Below the pieces are notes generated by a model. The model was not told the DNA's origin and did no database searches. It saw only the letters and a program-made list of their open reading frames with translations. From Nitzschia sp. pyKryTriq1 (lineage: Eukaryota; Bacillariophyta; Bacillariophyceae; Bacillariales; Bacillariaceae), in contig OY101120.1 in NCBI GenBank assembly GCA_956465555.1, positions 2,598,001 through 2,662,000 on the forward strand: DNA of 64,000 nucleotides. Reading direction: 5' to 3'. Below, one piece after another: positions 1-64,000 of the stretch. Positions within the stretch are counted from its first letter, which is position 1. Each line of letters opens with the position of its first letter. Both the position numbers and the translations under genes were made by a program.

Positions 1-1
1 G

Positions 2-3000
2 CCACAGTTTGAATCACCACCCCAACTGTTTTCGTATTTGCAACAACAAATGACGCTACAACATTCACAACAACAGCAAGATTATCTTCAACAACAAGCT
101 GCCGCTTCCTTTTTAATAGTCTTGTTGGGAGAATTTGCGGGTGGAGCCTCGGGCAAGGCATCACACTATCATTTACCATTGGAATTTCATAAACGGGCCC
201 ATTTGGCCTTTGAACAAGGAGCACTACGTGCAGTCACTACCACAATGCCAACTACAGCAGCAGCAGCAGCAGCGGCATCTTTTGTGCCACTCCAGCAATG
301 TTTACAGATGAGCATGACGGCACTCAGTCAACTCGTTCCAACGCTACTCCTTGTTCCAGGAGCAGCACCGCAACAACAAGAAGATGCGAATAATAAGAGT
401 AATGCAAATACAAATACAGTCGCACTCTCCATAGTTCAATTGACAATTGAAGTCATTGGATGGGAATGGGGGACCGATTCCTGGGATGCTACTATATCTA
501 CAAGCTCCAGTGGTCTTGTTGCGACAGGGGGTGGACGAGCCTTGGTACGACCTCCCGCTTCCTGGCGTGATATCCTCTTGCAACCTGAATTTGTTCGGGC
601 CATCTTTCAAATCCACCAGACACAACAACAAGTACAACTGCAACTACAACTGCAATCGAGTATTTCTGCTTCTACAACAAGTAGGAGTAGCTTGGAATCA
701 CTTTTGCATGGATTGCGACAATTACTGCTACTCTTGACATCCTTGACGGGACCCATGTTTCAAAATACAGAAGAACGAAAACAATTTGGAAGTTTATTGC
801 TGGAAGGTATTTTGGGATTATTGCAATTGCCAAGCATGGCACATCCGGCAGCGGACGACAATGACGGAAACGGCGACGTTAATGATGATACTACCTTACT
901 GGTCGATTCCTTGTCCATGATATCCAGACTCTTTGTCAATTACAAAATGTCACTCCTCGCAGATTTACCACAACTACCTCTATTACTACAAGGAGTCGCC
1001 AATTTGGGACGACAATTGCTTCATGACAATTTAAGGGAACTTCAACAAGTCGCCGGTGATTTGGATTTGATGCAACATCGGGAATGGAGAGAAGAAGCAT
1101 TGGCACTCATGGTCGAAGGATTGGTCTTGTTGTGTGGAGATCCTTGGTTATTGTATTCGGGATCCGAAGACTTTCGCATGCGGGCCAAGTCTGCCTTGGC
1201 ACAAACGTTGGGGCCGCTCTATGTGGATTTCGTCACGTGTCGAACACAAATGGCGCGGCTGGAAGAAATGTATTATACGGCAGAGGAAACAGATTTGGAT
1301 GAGGTACGGGAAGAGATTTTTGCCGTGGATTTAGAGGAAGAAATGACAGCCTTGGCCAATGTGGGACGATTGGATCTGGCGTCCTCGTTGGGGTGTCTGG
1401 CGAATCTCTTTCAACAACTAGTGCCTCAATTGCAACAGCTATGGAATGGTCATGTGGGCGTCGTCACGCCCCAAGCGGCGGGCTTGTTGGAAGAGTCTCG
1501 TTTGGTGACCATGTATGTTGGCCATCTCTTGACGGATGACAATGAAGGTGAAACTCCAGTCATTCCCGATACTATCTTGGCGGCGTGTCAAAAGGAACAC
1601 AATGGAGAGGTGGTGACTCAAGCCATCGTGGGAGCGGTACAGACCCTCCATCAATTTGCTCATTTTCAAGCCACCAAGATTGCCCAACATCCCGCAGATC
1701 CCAGATTATCACCACTGTTGGCCAAGGAATTCTTGTGGTTCTTGCATCGATGGGCTCCTGCCTACATTCTACCGGTCGACTATGGAGCTTCTGGGGATGC
1801 TGATAGCTCATCTTCGAGCCAAAGTATTGTCAAGACATGGGCCAGCCCGGAAGCGGTTCAGGAATCGGTCTCATTTGTCATAACTTTGTGTCTTCACTAC
1901 CACTGTTACTGGCCCCAGGAACGACAAGTACAAGAAAATGCGTCCCTCCTTCTCCATGCAATGGCGAAACGATGCCGGCAAATGCGACTAGCCATGATCG
2001 CCACACCTGCCTTTCGTCAATTGATATCCTACCATTGTCTCACATCCGGTATCCGACACAGCGCTCCACCCGCCGAGTTCGAGTCGACTATTCGTGCCAA
2101 GGTGACCGGACAACACCACCACCACCACCACCACCACCAAAATTTGTCCATGGACATGCTGCGAGGCTATCAGCGCCTCCCCTACGACATCAAATCGAAG
2201 ATTCTGACGGCATTGTTGGTGGGTTGCAGTGAACCGGAAGATCCAATATCCAAAAGCTTGTTCAATGACTGTCTGAGTGCCATTCATGAAGCATTTTCGT
2301 CTCTAGTCCATGCTCTTTCGTAAGTTCGCCGTCAACTCAACTCGTACTATCCAAATTCATGTCGATCATTGATCATTCCTTTCATTCTCACTACTGTTTT
2401 TCTTCTTTTCTTGTCGTTGTTCTAGAACAAAACAAACCGCTCCCGGCAATGTGGACGCCAAGGAAATGGCGGCACTCTGCGTGGAATTGTATGGCGGAGT
2501 GGCACGGGCGGGAGAGATGGTTGCCGCAGAACGCATCTCGAACTTTCTGACGCCCGCCTTGCCGCATCTATCGGGCCTCATGTCCTTTTATGCGGATGAT
2601 CTGTCCATTTGTGAATCATTGTTGCGCTTGTTTCGAGACTACGCCGAACAATTCATTGCCGTCTTGGATCCCGAATCTTGTTTGGTGCTCTTTCAAGCCT
2701 CGGGGGATCTTTTGAAGAGTTATTCGGCCGTGCATTGTGCGTCCACTCGTGTCATTGTCCATTCGGCCGAAGAAGAACAAAGCTACAATGACATTTTATG
2801 TGCCATCCAATTGTTGATTCAACTCGGCACCAAGGACTTTATTGATTTTGGAAACGATACGTCTACTAGTACCTCTTCCTCGTCATCGGGGGCAATGAGT
2901 TCGAATCAAGTCACGGAAATGATCTTTTTCGGTCTCCAACAAATGCTCCCCTTGATGACCCGAGGATTGTTGCAATATCCAACCTTGTGTACCCAATACT

Positions 3001-3545
3001 TTTCGTTGGTGGGATTCATGATGGAGACGTATCCTGACAAAGTTGGTATTTTGCCATTGGACTTGTTTGATGCCCTCCTCGAGTCCTTGCTTTTTGGCAT
3101 GTCTCATCACGACACCATGGTAGCCAAATGCTCACTGCAGGGATTATCCGGTATTTTCAAGGAGCATTTGCAACATCGAATATTGGACGTTCATTTGGCC
3201 CAGAGTAATGGTGAATTATTGTTGGACAAGTGCTCCCATCGCCTGTTGATGGAAGTCGTCTTTCAAAATTGTGTGTGGGACCGCATCGAAGCTACCGGAT
3301 CGGCATTTCTACCACTGGCAGCGGTGGATCTGAATCGCTTTGCTGCAGTGGTCCAAGGAATCAGTCAACAAGTTCCTGCGGAACATCAACCACGTCTTTC
3401 GGGTGCCTTTGAACAGTTGCTCCAACCCGAAGTCTTGGCCAAGGTTTTGGCTAGGGGATACGAGGGCCGACAGAATCGCATCCGGTTCAAAAAGGACTTT
3501 GAGCACTTTTGCCACGAGGTGCATTCGTTTTTGGTACTCAAATAA
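2..3545 (+). CDS. XPO4: Exportin-4 (importin-beta family), 5' end outside window
   Basis: Nuclear transport receptor of the exportin-4 type, which in animals exports cargo such as eIF5A and also imports some factors. The frame is open from base 2, so the N-terminal HEAT repeats lie upstream. Exon 1 ends at 2319; a 106-nt GT-AG intron (2320-2425, gtaagt...tctag) joins in phase 2 to exon 2 (2426-3545). About 1,130 residues are visible against about 1,150 for whole human XPO4, so this copy is enlarged by inserts. Matches recalled from human XPO4 are the block with DDNEGETPVIPD (human DDTQGETPLIPP), the KDFIDFGN block, and LPLMTRGLLQYPTLCTQYF (human LPLMSQDLLKFPTLCNQYY). Poly-Ala, Asn and Gln inserts and a run of eight His near 2112-2138 are not part of the family fold. 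The 3' end faces the V-ATPase F gene 272 bp away. Confidence 0.93.
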
Positions 3546-3778
3546 TATGAAACAGCTACCGGTAGCAGAACGCACTTCCTGCAATTGCTCTACTCTATAA
3601 AGAAATAAGAGTAGCTTCCTATGGTCTTCTTGAGCAGTAGCACTAGTAGTAGTATTGGCCAAGAGTAGGTACGAATACTGCTAGTAGTAGTTGCCAAATA
3701 CTGGGCTTTACTAGCAGATAGATTCATTATCATTCCTCCAGAAGGCAAGTTGTGTTTGTGCAAATCCTAATAGTATTG

Positions 3779-3806
3779 GTATCGATATCGATATCGATAT
3801 CGACAT
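3779..3806. repeat. ATCGAT microsatellite
   Basis: A short run of overlapping ATCGAT hexamers (about four units) in the gap between the convergent exportin-4 and V-ATPase F genes. It is just outside the V-ATPase stop codon, so it would be in the 3' UTR of that transcript. Confidence 0.8.
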
Positions 3807-3817
3807 AGACATTGTTT

Positions 3818-4514
3818 TTAGAACCCACCTCCCAAGAACATGTTGACACGTTGCATAATGTAATCTTGTTCCGCATCGTACGGGTGTTCCTTGGAAGGAA
3901 TTTCCAGTACGGTCGGAATGGTATGGTGGTAGTCTTTCAATACATGCCGAATATCGTTGGCAACGTGTTGGTTGATCAAGATGATCCCCACATCATCCCG
4001 CGTGGAAAAGTTTTGAAAGGCTTCCTCCACTTGTTGCAGCTTGGTGTCCTGCTTGACAATCAAGAAATTGGAGCCCTGGGCCGTTCGGTGGCCGACTCCG
4101 GCCAGCAAGAATCCAGTGACCGTGTCCTACCGTAATATAGAGTGATACAAGAATGGAAAGGAAGGACAGGAGGAGTAGAGGATTGGTTGGTTAGATCAAT
4201 ACATAGACAGAAAGCCCGAGAACTTCCAAAGAAAGCTGCGGTCGCGAACTTCCAAGTTTGGATGGTGCCAATCGATGCAATCTCCAGGGAAGTACAGGAC
4301 AGTACAGTACACTACTCGTCTACGTTTCACTCACCTCATCTCCGATAACAGCTACAAGCTTTCCAACTTCCTGTGAAACCAAAAGAAACAAATAATAGTG
4401 AGAAATACGTACTTGTACCAGCCACAGAATAAGAAAAGCTGAATTCGTGTCGTTGCGGAGGTCTTGCGCCACGCACATAAAAATATCAAGTCCGCAATCT
4501 TCTGTTTCTTCCAT
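3818..4514 (-). CDS. VMA7: V-type proton ATPase subunit F (first exon uncertain)
   Basis: Subunit F of the V1 sector, part of the rotating central stalk of the vacuolar proton pump. The last exon (4126-3818) encodes DTVTGFLLAGVGHR and then the family hallmark blocks DDVGIILINQHVA and IPTVLEIPSKEHPYD, which nearly match human ATP6V1F and yeast Vma7. A 208-nt intron (4334-4127, gtgagt...gtag) joins it to a 36-nt exon (4370-4335) encoding EVGKLVAVIGDE, the normal N-terminal strand. The upstream part is unresolved. An in-frame ATG at 4514 with an optional 42-nt intron (4412-4371) would give a 34-residue leader not usual for the family, whose members start about 5-8 residues before KL(V/I)AVI. A short first exon further upstream is the alternative. 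Confidence 0.9.
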
Positions 4515-4517
4515 CAC

Positions 4518-5275
4518 GCCGCCGCCTATCCACAGGCATCGACCTCACTTCACTTCACGCACCATGATTCTATCTCTCTATTCAGTGATTTCTAAAACAA
4601 TAAAGTTGTAACGAAACTCTGCAACAACAACCGCAACAGCAACAACAAGGATGATGGTGAAAACACCAGCACAAGACAGACGCTGCCGTAATAGCGAGCC
4701 GCAGCACCGCATCATGGCGGTCGAAAGGCTAATAGCAAGCGAAAAGAGAGAAGAAAGATCGGCAGGCGAACAGCGATAGACAAAGGATAGAGTTATCATT
4801 ACCCACATATTCATTTACGAATGCTAGTTAAACGCCGGCCTGTTCTATCGGATCGATTCGTCAGTCTATTCGTCTTTCGACTAACTACAGTACTGACCGA
4901 CCGTCGACCGTCCGTGGAAATCTACCTATTCGTGAGTCAACTTTGACTCCCCATTCCCGCAGAACGGACAACGTCACCATCGATCGTGTCATGCATGCAT
5001 CGCATCGCATCGCATCGCATCGCATCGCATCGCATCGCATCGCATCGCATCGCATCGCATCGCATCGCATCGCATCGCATCGCATCGCATCGCATCTTTC
5101 TTCTCAATCGATCTTTTTGCCATCCGACGCGACGCAGCGACCATGGCGACGAGAACCGCTGAGACCTCTTTTGTGCTGAGTGCGCTGCGAGTGCTATGAC
5201 ATCATACCATACAATTAACTCCACATTACGATTTACGATAAAAGAGCAAAATAAATCTACTACAAGCTCTATACC
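4518..5275. other. Divergent intergenic region, V-ATPase F / MsrA
   Basis: 758 bp between two divergently transcribed genes, so it should hold both promoters. Apart from the GCATC array I see no convincing gene. Several open frames here are only the repeat read in different phases. Confidence 0.6.
4997..5096. repeat. (GCATC)20 perfect pentanucleotide array
   Basis: Exactly 100 bp of uninterrupted GCATC units, 20 copies with no mismatch, about 180 bp upstream of the MsrA start. The 5-bp period gives an open reading frame of repeated MRCDA on the minus strand and ASHRI on the plus strand, which I take as incidental. Perfect copies suggest a young, length-variable locus. Confidence 0.98.
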
Positions 5276-6618
5276 ATGAAATCATTCGCCCTGACAGCTA
5301 CTCTCAGCGCTCTCCTTAGCGTTGTGGGAGTCGTCCAAGGGTACTCCTCGCGGCTCCACCATCAGGCAAACAATCCATCCACTTCTTTCTTGTCTCGGAG
5401 AAATGTCTTGGCGACGGCAGCATCGGCAGCCGCCGCGGCACTCATGGCCCCTCGTCAAGTCCTAGCGGCCGATGATGCGGATGTTTTGACTCCAGTATAT
5501 TTTGGTGTCGGTGTAAGTCGTCGTACTGTAATAGTACATCATCCTGTTGGAATCGCGTATGTATGCACAAAGAACGATGATCAAGTATCAGCTCACGAGC
5601 TGCTGCTGTTGCTGCTGGTTTTGCATCTTTTACTGTACGAGTATAGTGTTTCTGGCACATTCAACACGAGTTTATTGAGCAGGGAGAACGTCAAATTCTA
5701 GGACGGAGTGACCATCAATTGACGTCGGCAGCGGGATATGCGGGTGGGACGGCCACCGACAAGGAGGGTCGGGTCTGTTATCACAACTTTCAAGGGGTGG
5801 CAGATTATGGAAAGTTGGGACATGGAGAAGTGGTGGGAATGACCATTCCGCAATCCAAAATTGGAGACTTTGCCGATTTGTACTTTTCGCTCTACGATCC
5901 TCGAACCAAAGGTACGTACAGACTACTCTACTTCTAGTAGGTACTAATACTATTGTCGTGTACGGTATTGTCCTTGATAGTATGCAACAACTAACTACTT
6001 GTTCTCATTGTTTGTTGTCTTTGCTTCTTTGGTTTTATATAAAATAATAATACAGACCGTGTCGATCCACAGGACCGAGGTGCCGAGTATCGGAGTCTTC
6101 TAGGTCTTCCAGGTGGAATGAGCCATGCTAGCTATCCCGCAGTACAGGAGGCAGCCACCAAGTACGGATTCTCATTGGTACCTGGGAAGGGAAATGATCC
6201 CGATACATTGGGGAAACAGCTGGTATATGTGTATGACTCCAAAAAGTTTCCTTTTTATCAAGGAGAAGTGTATCATCAGGTGAGTGAAATTCCTTTGTCC
6301 CCTCCTCTGTCTATGCATCATGATGGATCGTGGGAGCCACGTAAACGTTCGTTGCCAATCATCAACTACTCCCAGAGTCCTAGCTAGATGGTAGACTTGG
6401 TTTCTTCGTTATTCATGATCATGGGCTTGATATCATACGTATAATGTTTCTCTGACCATCACACACTCTCGTCGTGTATTGCTGTTTCTGCGTTTGCATT
6501 TTTTTAGTACCACAACGACTTCCAGAGTCCAGCCTACGGAAAAGCCTACAACCAGCTGGCGGATCTAGCATTGGAAGAAGGACGGATCAAAGGAACGGGA
6601 TGCCCTGATCGTGTGTAA
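5276..6618 (+). CDS. MSRA: Peptide methionine-S-sulfoxide reductase MsrA, plastid-type leader
   Basis: Reduces methionine-S-sulfoxide in proteins. Four exons fit without a break: 5276-5512, 5647-5911, 6056-6279 and 6508-6618, giving 278 residues; all introns are GT-AG (134, 144 and 228 nt). The catalytic GCFW signature is split exactly at intron 1 (Gly79 | Cys80-Phe-Trp). Exon 2 continues with HIQHEF, AGYAGG and YGKLGHGEVV, all MsrA hallmarks. The leader has a hydrophobic secretory segment (about 1-22), a Ser/Arg-rich stretch, then SRRNVLATAASAAAAALMAP ending at QVLA-ADDA. This resembles a diatom bipartite plastid presequence followed by a twin-arginine lumen signal. Targeting is inferred; the enzyme call is firm. 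Confidence 0.94.
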
Positions 6619-6922
6619 ACATCGCCATAACAATATTATAGCAGCAGGGCATCAGCTTATAGCGATCATGGTGATGGTGACTGGATGTGCGTCGTCGACC
6701 CTCCTTATTCTTCGACACGCAGCGCTAATGCAATACAAGTATACACCAAAGTATATAAAGCATATAGAGTAGATGGATGATTCCCAAAGCTAATACCATC
6801 CTGCAGACTGTAATAACTCTTTGCTCGCTCTAAATTAGTTAGTAGATACAAAATGACACTGGTGTTTTCTTCCGAAAATGAGTACCAGTAGTACTGACTG
6901 ACCTGGCTGACTACTAGCCGTC
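6619..6922. other. Convergent intergenic spacer, MsrA / SIN3
   Basis: 304 bp between the 3' ends of MsrA and SIN3. It would contain both 3' UTRs. Nothing else is recognisable. Confidence 0.6.
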
Positions 6923-9900
6923 TCATCGCTTTTGACGCTTGGCGACTTGGGAAGCCTCCACCAAATCAGCCTCAATGGGAGTCTCGCCCCCGCCACTTTC
7001 CGAAATGGAACCAAGATATTCCATGTGCAACACCGACTTGTCCCCCTTGTCCTTCGGCAGTGGGCACATCTGGAATGCATACATTTGTTCGCCGTCCGAC
7101 AAGTAGCCGGCTTCCATACGGAAGGCCTCTGGCTTGAAGCTTCCCAAGGCCAAATGGCGACGATATAGCTGAACAAGATTCCACATTGTATCATCGTTTG
7201 CCATGGATTGCAGATTCTTCAGGATGTGCGAGATCAATTTGTCCATGGTGGCCAATTCAAAACCACCGTGGCCCAGCAAGGCACGAACGCGATCTTCGTA
7301 TTTGCCACCTTCAGCGGCAGTGCCAGAAAGCGTGTGCCCCCCATCCAACAAGGCAAACACGAGACTCAAGTAGGCATCGTAACGTCTTCGTCCCAAAGCA
7401 GCGGCATCATCCCCAGGCATTTGCTCCACCATGTTGATCAGCGTGGGGTCGTCCCGAACGGCATACGCCAATTTCTTGGCGATTCCTAGACGACGGACCA
7501 GAATCTGGTGCAACCGGAAGAACAAGTAGAGACTTTGAGTGCCCACAGCGAGCATGTCACCGGGGCGCGCCAACTTGGTGTGGTCCGCGGCTCTCAACTG
7601 AGATGTGAAGGCCGACTTTTCCGCTGGAATGATGGAGCACACGACAGCACTAGGACGAAGGTAGGCAGTTCCAAAGGGTAGTTGGACCATGTAGGTGTTG
7701 TCCGAACGCCGGCACTTGATTATTCGACCATCTCCATAGAGCGTAGCGACAGTTGCACCAGCCGGGAGAGGGTGGTGATCCATGTAGGCCGGTGAGTTGT
7801 GCTTCTCGTCGGGCTTCATTTGTCGGACGTCTTCGGTGACCACACGAGCGGCGATCTCTCCGTCTTCATCCACACTGTCTTCGTCGTCGTCATCGGCCAT
7901 GCTCTCATCTCCGTTGCTGACGATTCGTGGAATAACGCCGGCACTGACAGGCTTGGTCGTTTCTTGAAAGTTGACGGCTGGCTTAGACATCCAATCGATA
8001 CCGAGATTGAACCAGGGTCCGAGGAAGTCAAACCACAATCGGTGACATCTCTCCTTGTCGGACGGTGAGATGGAGCCCCGCTCAAGAGCAAAGGATAGAA
8101 TTCGGTAGGCGTCCTGGTGGGCCCAACTCGTGTCTTCGTACATGAGACTCATGTGAGGCGTAAACAATCGACGATCGGGCTTGGGCAAATTCGTCAGATC
8201 CAACTGTTTCTTCAATGCGGCGCCCTTGGTGACTTCGTAGAACCCTCCATGTTCCTCCTTGGCCTTGTCCAACCGAACCTGAAAGGAGGCCGCGCTCTCT
8301 AATCCATCATTGACGGCACGGTCCTTGATTTCCGAGACCAAAGTTCGAGTGCTGATCGCGCGCTTGTCGGTCGTCCTCCATGTGAGACTGCGATGGTCCA
8401 AACTTCGGTAGTAGTTGTGCTCGGCCAGTTCTTTCCAGCGCTTGTTCAGCCTGCTACGAACCTTTCGCCATTCCATGTCCTTTTGGCGCAAGCGTTCGAC
8501 CACCAATGGAACAGCGACTGTTGGATTCTTGACAATAAGATCCAGCATTTCCTGGCCTGCATCCCCGTAGATTCTGGAAATGGAATTCCGATGAATGACA
8601 CCCATGATGGTCTTGTCAAAGGTGTAGTGGTAGCGCTTGCCACCCATACCTTGATCCGCAGAGGCCGGCTTGGGAGTATTGCTGCTTTCAGGCACAATCA
8701 GCTCGTTCTCTGCTAGCTGTGCAATCTCTTCGGCAATGGGTTCCAAACGTGCCAAGGTTGCCGCATTGCTGTCAATCACCATGTCGATTTCGAATCGTTC
8801 ATCCTCGCATCGGAACAGAGTTTCTTCGTAGGTGTTGCGCCTCATGTGACGAAAGGTGTAACTCTCTTCACTACCCACAGGCAAGGATACCCAAACGTCA
8901 TTCAAGATCTTGGCCTCTTCGTCGCTTCGATCACCGCAAGGTGGCGATGGGTAATCTCGCGGCAGGGCACGGTACGATGGACTGCATCGACGGCATCGGC
9001 TGAAATCGATTTCCGACAAGGGCACAGAGTACCAGGAATCTTCGACATTGGGCGCGTTATTGGCCGCTTGGGCGCCGGCATAGCTAATGATGCGCTTGAA
9101 TTCTTCAAAGAGTTTGTTGTTTCTCTTTCCTAGAAGAGGCTCCACAAAGTTAAACATTTCACTGCGAGAAAGAATTTCTTGGGCGTACATGTCCAGACAT
9201 TTGAGGAACTCGGCCCAGGCTTGACCCCCATCCCGAGTGTAGGCCGCCAAGGCCTCCCGTGCGGTATCAAAGAATTGTCTCTCCACCGCCGAGTTGTAAA
9301 CGTACGACTCGGGCTGCTGGGGCAACACAATTGGCGCCGCGGACGACGACTCCATGGCCGCGGCCGCCGCAGCTTCTTTATGAGATCGCTTTCGTCCCCG
9401 AGACGCATCCGTATCGGGACGGGAATGGCCCGTCATATCGATCAAGCGATGCTGGCTGTTGCTGCTTCCATTCTGATCCACATCCATATCGTCCCCTCCC
9501 CCATGCTTTTGGGCCTCTAGAGCACGCGCCTGAGCTGCCATGCGCGCCTCCGAGTCGGCGGCAGCACGGTGAAGACGTTCTTTGGCTTGCTCTTGGACCG
9601 CATCGGGCAAAAAGAAGGTAAATTCCTTGAGCAAATCGGGATGATCTTGAAACAGATGAGCCACTTGCTCCAGTACTTCTTTGATTCCTCGCTGCTCCTT
9701 TTGGTATGTGTGAAGAATTTCCAAAAAGGAATGGTACGTGCTGGGATCGTCGGCGAATCGTCGCTTGATGGTCGTCACATAGGAAATGGCATGATCAAAC
9801 TCCACAGCTTGTTGGGGGGCTGGGGCCGGAGCCGCCGCGGACCGTTGGGCGGCGGGACGAGGAGCCGGGGGTGGAGATTTCTTCTGGGCGCCGCCGGCAG

Positions 9901-11431
9901 CAGGGAATGCCGATCTTGCAGCAGCAGTAGGGGCGGCGGAGGAAGGGCCCAATCCAGGCGGACCCCGAGGACGCTCTTCTCGCAACAAGGAGTCTTTGCC
10001 GGAGTAAGTTCTTTTGCCACCTGGTTTTTTAGAAGGAGGAGCCGACGATGATTCGCGTGGACCTCCGGGAAACTGGGTCGGAGCATGCATAAGGTGGCCA
10101 CCTTCGTTGTTATTGTTTCCATGAAGCATGTGTTCTTCACTACTCTGACGCGCTTGGCGTCTCAGATCCTCTTGTTCCCTGGCGTATTGAGCATCCATTT
10201 CCTGCAAATCGGCGAGACTGATCTTGTATCCGTCAGGCAAGAACTTGTTAAAGCCCAGAATCAAATTATTGTACCCCCGAAATAATTTGGACACTCGGGC
10301 GATGACACCTGGAGTATCCACCTCTTGACTCTTGAAATTTTTCATGATCGCCAAGAACTCGTTGTAAACCCGTGGACGGTCACCAAATTCTCGTTTCACG
10401 TCGTCGAGATATAAGAGAGCGTCTTCCACACGCAACTCTCGCATTCCTGGGACTGGTTGGGGTCTGGGGGCAGCATGAGTATTCGTCACTGCTGGTGGCG
10501 GCGGTGGCTTTGGTTTGGGTGCCGGTGGGGGCGAGGGAGCTGCTGCCGCTGCTGGGGGAGGGACTGAAGGTGGCGGCAGAGCAGCAGGAGGCGCGGGTAC
10601 GGCAGCTTGGGGAAGTAGTGGTGGGGGTGTAGGTTCCGACGATTTTTCGCTGGAATCATCGGAGGCCGAAGAAGCAGCTGCTGCTGCTGCCGCCGCAGCG
10701 GCCCCTGCCGACGGCATGCTAGCAAGTCCCAAGCCAGGTGGTCCAGGCGGTCGTTGCGCCACAAGGGGAGCAGGGGCAGCAGCAGCAACAACAGGAGCAG
10801 AAACAGCGGGCGGAGATACCTTTTCCACAAAGGCTTGAGGAGGGGAAGCCGCCGGCATTTGAGGAACAACACCCGCGAAAGCAAGACCTTGTGGTTGCGC
10901 CATAATCGGTGGTGTGGCTTCTGCCACTGGAGCGTGAACTTGAACTGCGGGGGGACTGGGAGCGGGAGGTGCTCGGATGGGTGATGCCTCCTTGGGGGCA
11001 GGCGGTGCTTCTTCTTCGACCGCCGCTGGTCGCTCTGCTTCCTTTGGAGGGCTCGGTGGTGCCAGTGGTGGTGGTGCTACTGGTGGTGGTGGTGGCGGGG
11101 GACTCGGTGCCGGGGGTGATGCGGATGGTGGTGGCGGCTTGGGCGGTGAAGGTCCCCCGTTCGTGGGCACTGGCATCATCACAGGAGCTGCCGCCGCCGC
11201 CGATGGAACACCCACCGATACTTGACGCTCTGCCAATGTGGGCTGTGTGTCGCCCAGAGAGGCATTTCTTCCCAGTGGTGGCTGTTGCGGGTGGCTCTGC
11301 TGATCGGCGGGAGCAGGAACAGGAGAAGAAAATTCTTGGGCTACCTCTTTCATTTCCGTATCGCCATCACCATCGATACCGGTAGGTGGTTCTGGTGGCG
11401 GCGGTTGGGATGGAGCATCCATGGAATCCAT
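6923..11431 (-). CDS. SIN3: SIN3 transcriptional corepressor
   Basis: Scaffold of the SIN3/histone deacetylase complex in the nucleus. One intronless frame of 1,502 residues. Residues 1-320 are Pro/Ala-rich and disordered. Three paired amphipathic helix domains follow: PAH1 about 329-400 (VEDALLYLDDVKREFGDRP), PAH2 about 543-615 (ISYVTTIKRRFADDPSTYHS), PAH3 about 711-785. The Sin3 HDAC-interacting region starts near 807 with CRRCSPSYRALPRDYPSP, a family hallmark, and continues through NDVWVSLPVGSEESYTFRHM. A conserved C-terminal region with LSFALERGSISPSDKERCH follows. Length and order match yeast and animal SIN3. The start is the first ATG after an upstream region without long open frames; MDSMDAP gives two near ATGs. 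Transcribed away from the prefoldin gene. Confidence 0.95.
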   Translation of the reverse strand: MDSMDAPSQPPPPEPPTGIDGDGDTEMKEVAQEFSSPVPAPADQQSHPQQPPLGRNASLGDTQPTLAERQVSVGVPSAAAAAPVMMPVPTNGGPSPPKPPPPSASPPAPSPPPPPPPVAPPPLAPPSPPKEAERPAAVEEEAPPAPKEASPIRAPPAPSPPAVQVHAPVAEATPPIMAQPQGLAFAGVVPQMPAASPPQAFVEKVSPPAVSAPVVAAAAPAPLVAQRPPGPPGLGLASMPSAGAAAAAAAAAASSASDDSSEKSSEPTPPPLLPQAAVPAPPAALPPPSVPPPAAAAAPSPPPAPKPKPPPPPAVTNTHAAPRPQPVPGMRELRVEDALLYLDDVKREFGDRPRVYNEFLAIMKNFKSQEVDTPGVIARVSKLFRGYNNLILGFNKFLPDGYKISLADLQEMDAQYAREQEDLRRQARQSSEEHMLHGNNNNEGGHLMHAPTQFPGGPRESSSAPPSKKPGGKRTYSGKDSLLREERPRGPPGLGPSSAAPTAAARSAFPAAGGAQKKSPPPAPRPAAQRSAAAPAPAPQQAVEFDHAISYVTTIKRRFADDPSTYHSFLEILHTYQKEQRGIKEVLEQVAHLFQDHPDLLKEFTFFLPDAVQEQAKERLHRAAADSEARMAAQARALEAQKHGGGDDMDVDQNGSSNSQHRLIDMTGHSRPDTDASRGRKRSHKEAAAAAAMESSSAAPIVLPQQPESYVYNSAVERQFFDTAREALAAYTRDGGQAWAEFLKCLDMYAQEILSRSEMFNFVEPLLGKRNNKLFEEFKRIISYAGAQAANNAPNVEDSWYSVPLSEIDFSRCRRCSPSYRALPRDYPSPPCGDRSDEEAKILNDVWVSLPVGSEESYTFRHMRRNTYEETLFRCEDERFEIDMVIDSNAATLARLEPIAEEIAQLAENELIVPESSNTPKPASADQGMGGKRYHYTFDKTIMGVIHRNSISRIYGDAGQEMLDLIVKNPTVAVPLVVERLRQKDMEWRKVRSRLNKRWKELAEHNYYRSLDHRSLTWRTTDKRAISTRTLVSEIKDRAVNDGLESAASFQVRLDKAKEEHGGFYEVTKGAALKKQLDLTNLPKPDRRLFTPHMSLMYEDTSWAHQDAYRILSFALERGSISPSDKERCHRLWFDFLGPWFNLGIDWMSKPAVNFQETTKPVSAGVIPRIVSNGDESMADDDDEDSVDEDGEIAARVVTEDVRQMKPDEKHNSPAYMDHHPLPAGATVATLYGDGRIIKCRRSDNTYMVQLPFGTAYLRPSAVVCSIIPAEKSAFTSQLRAADHTKLARPGDMLAVGTQSLYLFFRLHQILVRRLGIAKKLAYAVRDDPTLINMVEQMPGDDAAALGRRRYDAYLSLVFALLDGGHTLSGTAAEGGKYEDRVRALLGHGGFELATMDKLISHILKNLQSMANDDTMWNLVQLYRRHLALGSFKPEAFRMEAGYLSDGEQMYAFQMCPLPKDKGDKSVLHMEYLGSISESGGGETPIEADLVEASQVAKRQKR

Positions 11432-12482
11432 GGAGGCGGTGCTGTTGTTGAAAGAAACAATGAGAAGTGCTGGCGAGCCGACACTTGAGTAACTGTATGC
11501 CGCTTGTTCAATTCAACAACAACAGCTAGCGCGCGATGATCGATCGCGAGAAGAGCGAAGAGTTGATGACACGTCCAAAGACAAAAACCAAGGGAAGATC
11601 AACTCTGATTGGCTGATTTCAGTCAGGCAAGACTCGAAAAAGGAATCACACCCGCGCCCCAAAACTCACGAGAGACAAGAAGTGGCTTATGCTTTTCGTT
11701 GTTGTCCTCAACGACGATGACGCGACGCAAAGAAAAGCTTATGGCCGGAATCAAAGACCAATTCTTCTCTCAGTTACTTTTCAAGACAATAGTGAGACAC
11801 TGTAAGCAAGATTAGAGCTTTGAATGATCTTCTTCCCTTCCAAATGGCTGTTGGAAGACAACGATGACAAGGGAATGAGGTCTCGGTTTTGTGTTGTGTT
11901 GAGTTGCAGCGCACACTCCTCCATCCGCACTCTCTCTGCGCATGCAAACTGCAGAGTGTGGCATCGTGCGCGATTTCGCGCACTGGCGCGGGAGGATGCT
12001 TGTCTCTCTGTTTCGTGAAGTTCGTACTGGGCTTGCGTACGTGTGTGAGTGTGTGCCTTCGGAATTACAGCGAGCATGGCCTGCCGCAAAATATTCAGCG
12101 CTGTAGATTGTGAACATTGAAGGCATGCGCTTGCCGCCACAGCAGAATACCTGGTGAAGCGAGCGGAACGGTCATCCATCGATCCGGGCAAAGATCAAAT
12201 CAGCGCGCATAGCGCATCATCCAGACAGACAAGCAACAACAACAACGAACAGAGAACAGACAGCAGCATACCGGTACAAGGTACAAGTACCGGTATCACC
12301 GCGGGATGGAGCATGCAAAAGAGATGTGGGAGCAACACATGACATAGTTCTCGGCAAGCGGCAAGGAGGGAGTTGACTATCATAGAGAAAGGAGGACCGG
12401 TAGAGGATTACATTCAACATACAGCTTTCAGATACAGACCGTCATTCAGAACAGTCAGAACATTATACACGTACAAAAGAGG
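11432..12482. other. Divergent intergenic region, SIN3 / prefoldin 4
   Basis: About 1 kb separating two divergent genes. It holds GTAC/ACCGGT-rich words around 12268-12300 and a GC-skewed stretch near 11930-12060. Open frames on both strands (up to about 136 residues) show no domain, no conserved motif and no amino-acid bias of a real protein. I see no gene. Confidence 0.55.
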
Positions 12483-13100
12483 ATGATGCAAGTAAAGCCA
12501 GCCAAAGAAGAGAGTGACGCTGAGGTCCGAAGGGAAGACCAGGACAATATCAATCGGTTTGCTCGTCTCAATGCTCGACTCCATGAATTGAGATCGGAGC
12601 GAGATATCATTCAGGTGCGTAGCGTAGCGTTGCGTTGCTTTGTGATGTTGATTGGTATACACCATTTTACAGATGGATGGGATCATCCTATGTATACGAT
12701 GTATTTGTCTTGCTGCATTTTATTTGCGTCGTACTTGTGTCGTCCGTTTCTCTAATGTGTGCTGTTCTACTTGTTCATCTCATCTCTGCTGTGAATGAAT
12801 GAATGTATTGACATTATTTTACTCTCAACAATGACACAGAAATCTCTCGAGCGTCTGGATGATGCCTCGACGGAATTAATGATGGCATCATCCGGAGACA
12901 AGGTCATGCTGTTGATTGGGGAGTCTTTTTTTGATACCACAGAGGAGGATGCCACGGAATTTTGTGAAGCCGAAGTGGAACGAATGCAAGGGGAGCTGGA
13001 TAAGCTCGAAACAGAGGAAGAAACGATAGTGGAAGAACAAGACAAGCTCAAAAAGATTCTCTATTCGAGATTTGGTGGAAGTATTCAACTAGAAGAATAG
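12483..13100 (+). CDS. PFDN4: Prefoldin subunit 4
   Basis: Beta-type subunit of the hexameric prefoldin co-chaperone that hands nascent actin and tubulin to the cytosolic chaperonin. Two exons, 12483-12614 and 12840-13100, join in phase 0 across a 225-nt GT-AG intron (gtgcgt...acacag) to give 130 residues, the usual size. The order is as in human PFDN4: REDQDNINRFARLNARLHEL (human EDQQKINKFAR), then a first coiled-coil helix, the GESFFDTTEEDATEF hairpin (human GDVFISHSQEETQEM), a second helix, and LYSRFGGSIQLEE (human LYAKFGSNINLE). The start is the first of two adjacent ATGs. Confidence 0.95.
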
Positions 13101-13230
13101 CACTAGACTGCTGCGCTTTACGATATAGAATAGCTCTACTAGTTACCCTACTCCAGACTAGTAGTAGAGGACTACGAGTAGAACTGTGCGTAGATACGAA
13201 CATATCCTTTGTAGCAACTAGAGACCAATT

Positions 13231-14862
13231 TTACTGCTTGTTGAATAGATGATGATGATCATTTCCAGCATCACGATCACAGCCCGCCCGGTTGGGAGTC
13301 TTGGCATCGCGGAGATGAAACCAAGCATTGGCACCATATTTCCATACGCCTTCTCCTCCTCTGACCTTGAGAGCTTGATGAATCGTTCGTGGATCCATTT
13401 CCTGGGGATTGTCATTCAAAACATTGGGAAAGATCAAACAGCGTCCTACTTTTGGGGCCACGCGGACACCCAGTTTCGGAAAGTCGGTCTCTCCACCACC
13501 ACCACCACCACCGCCGCCGCCACCTCCCTCCTCATCCCGTGGGACAATAATATTGTTGAGATACAACAGAACCGTCAATATCCGGGGTCCTTGTGGCTGC
13601 TCTACCTGGCTGGGGATAAAGTCGTGATGTGGCAGGTAGTACTGATCCGGACCATATCTCAATAGTTGAAGGAATTCGGAATTGACTTCTTCAATCCCCG
13701 TCAAATCAGAAAGTCGATGCATGACTCGCCGAGCGGTTTCATCGGTATAGCAATCATTTCGACACCACGTATTGTAAGATGTCCGATGTCTGCTATGTTT
13801 CACCACGTGGTTGTTGTTGTTGTTGTTGGATGATGATGACTCCTCCTCGTCTTTATCCCCGCTTGAAATGCTTGCCTGGAATCCTTCCCTTTCTCCGAGT
13901 TCGATCAACCTTGCTGCTTCTTCCGAGCTAATTACATTTTCCATGGTAATTACCCATGGTCCACCGTTGTTGTTGAGGTCGTCGTCGTTGGGAGACGAAT
14001 GTATTTGGACATTGTATTCCGAGAGATATGGATCGGAGGACAATCTTCGAAACATGCGATCCAGATCACCACTTTGCCAGGTATTGCTGCTACTGGATTC
14101 GGTATCGCTTGGATCCCATGCGCAAGGATCATCACCACCAGCAGCACCAGCAGCACCAACAGAAATCAGAGTATTATGATGATCAGAACCACAAGAGTGA
14201 CAGACAGGAGCACACATTTTTTCCATGTAGGGTGCATTGGCTTGACATTCTCCCATTGCTGCCCACAGCACACACATTTCATGTTCGTTATGGCAATTCA
14301 TGTTTGCGTCTTTTTCTTCTTCTTCTTCTTCTTCTTGGTTCTTCGTCCGCATCATGATGTACTCTAGAGCACCATCGACTATGGACTGAATTGCAGATAG
14401 GGATATTCCATACTCTTCCCAACCATGCAATACTTGATGAACTCCTCCCATACTAGTAGCACACTTTGTAGCCAATGACGACGTTATCAATAGCAATGAT
14501 GATGATGATGATGATCCAGCTTCTTTTTCTTCTTCTTCTTCTTCTTCTTTTGAGATGATGGGCTCCTCGTCCGATAGTGATGGTGCTGATGCTGATGCTG
14601 CTGATGATGATGAGCCGTTATCGTCATCATTTCCAACGACACCACAAGTTGTAGTTGTTTCTGTGGTGGTGGCGGCGGCGGTGGTAGCGGCATCATTGTC
14701 GCTGGCCCCACTTGCCTTCTTTACGTCTTGTTCTTCGTCCTCGACGCCTCCTGCTCCCTCAAATAATAATAATAATAATAATATCGCTAATAGTACGAAG
14801 ACGACGATCCCATGTCTTCTTCGTCTCTTCAAGACGATATTATTAGACGAATAATACTTCAT
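13231..14862 (-). CDS. Prolyl 4-hydroxylase-like 2OG-Fe(II) dioxygenase with ShKT domain
   Basis: Predicted ER or Golgi type II membrane enzyme hydroxylating proline in secreted proteins. Intronless, 543 residues. A basic N-terminus (KRRRR) precedes one transmembrane segment at about 19-35. A disordered, acidic, Ser-rich linker follows. A ShKT-like cysteine module occupies about 187-225 (CHNEHEMCVLWAAMGEC ... CAPVCHSC). The catalytic domain starts near 305. Iron ligands are His and Asp in LPHHDF (about 411) and the distal His in RTIHQALKV (about 492); the 2-oxoglutarate Lys is in VWKYGANAWFH (about 506). The combination of P4Hc with ShKT also occurs in plants, with ShKT at the other end. A run of Gly codons (about 13500-13540) interrupts the catalytic fold between strands. 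Confidence 0.9.
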   Translation of the reverse strand: MKYYSSNNIVLKRRRRHGIVVFVLLAILLLLLLFEGAGGVEDEEQDVKKASGASDNDAATTAAATTTETTTTCGVVGNDDDNGSSSSAASASAPSLSDEEPIISKEEEEEEEKEAGSSSSSSLLLITSSLATKCATSMGGVHQVLHGWEEYGISLSAIQSIVDGALEYIMMRTKNQEEEEEEEKDANMNCHNEHEMCVLWAAMGECQANAPYMEKMCAPVCHSCGSDHHNTLISVGAAGAAGGDDPCAWDPSDTESSSSNTWQSGDLDRMFRRLSSDPYLSEYNVQIHSSPNDDDLNNNGGPWVITMENVISSEEAARLIELGEREGFQASISSGDKDEEESSSSNNNNNNHVVKHSRHRTSYNTWCRNDCYTDETARRVMHRLSDLTGIEEVNSEFLQLLRYGPDQYYLPHHDFIPSQVEQPQGPRILTVLLYLNNIIVPRDEEGGGGGGGGGGGGETDFPKLGVRVAPKVGRCLIFPNVLNDNPQEMDPRTIHQALKVRGGEGVWKYGANAWFHLRDAKTPNRAGCDRDAGNDHHHLFNKQ

Positions 14863-15332
14863 TTTGTTGTTTTATGGAAAAGGAGGAGGATGGTGGAGTA
14901 GTATGTCGTGTGATGTGCTTTTGATATATTAGTTCCATACCGGTACTGTAGGCTACAAGTATCGCGGGCGGGAAGATCTTTTTTTCGATTTTTTGGATCC
15001 GGACGTGCACCTACCCCGCGCGCACAAAAATGCAGCGGTATCTATTCTACGAGCTACATACGAGTATCGCGAGCTCGCAAAACGTCATTGTGACGCCGGA
15101 CGGACGACTCCGCGCAATCAAACGCGCCCGTTACCGGCCTACTAAAACAGCAGTCGCATCCTCTCATTTTTTCGAAAGACGCACACACACAAAACATGCA
15201 TCTTTTTTCGATCGCGTCGTCGAAAAGAAAAAGTATATCTACCGGTACATATTAGGTCCCTACTACTAGTGACCATGGCCCTTTGCTAGCTTGATAAATT
15301 AAGATACTAGACTAGACTAGACTAGATGGAAA
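14863..15332. other. Divergent intergenic region, prolyl hydroxylase / methyltransferase
   Basis: 470 bp holding both promoters. It contains two TGACG-type words near 15082-15095 and a short (ACTAG)n run at 15307-15325 directly before the methyltransferase start. No gene seen. Confidence 0.55.
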
Positions 15333-15346
15333 ATGGAAAACAATGA
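15326..15346 (+). promoter_or_regulatory. Six-codon upstream ORF overlapping the methyltransferase start
   Basis: An ATG at 15326 opens a frame of six codons ending with TGA at 15344-15346, overlapping the presumed main ATG at 15333 in another frame. If transcription starts upstream of 15326, ribosomes would meet this ATG first, which could lower translation of the main frame. Whether it is in the mRNA is unknown. Confidence 0.4.
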
Positions 15347-16811
15347 CGCTGCAATAACAATGGTGGAAAGTCAAGAGACGTTGACGAGGACGAAAGAAGA
15401 AGAACCAAATCCTGCTCGAGAACGAGACGACCACGACGACGACCACGAGCTGTTCGTAGACGAGAATACTCCTGCTAATTCTCTTTTGGCTAATGATGAT
15501 GATGATGGTGATGATGATGATGATGATGACATTGTTGATTCTTCCAATAACAAGGACGATGATGAATTTCGCGAATGGATTTTACAAGAAATGACGACGC
15601 TGTCACCGCAAGTACAAGAACTGTATCCCGACCTGTTTGAACAATGTGCGGAAGCCGTCATGAAATGGCGAAAACGGTATCATGGGAACAATTTGCCCTT
15701 GTGGAAACGACTGTTCAAACCGGACCGACTGCTCAAAGAAGTCATCGAATCGGTTCCTGTCATTGATCAAGTACAAAATTGGATGCAACGACGACGAGAA
15801 CAACAGCAGCAGCAGCAACGACAACAAACACCAAATAATGAGGATGATGATGGCCCAAAAAAAGTTACGATTGTGGACTTGTGTTCGGGGAAAGGGTATT
15901 TGAGCATGCTCTTGAGTGAAATCCTGCCGCCCGACCAAGTGGAAAAATGTTTATTGATTGACAAGGCATGGCCGCTTTGTCATTCGACTCCACAACCGCA
16001 TCACATGAGTTGGGAACATATCTATGGAGATGTCGACAATGAAGACGGGATCAAATACTTTGACACTTGGCCGATTCCATTAGTAACGTCCAAACAAAAT
16101 CTCAAACAATCGAGAGAAATCCGGCAGTTGCAAAGTCGTTTTGCCGCCAATCCAGAATCATCATCATCATCATCATCATCGTCAGAAACAGGAGGAGGTG
16201 GCCCAGTCTTGATCTTGGCCGTCCATCTGTGTGGGACACTCTCAATACAAGCTGTGAAACTATTCCAAGCCATACCGACAGCGGAGGTCCTCTTGTTGAA
16301 ACCCTGTTGCCTTCCAGATATCTGGCATGCGAGGAACGCTGAGGTATTTCAAATTGGCAATTATTCCTTTCCCACCAAAGATGTATGTGCCCGAGGAAAA
16401 TGGACGTCGAGTAAAAAAGCCAAAGGGTCATCATCATCGTCGTCGTCGTCGTCGGGTCGATGGAATGGTCCGCCCCGATTTCATTTGCAAGGTAAATTTG
16501 AGAAGTGGTGCTTTTATTTGCACGAAGCAATGGGACAACAGGACGATGGCGGACGACAACAGCCTACTACAAGTAGAAGTAGTAGTACTGAAGGGCATCG
16601 GGAAGACGGTGGGGGTTCCGACGACGAGGGAATGATGATTCCGGGGACCGCCATCACCGCTCCACAGCCACATTCGGAGGACAACATTGCGCACAATTAC
16701 TATCCCCGCCTTATTACAACCAAACGATTTGAAGTTCCTCTGCAAACAAAAGGAGGCTTTCAAAATTCATTTCTTTATGCTGAAAGAGAATGGAATGAAG
16801 AGCGGTATTGA
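15333..16811 (+). CDS. SAM-dependent methyltransferase, Methyltransf_32-like
   Basis: Predicted class I methyltransferase, 492 residues, intronless. Residues 1-70 are acidic and disordered. Motif I is VDLCSGKGYLSMLLSE (about 180-195), followed by an acidic motif II in CLLIDKAWPL. A later AVHLCGTLS block (about 296-304) and LLLKPCCLP (about 319-327) match the pattern of the family that includes METTL25, TRMT13 and GSTCD, where HLCG and a PCC-type turn line the substrate side. The substrate (RNA, protein or small molecule) cannot be told from sequence. Runs of Ser and Gln written by TCA, TCG and CAG repeats split the fold. A six-codon upstream ORF overlaps the start. Confidence 0.75.
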   Translation: MENNDAAITMVESQETLTRTKEEEPNPARERDDHDDDHELFVDENTPANSLLANDDDDGDDDDDDDIVDSSNNKDDDEFREWILQEMTTLSPQVQELYPDLFEQCAEAVMKWRKRYHGNNLPLWKRLFKPDRLLKEVIESVPVIDQVQNWMQRRREQQQQQQRQQTPNNEDDDGPKKVTIVDLCSGKGYLSMLLSEILPPDQVEKCLLIDKAWPLCHSTPQPHHMSWEHIYGDVDNEDGIKYFDTWPIPLVTSKQNLKQSREIRQLQSRFAANPESSSSSSSSSETGGGGPVLILAVHLCGTLSIQAVKLFQAIPTAEVLLLKPCCLPDIWHARNAEVFQIGNYSFPTKDVCARGKWTSSKKAKGSSSSSSSSSGRWNGPPRFHLQGKFEKWCFYLHEAMGQQDDGGRQQPTTSRSSSTEGHREDGGGSDDEGMMIPGTAITAPQPHSEDNIAHNYYPRLITTKRFEVPLQTKGGFQNSFLYAEREWNEERY

Positions 16812-17087
16812 TGGATTGATACATTCATTCATACATTCATTTGGTCCATTCATTCATTCATTCAAACGCCAGCCCTCCTTTCTCCTCGCCTCTGGTGTTG
16901 ACCAGCGAACCACAATTGTGGCCATTAGTATATAATACTCTAGTATGCTCATAATTCTTCATGACAAGACAAAAGATGCAGCTCTTGGACTTCTTGAGCC
17001 TGTTGTAGTCTGCTAGTCTACTCGCAAAAGCTCCAAACTAGAAACCTTAAAGCTAGTAGCGCCGGGCGGGCCGAACAAGTAAGTGGT

Positions 17088-18878
17088 TCAGTCACCACTA
17101 CTGCCCGGGGTCCAGGATACACTCCTGGCAAACTGATCTTCGGCCGGTCGTTCTTCTTCCAGCAGCCTAGGTAAAAAGGAGACGGGCGAAAACAAGGTGG
17201 TAAAGTTCCACCCAGCATACCCCACTTGGACCAGTACTTGCAATACAATCCAGAAGAGCTTGGTCAATGACCAGGATAGTCCAGGAACAAAGTCACCAAA
17301 GAAACCGCCGCCAGGTGCCGACAATGCCACAGCATTAATGGCCCATACTAACAACGCAAAGACGTAGAGTACGAACTTTTCCATTCCTCTGGAAGCAAAT
17401 TTCCCCATGACTTGCTCACTGCAGTTGTATTTGACCAACGGTGTAAAAGCAAAGGGTAGTAGAAAGCTCAGTGCCGCATTGACAAAGTTGATCATGTCAT
17501 TGAGACGACTCGGAAACATCACACTGACAATGACACAAGGAGTAATGGCTACGAGTCTTGTCACAATCGCTCGAAGCTCGACCGGCAATTGTAGGTGCAA
17601 AAATCCATCCATGACGTATTGGCCGGTATAGGTAGTCGTGATGGCACTGCTTTGACCCGCCGCCAAGAGAGCAATTCCCCACAAAACACAACCCCCCTTG
17701 AGACCCTGAAAGTAGTTACAAAAGTCAGTCAATCCAACCGCGGCGGCATTGTCCGTCCCATAAACGCTCTCGGCAGCAATGGTCACTACTGCCATGTTGA
17801 CAAAAAAGGAGACCACAATCGGCAAGACCGGCTCCCAGGAACAATACATGACTGCCTTTTTGACGACATGTTCTCGCCGTTGGACGCGGCGCGATTGGAC
17901 GGCTGCCGTGTGCAAGTAAAGATTATGGGGCATGACCACAGAACCCAGAATTCCAGCGATACTAAAGAGATCTTGAGAAGTTACGTCCACAAAGCCGTAG
18001 GCCCAACCCTTGAGCAGCTCTTCCGTATCCGCTCCCACGACATTCATTTCCATGAACAAGGCCACAGACATGATTCCCACAAAGACAAAGACACTCCATT
18101 CCAGCGCTTGAATTCCGTATTTAAGAGTGCCCAAGAAGACCATGGTCGTGATCAAACTCAACAAGACGCCCACGTAGTAGTCCCAGCCGAAAAAGTGATG
18201 ACAGGCAATTCCGATTCCAATCACTTCAGGAAGATCGGTAATCATAGTTGAAAACTCGGCGATAAACCAACTAAAGTATCGATGCCGGTCACTCTTGGCA
18301 TCCCGCGCTTGGGTTTCTGCCAGAGTCAATTGCGCATAATATGCCAGTCGCACACACAAGATTTGGACGTAAATCGATAAGAGGGAGCTCCACCAAACGG
18401 CGAATAATAAATAGTACCGCGTCGTGGCACCCGCTTGAATATCGGCTTGATAGTTTCCTGGATCAATGTAAGCGATACTGACTGCAAGCGTGGAAAATCA
18501 CGTTGTGAGCTTATTGGCAGGATAATGACAATTTATAAAAACGACGTGAATTGTTTTGGACGACTGCTGATGGAGTCAGTCAGTCAGTCAGACGAACAGC
18601 ATCAACATGAAACCGACGACTGCGCGTATTTCGGCCGTACCTAGCCAACCAGGACCCACAAAGAACCAGGCATCTTTCCAGAAACTACCGGAAGGCCTCC
18701 ACGCCGATTTCGCTGCTGTAGCACCTTGGCTAAGCGGACCATTGCCGCTACCATTATGGTCGTCGTCGTCATCGAAGGACTCGTCGTTTTCATCTTCATC
18801 TTGGTCGCACGTCAACTCCAGCGGTTCGTCCACAAATGGCTTTTCTTGTCGCCGGTCATCATCGGCCTCGGGGCTCAT
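17088..18878 (-). CDS. NRAMP-family divalent metal transporter
   Basis: Proton-coupled Mn2+/Fe2+ transporter of the NRAMP/DMT1 family in a cell or vacuole membrane. Two exons, 18878-18641 and 18481-17088, join in phase 1 across a 159-nt intron (gtacgg...ttgcag), giving 543 residues. The junction falls inside helix 1 and restores FVGPGWLVSIAYIDPGNYQA; the metal-binding DPGN is at about 86-89. The helix 6 motif MPHNLYLH is at about 262. Ten to twelve hydrophobic helices follow. The first ~65 residues are a highly acidic cytosolic tail. The chosen start (MSPEADDD) is the last ATG before that tail; a longer frame upstream has no family support. Confidence 0.95.
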
Positions 18879-19476
18879 GGCGAAGTATAGCGTAGGAGGG
18901 AGTCTCAAGTAGAGAGAGAGAGAGAGAGATATGCCTACTAGTAGGCTACCAGTACTGATGTTGATCGAAAAGAGGAAGATCGAGGAGGATGCGCGAGATG
19001 AACGATGAATAATGCGACTATCTTTTGGATTTTTTACTGGCGGATAATTATTATTTGGCGGACGCAGATCTGCGGCGCGTGGTCGACGCGTGTCGCGTTT
19101 TCTTTTCACGTGTAGTCACACGTCATCAAAAATAAGTGACGCACGCACGTACAGACTCCCGGTCGACGACAGACTGACCGCACAGTACGTGTTGGATTAT
19201 CCTTATTGTGTTTCGGTTCAGTTGTTCGATCGATGGGACCGAATTATTATTTTTTCATGCCGCCGCGAGGAATTTCATTCATTTGCCTACGGTACCAGCA
19301 CGCAGCACGCAGCACGCACGCGCGCGAGCGTCACCCAAGACAAAAAATCACAACCCACGCAACAACAGAAACAGCAACAGCAACAAATTCGTACACATCC
19401 ATAAAAAATACGACACATCCATCTTCCATCCAACGGAGGAAAAGGAACAACAACAGCAACAACAGCAACAAAAAAA
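18879..19476. other. Divergent intergenic region, NRAMP / three-exon small gene
   Basis: 598 bp with both promoters. It contains a (GA)n run near 18912-18930, TGACG-type words near 19124-19144, and an A-rich CAA-repeat leader (19365-19476) just before the small gene's ATG. No other gene seen. Confidence 0.5.
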
Positions 19477-20069
19477 ATGGTAGTAACTCGCCATGGTAGT
19501 AATACCAAATCTGCCTCTTCTCCTGTGAAAAAATCTTCCAGGCAGAAGGGTAGAAAGACCGCCGCCGCCGCCCCCGTCGCCGCCGTCGCCGCCGCTGCCG
19601 CCACGGTTGCAAGGTAAGTACATCAGCGTTCAGCCTTATCTCATCAAAATAAAATAAGCCTTATCTCTTTCTCTAACCACGTGCAAAGGGCCACTGTCGC
19701 GCCAGAAACATTCGAGGCCTCCTGGGAAACCAATGTCAAGGATGCCTTTGCGAGAGATAATGCTTATGCCCTCCCAGTGAAAGAAATAGCTCACGAACGA
19801 AATGTCATGGTGGATACCAGGTGAGTTAAGGCTTAACTTCTTCTGGAAAGATAAGGCCTATCGTGTGAGACTTACCTCTCCTTTTCAACTCTTTTCGACT
19901 TAGAACGCTGCTTGAACACCATGATCAACTACTAAAAATCGTCAGTATACAAGCACAAAATCAAATCCGGATGGAAAAGCTGATTTCCAATGTGACATCA
20001 CTTCTCCAAGATGTCACAGCATCACATAGGCGATTGGAGAGGATATTGGAGCAGCAGATGGAGAAATGA
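19477..20069 (+). CDS. Unrecognised 144-residue protein, three exons, C-terminal coiled coil
   Basis: I do not recognise this protein. Exons 19477-19613, 19689-19820 and 19904-20069 join in frame through two very short GT-AG introns (75 and 83 nt), each in phase 2 and each splitting an Arg codon (AG|G, AG|A). The N-terminus is basic (KKSSRQKGRK) then Ala-rich. The middle has an acidic/aromatic block (FEASWETNVKDAFARD) and the C-terminus a heptad-like helix rich in Leu, Gln and Glu that ends RRLERILEQQMEK. This could be a nuclear dimerising protein, but that is a guess. Exon structure is supported because three independent exons keep one frame with consensus splice sites. Both introns carry related AAGGCTTA-type words. 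Confidence 0.6.
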
Positions 20070-20676
20070 TTCACTTTTACTATGAGAACGGTTAAGGCTT
20101 ATCGCTTCAGTGGTATTCGACTTGGGAATTGGCTGGGGTTGGGATGGCGGCATCCCCCCAGTATCAGTTGGGCGGTGTCCTGTTGGATGGACACTATTGG
20201 CTCTTTTGGGTACAACTTTGGTTGAAAACTGTTTTCGTACTTTTCAGGGTAGCACTTCGGCGTTACTACAAGGCGACGGTGTAACTGTCTAGAAGTCATA
20301 CGTTTAGTTCTACTCTACCGCGTTCAGCTTTTGGTTCTACGATTCGCTCGACCCCGGCTATTATGTACCGGTACATCATGATGTAAAATACCGTACGAGT
20401 AATTCAGCCAAGACTCAGCCCCTTTTCTTTATATTCCCCACGCCCCCATTTGAAAGAGTCCATCAAGTCAACTGACCGAAGATATCCTTTCGAACCCCGC
20501 GCTTTTAATATATTATTATTATTCTCTCTCCCTTTTCAAAATTCGAAACACTTCTTATTATGTCATATTAGATCAACATATCGCAATTGATAAATCACAT
20601 CATGCAAGGAGTAATACTGTACCGCGGCTCTTTGATGCAGTGTCAAGAAAGATAATACAGTACTAGTCTAGCAGGT
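20070..20676. other. Intergenic region upstream of the LRR gene
   Basis: 607 bp. One more TTAAGGCTTATC word lies at about 20091, as in the introns of the preceding gene. The rest is AT-rich toward the LRR start, with no recognisable gene. Confidence 0.5.
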
Positions 20677-22383
20677 ATGAAGTCGTCGTTGGTGGTGGAC
20701 TCCGACGGAGATTTTATACTGATGGGAGGGGAAGAAATGGAGGCCATCGATCTTCTTCGGCAATTGAGGACCGAAGCAGCTTCGTCTAATAATAATGACG
20801 ATAATATCGTCATTCTTAATTCGTTTGTGCTACAGGAAGAAAGTTTGTGGACAGAAGCCGTTGCCGCCGAAATTGTGACCACTTTTCAACACTATTCTTC
20901 CAACAACAACAACAACAACAAGCCACGACGTTGGAAAGTGGGAATCTTTCGTGAAGGCCCCGCGAATGACGCCTTTCATGCTATTATCGGAGCCGCCATT
21001 GAAACGAAACGATTTGACAAGCTGGTCATTTGTACCAGTCGAGGAAGAGAAGACGACTACTCGCGCACTTTGTCGACTCTGTTTCGAAACATTTCCTCGA
21101 TCCAACACTTGCAATTGGACGGCTTTGTCATTTCAGAAGTCACTTGTCAAGTCCTTGCACAAGGTTTGATTCTTGCGTGCCCTGCTGCTCGACCAAATAA
21201 TACTAACAATAACGAGGGACAAGGTCTTGTCGTTCTGACCCATTTGACATTCATGGATTGTGAATTTGGGGATGGTCGGTACTATGTTGCCGATGATTTC
21301 GGAATCAATCCGGCGCTAGCCACCTTGGCGGCGGGCTGGATGGGAAACCGGACCCTCCATTCGCTTGTCATCAATAATAGTCAAGGCTACAACAACAACA
21401 CCTCGTTGGACGATTCCGAGCTTGCCATCTTAATACGTGGCTTGATCATGCATCCTACACTCCAACGACTGGAGCTCTCTTGTCAAGAATTCGGACCAGA
21501 AGCTATGGAAGCTTTGACAAGGATCGCGAGCACGTGCTGTCGATTGACGCATTTGAAGCTATCCAACAACCATACAGGAAACAACGGCCTTCTCGACATG
21601 GAGCATTTGCAATCTATTGCAAATCCACCACGGTTGTTGTTGTCGTTGTCTCCGCACGCCGCCGGCTACTCTTCTTTTGGACATCATCATGCATTGCAAG
21701 TACTGGATCTCTCGAACAACGACATGACCTCTTCTCAAGCAAATCTATTACTTGGCACTTTATTGTCGCACCAGCATGTTGGACGACATTTCCGCCAACA
21801 ATTGACTGTGGTTAATTTGTTTCAGAATCGAATCAGGGATTGGGTGGAACTCACCAAAAATCTGATAGCACTACCCGGTGAGGTCTTCTCATCCTCGGCC
21901 ATCATCACCAGACCGCGGCCCCCTTCTTCTTCTTCTTCTTCTTCTTCTTCGAGGCTTCGAACTTTGGTCTTGGACGGGAATCTGCGCGATATTGACACTT
22001 GTTATGAAGAAATAACGCTCATTTCCACCGAGAATGCGATAATGAACTTGTTGCAAGCCTTTCCCAAGTTGGGTTGTATAGGCCATGACTGTATGATGAT
22101 GCTGGAAAAGAGAAAAGAATACACTGGGATTCTTTCCTCGGCTCTACAACTGATGGACCTCAGGCGATGTGGAGGGGAATTTGTCGTCACGGCACAAGAT
22201 GATGATGAACAACAAGGGGGCGAGATGAGGATAATACCACTTTCCTTGTGGCCATTAGTCTTGGAACGTCCTTCCAAAGATCGGTATCTACGAAAAGTGA
22301 TAGACGGGAAGGAGCGACAAGCGGATATCTTGTTTCAGTTACTACAAGGACCAGCATTCGTAGGACGATCCACTTTTTATTGA
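20677..22383 (+). CDS. Leucine-rich repeat (RNI-like) protein
   Basis: Intronless, 568 residues, no signal peptide or membrane helix, so probably cytosolic or nuclear. From about 145 on there are irregular LRR units of the ribonuclease-inhibitor type: IQHLQLDGFVIS, LTHLTFMDCEFGD, LQRLELSCQEFG, LTHLKLSNNHTGN, LQVLDLSNNDMTS, LRTLVLDGNLRD. Spacing is about 28-60 residues, with Asn- and Ser-rich inserts between units. Such proteins usually act as binding scaffolds; no partner domain (F-box, kinase, NACHT) is visible. Function unknown. A 24-bp perfect palindrome begins at the base after the stop codon. Confidence 0.8.
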   Translation: MKSSLVVDSDGDFILMGGEEMEAIDLLRQLRTEAASSNNNDDNIVILNSFVLQEESLWTEAVAAEIVTTFQHYSSNNNNNNKPRRWKVGIFREGPANDAFHAIIGAAIETKRFDKLVICTSRGREDDYSRTLSTLFRNISSIQHLQLDGFVISEVTCQVLAQGLILACPAARPNNTNNNEGQGLVVLTHLTFMDCEFGDGRYYVADDFGINPALATLAAGWMGNRTLHSLVINNSQGYNNNTSLDDSELAILIRGLIMHPTLQRLELSCQEFGPEAMEALTRIASTCCRLTHLKLSNNHTGNNGLLDMEHLQSIANPPRLLLSLSPHAAGYSSFGHHHALQVLDLSNNDMTSSQANLLLGTLLSHQHVGRHFRQQLTVVNLFQNRIRDWVELTKNLIALPGEVFSSSAIITRPRPPSSSSSSSSSRLRTLVLDGNLRDIDTCYEEITLISTENAIMNLLQAFPKLGCIGHDCMMMLEKRKEYTGILSSALQLMDLRRCGGEFVVTAQDDDEQQGGEMRIIPLSLWPLVLERPSKDRYLRKVIDGKERQADILFQLLQGPAFVGRSTFY

Positions 22384-22407
22384 GCATGCATGCATATGCA
22401 TGCATGC
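22384..22407. repeat. 24-bp perfect palindrome after LRR stop codon
   Basis: Perfect inverted repeat made of GCATGC/ATGCAT units with a central ATAT (arms GCATGCATGCAT). It starts at the first base after TGA and would lie at the beginning of the 3' UTR. Confidence 0.95.
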
Positions 22408-22897
22408 CTGATCTACTACTTTGAATGCAAGGACTTCTCCACATGTCGTCGCGTGTACTCGTGACTTTTGAGTTGCATCTACTAATAGAGCGACGTTTAA
22501 TATTATAAATCGTTCTGATTACTAGTGGCTACAAACATGTTCATAGCAATATACTAGGTACTATTATCTAGTACACGTACGTAAAGAAAATGCGGGAAAT
22601 GTCAGGCACAATACAACATAGTAGTGCTTGGTATAGGAAACTCCTCCGTGCGGGATTGGATCCACAAATAGCTCCGCACAATGAATAATAAAAATACACT
22701 TCCAACAACCACTCACTCTGAGCAGAATTATACAAACTCAAGAGTTGGGCGTCGTCGGTTTGGTATTTTGCTACTAGCAAGCCAATGCAAACCGACGACG
22801 ACTGGCGACGACTCACTCGCGTAGAGCCGAATACAAAGACAATGAATGAATGAATGAATGAATGAAAAAGACCATTCGCTCACTCACGGCGGTCTGT
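22408..22897. other. Convergent intergenic spacer
   Basis: 490 bp between the LRR gene and the next gene on the minus strand, containing an (ATGA)n run at about 22841-22866. Nothing else recognisable. Confidence 0.5.
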
Positions 22898-23821
22898 TCA
22901 AATTTCTACCAGCAACTCGTCGTTGGCATCCGCAATCCTGGACATGATATCGTTGGCGACACGAGGAACCAAACGATTCAATAGACAGTCTCGACCACGG
23001 GTGGGAAGAATCATCATCAAGTCAAACAGACTCGTGGCAACTTCTTCTGTTTTCACAATCAGTCCACCGTTAAAGACACTCAGATCGTCCGCATCAAACA
23101 AACGCCAGACCAAGCCAATCTCCGCCAAGCCAATCACGTTGTCTCGATCGGATAGAGTCCTAAAAAAAGATCCATCTGCCATTACCACAATCACAACACA
23201 CAAGAACAGCTTGGCGGATTTGGCATCGGCTGAGTACACTGCACTCAAATCATCGCGAATAGCTTCTTGGATGACTTCCTCCAAATTATGGTTGTCAGTT
23301 CTTAATATTCTGGAGGATGATCTGGCTCGTTCATCAATGTCCACTTGTACATGAATATCTGCCTTGGAAATGTTGGGAGGCAACCTGCATTTATCCTTGA
23401 TGGTTGCATTTCGACCCAGTCTAGCATAGCGTCGAAGATCGTCCAAACCGAGTGAGAATTTCGTGGACGTCGTCGAGAGCGAAGTGAACGGTTTGCTCAG
23501 AATCGAAGACGCCTGTTCATCTCTGTAATAGCTCCGGAAGAAAGAGGTCGAAGCAAGTGTCGTCTCGTCGTCGTCTTCGTTACCAAAGCCTGAAAGAAAA
23601 GAGGCAGAAGCATTCGTGGATCCATCTTCTTCGTCATCGGCAACCCCACCTCCCGATGAACTGCTGCTCCTGCTACTACTCGATGAGGAAGAAGCAGATG
23701 AAGAAGACGTAGAACAAGCGGATGCTACGGGGCTCGAGACGGTAGTATCATGAGCAAAAATGCTAAATTCGTGGTCGATGAGCTTGGTAGAGGCCATGGT
23801 TGGTAATATGACGATGAACAA
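22898..23821 (-). CDS. Hypothetical protein, 307 residues
   Basis: I do not recognise this protein. Intronless. Two start choices exist: ATG at 23821, or ATG at 23797 giving MASTKLIDHEF, which looks the more natural N-terminus. Residues 30-65 are almost all Ser with an acidic stretch. The C-terminal 170 residues look folded: SKADIHVQVDIDERARSS, a helical block EEVIQEAIRDDLSAVYSAD, a hydrophobic strand pair LFLCVVIVVMADGSFFRTL, then GLAEIGLVWRLFDADDLSVF and a helical end. No catalytic motif is evident. The amino-acid pattern supports a real gene. Confidence 0.6.
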   Translation of the reverse strand: MFIVILPTMASTKLIDHEFSIFAHDTTVSSPVASACSTSSSSASSSSSSSRSSSSSGGGVADDEEDGSTNASASFLSGFGNEDDDETTLASTSFFRSYYRDEQASSILSKPFTSLSTTSTKFSLGLDDLRRYARLGRNATIKDKCRLPPNISKADIHVQVDIDERARSSSRILRTDNHNLEEVIQEAIRDDLSAVYSADAKSAKLFLCVVIVVMADGSFFRTLSDRDNVIGLAEIGLVWRLFDADDLSVFNGGLIVKTEEVATSLFDLMMILPTRGRDCLLNRLVPRVANDIMSRIADANDELLVEI

Positions 23822-24621
23822 CTACAAGAGGGCGGTCGTGGTAGAGGGGGGGATTATATGCTTTTCTCAGCGTGGATTCTCCCACCAACACCAACATCGA
23901 TCCATCCATCTATTCATCTATGTAATTTCCTCGAGAGGATCGTGTAAGAGCCGAAAATCTTGGCAGGACCGCTGAAAAATTGTGACCCGCCGCGCGCGCA
24001 ACGACAGGTTTCTATGGCTAATTTGTTCGCAATTGGGGGATGAACAGAGTTGGTGTATTCATTTCTGTTGAAAAGCATTCCCTCCAATGGATCGTGTGAG
24101 GCAAAATTTTGGGCTTGGTCGAGAAAAATAAAGGGGTATACTAGTAGTAGTCTAATAGAATTACATCACTCACCCGTATACGCATCTCCAGCTGTGCGTC
24201 GCGACAGTCTCGTCTACCGGTCGTATATCTTTGAGCCCAAACACGATGAGCATCGCAGGTCAAAAGAAACGAGAACATGACCAGTAGTGAAGGAGGATTC
24301 CCAGTTTACCACATAGACATCAACTACTACCACTGGGATGTATAAACTATTACGGCAGCAAGAGAAAAAGAAAACAACGCATAGAAAATGGTGTCTACTA
24401 GTACTCAAACCATTACACTCAAATCGATGTCGAAGTCGATGTCGATTGACACATCGATTTACACATTTTCTTCTCTGAACTATTTCTGTACCTGATAAAA
24501 CATGAAGATATGGAAAGATATTTGGAGATTGGTGGTTCGGCTCAGCGAGAATAACAGCAAGCAGCAACAACATCATGCTGATGACCTATCGACTGGGGAG
24601 TGGCAATTCTCCGTCCACCGT
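23822..24621. other. Intergenic region, about 800 bp
   Basis: Upstream of the preceding minus-strand gene and downstream of the small zinc-module gene. It contains degenerate TCGATG/GTCGAT words around 24418-24455. Open frames up to 120 residues show no protein-like character. Confidence 0.45.
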
Positions 24622-25149
24622 TTAAACAACGGCTCGGTTGCTTCGGCAGCCACCAAATAATCGTTGCAACAAACCCTCCTTCTTGGGAGCCGGAGCAGGC
24701 ACTGCTTCGAGGGCGCGTTGGGCCTCGGCATATCTCTCGGCTTCCAGAATTGCCGTCATGCGTTCAATCTCCTCTTGGCGGGTCATTTCGGCCCTGATTT
24801 CGAAATATGTCATCAACTCCGTGTGCAGAACCTTCTTTTGTTCTTCCAGAGCGACTCGAGCAGTCTTGCATTCGGGGTGAAAGTACGTCTTGATCTCTCC
24901 ATTTACCTCCTTGGTGCGGGTTTCGCTGTTGTAAAGCTTCGCATTGCAATGTTCGCACACCTTGGTCTTTCCGAACAGAGCCCCGAACACGTTGCTGCAG
25001 AAATCGGTAGTGCCCTGAAGAAAAGGATCAATTCCACCCTTTGCTTCTTCAAAATCCGCATCGACCTCTTCGCTTTGGGCGGGCAGGACATCTTCAGGCG
25101 ATGCTTCTTGAGGAATCATCCAAGCGGTTTCGTCGTTTCGGGGAGCCAT
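24622..25149 (-). CDS. Small protein with CxxC...HxxC zinc module (paralogue of next gene)
   Basis: Unrecognised 175-residue protein. After an acidic N-terminus (1-45), a compact module contains Cys65-x2-Cys68 and His91-x2-Cys94 in KVCEHCNAKLYNS ... KTYFHPEC, a spacing like half of a LIM or treble-clef finger. A charged helix QKKVLHTELMTYFEIRAEM follows, then an Ala/Glu helix and a basic, Cys-containing tail (LLQRLFGGCRSNR). The next gene upstream carries the same module, so the two are probably diverged paralogues. Zinc binding is inferred from ligand spacing. Intronless; the start is the only ATG before the acidic segment. Confidence 0.7.
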   Translation of the reverse strand: MAPRNDETAWMIPQEASPEDVLPAQSEEVDADFEEAKGGIDPFLQGTTDFCSNVFGALFGKTKVCEHCNAKLYNSETRTKEVNGEIKTYFHPECKTARVALEEQKKVLHTELMTYFEIRAEMTRQEEIERMTAILEAERYAEAQRALEAVPAPAPKKEGLLQRLFGGCRSNRAVV

Positions 25150-25782
25150 TGTGGAAGTAATTTTTAATGTTTAAGTAGTGTTTCAACGTGAAGGATCGAT
25201 GGTGGTGACGATGATTCTTGGGATTTGTGAAAGAAACGATGGATAGCTTGGATAACATTTTCGCCTGCAGCGTCGGTTGGCTCTTTCGACAAGCGTTCCG
25301 CCATGTATGTATCATGCGTTCCGCCATACATGTATCATCCGTTGCGCGCCCTATCATAGTGTTCTTGTGGCATTCATATAACATGTTTGACGGGTCGGAG
25401 TCGCCAAAGAATTTGTGAGTATGGACCATGGCGCGCGCAAATCGATTTTTGAGTGCTTGTTCATCCAGCAAGAGTGGTGCTCGAAGAGGAGCGTTTCGTC
25501 GCCAAACAGAAACTGCTCTATGATAGCAGTAGTATGCGCCATTAATGTCAGTGAGAAGTGAGAAGCAGCATCATACTACATAGAGAGCGCAGCGCCAAGA
25601 ATTCTGCAACTTCCAAACAAAATAATTTATGCATGCTGAAGAAATGGCGGGAACATTTTTCTCTCTGCAGACAATATAATATGTCCACAGTACTACTTGT
25701 ACCAATACTAAGGAGCACTCTCGAAGAGTACAATATAAGATACGTACGAGTACTAGTCTGTGTATAATATGAATGAATGGTC
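25150..25782. other. Spacer between the two zinc-module genes
   Basis: 633 bp. It carries a 23-bp tandem duplication at 25293-25338. Frames up to about 125 residues look random. It should hold the promoter of the 175-residue gene and the 3' UTR of the 616-residue gene. Confidence 0.5.
25293..25338. repeat. Two tandem copies of a 23-bp unit
   Basis: GCGTTCCGCCAT followed by a TGTATCAT end occurs twice head to tail (25293-25315 and 25316-25338) with two or three differences in the middle. It lies about 150 bp upstream of the 175-residue zinc-module gene, in its likely promoter. Confidence 0.85.
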
Positions 25783-27633
25783 TCAGCATGACAAATCTTC
25801 GGAAACTGTAGGTAGCAGATCTGGCACCACAGACGCCAAAGCTTCATCATTTTTCGTGTAACCTTCGTTGAGCCTCTGAAGAATTTTTGCTTCTACTAGC
25901 GGCAAGGCAGAAGGGACATCATCTGCTTTTGCCTCCAACGACGAAGGTACATCTTCTGGCGGCGATGGACACCTGGCTTCTAGCGGCAAGGACGAAGGTA
26001 CATCATCCGCTTTTGCTTCCAAGGACGAGGGTACGTCTTCTTTCGCTGGCGGCGATGGACACCTGGGAGCCACAGTAGCGTTCAACGGAGCAAATGGAGA
26101 AGCGGCACAAACCTTTACACTCATCTTCGAGTCGCTGAAAATAAGTTGTGTTTCCGATTTGGGTCTCCTGGTGAAGCGCTTCTTGATCTTGCGAGCAAGA
26201 GCAGAGATGCTTTTTCTAACATTCTTGAAACGTTTCTTCTTCGTAGTACACGTACTGGTAGTAGCAGTACTTGTTGTTAAAGTCGTCGCTTCTTTTTGTA
26301 CGACTATCTGGGGTGGTATGCTTCGAAGCTTGTATTCTCCTGTCAAAAGTTCTTCATGGACAACTTTCTTCTGGTTTTTCACCTTTTCTCTGGCAGCGTA
26401 GCAGTCGCGATGAAAGTACACCGACGCATCTTCCACGTCATATGTAGCACGATTCTCTTTGACTCGTCGATCTGTGAGTGACAACTTCTTTCTACAGTAG
26501 TCGCAATGCTTGGCACCCATGAGATCCGAAAAGAAGTTACCCGTGGAAAACGTCGCGCTGTCCGCGACGGTTCCTGTCGTGAGAAGGACGATTCCAGACG
26601 ACTCGTCCTCAATGCTTCCTTCGGCTATTTCATCGAGTTGATCTTTTTCTTTCTCACATGTTGTTTCACCGCATATGAAACCTGCAGCTCGAGAAGCTTT
26701 CTGCTTCGGTCGAGCTGGAAAAGCCTCGTTATTTGTGCTCGGAGTACCCCCAAACAGACCGCAAGAAGCACCGTCTCGATATTTCTCTTCGTCTTCGGGG
26801 CGTTCCCCAATGAGAAGCATTTCCGAGTCTTCATCAAAAGACACCTCGCCATCCAAGAAGCTCTTGCTTCCTGATGGCAATCCGATCGACTTGCCGAGGA
26901 TCGAGTCAAACGTATCAATACTAGCAGACACAACGACGTCTGCTTGTTTCTTGGTGTCACCCTTGTCCTTCTGGTGGACCACACTCTCCGTCTTGCTGCT
27001 GACCACGGATGGAGCTTTCGATTTGGATCCTTGCTTAGATTCTTGATCGCATTCGCCTACGCCTTCCTCCTTGTTATTCTTGGAGGCGTGCTCCTCCTCC
27101 GACAGAAGTATATCATTGCCAACCAACGAGGCGGCAACGGTCACTGTTTCAGGATTATCATCACCATGTTGTTCCTTTTTTTCAGCTACTCCTCCTCTAG
27201 TATTAGGCGACGGCCCACAGCAGGCCATGAAATTCGTCGTCTCTTCTTGCAAGAAGTTCGATATCATGATCATGTTGTTGCTGTAGGTTCTTTCCACAAT
27301 CATCTCGTGACTGCTTTTCTCGCTCATCACCAAAGATTCCTTGGTCCTCGAAGCACTGCTCCCACCCCCTGACGAACTCGCCGAAATGGTAGACACTTGG
27401 CGTATTACCTTTGCATCGTCATGATGATCCTCGACGCCGCCTTGCTGCTGTTTCTTCTTTGCCAACAAAGGAAGAAGTTGTCCTCGAAACAGACGAGAAA
27501 GTAGTTTCTTGTCGTTTTCGAGAATCGGGTTCTTTTTCTTCTTGTTGTGGTTGTCCTTGTCAGCAGGGAGAGCAGCATCATAGATCCATTCCTCAGTACT
27601 TGGAAGCGCTGTGGTATGACGAGGGGTCAACAT
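25783..27633 (-). CDS. Large paralogue with CxxC...HxxC zinc module and C-terminal repeats
   Basis: Unrecognised 616-residue protein, intronless. Residues 1-360 are low-complexity and charged, with a Cys-Cys pair (MACCGPSP, about 136-143). The module shared with the gene downstream lies at about 366-432: Cys377-x2-Cys380 in KHCDYCRKKL and His408-x2-Cys411 in VYFHRDC, followed by NQKKVVHEELLT (QKKVLHTELMT in the neighbour). A basic region with RKSISALARKIKKRFTRR follows. The C-terminus has two copies of a Pro/Ser repeat around RCPSPP ... EDVPSSLEAKADDVPSS. The same ligand spacing and flanks in two adjacent genes point to local duplication and divergence. Function unknown. Confidence 0.7.
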   Translation of the reverse strand: MLTPRHTTALPSTEEWIYDAALPADKDNHNKKKKNPILENDKKLLSRLFRGQLLPLLAKKKQQQGGVEDHHDDAKVIRQVSTISASSSGGGSSASRTKESLVMSEKSSHEMIVERTYSNNMIMISNFLQEETTNFMACCGPSPNTRGGVAEKKEQHGDDNPETVTVAASLVGNDILLSEEEHASKNNKEEGVGECDQESKQGSKSKAPSVVSSKTESVVHQKDKGDTKKQADVVVSASIDTFDSILGKSIGLPSGSKSFLDGEVSFDEDSEMLLIGERPEDEEKYRDGASCGLFGGTPSTNNEAFPARPKQKASRAAGFICGETTCEKEKDQLDEIAEGSIEDESSGIVLLTTGTVADSATFSTGNFFSDLMGAKHCDYCRKKLSLTDRRVKENRATYDVEDASVYFHRDCYAAREKVKNQKKVVHEELLTGEYKLRSIPPQIVVQKEATTLTTSTATTSTCTTKKKRFKNVRKSISALARKIKKRFTRRPKSETQLIFSDSKMSVKVCAASPFAPLNATVAPRCPSPPAKEDVPSSLEAKADDVPSSLPLEARCPSPPEDVPSSLEAKADDVPSALPLVEAKILQRLNEGYTKNDEALASVVPDLLPTVSEDLSC

Positions 27634-28344
27634 GGTGATGGTAACTTAATCCTCCCTTGGCCTTCGAAGGATCCCGACAACAATGGATGAATATTATTCA
27701 GCCAAAGAACGACTTACAAAAGAATGATGACATCCATTGATTTCTTGTGGACGGGTTTGCCAAACTGACAAGGAGTCGTCGTCGTCGTCGTCGTCCAGGC
27801 TTTTTCCAAGATCGGCCGTCCTCGAGATGGATCGCCGGTCGGCATAAGTGATGCGTCGTTCCAACCGTCGATTTTTGATGGCGGATCTTGGTTACTTAGA
27901 AGCTTTTCAGCGATATGGTATCCGTTGGCGTTCATTTGTTAGACGATGATGTGTCGTGGAGACATCGTACACACATACAAATGTATCATTTTCTGTCGAC
28001 TGTGCTCCTTTCGAACGAGCTCGGAAGAAGACCAACGAAGTTTTCGAAAGAGAGCTCGAAGTAGAATCTCCCCTTGGATCGTATGGGTCGAAAAGAGCGC
28101 CGGCGCGCGCGCACTTCTCACGCTGTGTGCTCTATGTGACCGTGATGACGGCCAATGCAGTTGCAGTTGTTGATAGCAGGTATGAGTACTGCGCGGTACC
28201 TGGTACTGCGTGTGGTTGTTGCCTTGTTCATCAATTCAACTGCTCAATAACTCTTGTCTCTACTGCTACGGTATTATCCTGGCGCTCTCTATCTATCCAT
28301 CAGTACATTGCAATAGTTCAGTACAGTATCAGGTATAAATCAAG
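27634..28344. other. Divergent intergenic region, zinc-module gene / AP-4 epsilon
   Basis: 711 bp containing both promoters. No additional gene is evident; short (CGT)n stretches occur near 27778-27796. Confidence 0.5.
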
Positions 28345-31300
28345 ATGGCAACAGGAGGCATCAACCTCTCCAAGGAGTTCTTTGAGCTCCTGAAAGCAAT
28401 CGGCGAGGCCAAGTCGAAGCAAGAAGAGGACCGCATTATTGTGAAGGAAATCCAATGCTTGAAGCAAAAGCTGGAGCCGCCTCCGCCCGGCGTGACTCCC
28501 CCGCTGCAGAGCAAGAAAAAGGCCAAGGAGTTCCTCGTGCGTTTACTGTATGTGGAAATGCTGGGCCACGATGCGAGTTTTGGGTACATTAAAGCGGTGG
28601 AAATGGCGGCCAGTGCTTCGCTGTACCACAAGCGGACAGGCTACCTCGTGTGTTCGGCGTGTCTCTCCCCGGAACACGAGTTCCGATTCATGCTCGTCAA
28701 CCAAATGCAGCGAGACATGCAGAGCGCCAATGTTCTAGAAATCGCCGGTGGGCTCCAAGCCGCGACGGCCCTAATCACCAGCGACATGGTCCCCGCTGTT
28801 AGCGGCGAAGTCACCAAGTTGCTCGCGCACGACAGCGAAACGGTCCGCAAGAAGGCGATCATCGCGTTGTATCGCTTTTACCAGCTCTCACCGGATGTGG
28901 TCACAGAAGAAGAGCTCTTTGAGAAGGTCCGCAAGGTCCTCTGCGATCGGGACCCCGCCGTGATGGGGTCCTGTCTCAACGTCATTGAAGGTATGGCGGT
29001 CCAGAACCCGACGCAGTTCAAAGACTTGATTCCATCGCTCGTGAGTATTCTCAAGCAAATTGGGGAACACCGACTGCCGACCGACTTTGATTACCATCGC
29101 GTGCCAGCGCCGTGGATGCAGATCCGACTGGTCCGTATCTTGAGTCTTTTGGGGCAATCCGATGCGGCCGCTTCGAGTGGCATGTACGAGATTCTACTAG
29201 ATACGATGAAAAAAGCCGATGTGGGCATCAACGCTGGCTACGCCATCGTCTATGAATGCATCAAGTGTATTACCAAGATCTACCCCAACACTAAATTGTT
29301 GGATGCCGCAGCGGATGCGATTAGTCGATTCATTGATTCGAGATCGAACAATCTCAAGTACTTGGGCGTTACCGGCCTGGCTCTTATTGTGGAAACTCAT
29401 CCTCAATATGCGGCCCAACATCAAATGTCCGTTATGGACTGCCTAGAAGATCCAGATGAAACATTGCAACGCAAGACTTTGGATCTCTTGTACCGTATGA
29501 CCAATCCAGTCAATGTCGAATTCATCACCGACAAACTCTTGGACTTTTTGAGAGGCACCACCGACTTGTTCTTGAAGCAGCAACTCACCACCCGTGTCTG
29601 TTCGGTCGCCGAAAGATACGCACCCGATAATGGCTGGTACATTAAAACGATCACCAATCTCTTTGAAGTCAGTGGAGATATGGTGGATTTGCAAGTCGCT
29701 CAAAATCTCATGAGTCTAATTGCCGAAGGAACGGGCGAATCGGAAGAACAAGACATGATGCTCCGTCAAACCGCCATTGAATTGTATGTGCAACTCTTGC
29801 AAGACAAACCACCGGCTCAATTGCCCAGAATCTTGTTGGAAACCATGGCCTGGTGTTTGGGAGAGTACGCCTATTTGAGTTCGGCCATGAGTGTGGAACA
29901 AATCCTTCAGAATTTGTGTCTGTGGAACAAGGAACAGTTGACCGATAGTACACGCAAGTTTTTAACATCGGCGATTTTCAAATTGGTCGCCCAAGCAGGA
30001 ACTTGTCCACCCGAAGCGGCCGAATTGATCGACGAATACACGCGCAGTAAGGACGTCGATCTACAACAACGCTGTTTGGAATTTCAAAACATGCTGACCA
30101 TGGCCCCACAATACTTGGGAGAGATACTCCCGGTGGATGCGAGTGCAGAGGATGTCGATGTGGATATCAACTTGAGCTTTTTGGATAATTTCTGTCAAGA
30201 GGCCCTTGTCAATGGTGCCAGATCCTACTCGAAACCGGAAGACGATGATGACGACGAGGATGCTTTGTATGGTGCCTCATCCGCTACAACGACAAGTGCC
30301 TTCAAGATGACACCCTATGCTAAACCCGAAACCAACATCAACCGATCGAATATGATTCGGGGTATGGGCAGTGGAGGCATAACCTCGACTCCAGGTGTTA
30401 CCTTACCACCTGGATCCAATTCGGGAAATACTGCCATTCTTTCGACTCAAGCTCAACCGACCAGTGATGCCCTGCAAATAAATACACGCGGTGTCAATGT
30501 ATGGGGAAAGAAACCACAAGCCCCGCCACCTCCCGAAGCGGCCTCCGCACCACCTGCTACCGCGCCGATTCCTCGATCATCCTTTGATCTTGCGTCACCG
30601 GGTGGCTCCTTTGGGGCTTCTTCTGCGCACCATACCAGCAGCAGCAGTAATCCCTATGGAGGATTTGGATCGTCCTCTTCTGGATATGGTGGCTTTTCTT
30701 CGCCAGCTCCAGCACCTCCACCGCAAAAGACACCGGAGCAATTGGAAAAGGAACGCATGGCTGCCGCTTTGTTCGGAGGAATCGTTCCAGGCGCGGTTCC
30801 ACCACCGCCCCCGGCCCCTGCCCCGCCACCACCCCGAGCAGCTCCCGTAGCAGCCCCCCCGGTGGCAGCACCTCCCGCCCCGGCTCCAGCGCCAGAAGTC
30901 GATTTGCTCGATTTTGGATCCTTTGATCCCTCTCCATCGACTGCCGCTCCTGCAGCCCCGGCCTTGGATATCTTTGCGTCGACGCCCAATCTCGTCGACT
31001 CTTCACCCGCCCCGGCCGCGGCGACCACAGCGCCCGCCATTGTCGAAACGGTCAGTGACGATGAAGAAGAGTCGCCACCCCCGGTGCCGACGGCACCACC
31101 ACCTGCGCCTGCCGCTCCCGAAGATCCGTTTGCTGCCGAAGGGTTGTTGGGCGGTGTTACTGATGCGCCACTCAAAAGCTTTGGACTTTCCTCGTCCAAG
31201 TTTGAATTCAATGGTAGTGTCATGGCACCCATGAAGATTGTCACTGCTCAATTCGGCCAACAGTGGGGAAGTTGCCCAGCTACCAGTCCAGTTTCTGTCA

Positions 31301-31557
31301 CTTCTTCCAAAGTATCTACTTTGGATCAATTTATGAAAAAGTGTGAAGAATCCGGATTGCATCTGGTCGAGGCCATTGGAGCTACGAATGAAGGAATTTG
31401 TGCCGGCATGGTGAATGGTGGAAGCATTGTTGTTCTGGTCCATGGAAAAGTGACGCCAGTGGGTATCGGTCAAGCCAAGCTGGATGTGACGGTCAAGTCG
31501 ACCGATCAGACCCTCTCAGGATCCTTGGCCCTCTATCTTCAAAACATGATTCAATAA
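28345..31557 (+). CDS. AP4E1: AP-4 complex subunit epsilon
   Basis: Large adaptin of the AP-4 coat, which sorts cargo at the trans-Golgi network without clathrin. Intronless, 1,070 residues. The trunk (about 1-620) matches plant AP-4 epsilon as I recall it: SKEFFELLKAIGEAKSK, YVEMLGHDASFGYI, KRTGYL, VRKKAIIALYRF, CDRDPAVMG, ILKQIGEHRLP, ECIKCITKIYPNTKLLDAAA and CLEDPDETLQRKT. A Pro/Ala/Ser-rich hinge covers about 640-950, with a possible clathrin- or accessory-box like acidic LLDFGSFDP. A C-terminal ear-like domain covers about 960-1070. The epsilon signature at the start and the LEDPDETL block separate it from gamma, alpha and delta adaptins. The stop codon lies within an AATAAA hexamer (31553-31558). 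Confidence 0.95.
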   Translation: MATGGINLSKEFFELLKAIGEAKSKQEEDRIIVKEIQCLKQKLEPPPPGVTPPLQSKKKAKEFLVRLLYVEMLGHDASFGYIKAVEMAASASLYHKRTGYLVCSACLSPEHEFRFMLVNQMQRDMQSANVLEIAGGLQAATALITSDMVPAVSGEVTKLLAHDSETVRKKAIIALYRFYQLSPDVVTEEELFEKVRKVLCDRDPAVMGSCLNVIEGMAVQNPTQFKDLIPSLVSILKQIGEHRLPTDFDYHRVPAPWMQIRLVRILSLLGQSDAAASSGMYEILLDTMKKADVGINAGYAIVYECIKCITKIYPNTKLLDAAADAISRFIDSRSNNLKYLGVTGLALIVETHPQYAAQHQMSVMDCLEDPDETLQRKTLDLLYRMTNPVNVEFITDKLLDFLRGTTDLFLKQQLTTRVCSVAERYAPDNGWYIKTITNLFEVSGDMVDLQVAQNLMSLIAEGTGESEEQDMMLRQTAIELYVQLLQDKPPAQLPRILLETMAWCLGEYAYLSSAMSVEQILQNLCLWNKEQLTDSTRKFLTSAIFKLVAQAGTCPPEAAELIDEYTRSKDVDLQQRCLEFQNMLTMAPQYLGEILPVDASAEDVDVDINLSFLDNFCQEALVNGARSYSKPEDDDDDEDALYGASSATTTSAFKMTPYAKPETNINRSNMIRGMGSGGITSTPGVTLPPGSNSGNTAILSTQAQPTSDALQINTRGVNVWGKKPQAPPPPEAASAPPATAPIPRSSFDLASPGGSFGASSAHHTSSSSNPYGGFGSSSSGYGGFSSPAPAPPPQKTPEQLEKERMAAALFGGIVPGAVPPPPPAPAPPPPRAAPVAAPPVAAPPAPAPAPEVDLLDFGSFDPSPSTAAPAAPALDIFASTPNLVDSSPAPAAATTAPAIVETVSDDEEESPPPVPTAPPPAPAAPEDPFAAEGLLGGVTDAPLKSFGLSSSKFEFNGSVMAPMKIVTAQFGQQWGSCPATSPVSVTSSKVSTLDQFMKKCEESGLHLVEAIGATNEGICAGMVNGGSIVVLVHGKVTPVGIGQAKLDVTVKSTDQTLSGSLALYLQNMIQ

Positions 31558-32408
31558 AAACAATAAGAACATCAAACAATGGAGGAATACGTAACCCATG
31601 CTGGAAAAGCGGCGAGCAAAAGGTCTTGGATTGGAACCCATTCCTTCTATTGCTAGATATGTCATGTTTTCCTCTCTATTACTACTAGTGGCGAGATTCT
31701 TGCTTGCCCTTCTGTTTTCGATGACGACCTTTCAAATTCAAAACGCGTAATGTGAGAGCAGACAGGACCAGTCCATGCAAAAAGGAGCTCTGTGATGATG
31801 TGTTCGCACGCACGGAAGGTGGTCTTCCGGCACTGCACTGTACAGTTAGTGCATGGTACGCCGAACGCCTTTTGTTCTTTCACTTGCGAAGACATACAAG
31901 TGGGCAATAATGGATATTTGAGAAGAGACATTTTCTTCATTTTCTTTAACGTTCTTTTTTGGTACGCCGAACGCCTTTTGTTCTTTCACTTGCGAAGACA
32001 TACATGTGGGCAATAATGGATATTTGAGAAGAGACATTTTCTTCATTTTCTTTAACGTTCTTTTTTGGTACGCCGAACGCTTTTTGTTCTTTCACTTGCG
32101 AAGACATACATGTGGGCAATAATGGATATTTGAGAAGAGACATTTTCTACATTTTCTTCAACGTTCCTTTTTCGTCATCAAAACCAGTTGGTTCGTCGCC
32201 TATTTTCAATTTCCGGTACGAAGAAAGAACTAATAATGACCAGAACCCAACGAGCCCAATCAGTTTCAAAAGAAGTTTCGAGTTTCGGGCTTCTTTTCTT
32301 CTTTCCGCGGGGTCTCGCAAATACGAACATGATGCATAATATATTGTTGTTTTGTTTACAGCAACGCACAACTTACAAGACAACGACAAAGAAACCAGCA
32401 ACAACACG
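31558..32408. other. Intergenic region with minisatellite
   Basis: 851 bp after AP-4 epsilon, mostly a three-unit minisatellite. Beyond it, 32173-32408 is unremarkable and may be the leader of the small gene at 32409. Confidence 0.5.
31855..32172. repeat. Three-copy 106-bp tandem repeat (minisatellite)
   Basis: Units start at 31855, 31961 and 32067, each beginning GGTACGCCGAACGC and containing GGGCAATAATGGATATTTGA. Copies 1 and 2 differ by one or two bases; copy 3 has several changes near its end. The 106-bp period is not a multiple of three, so the open frames across it are not one repeated peptide in one frame. The start of unit 1 overlaps a sequence (GTGCATGGTACG) that may be the ancestral flank. 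Confidence 0.95.
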
Positions 32409-32798
32409 ATGGAGACATTCATGCAAAGAATCATTCGAGAAACTACCAGCGGATCACAATCATCTTCGCTAAGAATTGCAGTCGACAACGCCCGCCTTCC
32501 ATCGCCGAGAGAAATGGAGACTGCCATTGCTCATTCCCCCGCTGCTGTCCGCGCCGGGTCCGCACATTCAAGGAAAGAAACAAGGCGATCGCTCCGAAGA
32601 AAACTTTCATTTGAGGGCCAGCAAAAGCTTCATCGACTTGAGCGATGGAATGCAGCAGGGCCCGAACATAATATGCACGACCACCACTCCGCTCATCATC
32701 ACAACAACAGCGACCATTGTCCGATGCTGCCGATGTTCCACGTCCCAATACCCTCGAGGCGGCTGTCTCTTGTCCAAATGACGAATCCATCTGCCTGA
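32409..32798 (+). CDS. Small hypothetical protein, basic, His-rich
   Basis: Unrecognised frame of 129 residues starting at the first in-frame ATG. It has a helical, charged N-terminus, a basic stretch (KETRRSLRRKLSFEGQQKLH), a His-rich segment (HDHHSAHHHNN) and a basic end (SRRLSLV). RRKLSF and RRLSL fit the consensus of basophilic kinases. The next frame begins four bases after this stop, so the two could be one spliced gene. Moderate to low certainty that it is translated. Confidence 0.4.
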   Translation: METFMQRIIRETTSGSQSSSLRIAVDNARLPSPREMETAIAHSPAAVRAGSAHSRKETRRSLRRKLSFEGQQKLHRLERWNAAGPEHNMHDHHSAHHHNNSDHCPMLPMFHVPIPSRRLSLVQMTNPSA

Positions 32799-32802
32799 AA
32801 AA

Positions 32803-33078
32803 ATGAAAATGAATGGTGGACATCCACCACATCATATTACTCTTCACAGCAGTAGTACTACTACTGGTGGTGGCGGTGGCTTCACCTCGCGACCAATGCC
32901 TGTAGCCATCCTATTGATGAATACTGGGGTTCCATGGGAGAACAAAAAGTCGCACAGTGGACCTCGACCCGCAGAAAACCTTAGTCCAGCAGCAGCAGCA
33001 CTCCTTTCGAAGGAAGAAGCACCAATTCATTTGTTTCGACGCGATTCTTTGGGTAGTAAAGAACCATTATTATACTAG
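32803..33078 (+). CDS. Small hypothetical protein, 91 residues
   Basis: Unrecognised. It starts four bases after the preceding stop in another frame; the frame is open upstream to 32782, so a spliced junction with the preceding frame cannot be excluded. It is Gly/Ser/Thr-rich at the N-terminus and ends in LLSKEEAPIHLFRRDSLGSK, with another Arg-Arg-x-Ser site like those in its neighbours. No domain is seen. Confidence 0.35.
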   Translation: MKMNGGHPPHHITLHSSSTTTGGGGGFTSRPMPVAILLMNTGVPWENKKSHSGPRPAENLSPAAAALLSKEEAPIHLFRRDSLGSKEPLLY

Positions 33079-33452
33079 CTAGTAACTGGTACTGCTCTTA
33101 CTAGCCATGAACACTCATTTTATTGTACTATCAGTGGTAGTACTAGAATCAGTCACTACTTGCACATTGGCGTATTGTTGTTGCGGCTGGTTGTAAGGAG
33201 TACTAGTACTAGTACTAGCAGGAGCCACCTTGACAATTCTTCTAAAATATTTGTTTTCGACGACCTACTCCTCCTGGAGACTACTACTACTACTATATGC
33301 TAGTAGTAGCATAATACTTTTGGCATCATCTAGCGGGAGGATCATGATCAAGTTGATCCTTTCTTCATCTCGCGAGGACAGAGGAGTTCTACCAATGCCA
33401 GAAGCACCAGTAGTGCCAGAAGCACCAGCAGGACAGGTAGCATAGTATCCAG

Positions 33453-33500
33453 CAGGGGTCGATAGCGCGAAGAGCTTTTTCGCGCTATGGAGGACCCCTG
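33453..33500. repeat. Foldback with two nested inverted repeats
   Basis: CAGGGGTC (33453-33460) pairs with GACCCCTG (33493-33500) and, inside, ATAGCGCGAA (33462-33471) pairs with TTCGCGCTAT (33479-33488), leaving a 7-base loop. A half copy (AGGGGTC-C-ATAGCGCGAA) recurs at 50404-50427, so it belongs to a dispersed family, perhaps a MITE-like element. Confidence 0.8.
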
Positions 33501-33594
33501 ATAGTACAGTAGTATCTCTAGCACCATAGTAACCACCCGCTTCAGTTAGTAGAGACCCTTCTCTCCTCTTACTCTCTACTAATTGCTCGCGACT

Positions 33595-33648
33595 GTCAAG
33601 GTAGTAACTAAATTAGACAGTCCACTTTTTCGCTGCGTTACGATATAC
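33595..33648. repeat. Dispersed 54-bp repeat, copy A
   Basis: Begins GTCAAGGTAGTAACTAAATT and ends TTACGATATAC. It matches 52091-52143 nearly throughout (about three substitutions and one indel), more than 18 kb away. Shorter matches to its 3' half lie at 33717-33737 and 52410-52435. Confidence 0.85.
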
Positions 33649-34219
33649 GCTACTCTACTACTAGTAGTAGAGCAGAAGAGTAGAGTAGTACTACTTTAGC
33701 TAAGTAGTACTACTAGTTTCGCTGCTTTACGATATACTACTAGTAGTAGTAGGAGAGAGTAGTAGCTACGAGTACTACGAAGTAGTATTAGTCTGTGAAA
33801 AACGAGAACATCCATACCGGTACCGGTACATAGTAGTAGGACAACTTTCAAGAACAGTATAAAAAATAAAGTTCCATCAAAGCGCCAAGAGAAAATAATG
33901 TCAATTTCGGAGTTCGGACATTTTTCGGGAGTGCATAGTGAGAGTACTGAACTTCTACGAGTAAGAGTGGCCGCCGCATCCCACGAAGACCAATCAAGGA
34001 ACATCAAAGAACAAAATTACTTATAGAAGAGGGATACGGAACCCCATAACTTGAAGCTCGTGCCACGCAGGGCGGGAAGCTGTTCCGACCAGAGATCTCT
34101 CTGGTTCCGACCATCGAAAACCGCGTGCTTTCTTCGTTTCATTTGCTATCATCCCCGACGACTGAGACTCCTTTTCACATTACTTGTTGCAGAACCGACT
34201 TACATCATCGTCAGCAACA

Positions 34220-34831
34220 ATGGCGCAATCGTCGAAGAAAACGACGCAACTGGAAAACTACTTTTCTCATCTCCACTTGAGACACATCCAGTTGGTCTCG
34301 GATGATGCCTCGGTTCCAACTCTAGAGCAAATGAGATCAGTTCTGCTATCGACCACCACCCCAACATCATCGAGAGGGAGGAGAATAGCTTCCCATTCAT
34401 CACTAAGCCGATGGTCCTATCACACGCCCTTATCTCCCAAGGAAGCTGACTTGGCTCTTCGACGAAGCAAGGAAGCATCGCGTTGGAACGAAAGTTCGTC
34501 TTCTTCCTGTGGTCTTCAATCCTCGAGCTCGTCGTCAAGGCCAAAACCAGCCTTAAGGAAAACGTCGTTCTCATCGGACGACGTCATGGCCATACCTAAA
34601 CGAGCAATATGGACGGAGGACGACGGAGAACAGAGACGAGGTTTTCGCAACGAAGGTATGTCGATATTAACGACAGTACCTTCGTCTTCAGCAGTCAAAA
34701 CGAATGTGCTACTGCTAGTGCAACCCTCGTTTTCCTCTTCTCATATTATGAAGGACCACGAGAATATACTAATAGTGCGATCGCAGGATTTGATGCGTCG
34801 TGATGCCAACATTGCAATTCTCCCTTCTTGA
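34220..34831 (+). CDS. Hypothetical Ser-rich protein, 203 residues
   Basis: Unrecognised, intronless. The start is the first in-frame ATG (MAQSSKKTTQLENYF). The N-terminal 45 residues look folded (LENYFSHLHLRHIQLVSD). A Ser-rich middle contains LSPKEADLALRRSKEASRW, then RPKPALRKTSFSSDDV and IPKRAIWTEDDGEQRR. The RK-x-S-F followed by an aromatic/acidic segment faintly recalls the WY/GLE proteins at 36533 and 39907, but the rest of that module is absent. Basophilic-kinase-like sites recur as in the two small frames upstream. Confidence 0.5.
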   Translation: MAQSSKKTTQLENYFSHLHLRHIQLVSDDASVPTLEQMRSVLLSTTTPTSSRGRRIASHSSLSRWSYHTPLSPKEADLALRRSKEASRWNESSSSSCGLQSSSSSSRPKPALRKTSFSSDDVMAIPKRAIWTEDDGEQRRGFRNEGMSILTTVPSSSAVKTNVLLLVQPSFSSSHIMKDHENILIVRSQDLMRRDANIAILPS

Positions 34832-35170
34832 TCGAGCAGGCTCGTTCTCGGCGGGGGTAATAGGGGCCTACTAGCAGCAAGCAAGCAGAAACGATTTGCG
34901 GGTGGTGCTGATCTTCAGCACCATATTACGAATACTCTGCATGGTGCACTGCCTCGTGGTTGTTCTGCTGGTGGTGCTAGTAATAGTTGGTGGTGAACTA
35001 GCTACTATGCAGTAGAGAGCAAATAATCATATCAAGAATAACCACGACGCTCCTTGAAGCTGCTGCTGCTATGCACACTTTCATAGCCTGCTAGTAGTAG
35101 TACTGTAGTAGTAGAGTATTGTACTATACGAGTACTGTACTGCACGGCGAGTAATACGTTCGTCCGTCAT
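34832..35170. other. Intergenic spacer
   Basis: 339 bp of CTAGTAG/TAGTAC-rich sequence between the Ser-rich gene and the retroelement tail. Nothing else is recognisable, and I see no upstream reverse transcriptase or endonuclease remnant. Confidence 0.5.
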
Positions 35171-35508
35171 ATGGCGGAGCACCTGAAGGAAGAGGAGATT
35201 CAGTACAGTCCCCAAATCATTCGAGATCGTACCGAGGTTGAAATTCCCCAACCGAGGTTGAAATTTTATGCAATTAGTTGTATGAAAACGTTCGGAGTCC
35301 TACGTTGCCAGTTATGCATGGAAGAGAAGTTTGCAATTCTACGTGCCCACTGGGAACAGCCCGAGCTACTACTCAACTCAATTATTGAGGTCGAGGAAAG
35401 CTGCAAGCATACTAGGACTAGGTTCCATCGTCTCTTGAGATGTGCAGATTAGCGCTGATGATCCCGTAAGGGTGAAAAGAGTCCATTGAGTCAATCAATG
35501 GGACTGTC
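35171..35508 (+). mobile_element. Retroelement tail fragment, Penelope-like (GIY-YIG type) C-terminus plus 3' end
   Basis: A 93-residue open frame (35171-35452) ends in a block with C-x2-C-x2-EKFAIL, then LLLN, then Glu and C-x-H (CQLCMEEKFAIL ... LLLNS ... ESCKHTRTRFH). I recall this arrangement (CxLCxxEKxxI...LLNxRxE...CRH) from the C-terminal tail of reverse-transcriptase proteins with a GIY-YIG endonuclease. Only the tail is present; no polymerase domain is nearby, so this is a dead fragment. Directly after the frame, 35455-35508 holds a hammerhead-ribozyme-like motif, as Penelope-like elements are known to carry. A 15-bp direct duplication (ACCGAGGTTGAAATT) lies at about 35230-35265. Family assignment is tentative. 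Confidence 0.45.
35455..35508 (+). other. Hammerhead-ribozyme-like core and adjoining hairpin
   Basis: CTGATGA (35455-35461), a short CCC/GGG stem with a GTAA tetraloop (35463-35472) and GAAA (35474-35477) stand in the order of a hammerhead catalytic core. A strong hairpin follows (AGTCCATTGA at 35480-35489 with TCAATGGGACT at 35495-35505, one bulged G), then a GTC triplet (35506-35508). The closing pair of stem II is U-U, and stems I and III are poorly paired, so activity is doubtful. Confidence 0.35.
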
Positions 35509-36532
35509 TGGCATGGATGGTATCGTTCCGGCAGGAGAGAGATTAATTGCTCTCAACCGTCAAGGTTGGTTGACCTCATCTCTGGGAGTGCTGACGTAGT
35601 AGTAACAAGAAAGCAAACAAATCAGCATAGGAGGAGCAAGAGCTGTTACTACTTACTCCGAGCGAGAGTACTATGCACATACCGGTAGCTCCTCCTCGCT
35701 CTGCTCGTCCCTACTAGGAACAAGATGATCAAAGGGGTTGGGGGGCTAGTTGACTCTCATGATAGTCCTAATAGCCTCTTCTTCCTCACTCCGATAGACT
35801 CTCTAAGGATTACCTATTCTGCTGCCTCTCTACTACTACTCGTACTTGGGTAGACTAGTAGAGTAGAGTAGAAGACGACCAGCCACTTCTTTAGTAGACT
35901 ACATGATTTTCTTCTTGTCACCGCAATATCATCCCATCGGATCGAGCGTCGAGCATTCGTTCGTCTGTGCGTGCCTCCGTATCTTCGTTGCAAAGTTCCA
36001 GCACTTTAGTAATTCGTACAGTCGGAGAACATACTGGCGACCCAGAATCATTAATCAAAACACGAATCAATAAACATCACAATTGAAGGGGCCCTTCCGT
36101 CCGAGGAACATTCGACGAATTTTCACCCTGCTGTCTACCGCGCGTTTGAAGTTTTTCTCTACTCTAGCTAGTGCTACAAAGACCAGTAGTTAAGTAGAGT
36201 GGTCTATAACAAAGATTTGTGATTCAGAACAAAGAACAAAAGGAGAAGCTCCCGATTAACGAACAAGGTGTCTTGCACGATGTCTTTGTTCCACATTGAT
36301 CCGTAAACCCTAAATGAGAGCTACCCGCCGGCAGCCCATGCCTCTTCGCTCTTCGCTCTATCTTAGTGTATTTTTCCTTCCGATAAAAAAAATGCCAAAT
36401 GCATGCATCTGCATGATCGATGTATGAGCAAAAAGTGAGGATGCCGCATATATTTTTGTTGCCGATCCACGGTGCACATAAAATAGCTGCGATATAATAT
36501 AAAATCTTCTCTCTCGCAATCTTTTGAATACG
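35509..36532. other. Gene-poor spacer
   Basis: About 1 kb between the retroelement tail and the first WY/GLE gene. It is mostly CTAG/TAGTAG-rich, becoming less repetitive after 35900. No open frame with protein-like features; the promoter of the gene at 36533 should lie in its right part. Confidence 0.5.
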
Positions 36533-37429
36533 ATGATCCTACCAGAATCCAACAACGAAAGTGGGGCCTTACCTCCCAAATCACCATCAGCATCGTGGCA
36601 CCATTGTCATCCTCGAAGACCACAAGACGAGTATCTTCATGAAGTCGCCCGTGAAGAAGCAAACCAGGATCCCGTGACAATATATCGAACGACACGAAAT
36701 CCATCAAGAAAGCAAGTCACATTTTCCTCAAGATGCAATATGGTAGTCTTTCCAAAACTGAAGAAGAAATATGGGGAGCAAGTCTGGTATCAGCAGGAAG
36801 ACTTTGACTCGTTCAAGGAAAATACCCGACGCTTGGTTGAGATCCTGCGACAACGGCAAAAATTATGTGAAACGACTGATGTGGAACTGCACGAAGATTG
36901 TTTTGTTCTGGGGCTGGAAAATCTGGTCTCGCAAGAAGAAATGAGAGTCAAGATGCAGTCGAGAATATCGGCGTACGACACTGTTTTCCGCATGCAGGAA
37001 ATGATCTTCGAGGAGAGCTACTACAAGAACAACGACGAGGAATCTCCCCCTGTTGATGATTTTCAAAACACCGACTTGGTTTTCTCTTCGTGGGAAGCAC
37101 TTGCGTTTGCCTATGGGGAAACTGCAGCGAAAAGCAAAGTGCATGCCTACATTCGTGCCATGGCGTCGTACTATGATACCGTTCCCTCAGAACAGCATCA
37201 GCACCACCATCCTCGTCATGAGAAACAAATTTTCAGCACGACGATCATCAGCTCGTGCGCATCCTCAAGTCGATGGATCATGGCGACGACCCGACCTGAC
37301 ACCGTGAAAGAAACAACGAGCACCAGAGCCTCTATTCCTAGTTCGCCGCCGCACTTCAGGAGGGCGCGACCTGCTGTTGTTCTCTCTCAGGAACACGGAT
37401 ATTACTGGCGAGGAGTGCCGCCTACGTAA
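36533..37429 (+). CDS. WY/GLE-motif family protein (diatom-type, function unknown)
   Basis: 298 residues, intronless. The start is the first in-frame ATG (MILPESNN). A conserved-looking core runs about 59-160: RKQVTF, then QVWYQQEDFDSFKENTRR, an Arg/Gln-rich helix, EDCFVLGLENL, and a second helix. The order [RK]-K-x-V-x-F ... W-Y-x3-[DE]-[FL] ... helix ... G-L-E matches the gene at 39907, and I recall many uncharacterised diatom proteins with this layout. The C-terminal 130 residues are His-, Ser- and Thr-rich and not conserved with the paralogue. No signal peptide or known catalytic residue is visible, so the biochemical role is unknown. Confidence 0.7.
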   Translation: MILPESNNESGALPPKSPSASWHHCHPRRPQDEYLHEVAREEANQDPVTIYRTTRNPSRKQVTFSSRCNMVVFPKLKKKYGEQVWYQQEDFDSFKENTRRLVEILRQRQKLCETTDVELHEDCFVLGLENLVSQEEMRVKMQSRISAYDTVFRMQEMIFEESYYKNNDEESPPVDDFQNTDLVFSSWEALAFAYGETAAKSKVHAYIRAMASYYDTVPSEQHQHHHPRHEKQIFSTTIISSCASSSRWIMATTRPDTVKETTSTRASIPSSPPHFRRARPAVVLSQEHGYYWRGVPPT

Positions 37430-38610
37430 TTGTTGTTCCCTCGGAAAACAACACAAGAAACGCTGGTGTGGTGCCTCCTCTAGTAGCAACTACTATTGGA
37501 AGCATTTATGCATGGTGCGATGAGCTCCTTATCTTGATCCATACGACGAGACCAAGAAGAGGATACTAGTACTAGTTTAAAGGCACCGACACCAGTATCT
37601 TTAGTAGTCTAGCACATACTAGTCACGACCAATACTTAGCCTTATTTGTATCCAAGTATGCCATAGTGATCGTTTCAATAGCGATAGTACTTCGTTCTTC
37701 TAACCCAGCCCCAACTGGGGTTAAAGAAGAACTACTGGTACTACTAGTAGTACTACCGGTATTATGAGAAGCCAGAGGCACTCTACTACTAGTACGACCT
37801 AGCTACTAGTAGTACCACCAGTAGTACTCGTCTACCAGCACCACCGCATTATGATAGTTAATGGTACTGCTGCTGGTACTCGCAGTGCACTCGTAGTAGG
37901 TAGCCCTTGCTTCTTCAATATTCTAATCTACTGGTACTACTAGAGTAGCTACTACTACTCCTTTCTAGCAGACGACGAGACTTTCACTTCTGAAAATGCA
38001 CATGTCGTCTAATATCGTTTTCCATTGGGCGGTCGTGCCGCTGGTGACGCCACCAGCCGCACCGGACGACCCACCGGATGACCACAGCAGCATAGAATTT
38101 GCATTTTCCCGCCGACTTGGTAGTACGTACTGCTACCTACTAGAGTAGAGTAGTCTCTAGTAGTAGTAGTAGAGAGTAGTACTAGTAGTAGTACTATCTG
38201 CTGCTGCTGGTTCCGTCGATCCACGACCGATCTATTGGTGATAACGGTACTACTACTAGTACTAGACGAATTTCTCGACTCTCGGCGTCTTCCAATCAAG
38301 TTCAAGAAAGTCGAAGGGATTCCTCCATCCAGTTTCGACGACGGTAGGGACACTGCCTCTGTCGACTAGTAGACTATACCGGTAGTACTGTACCGGTACA
38401 GGTATCAGCATTGCTGTGATTTTCTTACAACCGAATCTAACAAGTAGCACCGAAGGTGCGCTGGAGCCTGCATGACGGTTGGGATGGGTAGGGATAGTGT
38501 AGTGGATGCCTCCGGCATTCTATGTTATCCATTCACTAAGATCGAATAAAGTAGAGAACACGTCTCCCATAAATGATGACCGTTAGAGGCCGATTACGAG
38601 TGTAGTGTGC

Positions 38611-39120
38611 GTACCGGTACATGAATGTGACCGGCGCGCATAAAGCAAGTACCCGCTCGCGAACATAAAATTTAAACCTAGAAGGATATAATCCAATATA
38701 AAATAAACCAATCCGATGGCACATAACGAAGGTAACCTCCGGGTTAGCCCTTTACAACTGGAGTGATGTGCACGAGTATGAATGTCACCGGCGCGCGAAA
38801 AAGCAAGTACGCGCTCGCGAACATAAAATTAATACCTAGAAGTATATAATCCAATTTAAAATAAACCAATCCGATGGCACACAATATGGGTAACCTCCGG
38901 GTTAGCCCTTTCGACTGCGTTAGCCAATGGATGCAATGACGTCATTATTTAAGCCTATTTAAGCTTAGTCTGGCGCTGCCTTAGCCAATTAAGAATGTTG
39001 TATACGTACATGAATACGGCCGACGCGCAAAAAAGCAAGTTCGTGCTCGCGAACATAAAATTTATTCCTAGAAGGTTATAAACAATGTAAAATAAACCAA
39101 TCCGATGGTACATGAGGAAA
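38611..39120. repeat. Three diverged copies of a ~150-bp repeat
   Basis: Copies at about 38611-38757, 38768-38917 and 39001-39120 share AGCAAGT, then GCTCGCGAACATAAAATT, CCTAGAAG, TATAA and AAACCAATCCGATGG (at 38705, 38863 and 39094). The first two also share GGTAACCTCCGGGTTAGCCC. Spacing between anchors is 158 and 231 bp; the longer gap contains an unrelated ~70-bp insert. Copies 1 and 3 keep a similar minus-strand frame beginning M-x-HRIGLFYI, copy 2 does not. A decayed mobile element or degenerate satellite are both possible. Confidence 0.85.
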
Positions 39121-39625
39121 TCCTGGGGCTTGCACTCGGGCACTTGGCATTCGGCCTTCGGGTGCAAGACCACTGCGGCTCCATAATTTAGAATAAAAAG
39201 ACCTTGTCATCATCACCATCATCTTGATGCGTCCGGCGAAGTCCCAAATAATTATGCTACGTTCTATGTTCTATGTTGTATGTATGTTGTAGTCTTCCAG
39301 TAGTCTACTCGTAAAGCATGATATGAATATTTATTGGTACCAGGTACAGCACCGACCGGTTCTGCATGCGAGCTCTACCGGTACTAGTACTGGGTAATAG
39401 TTCCGGAAGTAGTAGAGTCTCTACCGCACCTGTAGACCTGCCGGTAGAGTAGAGAGCTGTTGAAGTCGAAACCGAACTGCGTATTCCATCGACTTCTCTA
39501 TACCGGTAAACGACGCGAATTCTGACCCGAATTCGAGTTGAAGGTTGTTATATAGAAAATATCAAGTGGCATATGCTTGGGTCTCCGGGGAAGGAGGCAA
39601 AATATCATTTGGGGACGGGATCTGC

Positions 39626-39667
39626 CTGAGGTGGCCATTTTCATGGGACTTTTTATGGCCACCTCAG
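39626..39667 (+). promoter_or_regulatory. Perfect 13-bp inverted repeat upstream of WY/GLE gene
   Basis: CTGAGGTGGCCAT (39626-39638) and ATGGCCACCTCAG (39655-39667) are exact reverse complements with a 16-base, T-rich loop. It lies about 240 bp before the ATG at 39907 and could form a stable stem in the leader or a palindromic protein site in the promoter. Confidence 0.6.
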
Positions 39668-39906
39668 AGCATTGAGCCTATCAGAGCAGAGATCGGCATA
39701 TGTCGCCTTGAAATTCATCAAGTAGTTGACATTTTCAACTTGAAGATTGAAGTCACAGGCGGCGGGAACGTGTTCGTCGTCGGGCTCTCTCGATCCTTTT
39801 CTCCCTCTCCTCGTCTCGGCCCAAAGACCAAACACACACACACGTTGGTCCACAATAATACGTTCTCACAATATTTCAAAACCACTATCCAAAGCACTAA
39901 TACTCC

Positions 39907-40506
39907 ATGAAAATGGCTCCCAAGGATTTCACCGATAGCTTCGAGCCCTCCCTTGCACACGATGATAGCGATTCATCGTGCAGCTCTTGCGACTCACAAC
40001 ATGTAAATAACAGCAAGAAGGAAAGGAAATCCGTTCACTTCAACGAACAATGCTACTTGAAAATGTACGGCATGCCAACCAAGGCCGACCAAGCCAATGC
40101 TTGGTACACTCCCAACGAACTCCAACAGCTCAAGAAGGAGTCCAAATACATCGCCAAGATGGCCCGAAATGGGCAAACTGTCGAAGGCGAAGAAATGAGC
40201 TTTGGATTGGAAAGCCAGAACCGCGAAAAATCCGAACTGAAAGCCAAACGAAGATACCTCACCTGGGATCTCGTGATGGACGGTCAATACGACCATGTAT
40301 CTCCTCTTGAAATTGCAGCCATGTGCTCGCAAGTCTCTGAAGGAAGCTCGAAGGACGCCGAACGATCGGCCGCCTTGCTTCACCTGTCAATATTGAAAGA
40401 CCAAAAGATGGCTTTGGGCCCCAGCAAGAAAATCTTGTCACGCAAGTCGTCGTCTGCCCTTTCGACACAACCGAACTGCCTTACAACAGTCTCTCGAGTG
40501 GCATGA
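39907..40506 (+). CDS. WY/GLE-motif family protein, second member
   Basis: 199 residues, intronless, starting MKMAPKDF. The same core as the gene at 36533 sits at about 40-135: RKSVHF, ANAWYTPNELQQLKKESK, a helix, then EEMSFGLES followed by a basic helix REKSELKAKRRYL. After it comes a helical segment with Ala and Ser (PLEIAAMCSQVSEGSSKDAE) and a basic Ser-rich tail. This is the shorter and more typical member. The N-terminus is acidic and Ser-rich (DDSDSSCSSCDS). Cytosolic or nuclear by absence of targeting signals. Function unknown; the two copies are 2.5 kb apart in the same direction and share only the core, so any duplication is old. Confidence 0.7.
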   Translation: MKMAPKDFTDSFEPSLAHDDSDSSCSSCDSQHVNNSKKERKSVHFNEQCYLKMYGMPTKADQANAWYTPNELQQLKKESKYIAKMARNGQTVEGEEMSFGLESQNREKSELKAKRRYLTWDLVMDGQYDHVSPLEIAAMCSQVSEGSSKDAERSAALLHLSILKDQKMALGPSKKILSRKSSSALSTQPNCLTTVSRVA

Positions 40507-41807
40507 ATGAATATAACAAAATCAGCCATTCCGATCCTATCTGCTATCAACTCTCGCAATGATGTACATACAAAAGCAAGCAATTTTCCAAACCAGCAAG
40601 CTTAGCTAATACACAACATCATCGATGCTACTACTAATCAGTTGTCAAGAACAATAACAAACCTATTGTAAATATCAACCAGATTTCAACCACATCTTCT
40701 ACTTGCACTACTTCTTTAACGATCTCTTTAGCTCTCTAGTAGAGAGAAGATATAGGACTGTTGTCCCAACAGCACGAGTATCTCTAGTCGACACCACCTT
40801 GGCCGTCGCCGCCAAAAGGGAAAGTCGCTCGAATTTCCTTCTTCTTCTAGTAGCTCGGGTAGTAGTACTAGTAGTCTACTACCGAATTGTTGCCGCCGAC
40901 TTTCACGTTCGAATTTTCGTTTCTTCTTCTGGGTACTGGTAGTCACAGAAGTTCTACCAGCAGCTACTCTACTACTCCAGAATAAAGAGCTCCTAACCCT
41001 GTTGGTCCTTTCTCCTTCTTCTTCCGGCATTTGGAATTCGTTAGAGGAAGAGAACTGATGGTCAGGCAGAAACGAACCCATCGAATAATATGCCACCAGT
41101 AGTCTACAGTATCCCATTAAGTTGTGCAAGCAAGGAACAGCTTGTACAGATCTTACTCATAACCCAATCTCCATCCCTCTGGCATTTCTCATTCGTCCAT
41201 TTTTTTGGATGACATACCTGTACTGCACTGCCGTTCGGACTACAGGACCTTGAAGTTCAATGGATTCGTTAGTCTTCTTTTCATCCTGCATCTTTTTAAA
41301 AAAAATAATTCGGGTGCGTTTTTGTTGCAGATCGCTGGATCGATGGAGGCGCGCGCGGACGGATGATGGTCTGCTCCCGCTCGCGGTTGACGGGCCGACG
41401 AAAGCAGTTCTGTACAGTACACGTATGTACACGTACCGGGACCGTACGAGTATGCAGCATTCGGGGGCAATTATTTCTGAAACCAAAAAAATCCGCGGCT
41501 ATGAATACCGGTACCCCGCGCGCGTGCTTGCGGGCGGAATACCAGCACGAGTTACTCGTAGTAGTCTAATACAGAACAACATTCTTTCTTCTCTTCGGAA
41601 TGCCGATGGCCGTTTATTGGTTGCTTTGAACTTTATTTTTTGTTTCTCCCTGCGGTTTCTTCGCATCTTCGCATGTACACAGTAATATAAATCAAAAGCA
41701 TAACAATAATAAGAAGACATCATCACTCATTTCAATTGTTCCAACCACCAAAAGAACAAGAAGAGAAGGAGGACGGCACTTGCTGATACCACTTTCTATA
41801 CCTCAGA
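40507..41807. other. Intergenic region, 1.3 kb
   Basis: Contains CTAGTAG-rich sequence (40735-40980) and GTAC/TACCGGTAC words (41405-41515). Frames up to about 140 residues on both strands carry no recognisable motif. The promoter of the gene at 41808 should be at its right end. Confidence 0.5.
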
Positions 41808-42767
41808 ATGATAATACGCGACCGATCACCAAGACGACGAACATGGGCAGTTTTTCGTCTGGCGGCATCTTTATTGCTATTGCTATTGCTATTGATGATG
41901 AATCTTCTGGCATGCTGCTCCTACTCCCCCAGCAATAATAATATTGGAAGCAGCATTCGCGATCGGTCGGCCGGCAGTGGTGGCTTCTTCTTCTTCTTTT
42001 TCTTCTCCTCTTTCGCCCTTGGATTAACGACGGTCACCACTACTACTCGAAGAATGCAACATCATCATCATCATTCATCCCCTCCTTATTATTCTACCGG
42101 CGGTATTAGCATTATTAGGCCCCCCAAGAGCACTATTAGTCTTTGGGTCGCGAAGAATAATAATCCCTCTGTTGGAGACGACCAAGACAATAAGTTGAGT
42201 CCTGCTTCTACTTCTTCCAAGAATTCTGCTGCTGCTACTGCTGCTGCTGCTGCTGGTGGCGTTGATGGTGCTGGTGCTGGTGGTGGCAGTTTGGGTATTA
42301 ATCTCGGAAGGGATTATTCTCTAGCATTGAATGAGACGGATCGAGAGGCCTTGCAGCTGGAATGCCGACAAATGATTGATCAACGAATATCCGAAGGAAT
42401 CTTGGATTTGCAACGGTTGCACGACAAGTGGGAACGGGACGTCAAAGACGGATTATTGCCCCTCGAACAAGCCATGACATTGAATGGCATTCGAGAATCC
42501 AAACAATTTGCGATCCGCGTCGATTCCATGTTTGGGAAATTTTGGAATCAAACTGCCAAGAGTCGTCAAAAGACACATGATCTTTTCCATATAGATGAAT
42601 TAGAACAAAAACAAAAGGCAAAGGAAGAAGAGGAACGACAAGCCAAAAAAGGCAAGAGAAAAGGAGGCAGCAGCAGTGGCAGTAGCACCGGAACGACTAC
42701 GTTTCGCCCACAATCCTGGAAAAAGACAAATGATGCGTGGGATGAATGGGACAGTGACGATTGGTAA
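41808..42767 (+). CDS. Hypothetical secretory-pathway or plastid protein, 319 residues
   Basis: Unrecognised, intronless. A basic start (MIIRDRSPRRR) is followed by a strongly hydrophobic segment (LAASLLLLLLLLMMNLLACC, about 19-38), so it should enter the secretory pathway or, with a transit peptide behind it, the plastid. A second hydrophobic run of Phe (about 60-70) follows. The folded part is about 165-275: LGRDYSLALNETDREALQLE, a helical region, LLPLEQAMTLNGIRESKQ, and a Lys/Glu helix. The end is acidic and aromatic (WDEWDSDDW). Ala, Gly and Ser runs come from in-frame GCT, GGT and TCT repeats. No enzyme motif is seen. Confidence 0.65.
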   Translation: MIIRDRSPRRRTWAVFRLAASLLLLLLLLMMNLLACCSYSPSNNNIGSSIRDRSAGSGGFFFFFFFSSFALGLTTVTTTTRRMQHHHHHSSPPYYSTGGISIIRPPKSTISLWVAKNNNPSVGDDQDNKLSPASTSSKNSAAATAAAAAGGVDGAGAGGGSLGINLGRDYSLALNETDREALQLECRQMIDQRISEGILDLQRLHDKWERDVKDGLLPLEQAMTLNGIRESKQFAIRVDSMFGKFWNQTAKSRQKTHDLFHIDELEQKQKAKEEEERQAKKGKRKGGSSSGSSTGTTTFRPQSWKKTNDAWDEWDSDDW

Positions 42768-42909
42768 ACTAAACAACTTGACTGTAGAAGTGTAGTACAG
42801 TACTATTTTTGCGAACATGAAAAAGCTACTCATCATGTACCACAACCTCATAGTAGCAACCTAGCTAGAGTAGTAGAGACTCTCGATGATGATGATTCCG
42901 CGGTAATGG

Positions 42910-44622
42910 TCAATTCTTTTGTTGCTGCTGCTGCTGTTGCTGTTGTTGTTTTTGAAATTGATCCAGTAAAAGAAGATAGAGCAAAATATTGGCTTCATCG
43001 TCCGGTATACCCGGCATACATGGGTGGTTATCGGGAGGATGGGTGATCCATGGGTTGTTGGCACCAAAAAAATAGCCGCCTTCTAGGCTGGCTTGTTGAG
43101 TTTGTTTCAGAAATGGCAAGAGTCGTTCGAACGAAAGAGTGCTGCCACGTACCGTCAAATTCCGTGTCGCGGCTTCCGTTTCTCCCATCCATATCAATGC
43201 ATCCACAGCGAACATATTATGCTTTGTCGGCTCTTCTTCATCACCTTCTTGCTGACGATGGATTCCTAAACGTTGGTAGGCTTCCACCAAAGCTTCCGTA
43301 TTGTATCTGCTGGGATGAAACATGAAGAAGAACTGTATGGAATGTCCAAACTCGACCATTGCCATATCATCGGTACACTTTTCGACTGTAGGAGGTACCG
43401 TTACATTCTTCTTTATTGATGATGATGGAAATGGAAATGATGATGATGATGCCGTGTTCCAATAATAGTCCTGCATGGGAATGGCTTTTCTTCCGCCAGA
43501 GGGACCATGGCAACCTTCTCGTGGAGCCAGTTCTTGTTGATTGGTCCAGAATTCACCCAACTCTTGTTTGGTCAGTAGCTTTCCCCGTCGACTTTCAATA
43601 TAGGCGAGTGAAGTCATGGGACCATTTCGCCACAAGGTCAAATTGGTCATCATGGTCATTGGATGATTGTAAAATCCACATACCAAGGCCTCCCAGATTT
43701 GACGAAGATAGGAATTGCCTTGCAACAATACTTGAAAGGGACGACGACGACGACGTCGAGGAGGGCTGTTGTTGTTGCTGCTGCTGTTGCTGCTGCTGTT
43801 GGTGGTAGTATCATCATCATCATCACTCATCATTAGATAGGAAGAGATTCCGGCAGGGCCTCCCAAAGACTCTACCAGTTGACGTACATCGCAAGGCTTG
43901 TCGTCCCATGATGATGATGATGATGATGATGATAATCCAGCACGATGATTCTTCCATTGGAATTGATATTCAAAAGCCTGATGCCGTTGTCGATCTTGAT
44001 ATTCCTTGGTAGTTGTCATCTCCTCCTCATCAGTGAGATCATCAGGGGGCGGAGCAGGCATAGCACAATTATATCGGGCCTTCATGACAAAACAAGAAAT
44101 GTGATCGTACCGAGGAGGCCTGGTGGTTGGGACGTATCGGGCGGTAGGATGAAGAATCGTATTAGCAGCAGAGCGATTGATGTGGGTCTCGCCATCCGTA
44201 GAATTCAACCACGAAATCCACTGATCCGCCAGGTTCATCGTCATCCTCTCCTTGTTTCCTGGTTCAATCATCGGCATTTGACATTGAGGAAAGTCATTCT
44301 GGAAAACTTCCAGGAGGGATTTGGTGATGGGCGGAGGAAAATCAAAGGATGATGAAGTTGACTCCTCAGATTCTGATGATGATTTCTGATGATACTTCTT
44401 CTTGAGAGCGGAGGAAGAGGATGATGATGACGATGATGATGATGATGCTCGATGATCACCGGCAATGCTGCTCACGTCCTTCCCATCGTAGTAGACCACG
44501 CCCACGCCAAGACAAAGGAGAACCAATAAAATCAGCAATATCCGCCTCTGTTTTCTTCGTCGTTCTTGCACTTGCCAGCACAGTAATATTGGTATTGCGC
44601 GAAACGGGGTCATGGGATCCAC
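42910..44622 (-). CDS. PC-esterase/TBL-like (SGNH-type) type II membrane protein
   Basis: Predicted Golgi acyltransferase or esterase acting on glycans. Intronless, 570 residues. A basic N-terminus (ERRRKQRR) precedes one membrane helix at about 28-44. In the TBL/PC-esterase family the nucleophile lies in GDSxxR and the other catalytic residues in DxxHWCLPGxPDxW near the C-terminus. Here the first block reads LLQGNSYLRQIWEALVCGF (about 300), so Asp is replaced by Asn next to the Ser, and the second reads DNHPCMPGIPDDEANILLYL (about 529). Both blocks are in the right order and distance. Poly-Ser, Asn and Gln runs written by TCA, AAC and CAG repeats lie between them and at the C-terminal end. 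Substrate unknown. Confidence 0.75.
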   Translation of the reverse strand: MDPMTPFRAIPILLCWQVQERRRKQRRILLILLVLLCLGVGVVYYDGKDVSSIAGDHRASSSSSSSSSSSSALKKKYHQKSSSESEESTSSSFDFPPPITKSLLEVFQNDFPQCQMPMIEPGNKERMTMNLADQWISWLNSTDGETHINRSAANTILHPTARYVPTTRPPRYDHISCFVMKARYNCAMPAPPPDDLTDEEEMTTTKEYQDRQRHQAFEYQFQWKNHRAGLSSSSSSSSWDDKPCDVRQLVESLGGPAGISSYLMMSDDDDDTTTNSSSNSSSNNNSPPRRRRRRPFQVLLQGNSYLRQIWEALVCGFYNHPMTMMTNLTLWRNGPMTSLAYIESRRGKLLTKQELGEFWTNQQELAPREGCHGPSGGRKAIPMQDYYWNTASSSSFPFPSSSIKKNVTVPPTVEKCTDDMAMVEFGHSIQFFFMFHPSRYNTEALVEAYQRLGIHRQQEGDEEEPTKHNMFAVDALIWMGETEAATRNLTVRGSTLSFERLLPFLKQTQQASLEGGYFFGANNPWITHPPDNHPCMPGIPDDEANILLYLLLLDQFQKQQQQQQQQQQKN

Positions 44623-45248
44623 TCTACGTATACTCTAGAGAGAGAGAGAGAGAGAGAGAGAGAGTAATAGTAGTAGTGATATTTGGTTGCTAAAGGGTGC
44701 ATGGCGAGAGACAAAACCGAAGACGACGACGACTCCTTTCGACACCATATAACATCGTTGTGAGTTGTGAGCAAAACAAAAAATAAAAATAAACAACTGG
44801 TGGGTGTAAAAAGCATCATTATTTTTTGGTTCGGTCAAAACCATCTCGTCTTTGTGATTTTAACCGGAGTAGTCCGATTTGTCAAACGTCGTCTAATCAG
44901 ATTTATGAATTTGAAATTGCTTGAACCGCCTCTCCCGCGGGCTACGAGTACTCGTACTGTACGCGAGTAATAGAGGGACGCGCGCATCATAGCACGCCGG
45001 ACGACGACAAGACACAAGACCCGACGACGACTCACTTCGTACTCTCTACTAGCTAGTAGCAGTACGAGTACCGGTAGTAGTAGTACCGGTATCTTCGTAG
45101 TACTCACGAACACATCATCTCTACCAGTAGCTACTACTAGTAGTGGTAATAGAGAGAAGAGAAACTGGTAGTCGAATAAAGTGGACATTACTGTGATTTG
45201 AGCCTTGACAGCCTCATGCGTCAACGTCTCTCTACTACTACTGCTACT
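44623..45248. other. Intergenic region, 626 bp
   Basis: Lies upstream of the esterase gene and downstream of the Ser-rich gene, both on the minus strand. It starts with a (GA)n run (about 44636-44664) just before the esterase start codon and contains TAGTAG/GTAC-rich sequence at 45040-45150. No gene seen. Confidence 0.5.
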
Positions 45249-47972
45249 TTAGACATTGGGACCGGCCTTGTTTTTGACCAAGCGGGGTCTCGGAGGCTTG
45301 TTGCTTCTAGCCGCCGAACAAGACCCAGCACCAGGCGTCGAAGTCCTCATCGTCTCGAGACCTGCTGATTTGGATCGCCCAATTTTTCCAGCTCGTTTAT
45401 TGGCTTTATTGTTCTTGCTGTTGCTGCTGCCGCCGCTTTCATTCTTCTTCCTGCTGGTAGCAGCAGGTGCTGCTGGGCCCACTTCGCAAAAGTCAAACTC
45501 TAAACAGGTCCAGCTGTCCTCGAACATGATTTTTCTTCCGCTGCCGCTGTTGTTGTTATGACGCTTGCTGCTGCTGCTGCCTTCTTCTTGGTTTCCTCGA
45601 TCCTGCAGCCGAGGGACGCTTTCTGGTGGACGCACAACAAGAGAAGATTTTGAATCTTCTCCTCGTTTGGGATTACCACTCCTAGATGTAGTGCTCGCCT
45701 TGTAGATATTTTTAGAAGAATCCAAGATCGCCAATGAATTCAAGCTCTTTTCTTTTCCGGCATCATCATCATCATCATCATCGTCGTCAACGTCAGAAAC
45801 AACACTGATGTTGCTGCTTCGTCTCCGAGGAAGCCTGCCTTTTCCCTGGGTGGTAGTATTCGCAGTGGCGGAACGTTTGTTGCATAATCGAGAACAATCC
45901 TCCTGCTCCATCACCATTCCAGCAAGCGATTCAATATCACTGTTGACATCATCATCATCGTCGTCGTCGTCGTCATCGCAGTAAGCATCACATAGTAACA
46001 CTTGACTGGGTACCGCATCACCACTACTAGAAGAAGAACAATGCGATCGAAGCGTTTCGTTGAATTGTTCGACGACGTTATCCTCCTCCTCCTCATGATG
46101 ATCATCCTCCTCCCATCCCCCATTTAGGGATTCCAACTTGTCGTTCAAGCTCTCTCCTAGTAGATCCACTTCGACTTCGATAGGATATCCATCGTTCAAA
46201 TGCAGATACTTGGCATAGGTGGTGGTGCTGCTGGTGGTGTTGGGACTTTTGTTGGCAGTAGTAGGAGTAGTAGTAGTAGTAGTAGTAGTGTCAACCAATG
46301 AGTTTCGCCTCGAAGCTGCCTTTCGGATATCATGGCCTCGAGTCAACAGTTGAACACCAAGATGCATCAAGTTTTCTCCAACTTCCATTGCTGTATCGAT
46401 ATCTTCTCCATAACTCATGTTGGCATCAAACGTTGGAGGGGGAAGAAGATGATGATGATTCTTCTTTTTCTGATGATGATGATGATGACTAGTAGATGAT
46501 ATGGTGGCATTGTCCTCCTGTTCTTCCAAACCACCATCCAGTTCGAGATCCGCCCATCCATCCACAGAGTTGAGCGACAGTGTTAGAGTGGTCGAGCAAG
46601 AAGGACTTGATCGTGGATGAGGATGATGATGATTGAGACTCTTTCGTCTGCTACTACTACTACTAGTAGAAGGAGTACGAATCATCGAAGATGCTCCAGG
46701 ACTAGTAGGGCATTTCTTCTTCTTGGTGCTGGTCTTTTCCGGGCTCTCCCCCCCTCGACTTTGACTTGTTCTCTGTGATGATCGACGACGATGTGATGGT
46801 GATGAAGAATGCTGTCGTGATTTAGGACTCTGTTGTGCTGATGATTTGCGTCGTTCAATAACAATAATATCAGTGTTGTTCTTGTTGTTGTTCTCTTCTT
46901 GTTTGAGATCTTGTTCAAACTCGAGTCCATAAAAGCTATCTTCGATTTCTTTCTTTTTGCTGCGCTTCAATGTCGGACGGGGAGTAGTAGTAGTAGTAGT
47001 GGTGAATCCTCCTCCAGCACCAAGGGGAGGAGTCATCACCGGGGGAGGAGGTGGCGGCACAATATCATGAATGTCCAAAGATCGTGGGCCCCTTTCGGAG
47101 CGACTGATAGTGGACTTGTGGGAGACCGAACGACGAGGTGTCCTTCGGGAGGAGGAGGAGAAAAAATCGATCGATCTGGTACCACGCTCGGAAGCAGAAA
47201 GGAATGACGTGTCTGATGATGCAGTTGCTGATGGATGATTCTGCAATACCTTGTCAATGGAACGGCTGTTTCGTTCGGAGGCAGAAGAAGATATCAACTC
47301 GGAAGGCGACTTGGATCGTCTTCTCATCAACAATCTTCGACCCATACTAGTACCGACCAAGCTGTTATTGGTGCTGGTCTCATTATTACTATCATTTTCG
47401 TGTGTATGTTGATGGTCGGCCACATGCCTGATGCTGTCTCCCGTATTATTATTGGTATTTGGCTTTCGGTATCCCATCTTTTCTTTAAATTGATCTAGGC
47501 CAATCCCTTGCCACACTCGCCGCGATTTGTTTCCTCTACTGGAACTTGGTGTATTATTATTATTCGTCATCAATGATGATGATGTTTGGTATGAACCGAA
47601 CAAAGCATCAATGAATGGATCGTCCACAAATAGTGTTCCACCACCAGCACAACCATTGCTCTTGCCACTTGAAAAACTTCGTCGGGGTGTTTTGGGCGTT
47701 GTTGTTGTTGTTGTTGTTGTGAATGCTTGACCCGCCGAATGCATAGCGGATAAAATGGACCCACCCGATCTCGCTCGTCTCAGCGTGGTTGCTGCTTCTC
47801 CACCACCACCACCACCACCACCAACAGCAGCAGCAAGCTCAGAGTTGTTCTTGGAAAGGATAGCACCCAAAGAATCCCGGATGGTGCTCCTCCTTCGTTC
47901 GGATTTATCCCGCTCACCAAGTGTTGGGCCGAGATAGGATTTCTGCTGCTTTTCTTGGGATCGAATCATCAT
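45249..47972 (-). CDS. Large Ser/Asp-rich hypothetical protein with SERxxRSID repeats
   Basis: Unrecognised, 907 residues, intronless, largely disordered. Three copies of S-E-R-x-x-R-S-[IL]-D occur at about 230-300 (SERNSRSID, SERGTRSID, SERGPRSLD), spaced 29 and 31 residues apart. A short possibly folded helix is EVGENLMHLGVQLLTRGHDI (about 535). Asp runs (up to eleven) and Thr runs are written by GAT and ACT repeats. Near the C-terminus, KIMFEDSWTCLEFDFCEV looks conserved, followed by a basic Lys/Arg tail. Basic Ser sites (RRNSL, RRRSS) suggest phosphorylation. Nuclear or cytoskeletal roles are possible but not supported. Confidence 0.65.
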   Translation of the reverse strand: MMIRSQEKQQKSYLGPTLGERDKSERRRSTIRDSLGAILSKNNSELAAAVGGGGGGGGEAATTLRRARSGGSILSAMHSAGQAFTTTTTTTTPKTPRRSFSSGKSNGCAGGGTLFVDDPFIDALFGSYQTSSSLMTNNNNTPSSSRGNKSRRVWQGIGLDQFKEKMGYRKPNTNNNTGDSIRHVADHQHTHENDSNNETSTNNSLVGTSMGRRLLMRRRSKSPSELISSSASERNSRSIDKVLQNHPSATASSDTSFLSASERGTRSIDFFSSSSRRTPRRSVSHKSTISRSERGPRSLDIHDIVPPPPPPVMTPPLGAGGGFTTTTTTTPRPTLKRSKKKEIEDSFYGLEFEQDLKQEENNNKNNTDIIVIERRKSSAQQSPKSRQHSSSPSHRRRSSQRTSQSRGGESPEKTSTKKKKCPTSPGASSMIRTPSTSSSSSRRKSLNHHHPHPRSSPSCSTTLTLSLNSVDGWADLELDGGLEEQEDNATISSTSHHHHHQKKKNHHHLLPPPTFDANMSYGEDIDTAMEVGENLMHLGVQLLTRGHDIRKAASRRNSLVDTTTTTTTTPTTANKSPNTTSSTTTYAKYLHLNDGYPIEVEVDLLGESLNDKLESLNGGWEEDDHHEEEEDNVVEQFNETLRSHCSSSSSGDAVPSQVLLCDAYCDDDDDDDDDDVNSDIESLAGMVMEQEDCSRLCNKRSATANTTTQGKGRLPRRRSSNISVVSDVDDDDDDDDDAGKEKSLNSLAILDSSKNIYKASTTSRSGNPKRGEDSKSSLVVRPPESVPRLQDRGNQEEGSSSSKRHNNNSGSGRKIMFEDSWTCLEFDFCEVGPAAPAATSRKKNESGGSSNSKNNKANKRAGKIGRSKSAGLETMRTSTPGAGSCSAARSNKPPRPRLVKNKAGPNV

Positions 47973-49093
47973 ATTGATGATGATGATTACTATTGTACTA
48001 CTGTACTATTGCCTCCACTCTTTTACTCTGTTGTGTTATACTATTGTTTGGCTGGGAGACTGACTGAATCAAGCAGCCATCGACTGATCGATGATAACAA
48101 TGGATAATAATACTTGCGTAGAGTAATACCATCAGTAGGCCTTCCGCTTCTGCTTCTCGAATATGCGGCATTATTTTAGAGAGCTTTGTGCAAACAGCAA
48201 AAGATTCGCTCTTTAGGAAATAAATATCATGTCTATTCATCGGGTCTTGGGTGTTTTTTCGCGAGTATTCCACTTCTCACAGGGCATAATGAAATTCATA
48301 GTCATTTAATTAAAATCTAATCGTAAAAGCGAATGGTAGCTCTGGTTGGAGCTGAAATGGCACAATTAAAAGGCGAACCTTGGGGTTGATTCGGAAGCAT
48401 TTCCGAAATTTTTTCGATGACTCTTGAGACTTCTTGTTCTAGAATATGCCCCCTTTATGAATGACACCCATTGAGGAAGATTTTCGCTTCGGCATCATTA
48501 CGTGCGTGGTGTAGTACATACGAGTACGTGGTTAGTACTGGTACCAGGAATTTTTCAGCCTCTATAGTTTCAAAAAGTTAGAGAACCATTGAGATAATAA
48601 TATCATGATATTTTGTGGCGATATGATGTTGTTGCGGTCGGGTCATCTTCTCTCTGTGACCGGGTCTTCTTGCATAGTGGAGTACCATATTGATGGTACC
48701 GTACCTAACATCGAATACCGAGTACGAAGAATACATTTTTAGGTTTAGCAACAAGAAATAATGAAACAAAACGCACCGAGAAATCAAGATGAACTATGTA
48801 AATGACAATTTGCACTTCTCTATTATCCCCGCAAAACGGCTCCCCGCTCCACTCCCAAGCCCAAGCGACGCCAAAGGATCCTGCTATATGCTGCCGAAGA
48901 ACCTCAACGCGATCCGATCATGAATTGCTATACTTCTTTCCTCTTCGCGGCACCCGGAATAATGCTGGCTCCACGTCGGATGGTTGATCCATCAACACTT
49001 GTTGGCAGGCGACAAGAACAAACTCTAGGAGACCTATTGCTTCGATCTCCTCCGATACAGCAGTTTGATCGGCTGGTACTAGTTTTGCTATCA
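47973..49093. other. Intergenic region, 1.1 kb
   Basis: No recognisable gene. Frames of up to about 90 residues on both strands lack domain features. It is less repetitive than the spacer at 37-39 kb. The promoter of the Ser-rich gene should lie at its left end. Confidence 0.45.
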
Positions 49094-49636
49094 TCAATGA
49101 TGGTGCTGGTGGTGGTCGTACCTCCTCCTCCTGCTGCTTAGCACGAGGACTGAGGAAACGCCAGCACGCCTCTTAGTCTTGTCCTTCTTGATGCCCATCG
49201 CTAGTGCTAGGACCCCAGATCTAGAAGTTGGACCAGGCATATCATTGCAAAAGAGTGCATGCGGCGTGTGCTGCTGGTTCTTCTTGATGAATGGTGTACT
49301 CGTGATGTTATTGGAGCGACGATCTTCTTCTTCTTCTTCTGCTGGCGGTGGTGCTGACGACTCCTGGTTTTCACTTTCTCTCTCACCACCATCATGCTGT
49401 GAGCACAACACAATTCGGGCTTGCTTCCTCGGATCATGAGAGCAGGTGACGATACTATCCATGTTCTGCTTGAGCAGGAGATATATGTCGGTGCTTCTTG
49501 TCGAACCATCATCTTGAACAAGCCGTACTACTAGATTGACAGTTGCCTTGAAAAAGCTTCGATACATCTCGAACTCTTGCTTCTTGGAACAATTAATTAT
49601 TTTGAAGCCATCATGTGGCCATGCTGGGGAAGCCAC
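49094..49636 (-). CDS. Possible hypothetical protein or gene remnant
   Basis: An open frame of 180 codons without a clear start: its first ATG is at 49567 (MYRSFFKATVNLVVRLV), but protein-like sequence begins before it (SPAWPHDGFKIINCSKK). The same frame is also open from 49837 to 49655 and only one TAA separates the two parts; I find no convincing intron that would bridge it (the candidate is 35 nt and breaks the frame). The N-terminal 80 residues look folded, the rest is charged, with a Glu run and a basic His-rich end. It may be a decaying gene, an unrecognised two-exon gene or chance. Confidence 0.3.
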   Translation of the reverse strand: MASPAWPHDGFKIINCSKKQEFEMYRSFFKATVNLVVRLVQDDGSTRSTDIYLLLKQNMDSIVTCSHDPRKQARIVLCSQHDGGERESENQESSAPPPAEEEEEDRRSNNITSTPFIKKNQQHTPHALFCNDMPGPTSRSGVLALAMGIKKDKTKRRAGVSSVLVLSSRRRRYDHHQHHH

Positions 49637-50825
49637 GAAATGATAGTATGCTTGTTACCCTCGATGACGGCGAATCTTCGAGTAGCTGATGCAACTTGAA
49701 CGGGAATTCAAGTTGTAAATGCTGGTGCAAAACGAGGAAGCAACATCATAATCTCTGTTGAGTCGCGGGACGAATGAATCATCATTGGAGGTGAAGAAGA
49801 GGCAATGGGCAATGGTAATGCCGTCTCCTCCGGCCACAGCACCAGGTCTACTCGTAGATCAAGATCGTTCTTGGAACATCTTCGGGGAAAATCCTACCAC
49901 CAGCTGGAAGTTGTGAACTCTCAGCGTGGTGGCTGTGCAATTGTTGTGAGCCTTGTGAGCCTAGTAGTAGGCTACTGTGAAAAATATGAATTGGTTGTTG
50001 CCGAAGCAAGAAGGAGCACAAGAAGATACGAAGGAAAAGATACTGTACATAGTTTGGGAGATGCCTCCTGCTGGCTCTTGGCTGCTGATAGTACCAGGTG
50101 GCACTAGTGTAGGAGCGTACACCCAGCCACCTTTCCTATATGATGTTGTAACAACAGTACAAAGTAGCAGCAGTGATGATTCTTGTAGCAGAATATACAG
50201 TAGTATTTGTAGCAACTTTTCGTCTTGTAACAACTAGTAAACCGAGGAATCTGATTTCTTTATTATGCTGGAACCATGATTTTATCCACCGCATGGCATG
50301 CCAATACTACAATGCCAATACTACAGTATAATATGAAACCACTACTACTACTAGAGCCAAAAACCCAAAATCTACCGGTAGTATTGAACGATTCTCATCA
50401 GGAGGGGTCCATAGCGCGAAAGAGCTGATGTTGCGGTATCGCCACAAGGCGAAATTTGTACTAATAGTAGACTATAACGAAGCTAAAGCACCACGGATGG
50501 ATGGAAATGGTTATTGCTGGAGTGATCGCCAAGAAGAAGACAAATGATTGATCACTGCTGCGACGAGCAAGCATGCCGGAGTCTACTGTAAGGACTCAGC
50601 TACTAGTAGTAGAGTGCGGTGCACACGGTGAAGTAAGGATAAGGGAGTAATGAAGCATCACTTTTACTTATCTTTATAGTAATCTACTTGGTGGTCCTCT
50701 CGCCCCGATTAAAAGAAACTACCTACCATGAGAAAGCAACACGTGACCAATCGTCCACCATCACACGGCGGAACAATACAATGTTAACAATAATAGGTTG
50801 GCTGGGTAGCAGCAGCATTCTTCGC
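49637..50825. other. Intergenic region, 1.2 kb
   Basis: Contains the upstream in-frame stretch described with the previous entry (49655-49837), CTACTAC-rich sequence around 50335-50360, and a half foldback (50404-50427) matching 33453-33500. No convincing gene. Confidence 0.45.
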
Positions 50826-51452
50826 TCAGAGCATCATCCACACAGCAACCAAAGCCTGCAATGACGCACCCAACAGAATGAAAGAGGTGCTTAGGACCGT
50901 GCTCCCATCAGCGGGTTCGGACGCAGAAGCAGTTGGTCCTTCGGTCGTCGATCCCTCAGTACCAGCGGCACTGGGGGCGGCACTGCTGCCAGCGGTCGGG
51001 GGGCTGGTGGTGACAGCAGAAGCAGTGGGAGAGCTTGTGGCAGCCATGCCATCTCCTGCGGTGGGAGCCATGGAAGAATCGCCGGGAGGGCTGCTGGATA
51101 CGGGGGCACCACTGGAAGATCCATCCATGGGAGCCATGGTAGGGACGATACTACCACCAATTTCACCACCACCCGCCGGTTGGCATCCGCAGGTTTGGAA
51201 TACAAAAGGAATCAACAACGCACAGTTTGCTTCAGCAATCATGCCCTGTTGATTGGCATCCAAAAGATCTTGACAAGTCCGATCCGGCTGGGTAGGGACG
51301 GATACGACATTGTCGGGGAGGGTCACTTCGAATCCTTCTCCGCAAATGTAGCAAAAGAACATTTCCCCCTGGCCACTCACAAGTTGAGCGGAATGGAGGG
51401 AGATCACCCCCAGAATCAACAAAAGAGCTTTAAAGGATTGCATCGTGTCCAA
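50826..51452 (-). CDS. Secreted six-Cys protein with predicted GPI-type tail
   Basis: 208 residues, intronless. A signal peptide (about 1-27, hydrophobic ALLLILGVISLHSAQLVSG) is followed by a compact domain with six cysteines: Cys34, Cys37, Cys60, Cys77, Cys88 and Cys90 (CYICGEG, then VTLPDNVVSVPTQ, then CALL and TCGC). I recall this C-x2-CG-x-G ... C ... C ... CGC layout from many uncharacterised diatom secreted proteins. Residues 91-185 are Ser/Thr/Pro-rich and likely O-glycosylated. A hydrophobic tail (about 186-208) with a small-residue stretch before it suggests a GPI anchor. A cell-wall or surface role is inferred. TGACGTCA-like words lie about 0.5 kb upstream. Confidence 0.75.
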   Translation of the reverse strand: MDTMQSFKALLLILGVISLHSAQLVSGQGEMFFCYICGEGFEVTLPDNVVSVPTQPDRTCQDLLDANQQGMIAEANCALLIPFVFQTCGCQPAGGGEIGGSIVPTMAPMDGSSSGAPVSSSPPGDSSMAPTAGDGMAATSSPTASAVTTSPPTAGSSAAPSAAGTEGSTTEGPTASASEPADGSTVLSTSFILLGASLQALVAVWMML

Positions 51453-51934
51453 ATTGTTCTATTATCCTTTGCGAACTGCAATGCGGGTATTTTTTTTTTG
51501 GGAAGGTATGTGAACGTCTCTTGATGGGCTTCTCCGCGGGATACTCCCATTATTAGACTAATATACTCGCGAGATGCCGATGATCATCGATCCAAATCGC
51601 AGGACGAATAAAGGCGAAGCAAAAAGATCGCAAAATCTTTCTTTGTTTCAGCGCGCGAGATAGAACGCGGAGTGGCATGCGAAACGTTTAGTAGTTTGTA
51701 GACCAAAGTACACGTGAGGACTCGTCATTGTGGTTTTGATTTCGTACAAACGTACCAGGTACAAGTGCGTGCGTGTACGTACCATGTAGACTATCCTACA
51801 CGTACTGGTACGGTGGTAGACCCCGCCCGCGCGTCCCAACAGCACAGGGGTGTGCGGTACTTGTACGCAAACAGACGTACATACAACATACCAGGTCTCT
51901 ATAACCGTCGAGGGTGTGTACCTGGTACAAGTAC

Positions 51935-51977
51935 GACGTCAGAATGAGGCCCATGTTTGGCATGGCGTCAGACGTCA
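51935..51977. promoter_or_regulatory. Cluster of CRE-like GACGTCA words
   Basis: GACGTCA at 51935-51941 and 51971-51977 with GCGTCA directly before the second (51965-51970). They lie about 480-525 bp upstream of the secreted six-Cys gene. In diatoms, TGACGT/ACGTCA elements bound by bZIP factors mediate CO2/cAMP responses. Function here is inferred only. Confidence 0.4.
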
Positions 51978-52090
51978 GACACGGACGGACGAAGTGCTGA
52001 CGGTTGGACCTATACGACTACAAAGCTAATAGCTGGGCGGGAACCAAGCTGAACAATCAATCAATCCCCATCATCGATCTACTACTACTA

Positions 52091-52143
52091 GTCAAGGTGG
52101 TAACTAAATTAGACAGTGCACTTTTCGCTGCTTTACGATATAC
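52091..52143. repeat. Dispersed 54-bp repeat, copy C
   Basis: Near-identical to 33595-33648: begins GTCAAGGTGGTAACTAAATT and ends TTACGATATAC. Both copies lie in intergenic CTACTAG-rich sequence and are in the same orientation. Confidence 0.85.
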
Positions 52144-52583
52144 TACTACTACTAGTACTATTACAGTAGTAGTAGTAGTAGATTAGATCCATGTCATCGC
52201 AGTCAAGAAGGGAGCAGTGCTTGGATCGCTTTTGCTCGGCAGTGCTGTACTACTAGCTCTCGCCTCCTTTACGCAAAGAAGAAGAGAGCAAAAGGGGGGC
52301 GAGTAAGAAGAATAGTACTATCTCGTTAATGTGCTCGTACTACTCTACTAGTAGGAGGAGGAAGAGCTGTGTACTCTCTAGTAGAGTACTAGAGTCGGGA
52401 GAGTTCCAACACTTTTTCGCTGCCTTACGATTTACTCATAGTATAACTGCTGGTACAGAGATGGAAATTCATACGCAAAAAAAATTGAATAGCATTTATA
52501 CTACGAACGGTAATTTACAAAAGAACAAACAAATAAAAAACAAGAAGAAGGGGCGTTTGTGATCTCACCCGGCCCGATGATGA

Positions 52584-55500
52584 TTAGCTCAAAAACTTGA
52601 TGACATTGGCGGGGGCCTTGTGTTTCTTCGCGATATCGAGAGCAGTTTCACCGCGGTGCGTCTCTTCGTCGGCAATCTCGGGAGCGGCTCGGATAAGCAT
52701 TTGAACAGTCGATAGCGGAGCACCAAATTGGCACGCGATATGAAGAGGCGTTCGTCCCATCTCATCGACGGAAGTCACCGAGTTGGGCTCTGCGTCGATC
52801 AACGTCTTGACGACAGAACGGGGAGCTGCGCCAGAGCTAGCCAAATGGAGGGGTGTCATATTCAACTTGGTGCGGGACATGCAAATTGAGCGATTGGCTC
52901 GGATCAAGGCACTGACTACGCCGGTGCTGGCACCGTTTTCGGCAGCGACGTGCAAAGGAGTGCAGCCCTTGTCGTCCTTCATCAACAAAGTTTGTGGAGC
53001 ATTTTTGATCAAGAGAGAAATGGTTGCCATGGAGGCCTTGAAGATACACGCCAAATGCAGCGGGGTACGTTGCAATTTGTTGACTTTTGTCATCATAGCA
53101 GGCTTGCGTTCAATAAGAAACTTGACAACTTCTGGATTGGCCTTGTAGGCGCAGGCATAATGAAGAGGTGTCCCGATCCATGGGTCGCATTGGTCTGCGG
53201 CATAGATGAAAGCATCGTAGGCCACTTTGATAGTGTCAACGGATGCGTTCAGAGAACACAGCATGCTCAAAGGAAACAAACGCTCATTGAAATGGTTGTA
53301 AAAGTATTGCACCCGACACGTTTCAGGGTTTTCTTGAATGTAATCATGAACGTATTCATCTTTCAATTTCTTGGTCTCGTCCCATGGATCAATATTGACC
53401 TTTTTGTGGAGTTTGGTAGCCAGGCGCTTGAGTTCAGCATCTTCGATGAATTCAAAGTGCTGAGACATGTCGGGGTAGTCAACCTCCGGGGGTCCTTCCG
53501 CATCATCCATCATCAGGTCCATTTCTTCGGGGAGCTGGATCGGTTCTTTATGTTGAAGCTCTTCGGGTAAATCAAACATTTTATTGGAAGCCTGGGTCTT
53601 TTCTTTCTGTTTCGGTTCTTCTGGGCCATCTTCCTCCGCAGCTTCCCCGCCTTGACTACCTTCCTCGTCATCATCGGTGAAAGAACTTTCAGAGGAAGAA
53701 CCAGAATACGAGCTATCATCATCCCCAGAAGACTCGCCGCTGTTTTCTCCCGCGGAAAGGACTTCATCGTCGTGGCTATTGGAAGGTGACGTCAACGGAG
53801 ATGGCAACTTGAGTCGATTTCCTGCAGACATTTTGGATGTTGATTTAGCGGCAGCGGCAGCAGCAGCAGCAGGAGGAGGAGCACTTGCATTCTGCATCAT
53901 CATGCCGCCAAATCTGGATTGAAACATCATTTGTGCTTGCTGGACCGGGTCGATAATAGCCATTTCGGTTTGTTGCGGTGGTCTTGGGGGCTTTTGCATA
54001 GACGACGATGTCTGAGCGGGACGTGTCTCTTCCTTCTTCGTGGTTTCTTCAACTACTACTGTCTTGATGGGTTCCTCGGCCTCCTCTTCCGATTCTTCCG
54101 AACCCTCCGACGACTCGTCGTCCTCCGAACCCTCCTCTGATCCAGAATATTCGTCAAGTTGGATGGATTCCTGGGGTGTTTCTTGCTCGATGTTGGCAGC
54201 AGCAACCGATGCCGCCGTCATGGAGTTGATTGCCTTTTGCATTTGGTGGCTACTACTATTAGTAGTGGGCTGTGACACCATCATCATGGGCATTGGACTG
54301 TCCATTGTGGGTGCCATGCTGTCTTCCAGATCCTCTTGAGGTGATACGGACGAGTGCGATTTATTGTTAAAATCATGGTGCGAAGTCGCCGCTCGCAGCG
54401 CCAAGACGATATTTGGCTCGTCCGACTCGTCGGCGATAGTATTATTTGAAATGATCGGTGGAGACTCTGCCTGTCTAGGGTCTTCCATCACTTCGTCTTC
54501 CTCATCGCTCTCCTCGTCTTCTTCACTGGAGGAAGCAACACTATCGTCTTCGTCCTCGTCCTCGTCCTCGTAATCAGAATATTCTTCTTGGCCTTGATTC
54601 TCCCCATCCTCTCCATGAGCTGGTTGTTCGGTCACATTTGTGTCCGAAGTCGATTCCGGCTCGGTGGGTGATTCTGGTATAACATATCCTTCTTGATGAT
54701 GATGATGGTTGTTATTATTGTCCTTCTTGTTCTCGTTGATCTTGTCGTTGTTCTTATTCTTGTTACTGCCCGCATCGGCGGCATGATCGGAGACGATACT
54801 CGCACTATCCATAAAGAAATCCGGCGAAGATTGTGTGTTCCAGTTGCTCAGATTTCCACTAGTGTTGTCGTCATCGAAGTGGTGGTGGTCGTGTGCCGAC
54901 TGGGTGGTCCAGGTCCCAGGTGTAGTGTCCCGAGGCCGAGACTCATTATTATTCTGCTGTTGTTGACGGAGAGGTTGTTCCTCTTCTTCCTCCTCCTCCT
55001 CTGCTTCCTCTGCTTCTTCTTCTTCACTGGAGGATGCTTCCGACGCCGAGCAGGACACATCCGAGTCCTCCTCGGGGGGCGGCAGATTGGTCGTTCCGAC
55101 ATCCAATCGTGCCATCCAAAATCCAATTTCTTGTTGCACGTCCTCCGATCTCAGAGAGGATGTGGCACCGTCCTCGTTGTCATCATCACTCTCGTATTCT
55201 TCTTCTTCTTCTTCTTCTTCATGCTCATCTTGAATGGTAGACAGCAGAACCGGGGCCGCCGCCCCCGCCGTCTTGGTGGTACTAGTAGTAGTACTAGTAG
55301 TAGCCTTGCCTGCTTTTCCAAGGGATAGTTTACTCAGCCACAAAGCAATTTCACCAGCCTCTTTGCCTGGGGCGATGGTCGAAGCCGCCAATGTGGAGTA
55401 ATCCGTATAGACTGTAGACTGGTCTTCACCATCGTCTTCACCATCATCATCATCATCATCATCATATGCCGTTTGTTCTTCATCAACACCAACACCAACA

Positions 55501-56021
55501 TCATCATCAACATCAACATCAACATCAACATCACTATTATCAGCATCATGGTACAAGGCTCTTCCTGGTTGTTCGATGTTGATATTGGGGGCTTCTTGCG
55601 GATGTGCCGTGACTTGCTGCTGTTCCTCCTCCTCCTCCTCATCCATCGGGTGATCAGGATCACTATGATTACTCTCGGACGCTTCGGAAGAATCGTACGA
55701 GCCATCATCACTGCTGCCGCTGCCGCTACTGCTGCTATACTCGTCCGAGACATCCTCCGATGTCGTAACGGTGTCAGCAATGGAACCCTTCTGCATTACC
55801 ATTCTTGTTGTTGTTGTTGTTGTTCTACTGATGCTGCTGCTGTTGTTATTGTTGTTGTTAGTATTGTTCTTTCCCCCTCCTCGTTGCCTGGCGATCAAAT
55901 TCATTGTCATCATCAAGCTTTGATGTTCTTCGGTACTAGTACTACTACTCGCGGCATCACTAGTAGTATTACTAGTACTTCTTTTACTACTTCTACTGTG
56001 AGATTTCAGCGGATAAGACAT
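52584..56021 (-). CDS. Acidic protein with C-terminal ankyrin repeats
   Basis: Intronless, 1,145 residues. Residues 1-840 are disordered and very acidic, full of Asp, Glu, Ser and Asn runs from GAT, GAA and TCA repeats. A folded region starts near 860 (EEMDLMMDDAEGPPEVDYPD). From about 945 there are six or seven ankyrin units: GTPLHYACAYKANPEVVKFL, RTPLHLACIFKASMATISLL, CTPLHVAAENGASTGVVSAL, MTPLHLASSGAAPRSVVKTL, RTPLHIACQFGAPLSTVQML, and a last half unit ending DIAKKHKAPANVIKFLS. Each has the TPLHxA core. Ankyrin units bind other proteins; the partner is unknown. The protein belongs to the large ankyrin repertoire common in diatom genomes. The start is the first ATG of the frame (MSYPLKSHSRSSKRS). 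Confidence 0.85.
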   Translation of the reverse strand: MSYPLKSHSRSSKRSTSNTTSDAASSSTSTEEHQSLMMTMNLIARQRGGGKNNTNNNNNNSSSISRTTTTTTRMVMQKGSIADTVTTSEDVSDEYSSSSGSGSSDDGSYDSSEASESNHSDPDHPMDEEEEEEQQQVTAHPQEAPNINIEQPGRALYHDADNSDVDVDVDVDDDVGVGVDEEQTAYDDDDDDDGEDDGEDQSTVYTDYSTLAASTIAPGKEAGEIALWLSKLSLGKAGKATTSTTTSTTKTAGAAAPVLLSTIQDEHEEEEEEEEYESDDDNEDGATSSLRSEDVQQEIGFWMARLDVGTTNLPPPEEDSDVSCSASEASSSEEEEAEEAEEEEEEEEQPLRQQQQNNNESRPRDTTPGTWTTQSAHDHHHFDDDNTSGNLSNWNTQSSPDFFMDSASIVSDHAADAGSNKNKNNDKINENKKDNNNNHHHHQEGYVIPESPTEPESTSDTNVTEQPAHGEDGENQGQEEYSDYEDEDEDEDDSVASSSEEDEESDEEDEVMEDPRQAESPPIISNNTIADESDEPNIVLALRAATSHHDFNNKSHSSVSPQEDLEDSMAPTMDSPMPMMMVSQPTTNSSSHQMQKAINSMTAASVAAANIEQETPQESIQLDEYSGSEEGSEDDESSEGSEESEEEAEEPIKTVVVEETTKKEETRPAQTSSSMQKPPRPPQQTEMAIIDPVQQAQMMFQSRFGGMMMQNASAPPPAAAAAAAAKSTSKMSAGNRLKLPSPLTSPSNSHDDEVLSAGENSGESSGDDDSSYSGSSSESSFTDDDEEGSQGGEAAEEDGPEEPKQKEKTQASNKMFDLPEELQHKEPIQLPEEMDLMMDDAEGPPEVDYPDMSQHFEFIEDAELKRLATKLHKKVNIDPWDETKKLKDEYVHDYIQENPETCRVQYFYNHFNERLFPLSMLCSLNASVDTIKVAYDAFIYAADQCDPWIGTPLHYACAYKANPEVVKFLIERKPAMMTKVNKLQRTPLHLACIFKASMATISLLIKNAPQTLLMKDDKGCTPLHVAAENGASTGVVSALIRANRSICMSRTKLNMTPLHLASSGAAPRSVVKTLIDAEPNSVTSVDEMGRTPLHIACQFGAPLSTVQMLIRAAPEIADEETHRGETALDIAKKHKAPANVIKFLS

Positions 56022-57435
56022 GTTCTTCAGTGCTGCTTCTCTCGGACAGTTGTTGTTGTTGTGTGGTGTGGTGTGGGTGACACCAAGAGGTGCTTTCGAT
56101 CGTTGTTGTTGTTGATGATGATGCGATGATGCTTCTTCATAAGGCGCGGTATGCGAAAGGAGCGGCGGAGGGAGAGATGCGTTCGTTTTTGATGCGTTGT
56201 TTTTCTTCTACTGCGAGGAGGCGACGTGCGTGGAATGTGACAGATGGAAAGGGCAATAATTATCTGGCCCAAGAAAGCTGTCATGACATAAATCGATTAG
56301 TGTGACGGAGATGATAAAGACTCCACGTCAGAGAAAAGGACATTCCCAGGGTCATTCTTAATTAAAAAAGTTGACAACATTTTGACATCATTATTGTACA
56401 GTAGCAGGGACCTCTCTACCGGTACCGGTACGGTATGTCTTGCAGTGTCCTGTCGACGTCATCGGTCTGTCCTTCCGTCCTTCCGACGTCAGCCCGACAC
56501 TGCGTGACGTTATACGTGTAGCGTTCCAACTAGTCGTGACAGCGCTGTCAAGACTAATGCATTTCATCTAGAAGCGATCCTTACTTCACAGGACATCCAA
56601 GATCGCCATCACCACTTCACAACTACTTGGCCAACTAGACTTTCGCAGATACCCACCCTTGAGTCGTGAGTCCGACCCCCAGTCGACTCACGAACGGGGA
56701 AACGGGATCCTAGCTCTAGTAAATACCACCAGCAGTTACTCCCAACCACCGAATTACTCTTTAGTACGAGAAGTGCAGGCGACTGACCGAAGGGGCGGAG
56801 CAAAGCGAGCCCCGCACGCATTTACGTGTTGACCAAAAATCGGCAGAGGGTCCACGCGTATTTACGTGTTGATGCGCCTGCCGGCTCTGGACGATCATGG
56901 CGCCGCTCCCCGCCGGCGCCCTACACCCAGAACCCCACACGCGCCTACCCTACCGGGGTACCGCGGTACGCAGTACATACCCCGTACGTACGTACGTCGA
57001 AGCAAGGCGGTCTGCCCCCCCCCCTGCATGTGGCGTGATAATACGTACTATGGACTGGTGGTGCTGTACAGTACAGTAGTCTTTACTACAGTAGTATAGA
57101 GTTTCGCCACCAATACAATAAGATAAGGCTCTCTGTCATCTCCCGCATCAAAATTGATTTTTAAAAAAATTGAATAGTGTAAGTAGATAAATAAAGTCAT
57201 CGGAGTTGCATCTCCCCTGCGGTCGATATGCCACAAACTCATTGTAGATGATACCGTGATGTATGTCTCCTGACATGTTGTTGTTGTTGATTTTGTTGTA
57301 TTCGTCCCATTCCACCACCACAAGTCGAGGACAAGTAGGACGTCATCGCGACACAATGCTTTTAGTAGCGGCGCGCCGCCGTATCATTTCTTTCCCGCAC
57401 GAGGTCGATGGTGGTGATGATGCTTCAAAGTTCCA
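56022..57435. other. Intergenic region, 1.4 kb
   Basis: Between the ankyrin gene (upstream side) and the 3' end of the GAF gene. It holds a cluster of TGACGT words (56455-56510), a 13-base C run near 57016-57028, and GTAC/TACCGGTAC words. No gene seen. Confidence 0.5.
56455..56510. promoter_or_regulatory. Cluster of three CRE-like TGACGT words
   Basis: GACGTCA at 56455-56461 and 56485-56491 and TGACGT at 56505-56510, about 430-490 bp upstream of the ankyrin gene start. The first two are 30 bp apart. They resemble the CO2/cAMP-responsive elements known from diatom carbonic anhydrase promoters. No binding data are implied. Confidence 0.4.
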
Positions 57436-60156
57436 TCAGTTCCCCCTTTTCTTCTTCGAATCTAGCGGAGGCAAGAGCGCCGCGAGTTCATAGGAGCGAT
57501 GCTGCTTGTTGCCGCCCTGTATTGCTTCCAGCTTGCCCACGGAAGATCCAGGGGAACATAGAGCAGCGCCATGATCACAACTAGTTGAAAGATAAAACGA
57601 TGAAGAAGTTGCCGCAGTGTTATGGCGGGAGGAGGAGGAGGAGGATGCCGAGGATGACAAGGATTGGAGGTCAAAGGGCTGTTCCTGATGGTTCTTGTTC
57701 GTCTCGTCCTCATCCCGCGAAGACCAGAGATAACGCCATTCATTCACGAGCAGAGCGGCCAGTTCCGGTTTTGTCATCAACCGACCAACATCTCCTTTTG
57801 TTTTACTGCTCCCGCTAGTGGACGATGGCGGTGGCGATGGCGATGACGATCTCCTCCTCCTCATGGAGGCTGAGTAGCATTGATAGCTGCTCTTCAAAAT
57901 TCCAAGTGCCTCATTCTCGGAAAACGATCGTCGGTTCGATGGTTTCAACAGCATGAGTCGCATTGCCATGAATTGACGAAAGAGAAGCGCATGTTCATCG
58001 TTTTCGGCGCCACGATTGTCACGGCTTTGAATTTCCGTGAGCTGATCGCCAAGCAACGAAATGATTTCAAGCTGGATCCTCTCGTCGCCATCGCCTTTTT
58101 CTTCTTCTTCTTCCTCTTGACGCCCAACAGTGGTGCCGGTAGTAGAAGTTCTGCTACTTGCTGTCAGTGCTGGTTCTTGACGACGTTTGTTGTTGGCTGC
58201 CATTGTTCTTTGTTCCTCTTCCTGTTCGTTTTGTGGAACACGGAGGGGGATCTCCTCGTCGTCCTGCGCTCCAACTTCCACAACAAGTTTCCACTTGGGC
58301 TGCGGGACCAAACGTGTCAGCTCTTTCTCGAGAGGCTTGACAGTGGAGTCATCTTGAGGCACTTCATGGCAACTGTATAGAACCACAACGATACGACCCA
58401 CTCCAGGAGTGCAAATAGGAATGCCGACGGCTGTCTGAACGCCGTATTCTTCGGCTCCTCCCGCCCGAAGGAAAAAGTCGGGATCGAGATTGTTCAGACC
58501 AAACTCCCAGGAGAGTTGAGCGGAAGAGTAGACGCGCCCTACTAGTCCCTTGGATGGTAGGAACGAGAATGCCTTGGAGTAGTTTCCAAAATTGTCAAAG
58601 GCTGACCACAAGTTGCTTCCTTGATCTCTTCGGGTACTGTGCCCCGCATGGACCAAATGAATCGTTGGCTCTTGATCCTGATTGTCCTTCGTATCCGATT
58701 GTGTTGTGCCGTTGTTGTTGTTGCTGTTGTTGTCAACGATCGAAGGCACCCAACAGTCGGCGTGCTGAAAAGGAAGATCGAATTTTTCCAAATAGGCAAC
58801 AATGGCGTCCAAGAAGGAGAGTGGGCTGGTACCACCACAACCAGCAGCAGCAGCAGCCGCAGTTCCAGCACTTTGGATTGCGCTGGAATTCGTTGGTGGT
58901 GTGGCAGGCTCATCTTGAGTGATGTTCATCAACTGAACAAAGGAAGCATCGAGTTGATCATCATCCTCGATCATGTGGTTTTCGCTCTTTCTCGATGGCG
59001 GATAAGATGACTCTTCCGAGACAGCACCAATCGTGTACTGGTTCGAGAAGGAGGATTCGAGGGTGGCGGGGTTCCCTGAATAGCGATCGTCAGCAGCTGC
59101 AGCTGCAGCAGCAGCACGGCTGATACCACCACAATCAAGCCCCATTTTGCGACGTCGGACGCTACGCATGAGTTCTTCAGCGTTGGACGCCAATCGATCA
59201 TACTCTTCAAGACTCTCGAGGAATGGTGAGGCATCCAAGACGGGAAATCCTGCCTGGATACACATTTCGGAAAAGTATGTCCTCCATTGCTTTTCCAGAT
59301 TGAATCGATACTCCAGGCGATCATACTCGCACGGCATGGCCAGAAGAAACCGGTCTTGGAGTTCAATCAACAAAGAGCGTTGCACGATGGTAGTATTGCT
59401 GTGCGGTTCCTGAGCAGGATCAGCAGGTAGTAGTTCCAGATTTACCATGCTGGAGGCGTCTTCATGACTCTTTGCGATTTCAGGCTTGTGGAAGTCGTCG
59501 GATGATGTAGGCCATTGTTGCTGCTGTTCATGAACTTGTTGAGGTGGTTGTTGGAGAAGTTGAAAAGATCGCGAACTCAGCTTGGCCTTCTTCATCTTTT
59601 TAGTCAGTCTCGTTGGTTTACACAAGAGTGCGTCACTCAAAAAGGGCAGCAGCTTGGTATCTTGCGGCAAGGGCAGGCGTCCCTCATCAAAGGCTTGCAC
59701 GAGAGCATCCGAATAGGCAGTCTCTTCACTCGTCCATCGGCCCGTACGATGACATTCACTGCTTTCAGGTGTATTTGAAAAGTACGATGGCTTCCCTTGC
59801 GAGTAGACGGCATGGGCCGCTTCGATTTCGAAATCACTTTCTCGAGAGAATTCGTCCCGATTTCGTTTCTTGCCAGTAAAAGTATTAGTGGCGTCTTCAT
59901 CTGCTGCTGCTGCTGCTGTTTCTTCTCCGATATTAGTCCTTTGATGGGACGAGGAGGACGCCGCTTCCAGTGCTTCTCGTTTGCGCAGGTCGATGGCTGC
60001 TTTCAGTGGACCAAAGCAAAGAGGAAGCAACCGAATCCCTTGAATTCTTCTCGAGGAACAAGGGCAGGATCCCAGTGCTTCAGGATCGCGGGCAATGCTT
60101 GCAGTCATATTGTTGTCGCTGTCCTTGTTGTTGTTGTTGTCCAAGATCAAGGGCAA
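57436..60156 (-). CDS. GAF-domain protein with N-terminal RWTxEE module
   Basis: Intronless, 906 residues, probably a nuclear or cytosolic regulator. At about 138-200, HRTGRWTSEETAYSDALVQA ... LLCKPTRLTKKMKKAKL looks like a Myb/SANT-related or trihelix-type helical block. A helix-rich region at about 255-330 includes MPCEYDRLEYRFNLEKQWR. A GAF-like domain covers about 440-635: SFLDAIVAYLEKFDLPFQHA, LPSKGLVGRVYSSAQLSWEF, FLRAGGAEEYGVQTAVGIPI and GRIVVVLYSCHE. GAF domains bind small ligands or mediate dimerisation, and a similar GAF occurs in plant NIN-like regulators; no RWP-RK block is present here. The C-terminal third is Ser- and Arg-rich. Function unknown. Confidence 0.7.
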   Translation of the reverse strand: MPLILDNNNNKDSDNNMTASIARDPEALGSCPCSSRRIQGIRLLPLCFGPLKAAIDLRKREALEAASSSSHQRTNIGEETAAAAADEDATNTFTGKKRNRDEFSRESDFEIEAAHAVYSQGKPSYFSNTPESSECHRTGRWTSEETAYSDALVQAFDEGRLPLPQDTKLLPFLSDALLCKPTRLTKKMKKAKLSSRSFQLLQQPPQQVHEQQQQWPTSSDDFHKPEIAKSHEDASSMVNLELLPADPAQEPHSNTTIVQRSLLIELQDRFLLAMPCEYDRLEYRFNLEKQWRTYFSEMCIQAGFPVLDASPFLESLEEYDRLASNAEELMRSVRRRKMGLDCGGISRAAAAAAAADDRYSGNPATLESSFSNQYTIGAVSEESSYPPSRKSENHMIEDDDQLDASFVQLMNITQDEPATPPTNSSAIQSAGTAAAAAAGCGGTSPLSFLDAIVAYLEKFDLPFQHADCWVPSIVDNNSNNNNGTTQSDTKDNQDQEPTIHLVHAGHSTRRDQGSNLWSAFDNFGNYSKAFSFLPSKGLVGRVYSSAQLSWEFGLNNLDPDFFLRAGGAEEYGVQTAVGIPICTPGVGRIVVVLYSCHEVPQDDSTVKPLEKELTRLVPQPKWKLVVEVGAQDDEEIPLRVPQNEQEEEQRTMAANNKRRQEPALTASSRTSTTGTTVGRQEEEEEEKGDGDERIQLEIISLLGDQLTEIQSRDNRGAENDEHALLFRQFMAMRLMLLKPSNRRSFSENEALGILKSSYQCYSASMRRRRSSSPSPPPSSTSGSSKTKGDVGRLMTKPELAALLVNEWRYLWSSRDEDETNKNHQEQPFDLQSLSSSASSSSSSRHNTAATSSSFYLSTSCDHGAALCSPGSSVGKLEAIQGGNKQHRSYELAALLPPLDSKKKRGN

Positions 60157-61617
60157 CGGGAAACATACCTTTGATGGGCATGGAAATGAAGTAATATACG
60201 GTAGAAGAAAGAAAGAAAAGTATCAGCATGCATTCGTCATACCGTCCAATCCACAGATATACAAGGAACTAACGCAATACCATACTCTGTACGAATAGTA
60301 TTGTCGTACTACTTTGTACGCGTATATTCCTCTACTACTACTGGCCAACCATACGCACTTACCGCGTGAAAAGTACAACCACAACCGATCAATTGGAGAT
60401 CCGATCCAGGAGAGTTGCAAATGGAGCAGGAAATAACCATCATGGTGGTTCAGGTCGTATTACAGATTACAGTAGTACCAAGATGAAATAAAAATAATGA
60501 CAGCCATATCGTCACGATGATACGTGATGGATCGAGAGATCGATTTCTGTATTTCCTCTACTACGAATGTGTTTGTTCTCGATTTTTCACATCCTTATTC
60601 TGAGCCCTCTGCGAAGCCGAAACGACGACACAAGCATGCAACACGCACAACATCTGTTCCCATTATTCTCTGTATGTCGACGTAATCAATTAATGATCGG
60701 AATGAAGACTTTTTGGTCCTCATGGGATTTTTCAATTAAGGATCGAAATGAAACCATCGCTTTCTCCTTGTTATTTATGGATCGGAACAAAAGGGCATTT
60801 ACGCACAGGCGTTTATAATTCTGGACATATCAACTCGGAACTTCGAAACACCACCTAGTCTACACTGATAGGCAGGTGTCAACTACGAGTAATTACGAGG
60901 ACCTGGTACGAGTAGACCTACAAACAACCCCACTACTTAGTACATCATCATCATCAATCATGCGTTTGTTGCGTGTGGTACAGGTATGATACAGGAGCAG
61001 TTGATCATGGATCAATAATTTCTACCTGGGTACACGCGCACGACGTACTGTAGGGACCTACTGTACCGGTACGGAACTGTACGAGTACATACCGGTATGG
61101 TAGTGTAGTCTGTGAGACAGGACGAGAAATGGGAGAAGCCCATCGCTGTAAGCCGTGTCGCGCGGGCGCGGGTCACCGGAAATAATTTTTGGTAAAAAAA
61201 TGGGCCAAGGTCTGAAATGGTCATAATCAGCTCTGAAGGTCCTTTCCCTGTTGCAGCACGTTCAACCAAAAGATACTTAGATGATTCGTAACCTCAGTCG
61301 ATTAATTTGGTGATAGTGATACATTGCCAGACAGGTATTTACTACAGCACGTGTTATCGCGTGGGCGAGACGAAGAAAATTCGTGGCAAAAAATATTTCC
61401 GGTGACCCGCGCCTGCGCGACACGGCTTATGATGCGCGATGGCTGGTTGGCGACTGGCGACAGGCCTCCCGGAGAGCTATGTAGTTTTTTTAAAATCTAC
61501 TACTAGCTAGTAGAGCAATTGACTCCATACACTATGGAAGGCGAAGCCGTAATCGATAGTCGGCAATCCTGCATTTTTATATTTTAACAAACAAGTTTAG
61601 ACTTCAACACGTCGCCT
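60157..61617. other. Intergenic region with foldback element
   Basis: About 1.5 kb upstream of the GAF gene and downstream of the SR-rich gene. It contains the 43-bp inverted repeats at 61149-61191 and 61387-61429 and GTAC/ACCGGT words. No gene is evident. Confidence 0.5.
61138..61443. mobile_element. Foldback (MITE-like) element with 43-bp inverted repeats
   Basis: The arms are 61149-61191 and 61387-61429. Both read TAAGCCGTGTCGCGC, then GGCGCGGGTCACCGG and AAATA with a T-rich end (second arm reverse-complemented), with about two differences in 43 bp. Outer CCATCGC/GCGATGG ends extend the match to about 61138 and 61443. The 195-bp interior has no gene. I see no target-site duplication, and no other copy in the window. 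The symmetry suggests a nonautonomous DNA transposon. Confidence 0.6.
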
Positions 61618-63984
61618 TTAGTGAATAGTATAAGAGAGGTATTCCTTTTTCCTAGACTTCTCAAAGTACCGGCTCATCCCTTTTCTCTTTTTCTCGCTCG
61701 AGTCAGACTGGAGAGACGTAGACGACAGGTTGAAGTCCGCACTATTGGAAAACTTCTGGATGACAATCTCACCAAAGTCGGCATTCTTCATACTTCTTGA
61801 AGGAGAAAGGGAAGTCTTGCGAAGCGACCGAGTCTTGGCTTTCTTTCGCTCCTTTTCTTCTTCGAGCCGCAAGAGAATGCTTTCGGCAGACTTTTGCTTA
61901 CTCATCGCGTTTCCAGACGCTTCGACATCACTTTTGACAAATCTTCGAGAAGTAGACCACTTGGGCACGGAGCGATCGCGGCTCTTGCTTTTCCCCTTCG
62001 AGTCGGCGGAGCGATCACGGCTTTTGCTTCTACTAGACCCTTTCCCTTTGGAATCATCGGTACGATCTCGGTGTTTGCTTCGACTTATGTCCAAGCTCTT
62101 GTCACGACTCTTACTTCGACTTATGTCCAAACTCTTGTCACGACTCTTGCTTCGACTTATGTCCAAACTCTTGTCACGACCCTTACTTCGACTTATGTCC
62201 AAGCTCTTGTCACGACTCTTACTTCGACTTATGTCCAAACTCTTATCACGACTCTTGCTTCGTTTCGTCTCTTTGCTCGACGTCTTTTCTTCCAACAGCT
62301 TTCGATCCTTTGATCGAGCTCGTCGCTCTTGCTTAACCGAGCCTTCTTTCACACCGACATCTCGATCCTTTGACCGAGCCCGTCGCTCTTTCGAAAGTTC
62401 TAGGCGTTTCGCTCGGGCACGCTCTAGAATTGTTGCGGCTTTGGCCGCCCGCTCTTCCTTGTGGCGAGACTTTGAAAGAGCGTCCAAAGAACGACGGACA
62501 GTCTTTTCTTTTTCGGACAAAGCACTCTTTTGCAATGTCCGGTCCTTGCTCCGTGTGCGCGATCGACTTTTCCGTTCATCTCCATCCTGTGAAAGCTTGG
62601 GCATCGGAGAGTGTGACTTGGCTCGCTCGTTAGCCTTCAATTCGCGATCTCGGCTCAACGACCGTTCTTTGGTCCGTCTGGCGATTCGTTCTGCCCTGGT
62701 GGTGGACGTGACTGGTTTCGATTTTGATGCTTTGTCGCCCTTTTCCTCTTTATCCTTTGAAGATTTCTTTTCCTTCTTCTTCTTCTTCTTCTTCTTCGCT
62801 GTACTACTCTTCGTTTTCTTGGTCTTCTTTTCCTTCTTGCTTTTCTTGTCCTTGATGGATTTACTTTCCTTGCGTTTTTTCTTCTTCTTCTCCACCTTTT
62901 TGGCAGCTTCTACTGACTCGTCTTCTTCTCCGTCGCTGTCCTCGCTCTCCTCTGAAGAAGAAGTAGAACATGACGAGATAGAAACCTCAACGGACGACGA
63001 TGATGACGACGACGACGACGCTGATGATGACGCATCACTATCCTCATCATCAAAGTTCAGCAATACACTTTCCTCGTCGGAGTCTTCCGAGCTCGAGGAG
63101 TCGTCATCGGTATAGGTTTCGGGCTGAGTGGTACCGCCCGTACTAGCCATCACTTTTTCCACAGAGCTAAATGATATGTCCCTGGGGATTCCTGCCGCCT
63201 TGATTTCTTCTTCGGCCTTCTTGAGTTGTATGACGGCATCCATAATCTCAATCGACAGTTCCGCGCTGGCGTCGTCCACGGAAGGTGGTGGATCCGCATG
63301 TTGACGTGGTGGAATCACGCGAGGTTGTTGTGCCGCGTTGTGGTGCGGAACGATATTGGTGGGTGTTGGAAGTGGAAAGGACCGCGGCTGGCCAAATCCA
63401 ACTGGCTCTGCTAGCGCGCGAGATGCTTGAGGAGTCGTCGATGCTGTACCCATGTTGGTAGTTCTTTCGGGAGGGTCAGATCGCATTTGTTCGATCATTG
63501 GAGGCCCATTCGACGGCTCCTCAACCATGGGCATTAGTTGATGCTGCAGGCAATGCTGCCGTGCGGGTTCTTTTGGTCCATTGCTACGATTGCTAGTAGT
63601 CCACTTGGGCAAATACTCGCTCTGAGACATGTCTTCACGGCCCGAAGACAAGGTCTTGTTAGTTCGCAGAGTATAGAGAGTCCATGTGCTCTCCGATTTT
63701 TCGGCAGACGAATCATTGTCGGAAGATCCACTACGTGCCCCACCTCCTCTCGCCCCCTGCCCCACATCATTTCCATTGGCGATTTGCGCCAAAAGCCAGT
63801 CTCCAGCATCTTGTTCCGAGTAATCGTGGCTATAGCCACGAGCTCGCTGCTGTTGTTGCTGTTGTTGATGGTGCATCATTTCATCCTCGTATTCTTGATG
63901 TTGCTGATGAAAACGAGGATCTCGTTGGTCGTACTCAAACTGTTGTTGTTGTTGTTGCTGCTGCTGCTGATGTTGAAGATGCAT
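61618..63984 (-). CDS. SR/Lys-rich repetitive protein, possibly running past the right edge
   Basis: 788 residues from the first ATG inside the window, intronless; the frame is still open to 64000, so the true start may be outside. The N-terminus is Gln/His-rich. At about 300-360 there is an acidic Ser run, then poly-Lys (KKVEKKKKKRKES and similar). At about 575-635 a 12-residue unit (SKSRDKSLDISR) is repeated about five times from a 36-bp DNA repeat. After that come SRSKSRDRSADSKGKS and a helix LRLEEEKERKKAKTRS. The RS/RD and RSLDIS units resemble SR proteins and nuclear-speckle proteins, but no RNA-binding domain is visible. Nuclear localisation is inferred from composition. Confidence 0.7.
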   Translation of the reverse strand: MHLQHQQQQQQQQQQFEYDQRDPRFHQQHQEYEDEMMHHQQQQQQQRARGYSHDYSEQDAGDWLLAQIANGNDVGQGARGGGARSGSSDNDSSAEKSESTWTLYTLRTNKTLSSGREDMSQSEYLPKWTTSNRSNGPKEPARQHCLQHQLMPMVEEPSNGPPMIEQMRSDPPERTTNMGTASTTPQASRALAEPVGFGQPRSFPLPTPTNIVPHHNAAQQPRVIPPRQHADPPPSVDDASAELSIEIMDAVIQLKKAEEEIKAAGIPRDISFSSVEKVMASTGGTTQPETYTDDDSSSSEDSDEESVLLNFDDEDSDASSSASSSSSSSSSVEVSISSCSTSSSEESEDSDGEEDESVEAAKKVEKKKKKRKESKSIKDKKSKKEKKTKKTKSSTAKKKKKKKKEKKSSKDKEEKGDKASKSKPVTSTTRAERIARRTKERSLSRDRELKANERAKSHSPMPKLSQDGDERKSRSRTRSKDRTLQKSALSEKEKTVRRSLDALSKSRHKEERAAKAATILERARAKRLELSKERRARSKDRDVGVKEGSVKQERRARSKDRKLLEEKTSSKETKRSKSRDKSLDISRSKSRDKSLDISRSKGRDKSLDISRSKSRDKSLDISRSKSRDKSLDISRSKHRDRTDDSKGKGSSRSKSRDRSADSKGKSKSRDRSVPKWSTSRRFVKSDVEASGNAMSKQKSAESILLRLEEEKERKKAKTRSLRKTSLSPSRSMKNADFGEIVIQKFSNSADFNLSSTSLQSDSSEKKRKGMSRYFEKSRKKEYLSYTIH
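62078..62260 (-). repeat. In-frame 36-bp tandem repeat in the SR-rich gene
   Basis: About five copies of a 36-bp unit encoding SRSKSRDKSLDI, differing by single synonymous or near-synonymous bases (for example KSRD versus KGRD in one copy). Copy number is probably variable between alleles. Confidence 0.9.
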
Positions 63985-64000
63985 CGCTTCTTCGTGTTGC

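Follow-up and report, generated by a model that had tools for sequence, protein, structure and literature searches.

What do two neighbouring and otherwise different diatom genes share, and what kind of protein part might it be? Both genes lie on the reverse strand of the window, the whole stretch of 64,000 nucleotides analysed here (C6:2598001-2662000, in a genome of 40.65 Mb on 20 contigs). They encode P0001, of 175 residues, and P0002, of 616 residues, with the following features in window coordinates:

24622..25149, reverse strand: P0001, 175 aa, with an acidic N-terminus, the putative zinc module, a long predicted helix and the end KKEGLLQRLFGGCRSNRAVV
24973..25026, reverse strand: hydrophobic predicted helix, P0001 residues 42-59, directly before the finger (single-sequence AlphaFold, block pLDDT 55-61; below 50 in a second run)
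24868..24957, reverse strand: putative zinc finger core of P0001, C65-x2-C68-x22-H91-x2-C94, with a predicted hairpin at 78-82/85-89
24703..24876, reverse strand: long predicted helix, P0001 residues 92-149, starting inside the HxxC turn (block pLDDT 70-85)
25783..27633, reverse strand: P0002, 616 aa, mostly low-complexity, with one putative zinc module and no Pfam family above cut-off
26329..26538, reverse strand: P0002 module, residues 366-435, with candidate ligands C377, C380, H408 and C411 (C377-x2-C380-x27-H408-x2-C411)
25893..26041, no strand assigned: tandem duplication within P0002, C-terminal to the module and outside it (2 x 65 nt, 84 bases apart, 86% identical)

The neighbours in the window are ordinary and include an Nramp transporter, a 2OG-Fe(II) oxygenase, a methyltransferase and an adaptin large chain. 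The last of these carries an AP4 epsilon-type appendage domain and lies upstream of P0002, in divergent orientation, at window 28345-31557.

Both proteins contain CxxC-x22/27-HxxC followed by QKKV-x-H-x-EL-[ML]-T. BLASTP aligned the two at 48.1 bits with 33/98 identical residues (E = 4e-11 in a single comparison), and the similarity begins about 12 residues upstream of the first Cys. This confirms the initial annotation, which had described CxxC...HxxC and the QKKV helix start as common to both proteins. It also supports the description of the shared part as a four-ligand, zinc-type module with the helix that follows it, and the two proteins are mutual best BLASTP matches within the ten-member set described below.

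The module recurs in at least 10 genes dispersed over three contigs, which encode otherwise different, mostly low-complexity proteins. Eight further module genes were found in the genome, three on contig C1 and five on C4, and a consensus query of the genome returned exactly ten module places. The candidate places L005, L023, L025 and L032 were dropped on reading, as they contain no module in frame. A profile built from the eight genes outside the window selected P0001 and P0002 and no other of the 962 window peptides, and leave-one-out profiles recovered 10/10 members at E <= 3.6e-10. In an all-against-all BLASTP among the ten proteins, no match at E <= 0.1 misses the module, apart from one row that overlaps its decayed copy in L027. 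As judged from these comparisons, the module represents a real family of zinc-finger type, unnamed in the libraries searched and larger than the pair initially annotated. Single-protein scans, which reach close relatives only, confirmed no relative of P0001 in viral contigs (64 pattern matches) or prokaryote genomes (326 pattern matches), and gave no pattern match for the L027 protein in viral contigs. No description of the family was found among papers judged by title or abstract start, and the terms 'diatom' and 'PARP-type zinc finger' were not found together in any paper of the literature searched.

Seven of the genes form tandem groups, each with its members on the same strand: two on C6, two on C1 and three on C4. 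L004, L019 and L027 are solitary. On C1 the module genes lie at 172, 365 and 368 kb. The same end of C1 carries five of the eight silicon transporter places that exceed their family cut-off in this genome (C1:79892-317295, L063-L065 among them), all within the first 320 kb. With these eight places, the genome is almost certainly that of a diatom.

Counted from the first Met, the open frames of the ten members range from 175 to 1087 aa (L029 was read to residue 1036), and over these lengths no Pfam family is above cut-off. The four ligands C, C, H and C are invariant in 10/10 module segments, and the H of CxHC and an R four residues past the last C are each present in 9/10. Conservation is otherwise low, with 15-36% identity to the module of P0001. 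Between the second and third ligands, nine of the ten members have 26-30 residues (27 in L027) and P0001 has 22. The computed charge of the proteins is asymmetric: the arm N-terminal to the module is net negative in 8/10 (L029 is zero and L019 is +12), the arm C-terminal to it is net positive in 10/10, and charge density increases across the module in all ten. The 30 residues before CxxC also exceed the protein mean in hydrophobicity in 10/10.

Individual members have further features. The L027 protein (L060, C4:3122461-3125577) contains a second, decayed module copy (residues 337-405, domain E = 2.1e-5 when ten sequences were searched), in which by eye CxxC has become CTQQ and HxxC has become HQSS. 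By eye, the N-terminal half of L056 (C1:367310-370573) contains about five internal repeats around DPCGNAMGIFSW, which recall the hydrophobic residues that precede CxxC in P0001. Some further short motifs, also identified by eye (SDWFDTL, SSWSCLG and TDFCSNVFGALFG), may be shared between members outside the module, with a pattern test at the edge of the shuffles. Codon usage gave no informative signal.

In the single-sequence AlphaFold model of P0001, strands at 78-82 and 85-89 are followed by a helix at 92-149; in a 77-residue run, the strands are at 79-82 and 85-88 and the helix at 92-115. Both models are of low confidence, and in both a hairpin precedes a helix that starts at HxxC. According to PMC3094755, a PARP-type finger has a three-stranded sheet, with the first Cys pair on an extended hairpin, and two helices packed together, the first of which bears HxxC on its first turn. 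Based on these predictions, a treble-clef-like core with a long helix is fairly likely as the fold class of the module.

The best explanation of the whole is that the module works as a protein-protein assembly element, a tentative reading to which we give somewhat less than even weight. The family would consist of largely low-complexity, probably disordered diatom proteins with one recognisable folded part, a CCHC zinc module some 75-90 residues long. Its elements would follow in treble-clef order, with a hydrophobic helix leading to a CxxC knuckle and a beta hairpin, and then HxxC on the first turn of the long helix. Zinc would pin the base of this long helix, which together with the hydrophobic lead helix may offer a pairing surface for partners or for fellow family members. 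The module would also join two arms, the N-terminal usually acidic and the C-terminal net basic.

A different possibility is that these are divergent zf-PARP members and have kept the ability to bind DNA breaks or other DNA, the basic arm increasing the affinity. The PARP-type CCHC finger is the closest known kind, as weakly suggested by sub-threshold leads. For P0001 the best Pfam lead was zf-PARP (PF00645), at 15.6 bits with the whole protein as query and 17.6 with the module, against a cut-off of 39.3. A zf-PARP match at E <= 10 was obtained for 2/10 members, with the P0001 module giving the best zf-PARP E of the family. The top match in a PDB profile search was the DNA ligase III finger 1uw0, at a sub-threshold E of 0.11. 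The zf-PARP comparison rows taken from the same genome were L008-L012 (from 7 genome places, with L013 and L014 omitted as weak), and include L012, which at 35.8 bits is below the cut-off of 39.3. In one of these places, L009/L010 (C7:1036467-1037144), two above-cut-off zf-PARP fingers lie in one frame and are followed by what by eye may be the start of a SNF2-type helicase.

Compared profile to profile, the family and zf-PARP matched at 75.1% (score 30.9) over 51 columns with all four ligands aligned, although a control of the zf-PARP rows against a seven-row LIM profile reached 74.8%, so this level can arise from shared zinc geometry only. The score of 30.9 exceeded those of 100/100 permutations of the family columns with ligands fixed (mean 14.4, maximum 27.0) and of 100/100 permuted zf-PARP profiles (mean 14.2, maximum 24.8). 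Taken singly, each of the three sub-families also scored higher to zf-PARP than to LIM (C6, 51.2% versus 11.1%; C1, 21.5% versus 1.4%; C4, 68.8% versus 4.6%). The PARP-type spacing of 26-37 residues is found in 9/10 members, with P0001 (22) outside this range; L010, an above-cut-off zf-PARP of this genome, likewise has 22.

The residues that contact DNA argue against such binding. In PARP1 F2 these are K119, S120, R122, K134, R138 and W157, and mutating the contact residues abolishes or reduces DNA binding, as described in PMC3094755. Counted without gaps, the K119, S120 and R122 positions (K -6, S -5, R -3) are matched in 0/10, 0/10 and 0/10 members, and those of K134, R138 and W157 (K +6, R +10, W two before His) in 3/10, 2/10 and 0/10. 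The eight zf-PARP rows keep the six residues in 3, 5, 6, 7, 8 and 4 of 8, respectively, which makes R122, K134 and R138 (6, 7 and 8 of 8) the telling positions. The R at the R138 position is retained in both P0001 and P0002 and favours zf-PARP membership. With every lead below threshold and most contact residues absent from most members, we regard continued binding of DNA by divergent zf-PARP fingers as unlikely.

The module may share the zf-PARP fold, but we do not file it under zf-PARP because most DNA-contact residues are missing and its scores are below the family cut-off. Its relation to the PARP-type finger is probably that of a distant relative or a structural analogue, one in which the reading of DNA breaks has been lost or was never present. 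The initial annotation had recognised no named family in the module. This holds insofar as no family exceeds its Pfam cut-off (lowest E 0.0028), no named family was reached in an NCBIfam search of the modules (best E 0.044) and most contact residues are absent; it needs qualifying in that PARP-type is the nearest profile. The lowest single Pfam E for the module, 0.0028, belongs to LpqV (14.3 bits against a cut-off of 25). This lead was set aside with CagS, DUF5446, LegC3_N, Sec20, Fe_bilin_red, ATPase-cat_bd and MIOS_WD40 as likely chance, since each concerns one protein and falls below the cut-off wherever one is given. Judged from the anatomy of the proteins, assembly is favoured over DNA-break binding by the ligands, which do not vary, by the conservation of the long helix and by the lack of DNA-contact residues, but the basic arms would still allow a nucleic-acid role.

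The module could instead be a membrane- or organelle-targeting element, in which the hydrophobic helix inserts and the basic arm lies on an acidic membrane, perhaps in silica or vesicle biology. This would fit the hydrophobic 30 residues before CxxC in all ten proteins and the position of the three C1 members, which share the first 370 kb with five silicon transporter places. However, the hydrophobic stretch is short and modest, no signal peptide is evident by eye in P0001 or P0002, and the nearness to silicon transporters may be coincidence. We consider a targeting role improbable.

LIM domains (PF00412) have two linked zinc sites with eight ligands, and their first half reads C-x2-C ... H-x2-C with 16-23 residues between ligands 2 and 3. 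RING fingers are cross-braced and also have eight ligands. The family matches the LIM first half in its C-x2-C ... H-x2-C order, and could be imagined as half a LIM domain or as another named double-zinc finger minus its second site; some Pfam leads below threshold, each in a single member, to zf-HC5HC2H and to two zinc ribbons point the same way. Unlike LIM, it has four conserved ligands, a spacing of 22-30 that is mostly longer, and little profile similarity. Against three LIM rows from the genome (L052-L054 of 4 places, with L055 omitted), the family reached 1.5% with a score of 14.8 (permuted mean 12.4, maximum 19.7), and against seven rows, a set without a permuted control, 2.5%. By eye, there is no second CxxC after the module in the ten module segments. 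A truncated double-zinc finger is thus very improbable. The LIM reading was rejected on ligand count and profile similarity, and the RING reading on the four conserved ligands and the lack of RING among the seven families matched at E <= 10. An ePHD reading was also set aside, the ePHD-like family being one sub-threshold Pfam lead. That the two adjacent genes alone resemble each other, by chance or through their composition, has a negligible probability: the held-out profile, built from the eight genes outside the window, refutes it, and the pairwise E of 4e-11, the ten-place consensus query and the leave-one-out recovery at E <= 3.6e-10 oppose it.

Tandem groups on C6, C1 and C4 together with dispersed members clearly indicate repeated tandem and dispersed duplication. 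In the tree, the C1 group has a support of 100/99 and the C4 group 94/95, just short of the tool's support star. The window genes fall between these groups, P0001 beside C1 and P0002 beside C4, with a weak support of 78/73; 5/7 inner branches are drawn open and L016 is flagged as a long branch. Of 200 bootstrap trees, only 8% unite P0001 and P0002 in a group, which fits poorly with a late duplication of these two genes alone. The single local duplication initially proposed for the pair is too narrow for a dispersed family of this size. For all ten module genes the distance to a contig end is 95-370 kb, on contigs 2.9-4.7 Mb in length. With contigs fixed, the uniform chance of five loci within 370 kb of an end is 0.0003, for a threshold set post hoc and with contig ends that may differ from chromosome ends.

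A more far-reaching scenario, which we consider doubtful, is that the ten genes belong to a lineage-expanded diatom family not described before, whose PARP-type finger fold gave up the reading of DNA breaks and came to organise disordered arms of opposite charge. The C6 pair would then be the surviving source locus, and its two copies would have seeded the groups near contig ends, one that on C1 and the other that on C4. If PARP-type ancestry is true, the fold of a DNA-break sensor has been turned to another use. Many diatom proteins belong to no known family, and the four-ligand signature with ten paralogues from one genome is enough for a profile that could label 'hypothetical proteins' in other diatoms.

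The system that invites closest comparison is the PARP-type CCHC finger (PF00645), as found in PARP1 F1/F2, DNA ligase III and plant ZDP. In contrast to it, the family module is below the Pfam cut-off, lacks the upstream R and S of the DNA loop and the Trp in 10/10 members and the sheet Arg in 8/10, and is followed by a long charged helix and preceded by a hydrophobic stretch. Unlike PARP-type finger proteins, the ten members contain no other Pfam family above cut-off. Like the PARP-type finger, the family has the ligand order C-x2-C ... H-x2-C, a long gap between ligands 2 and 3 (26-30 in 9/10 members), a hydrophobic residue at +4 after the second Cys (10/10) and an aromatic residue two before the His (7/10). 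The low-confidence models of the P0001 module also predict a hairpin followed by a helix bearing HxxC, an order that PARP-type fingers may share.
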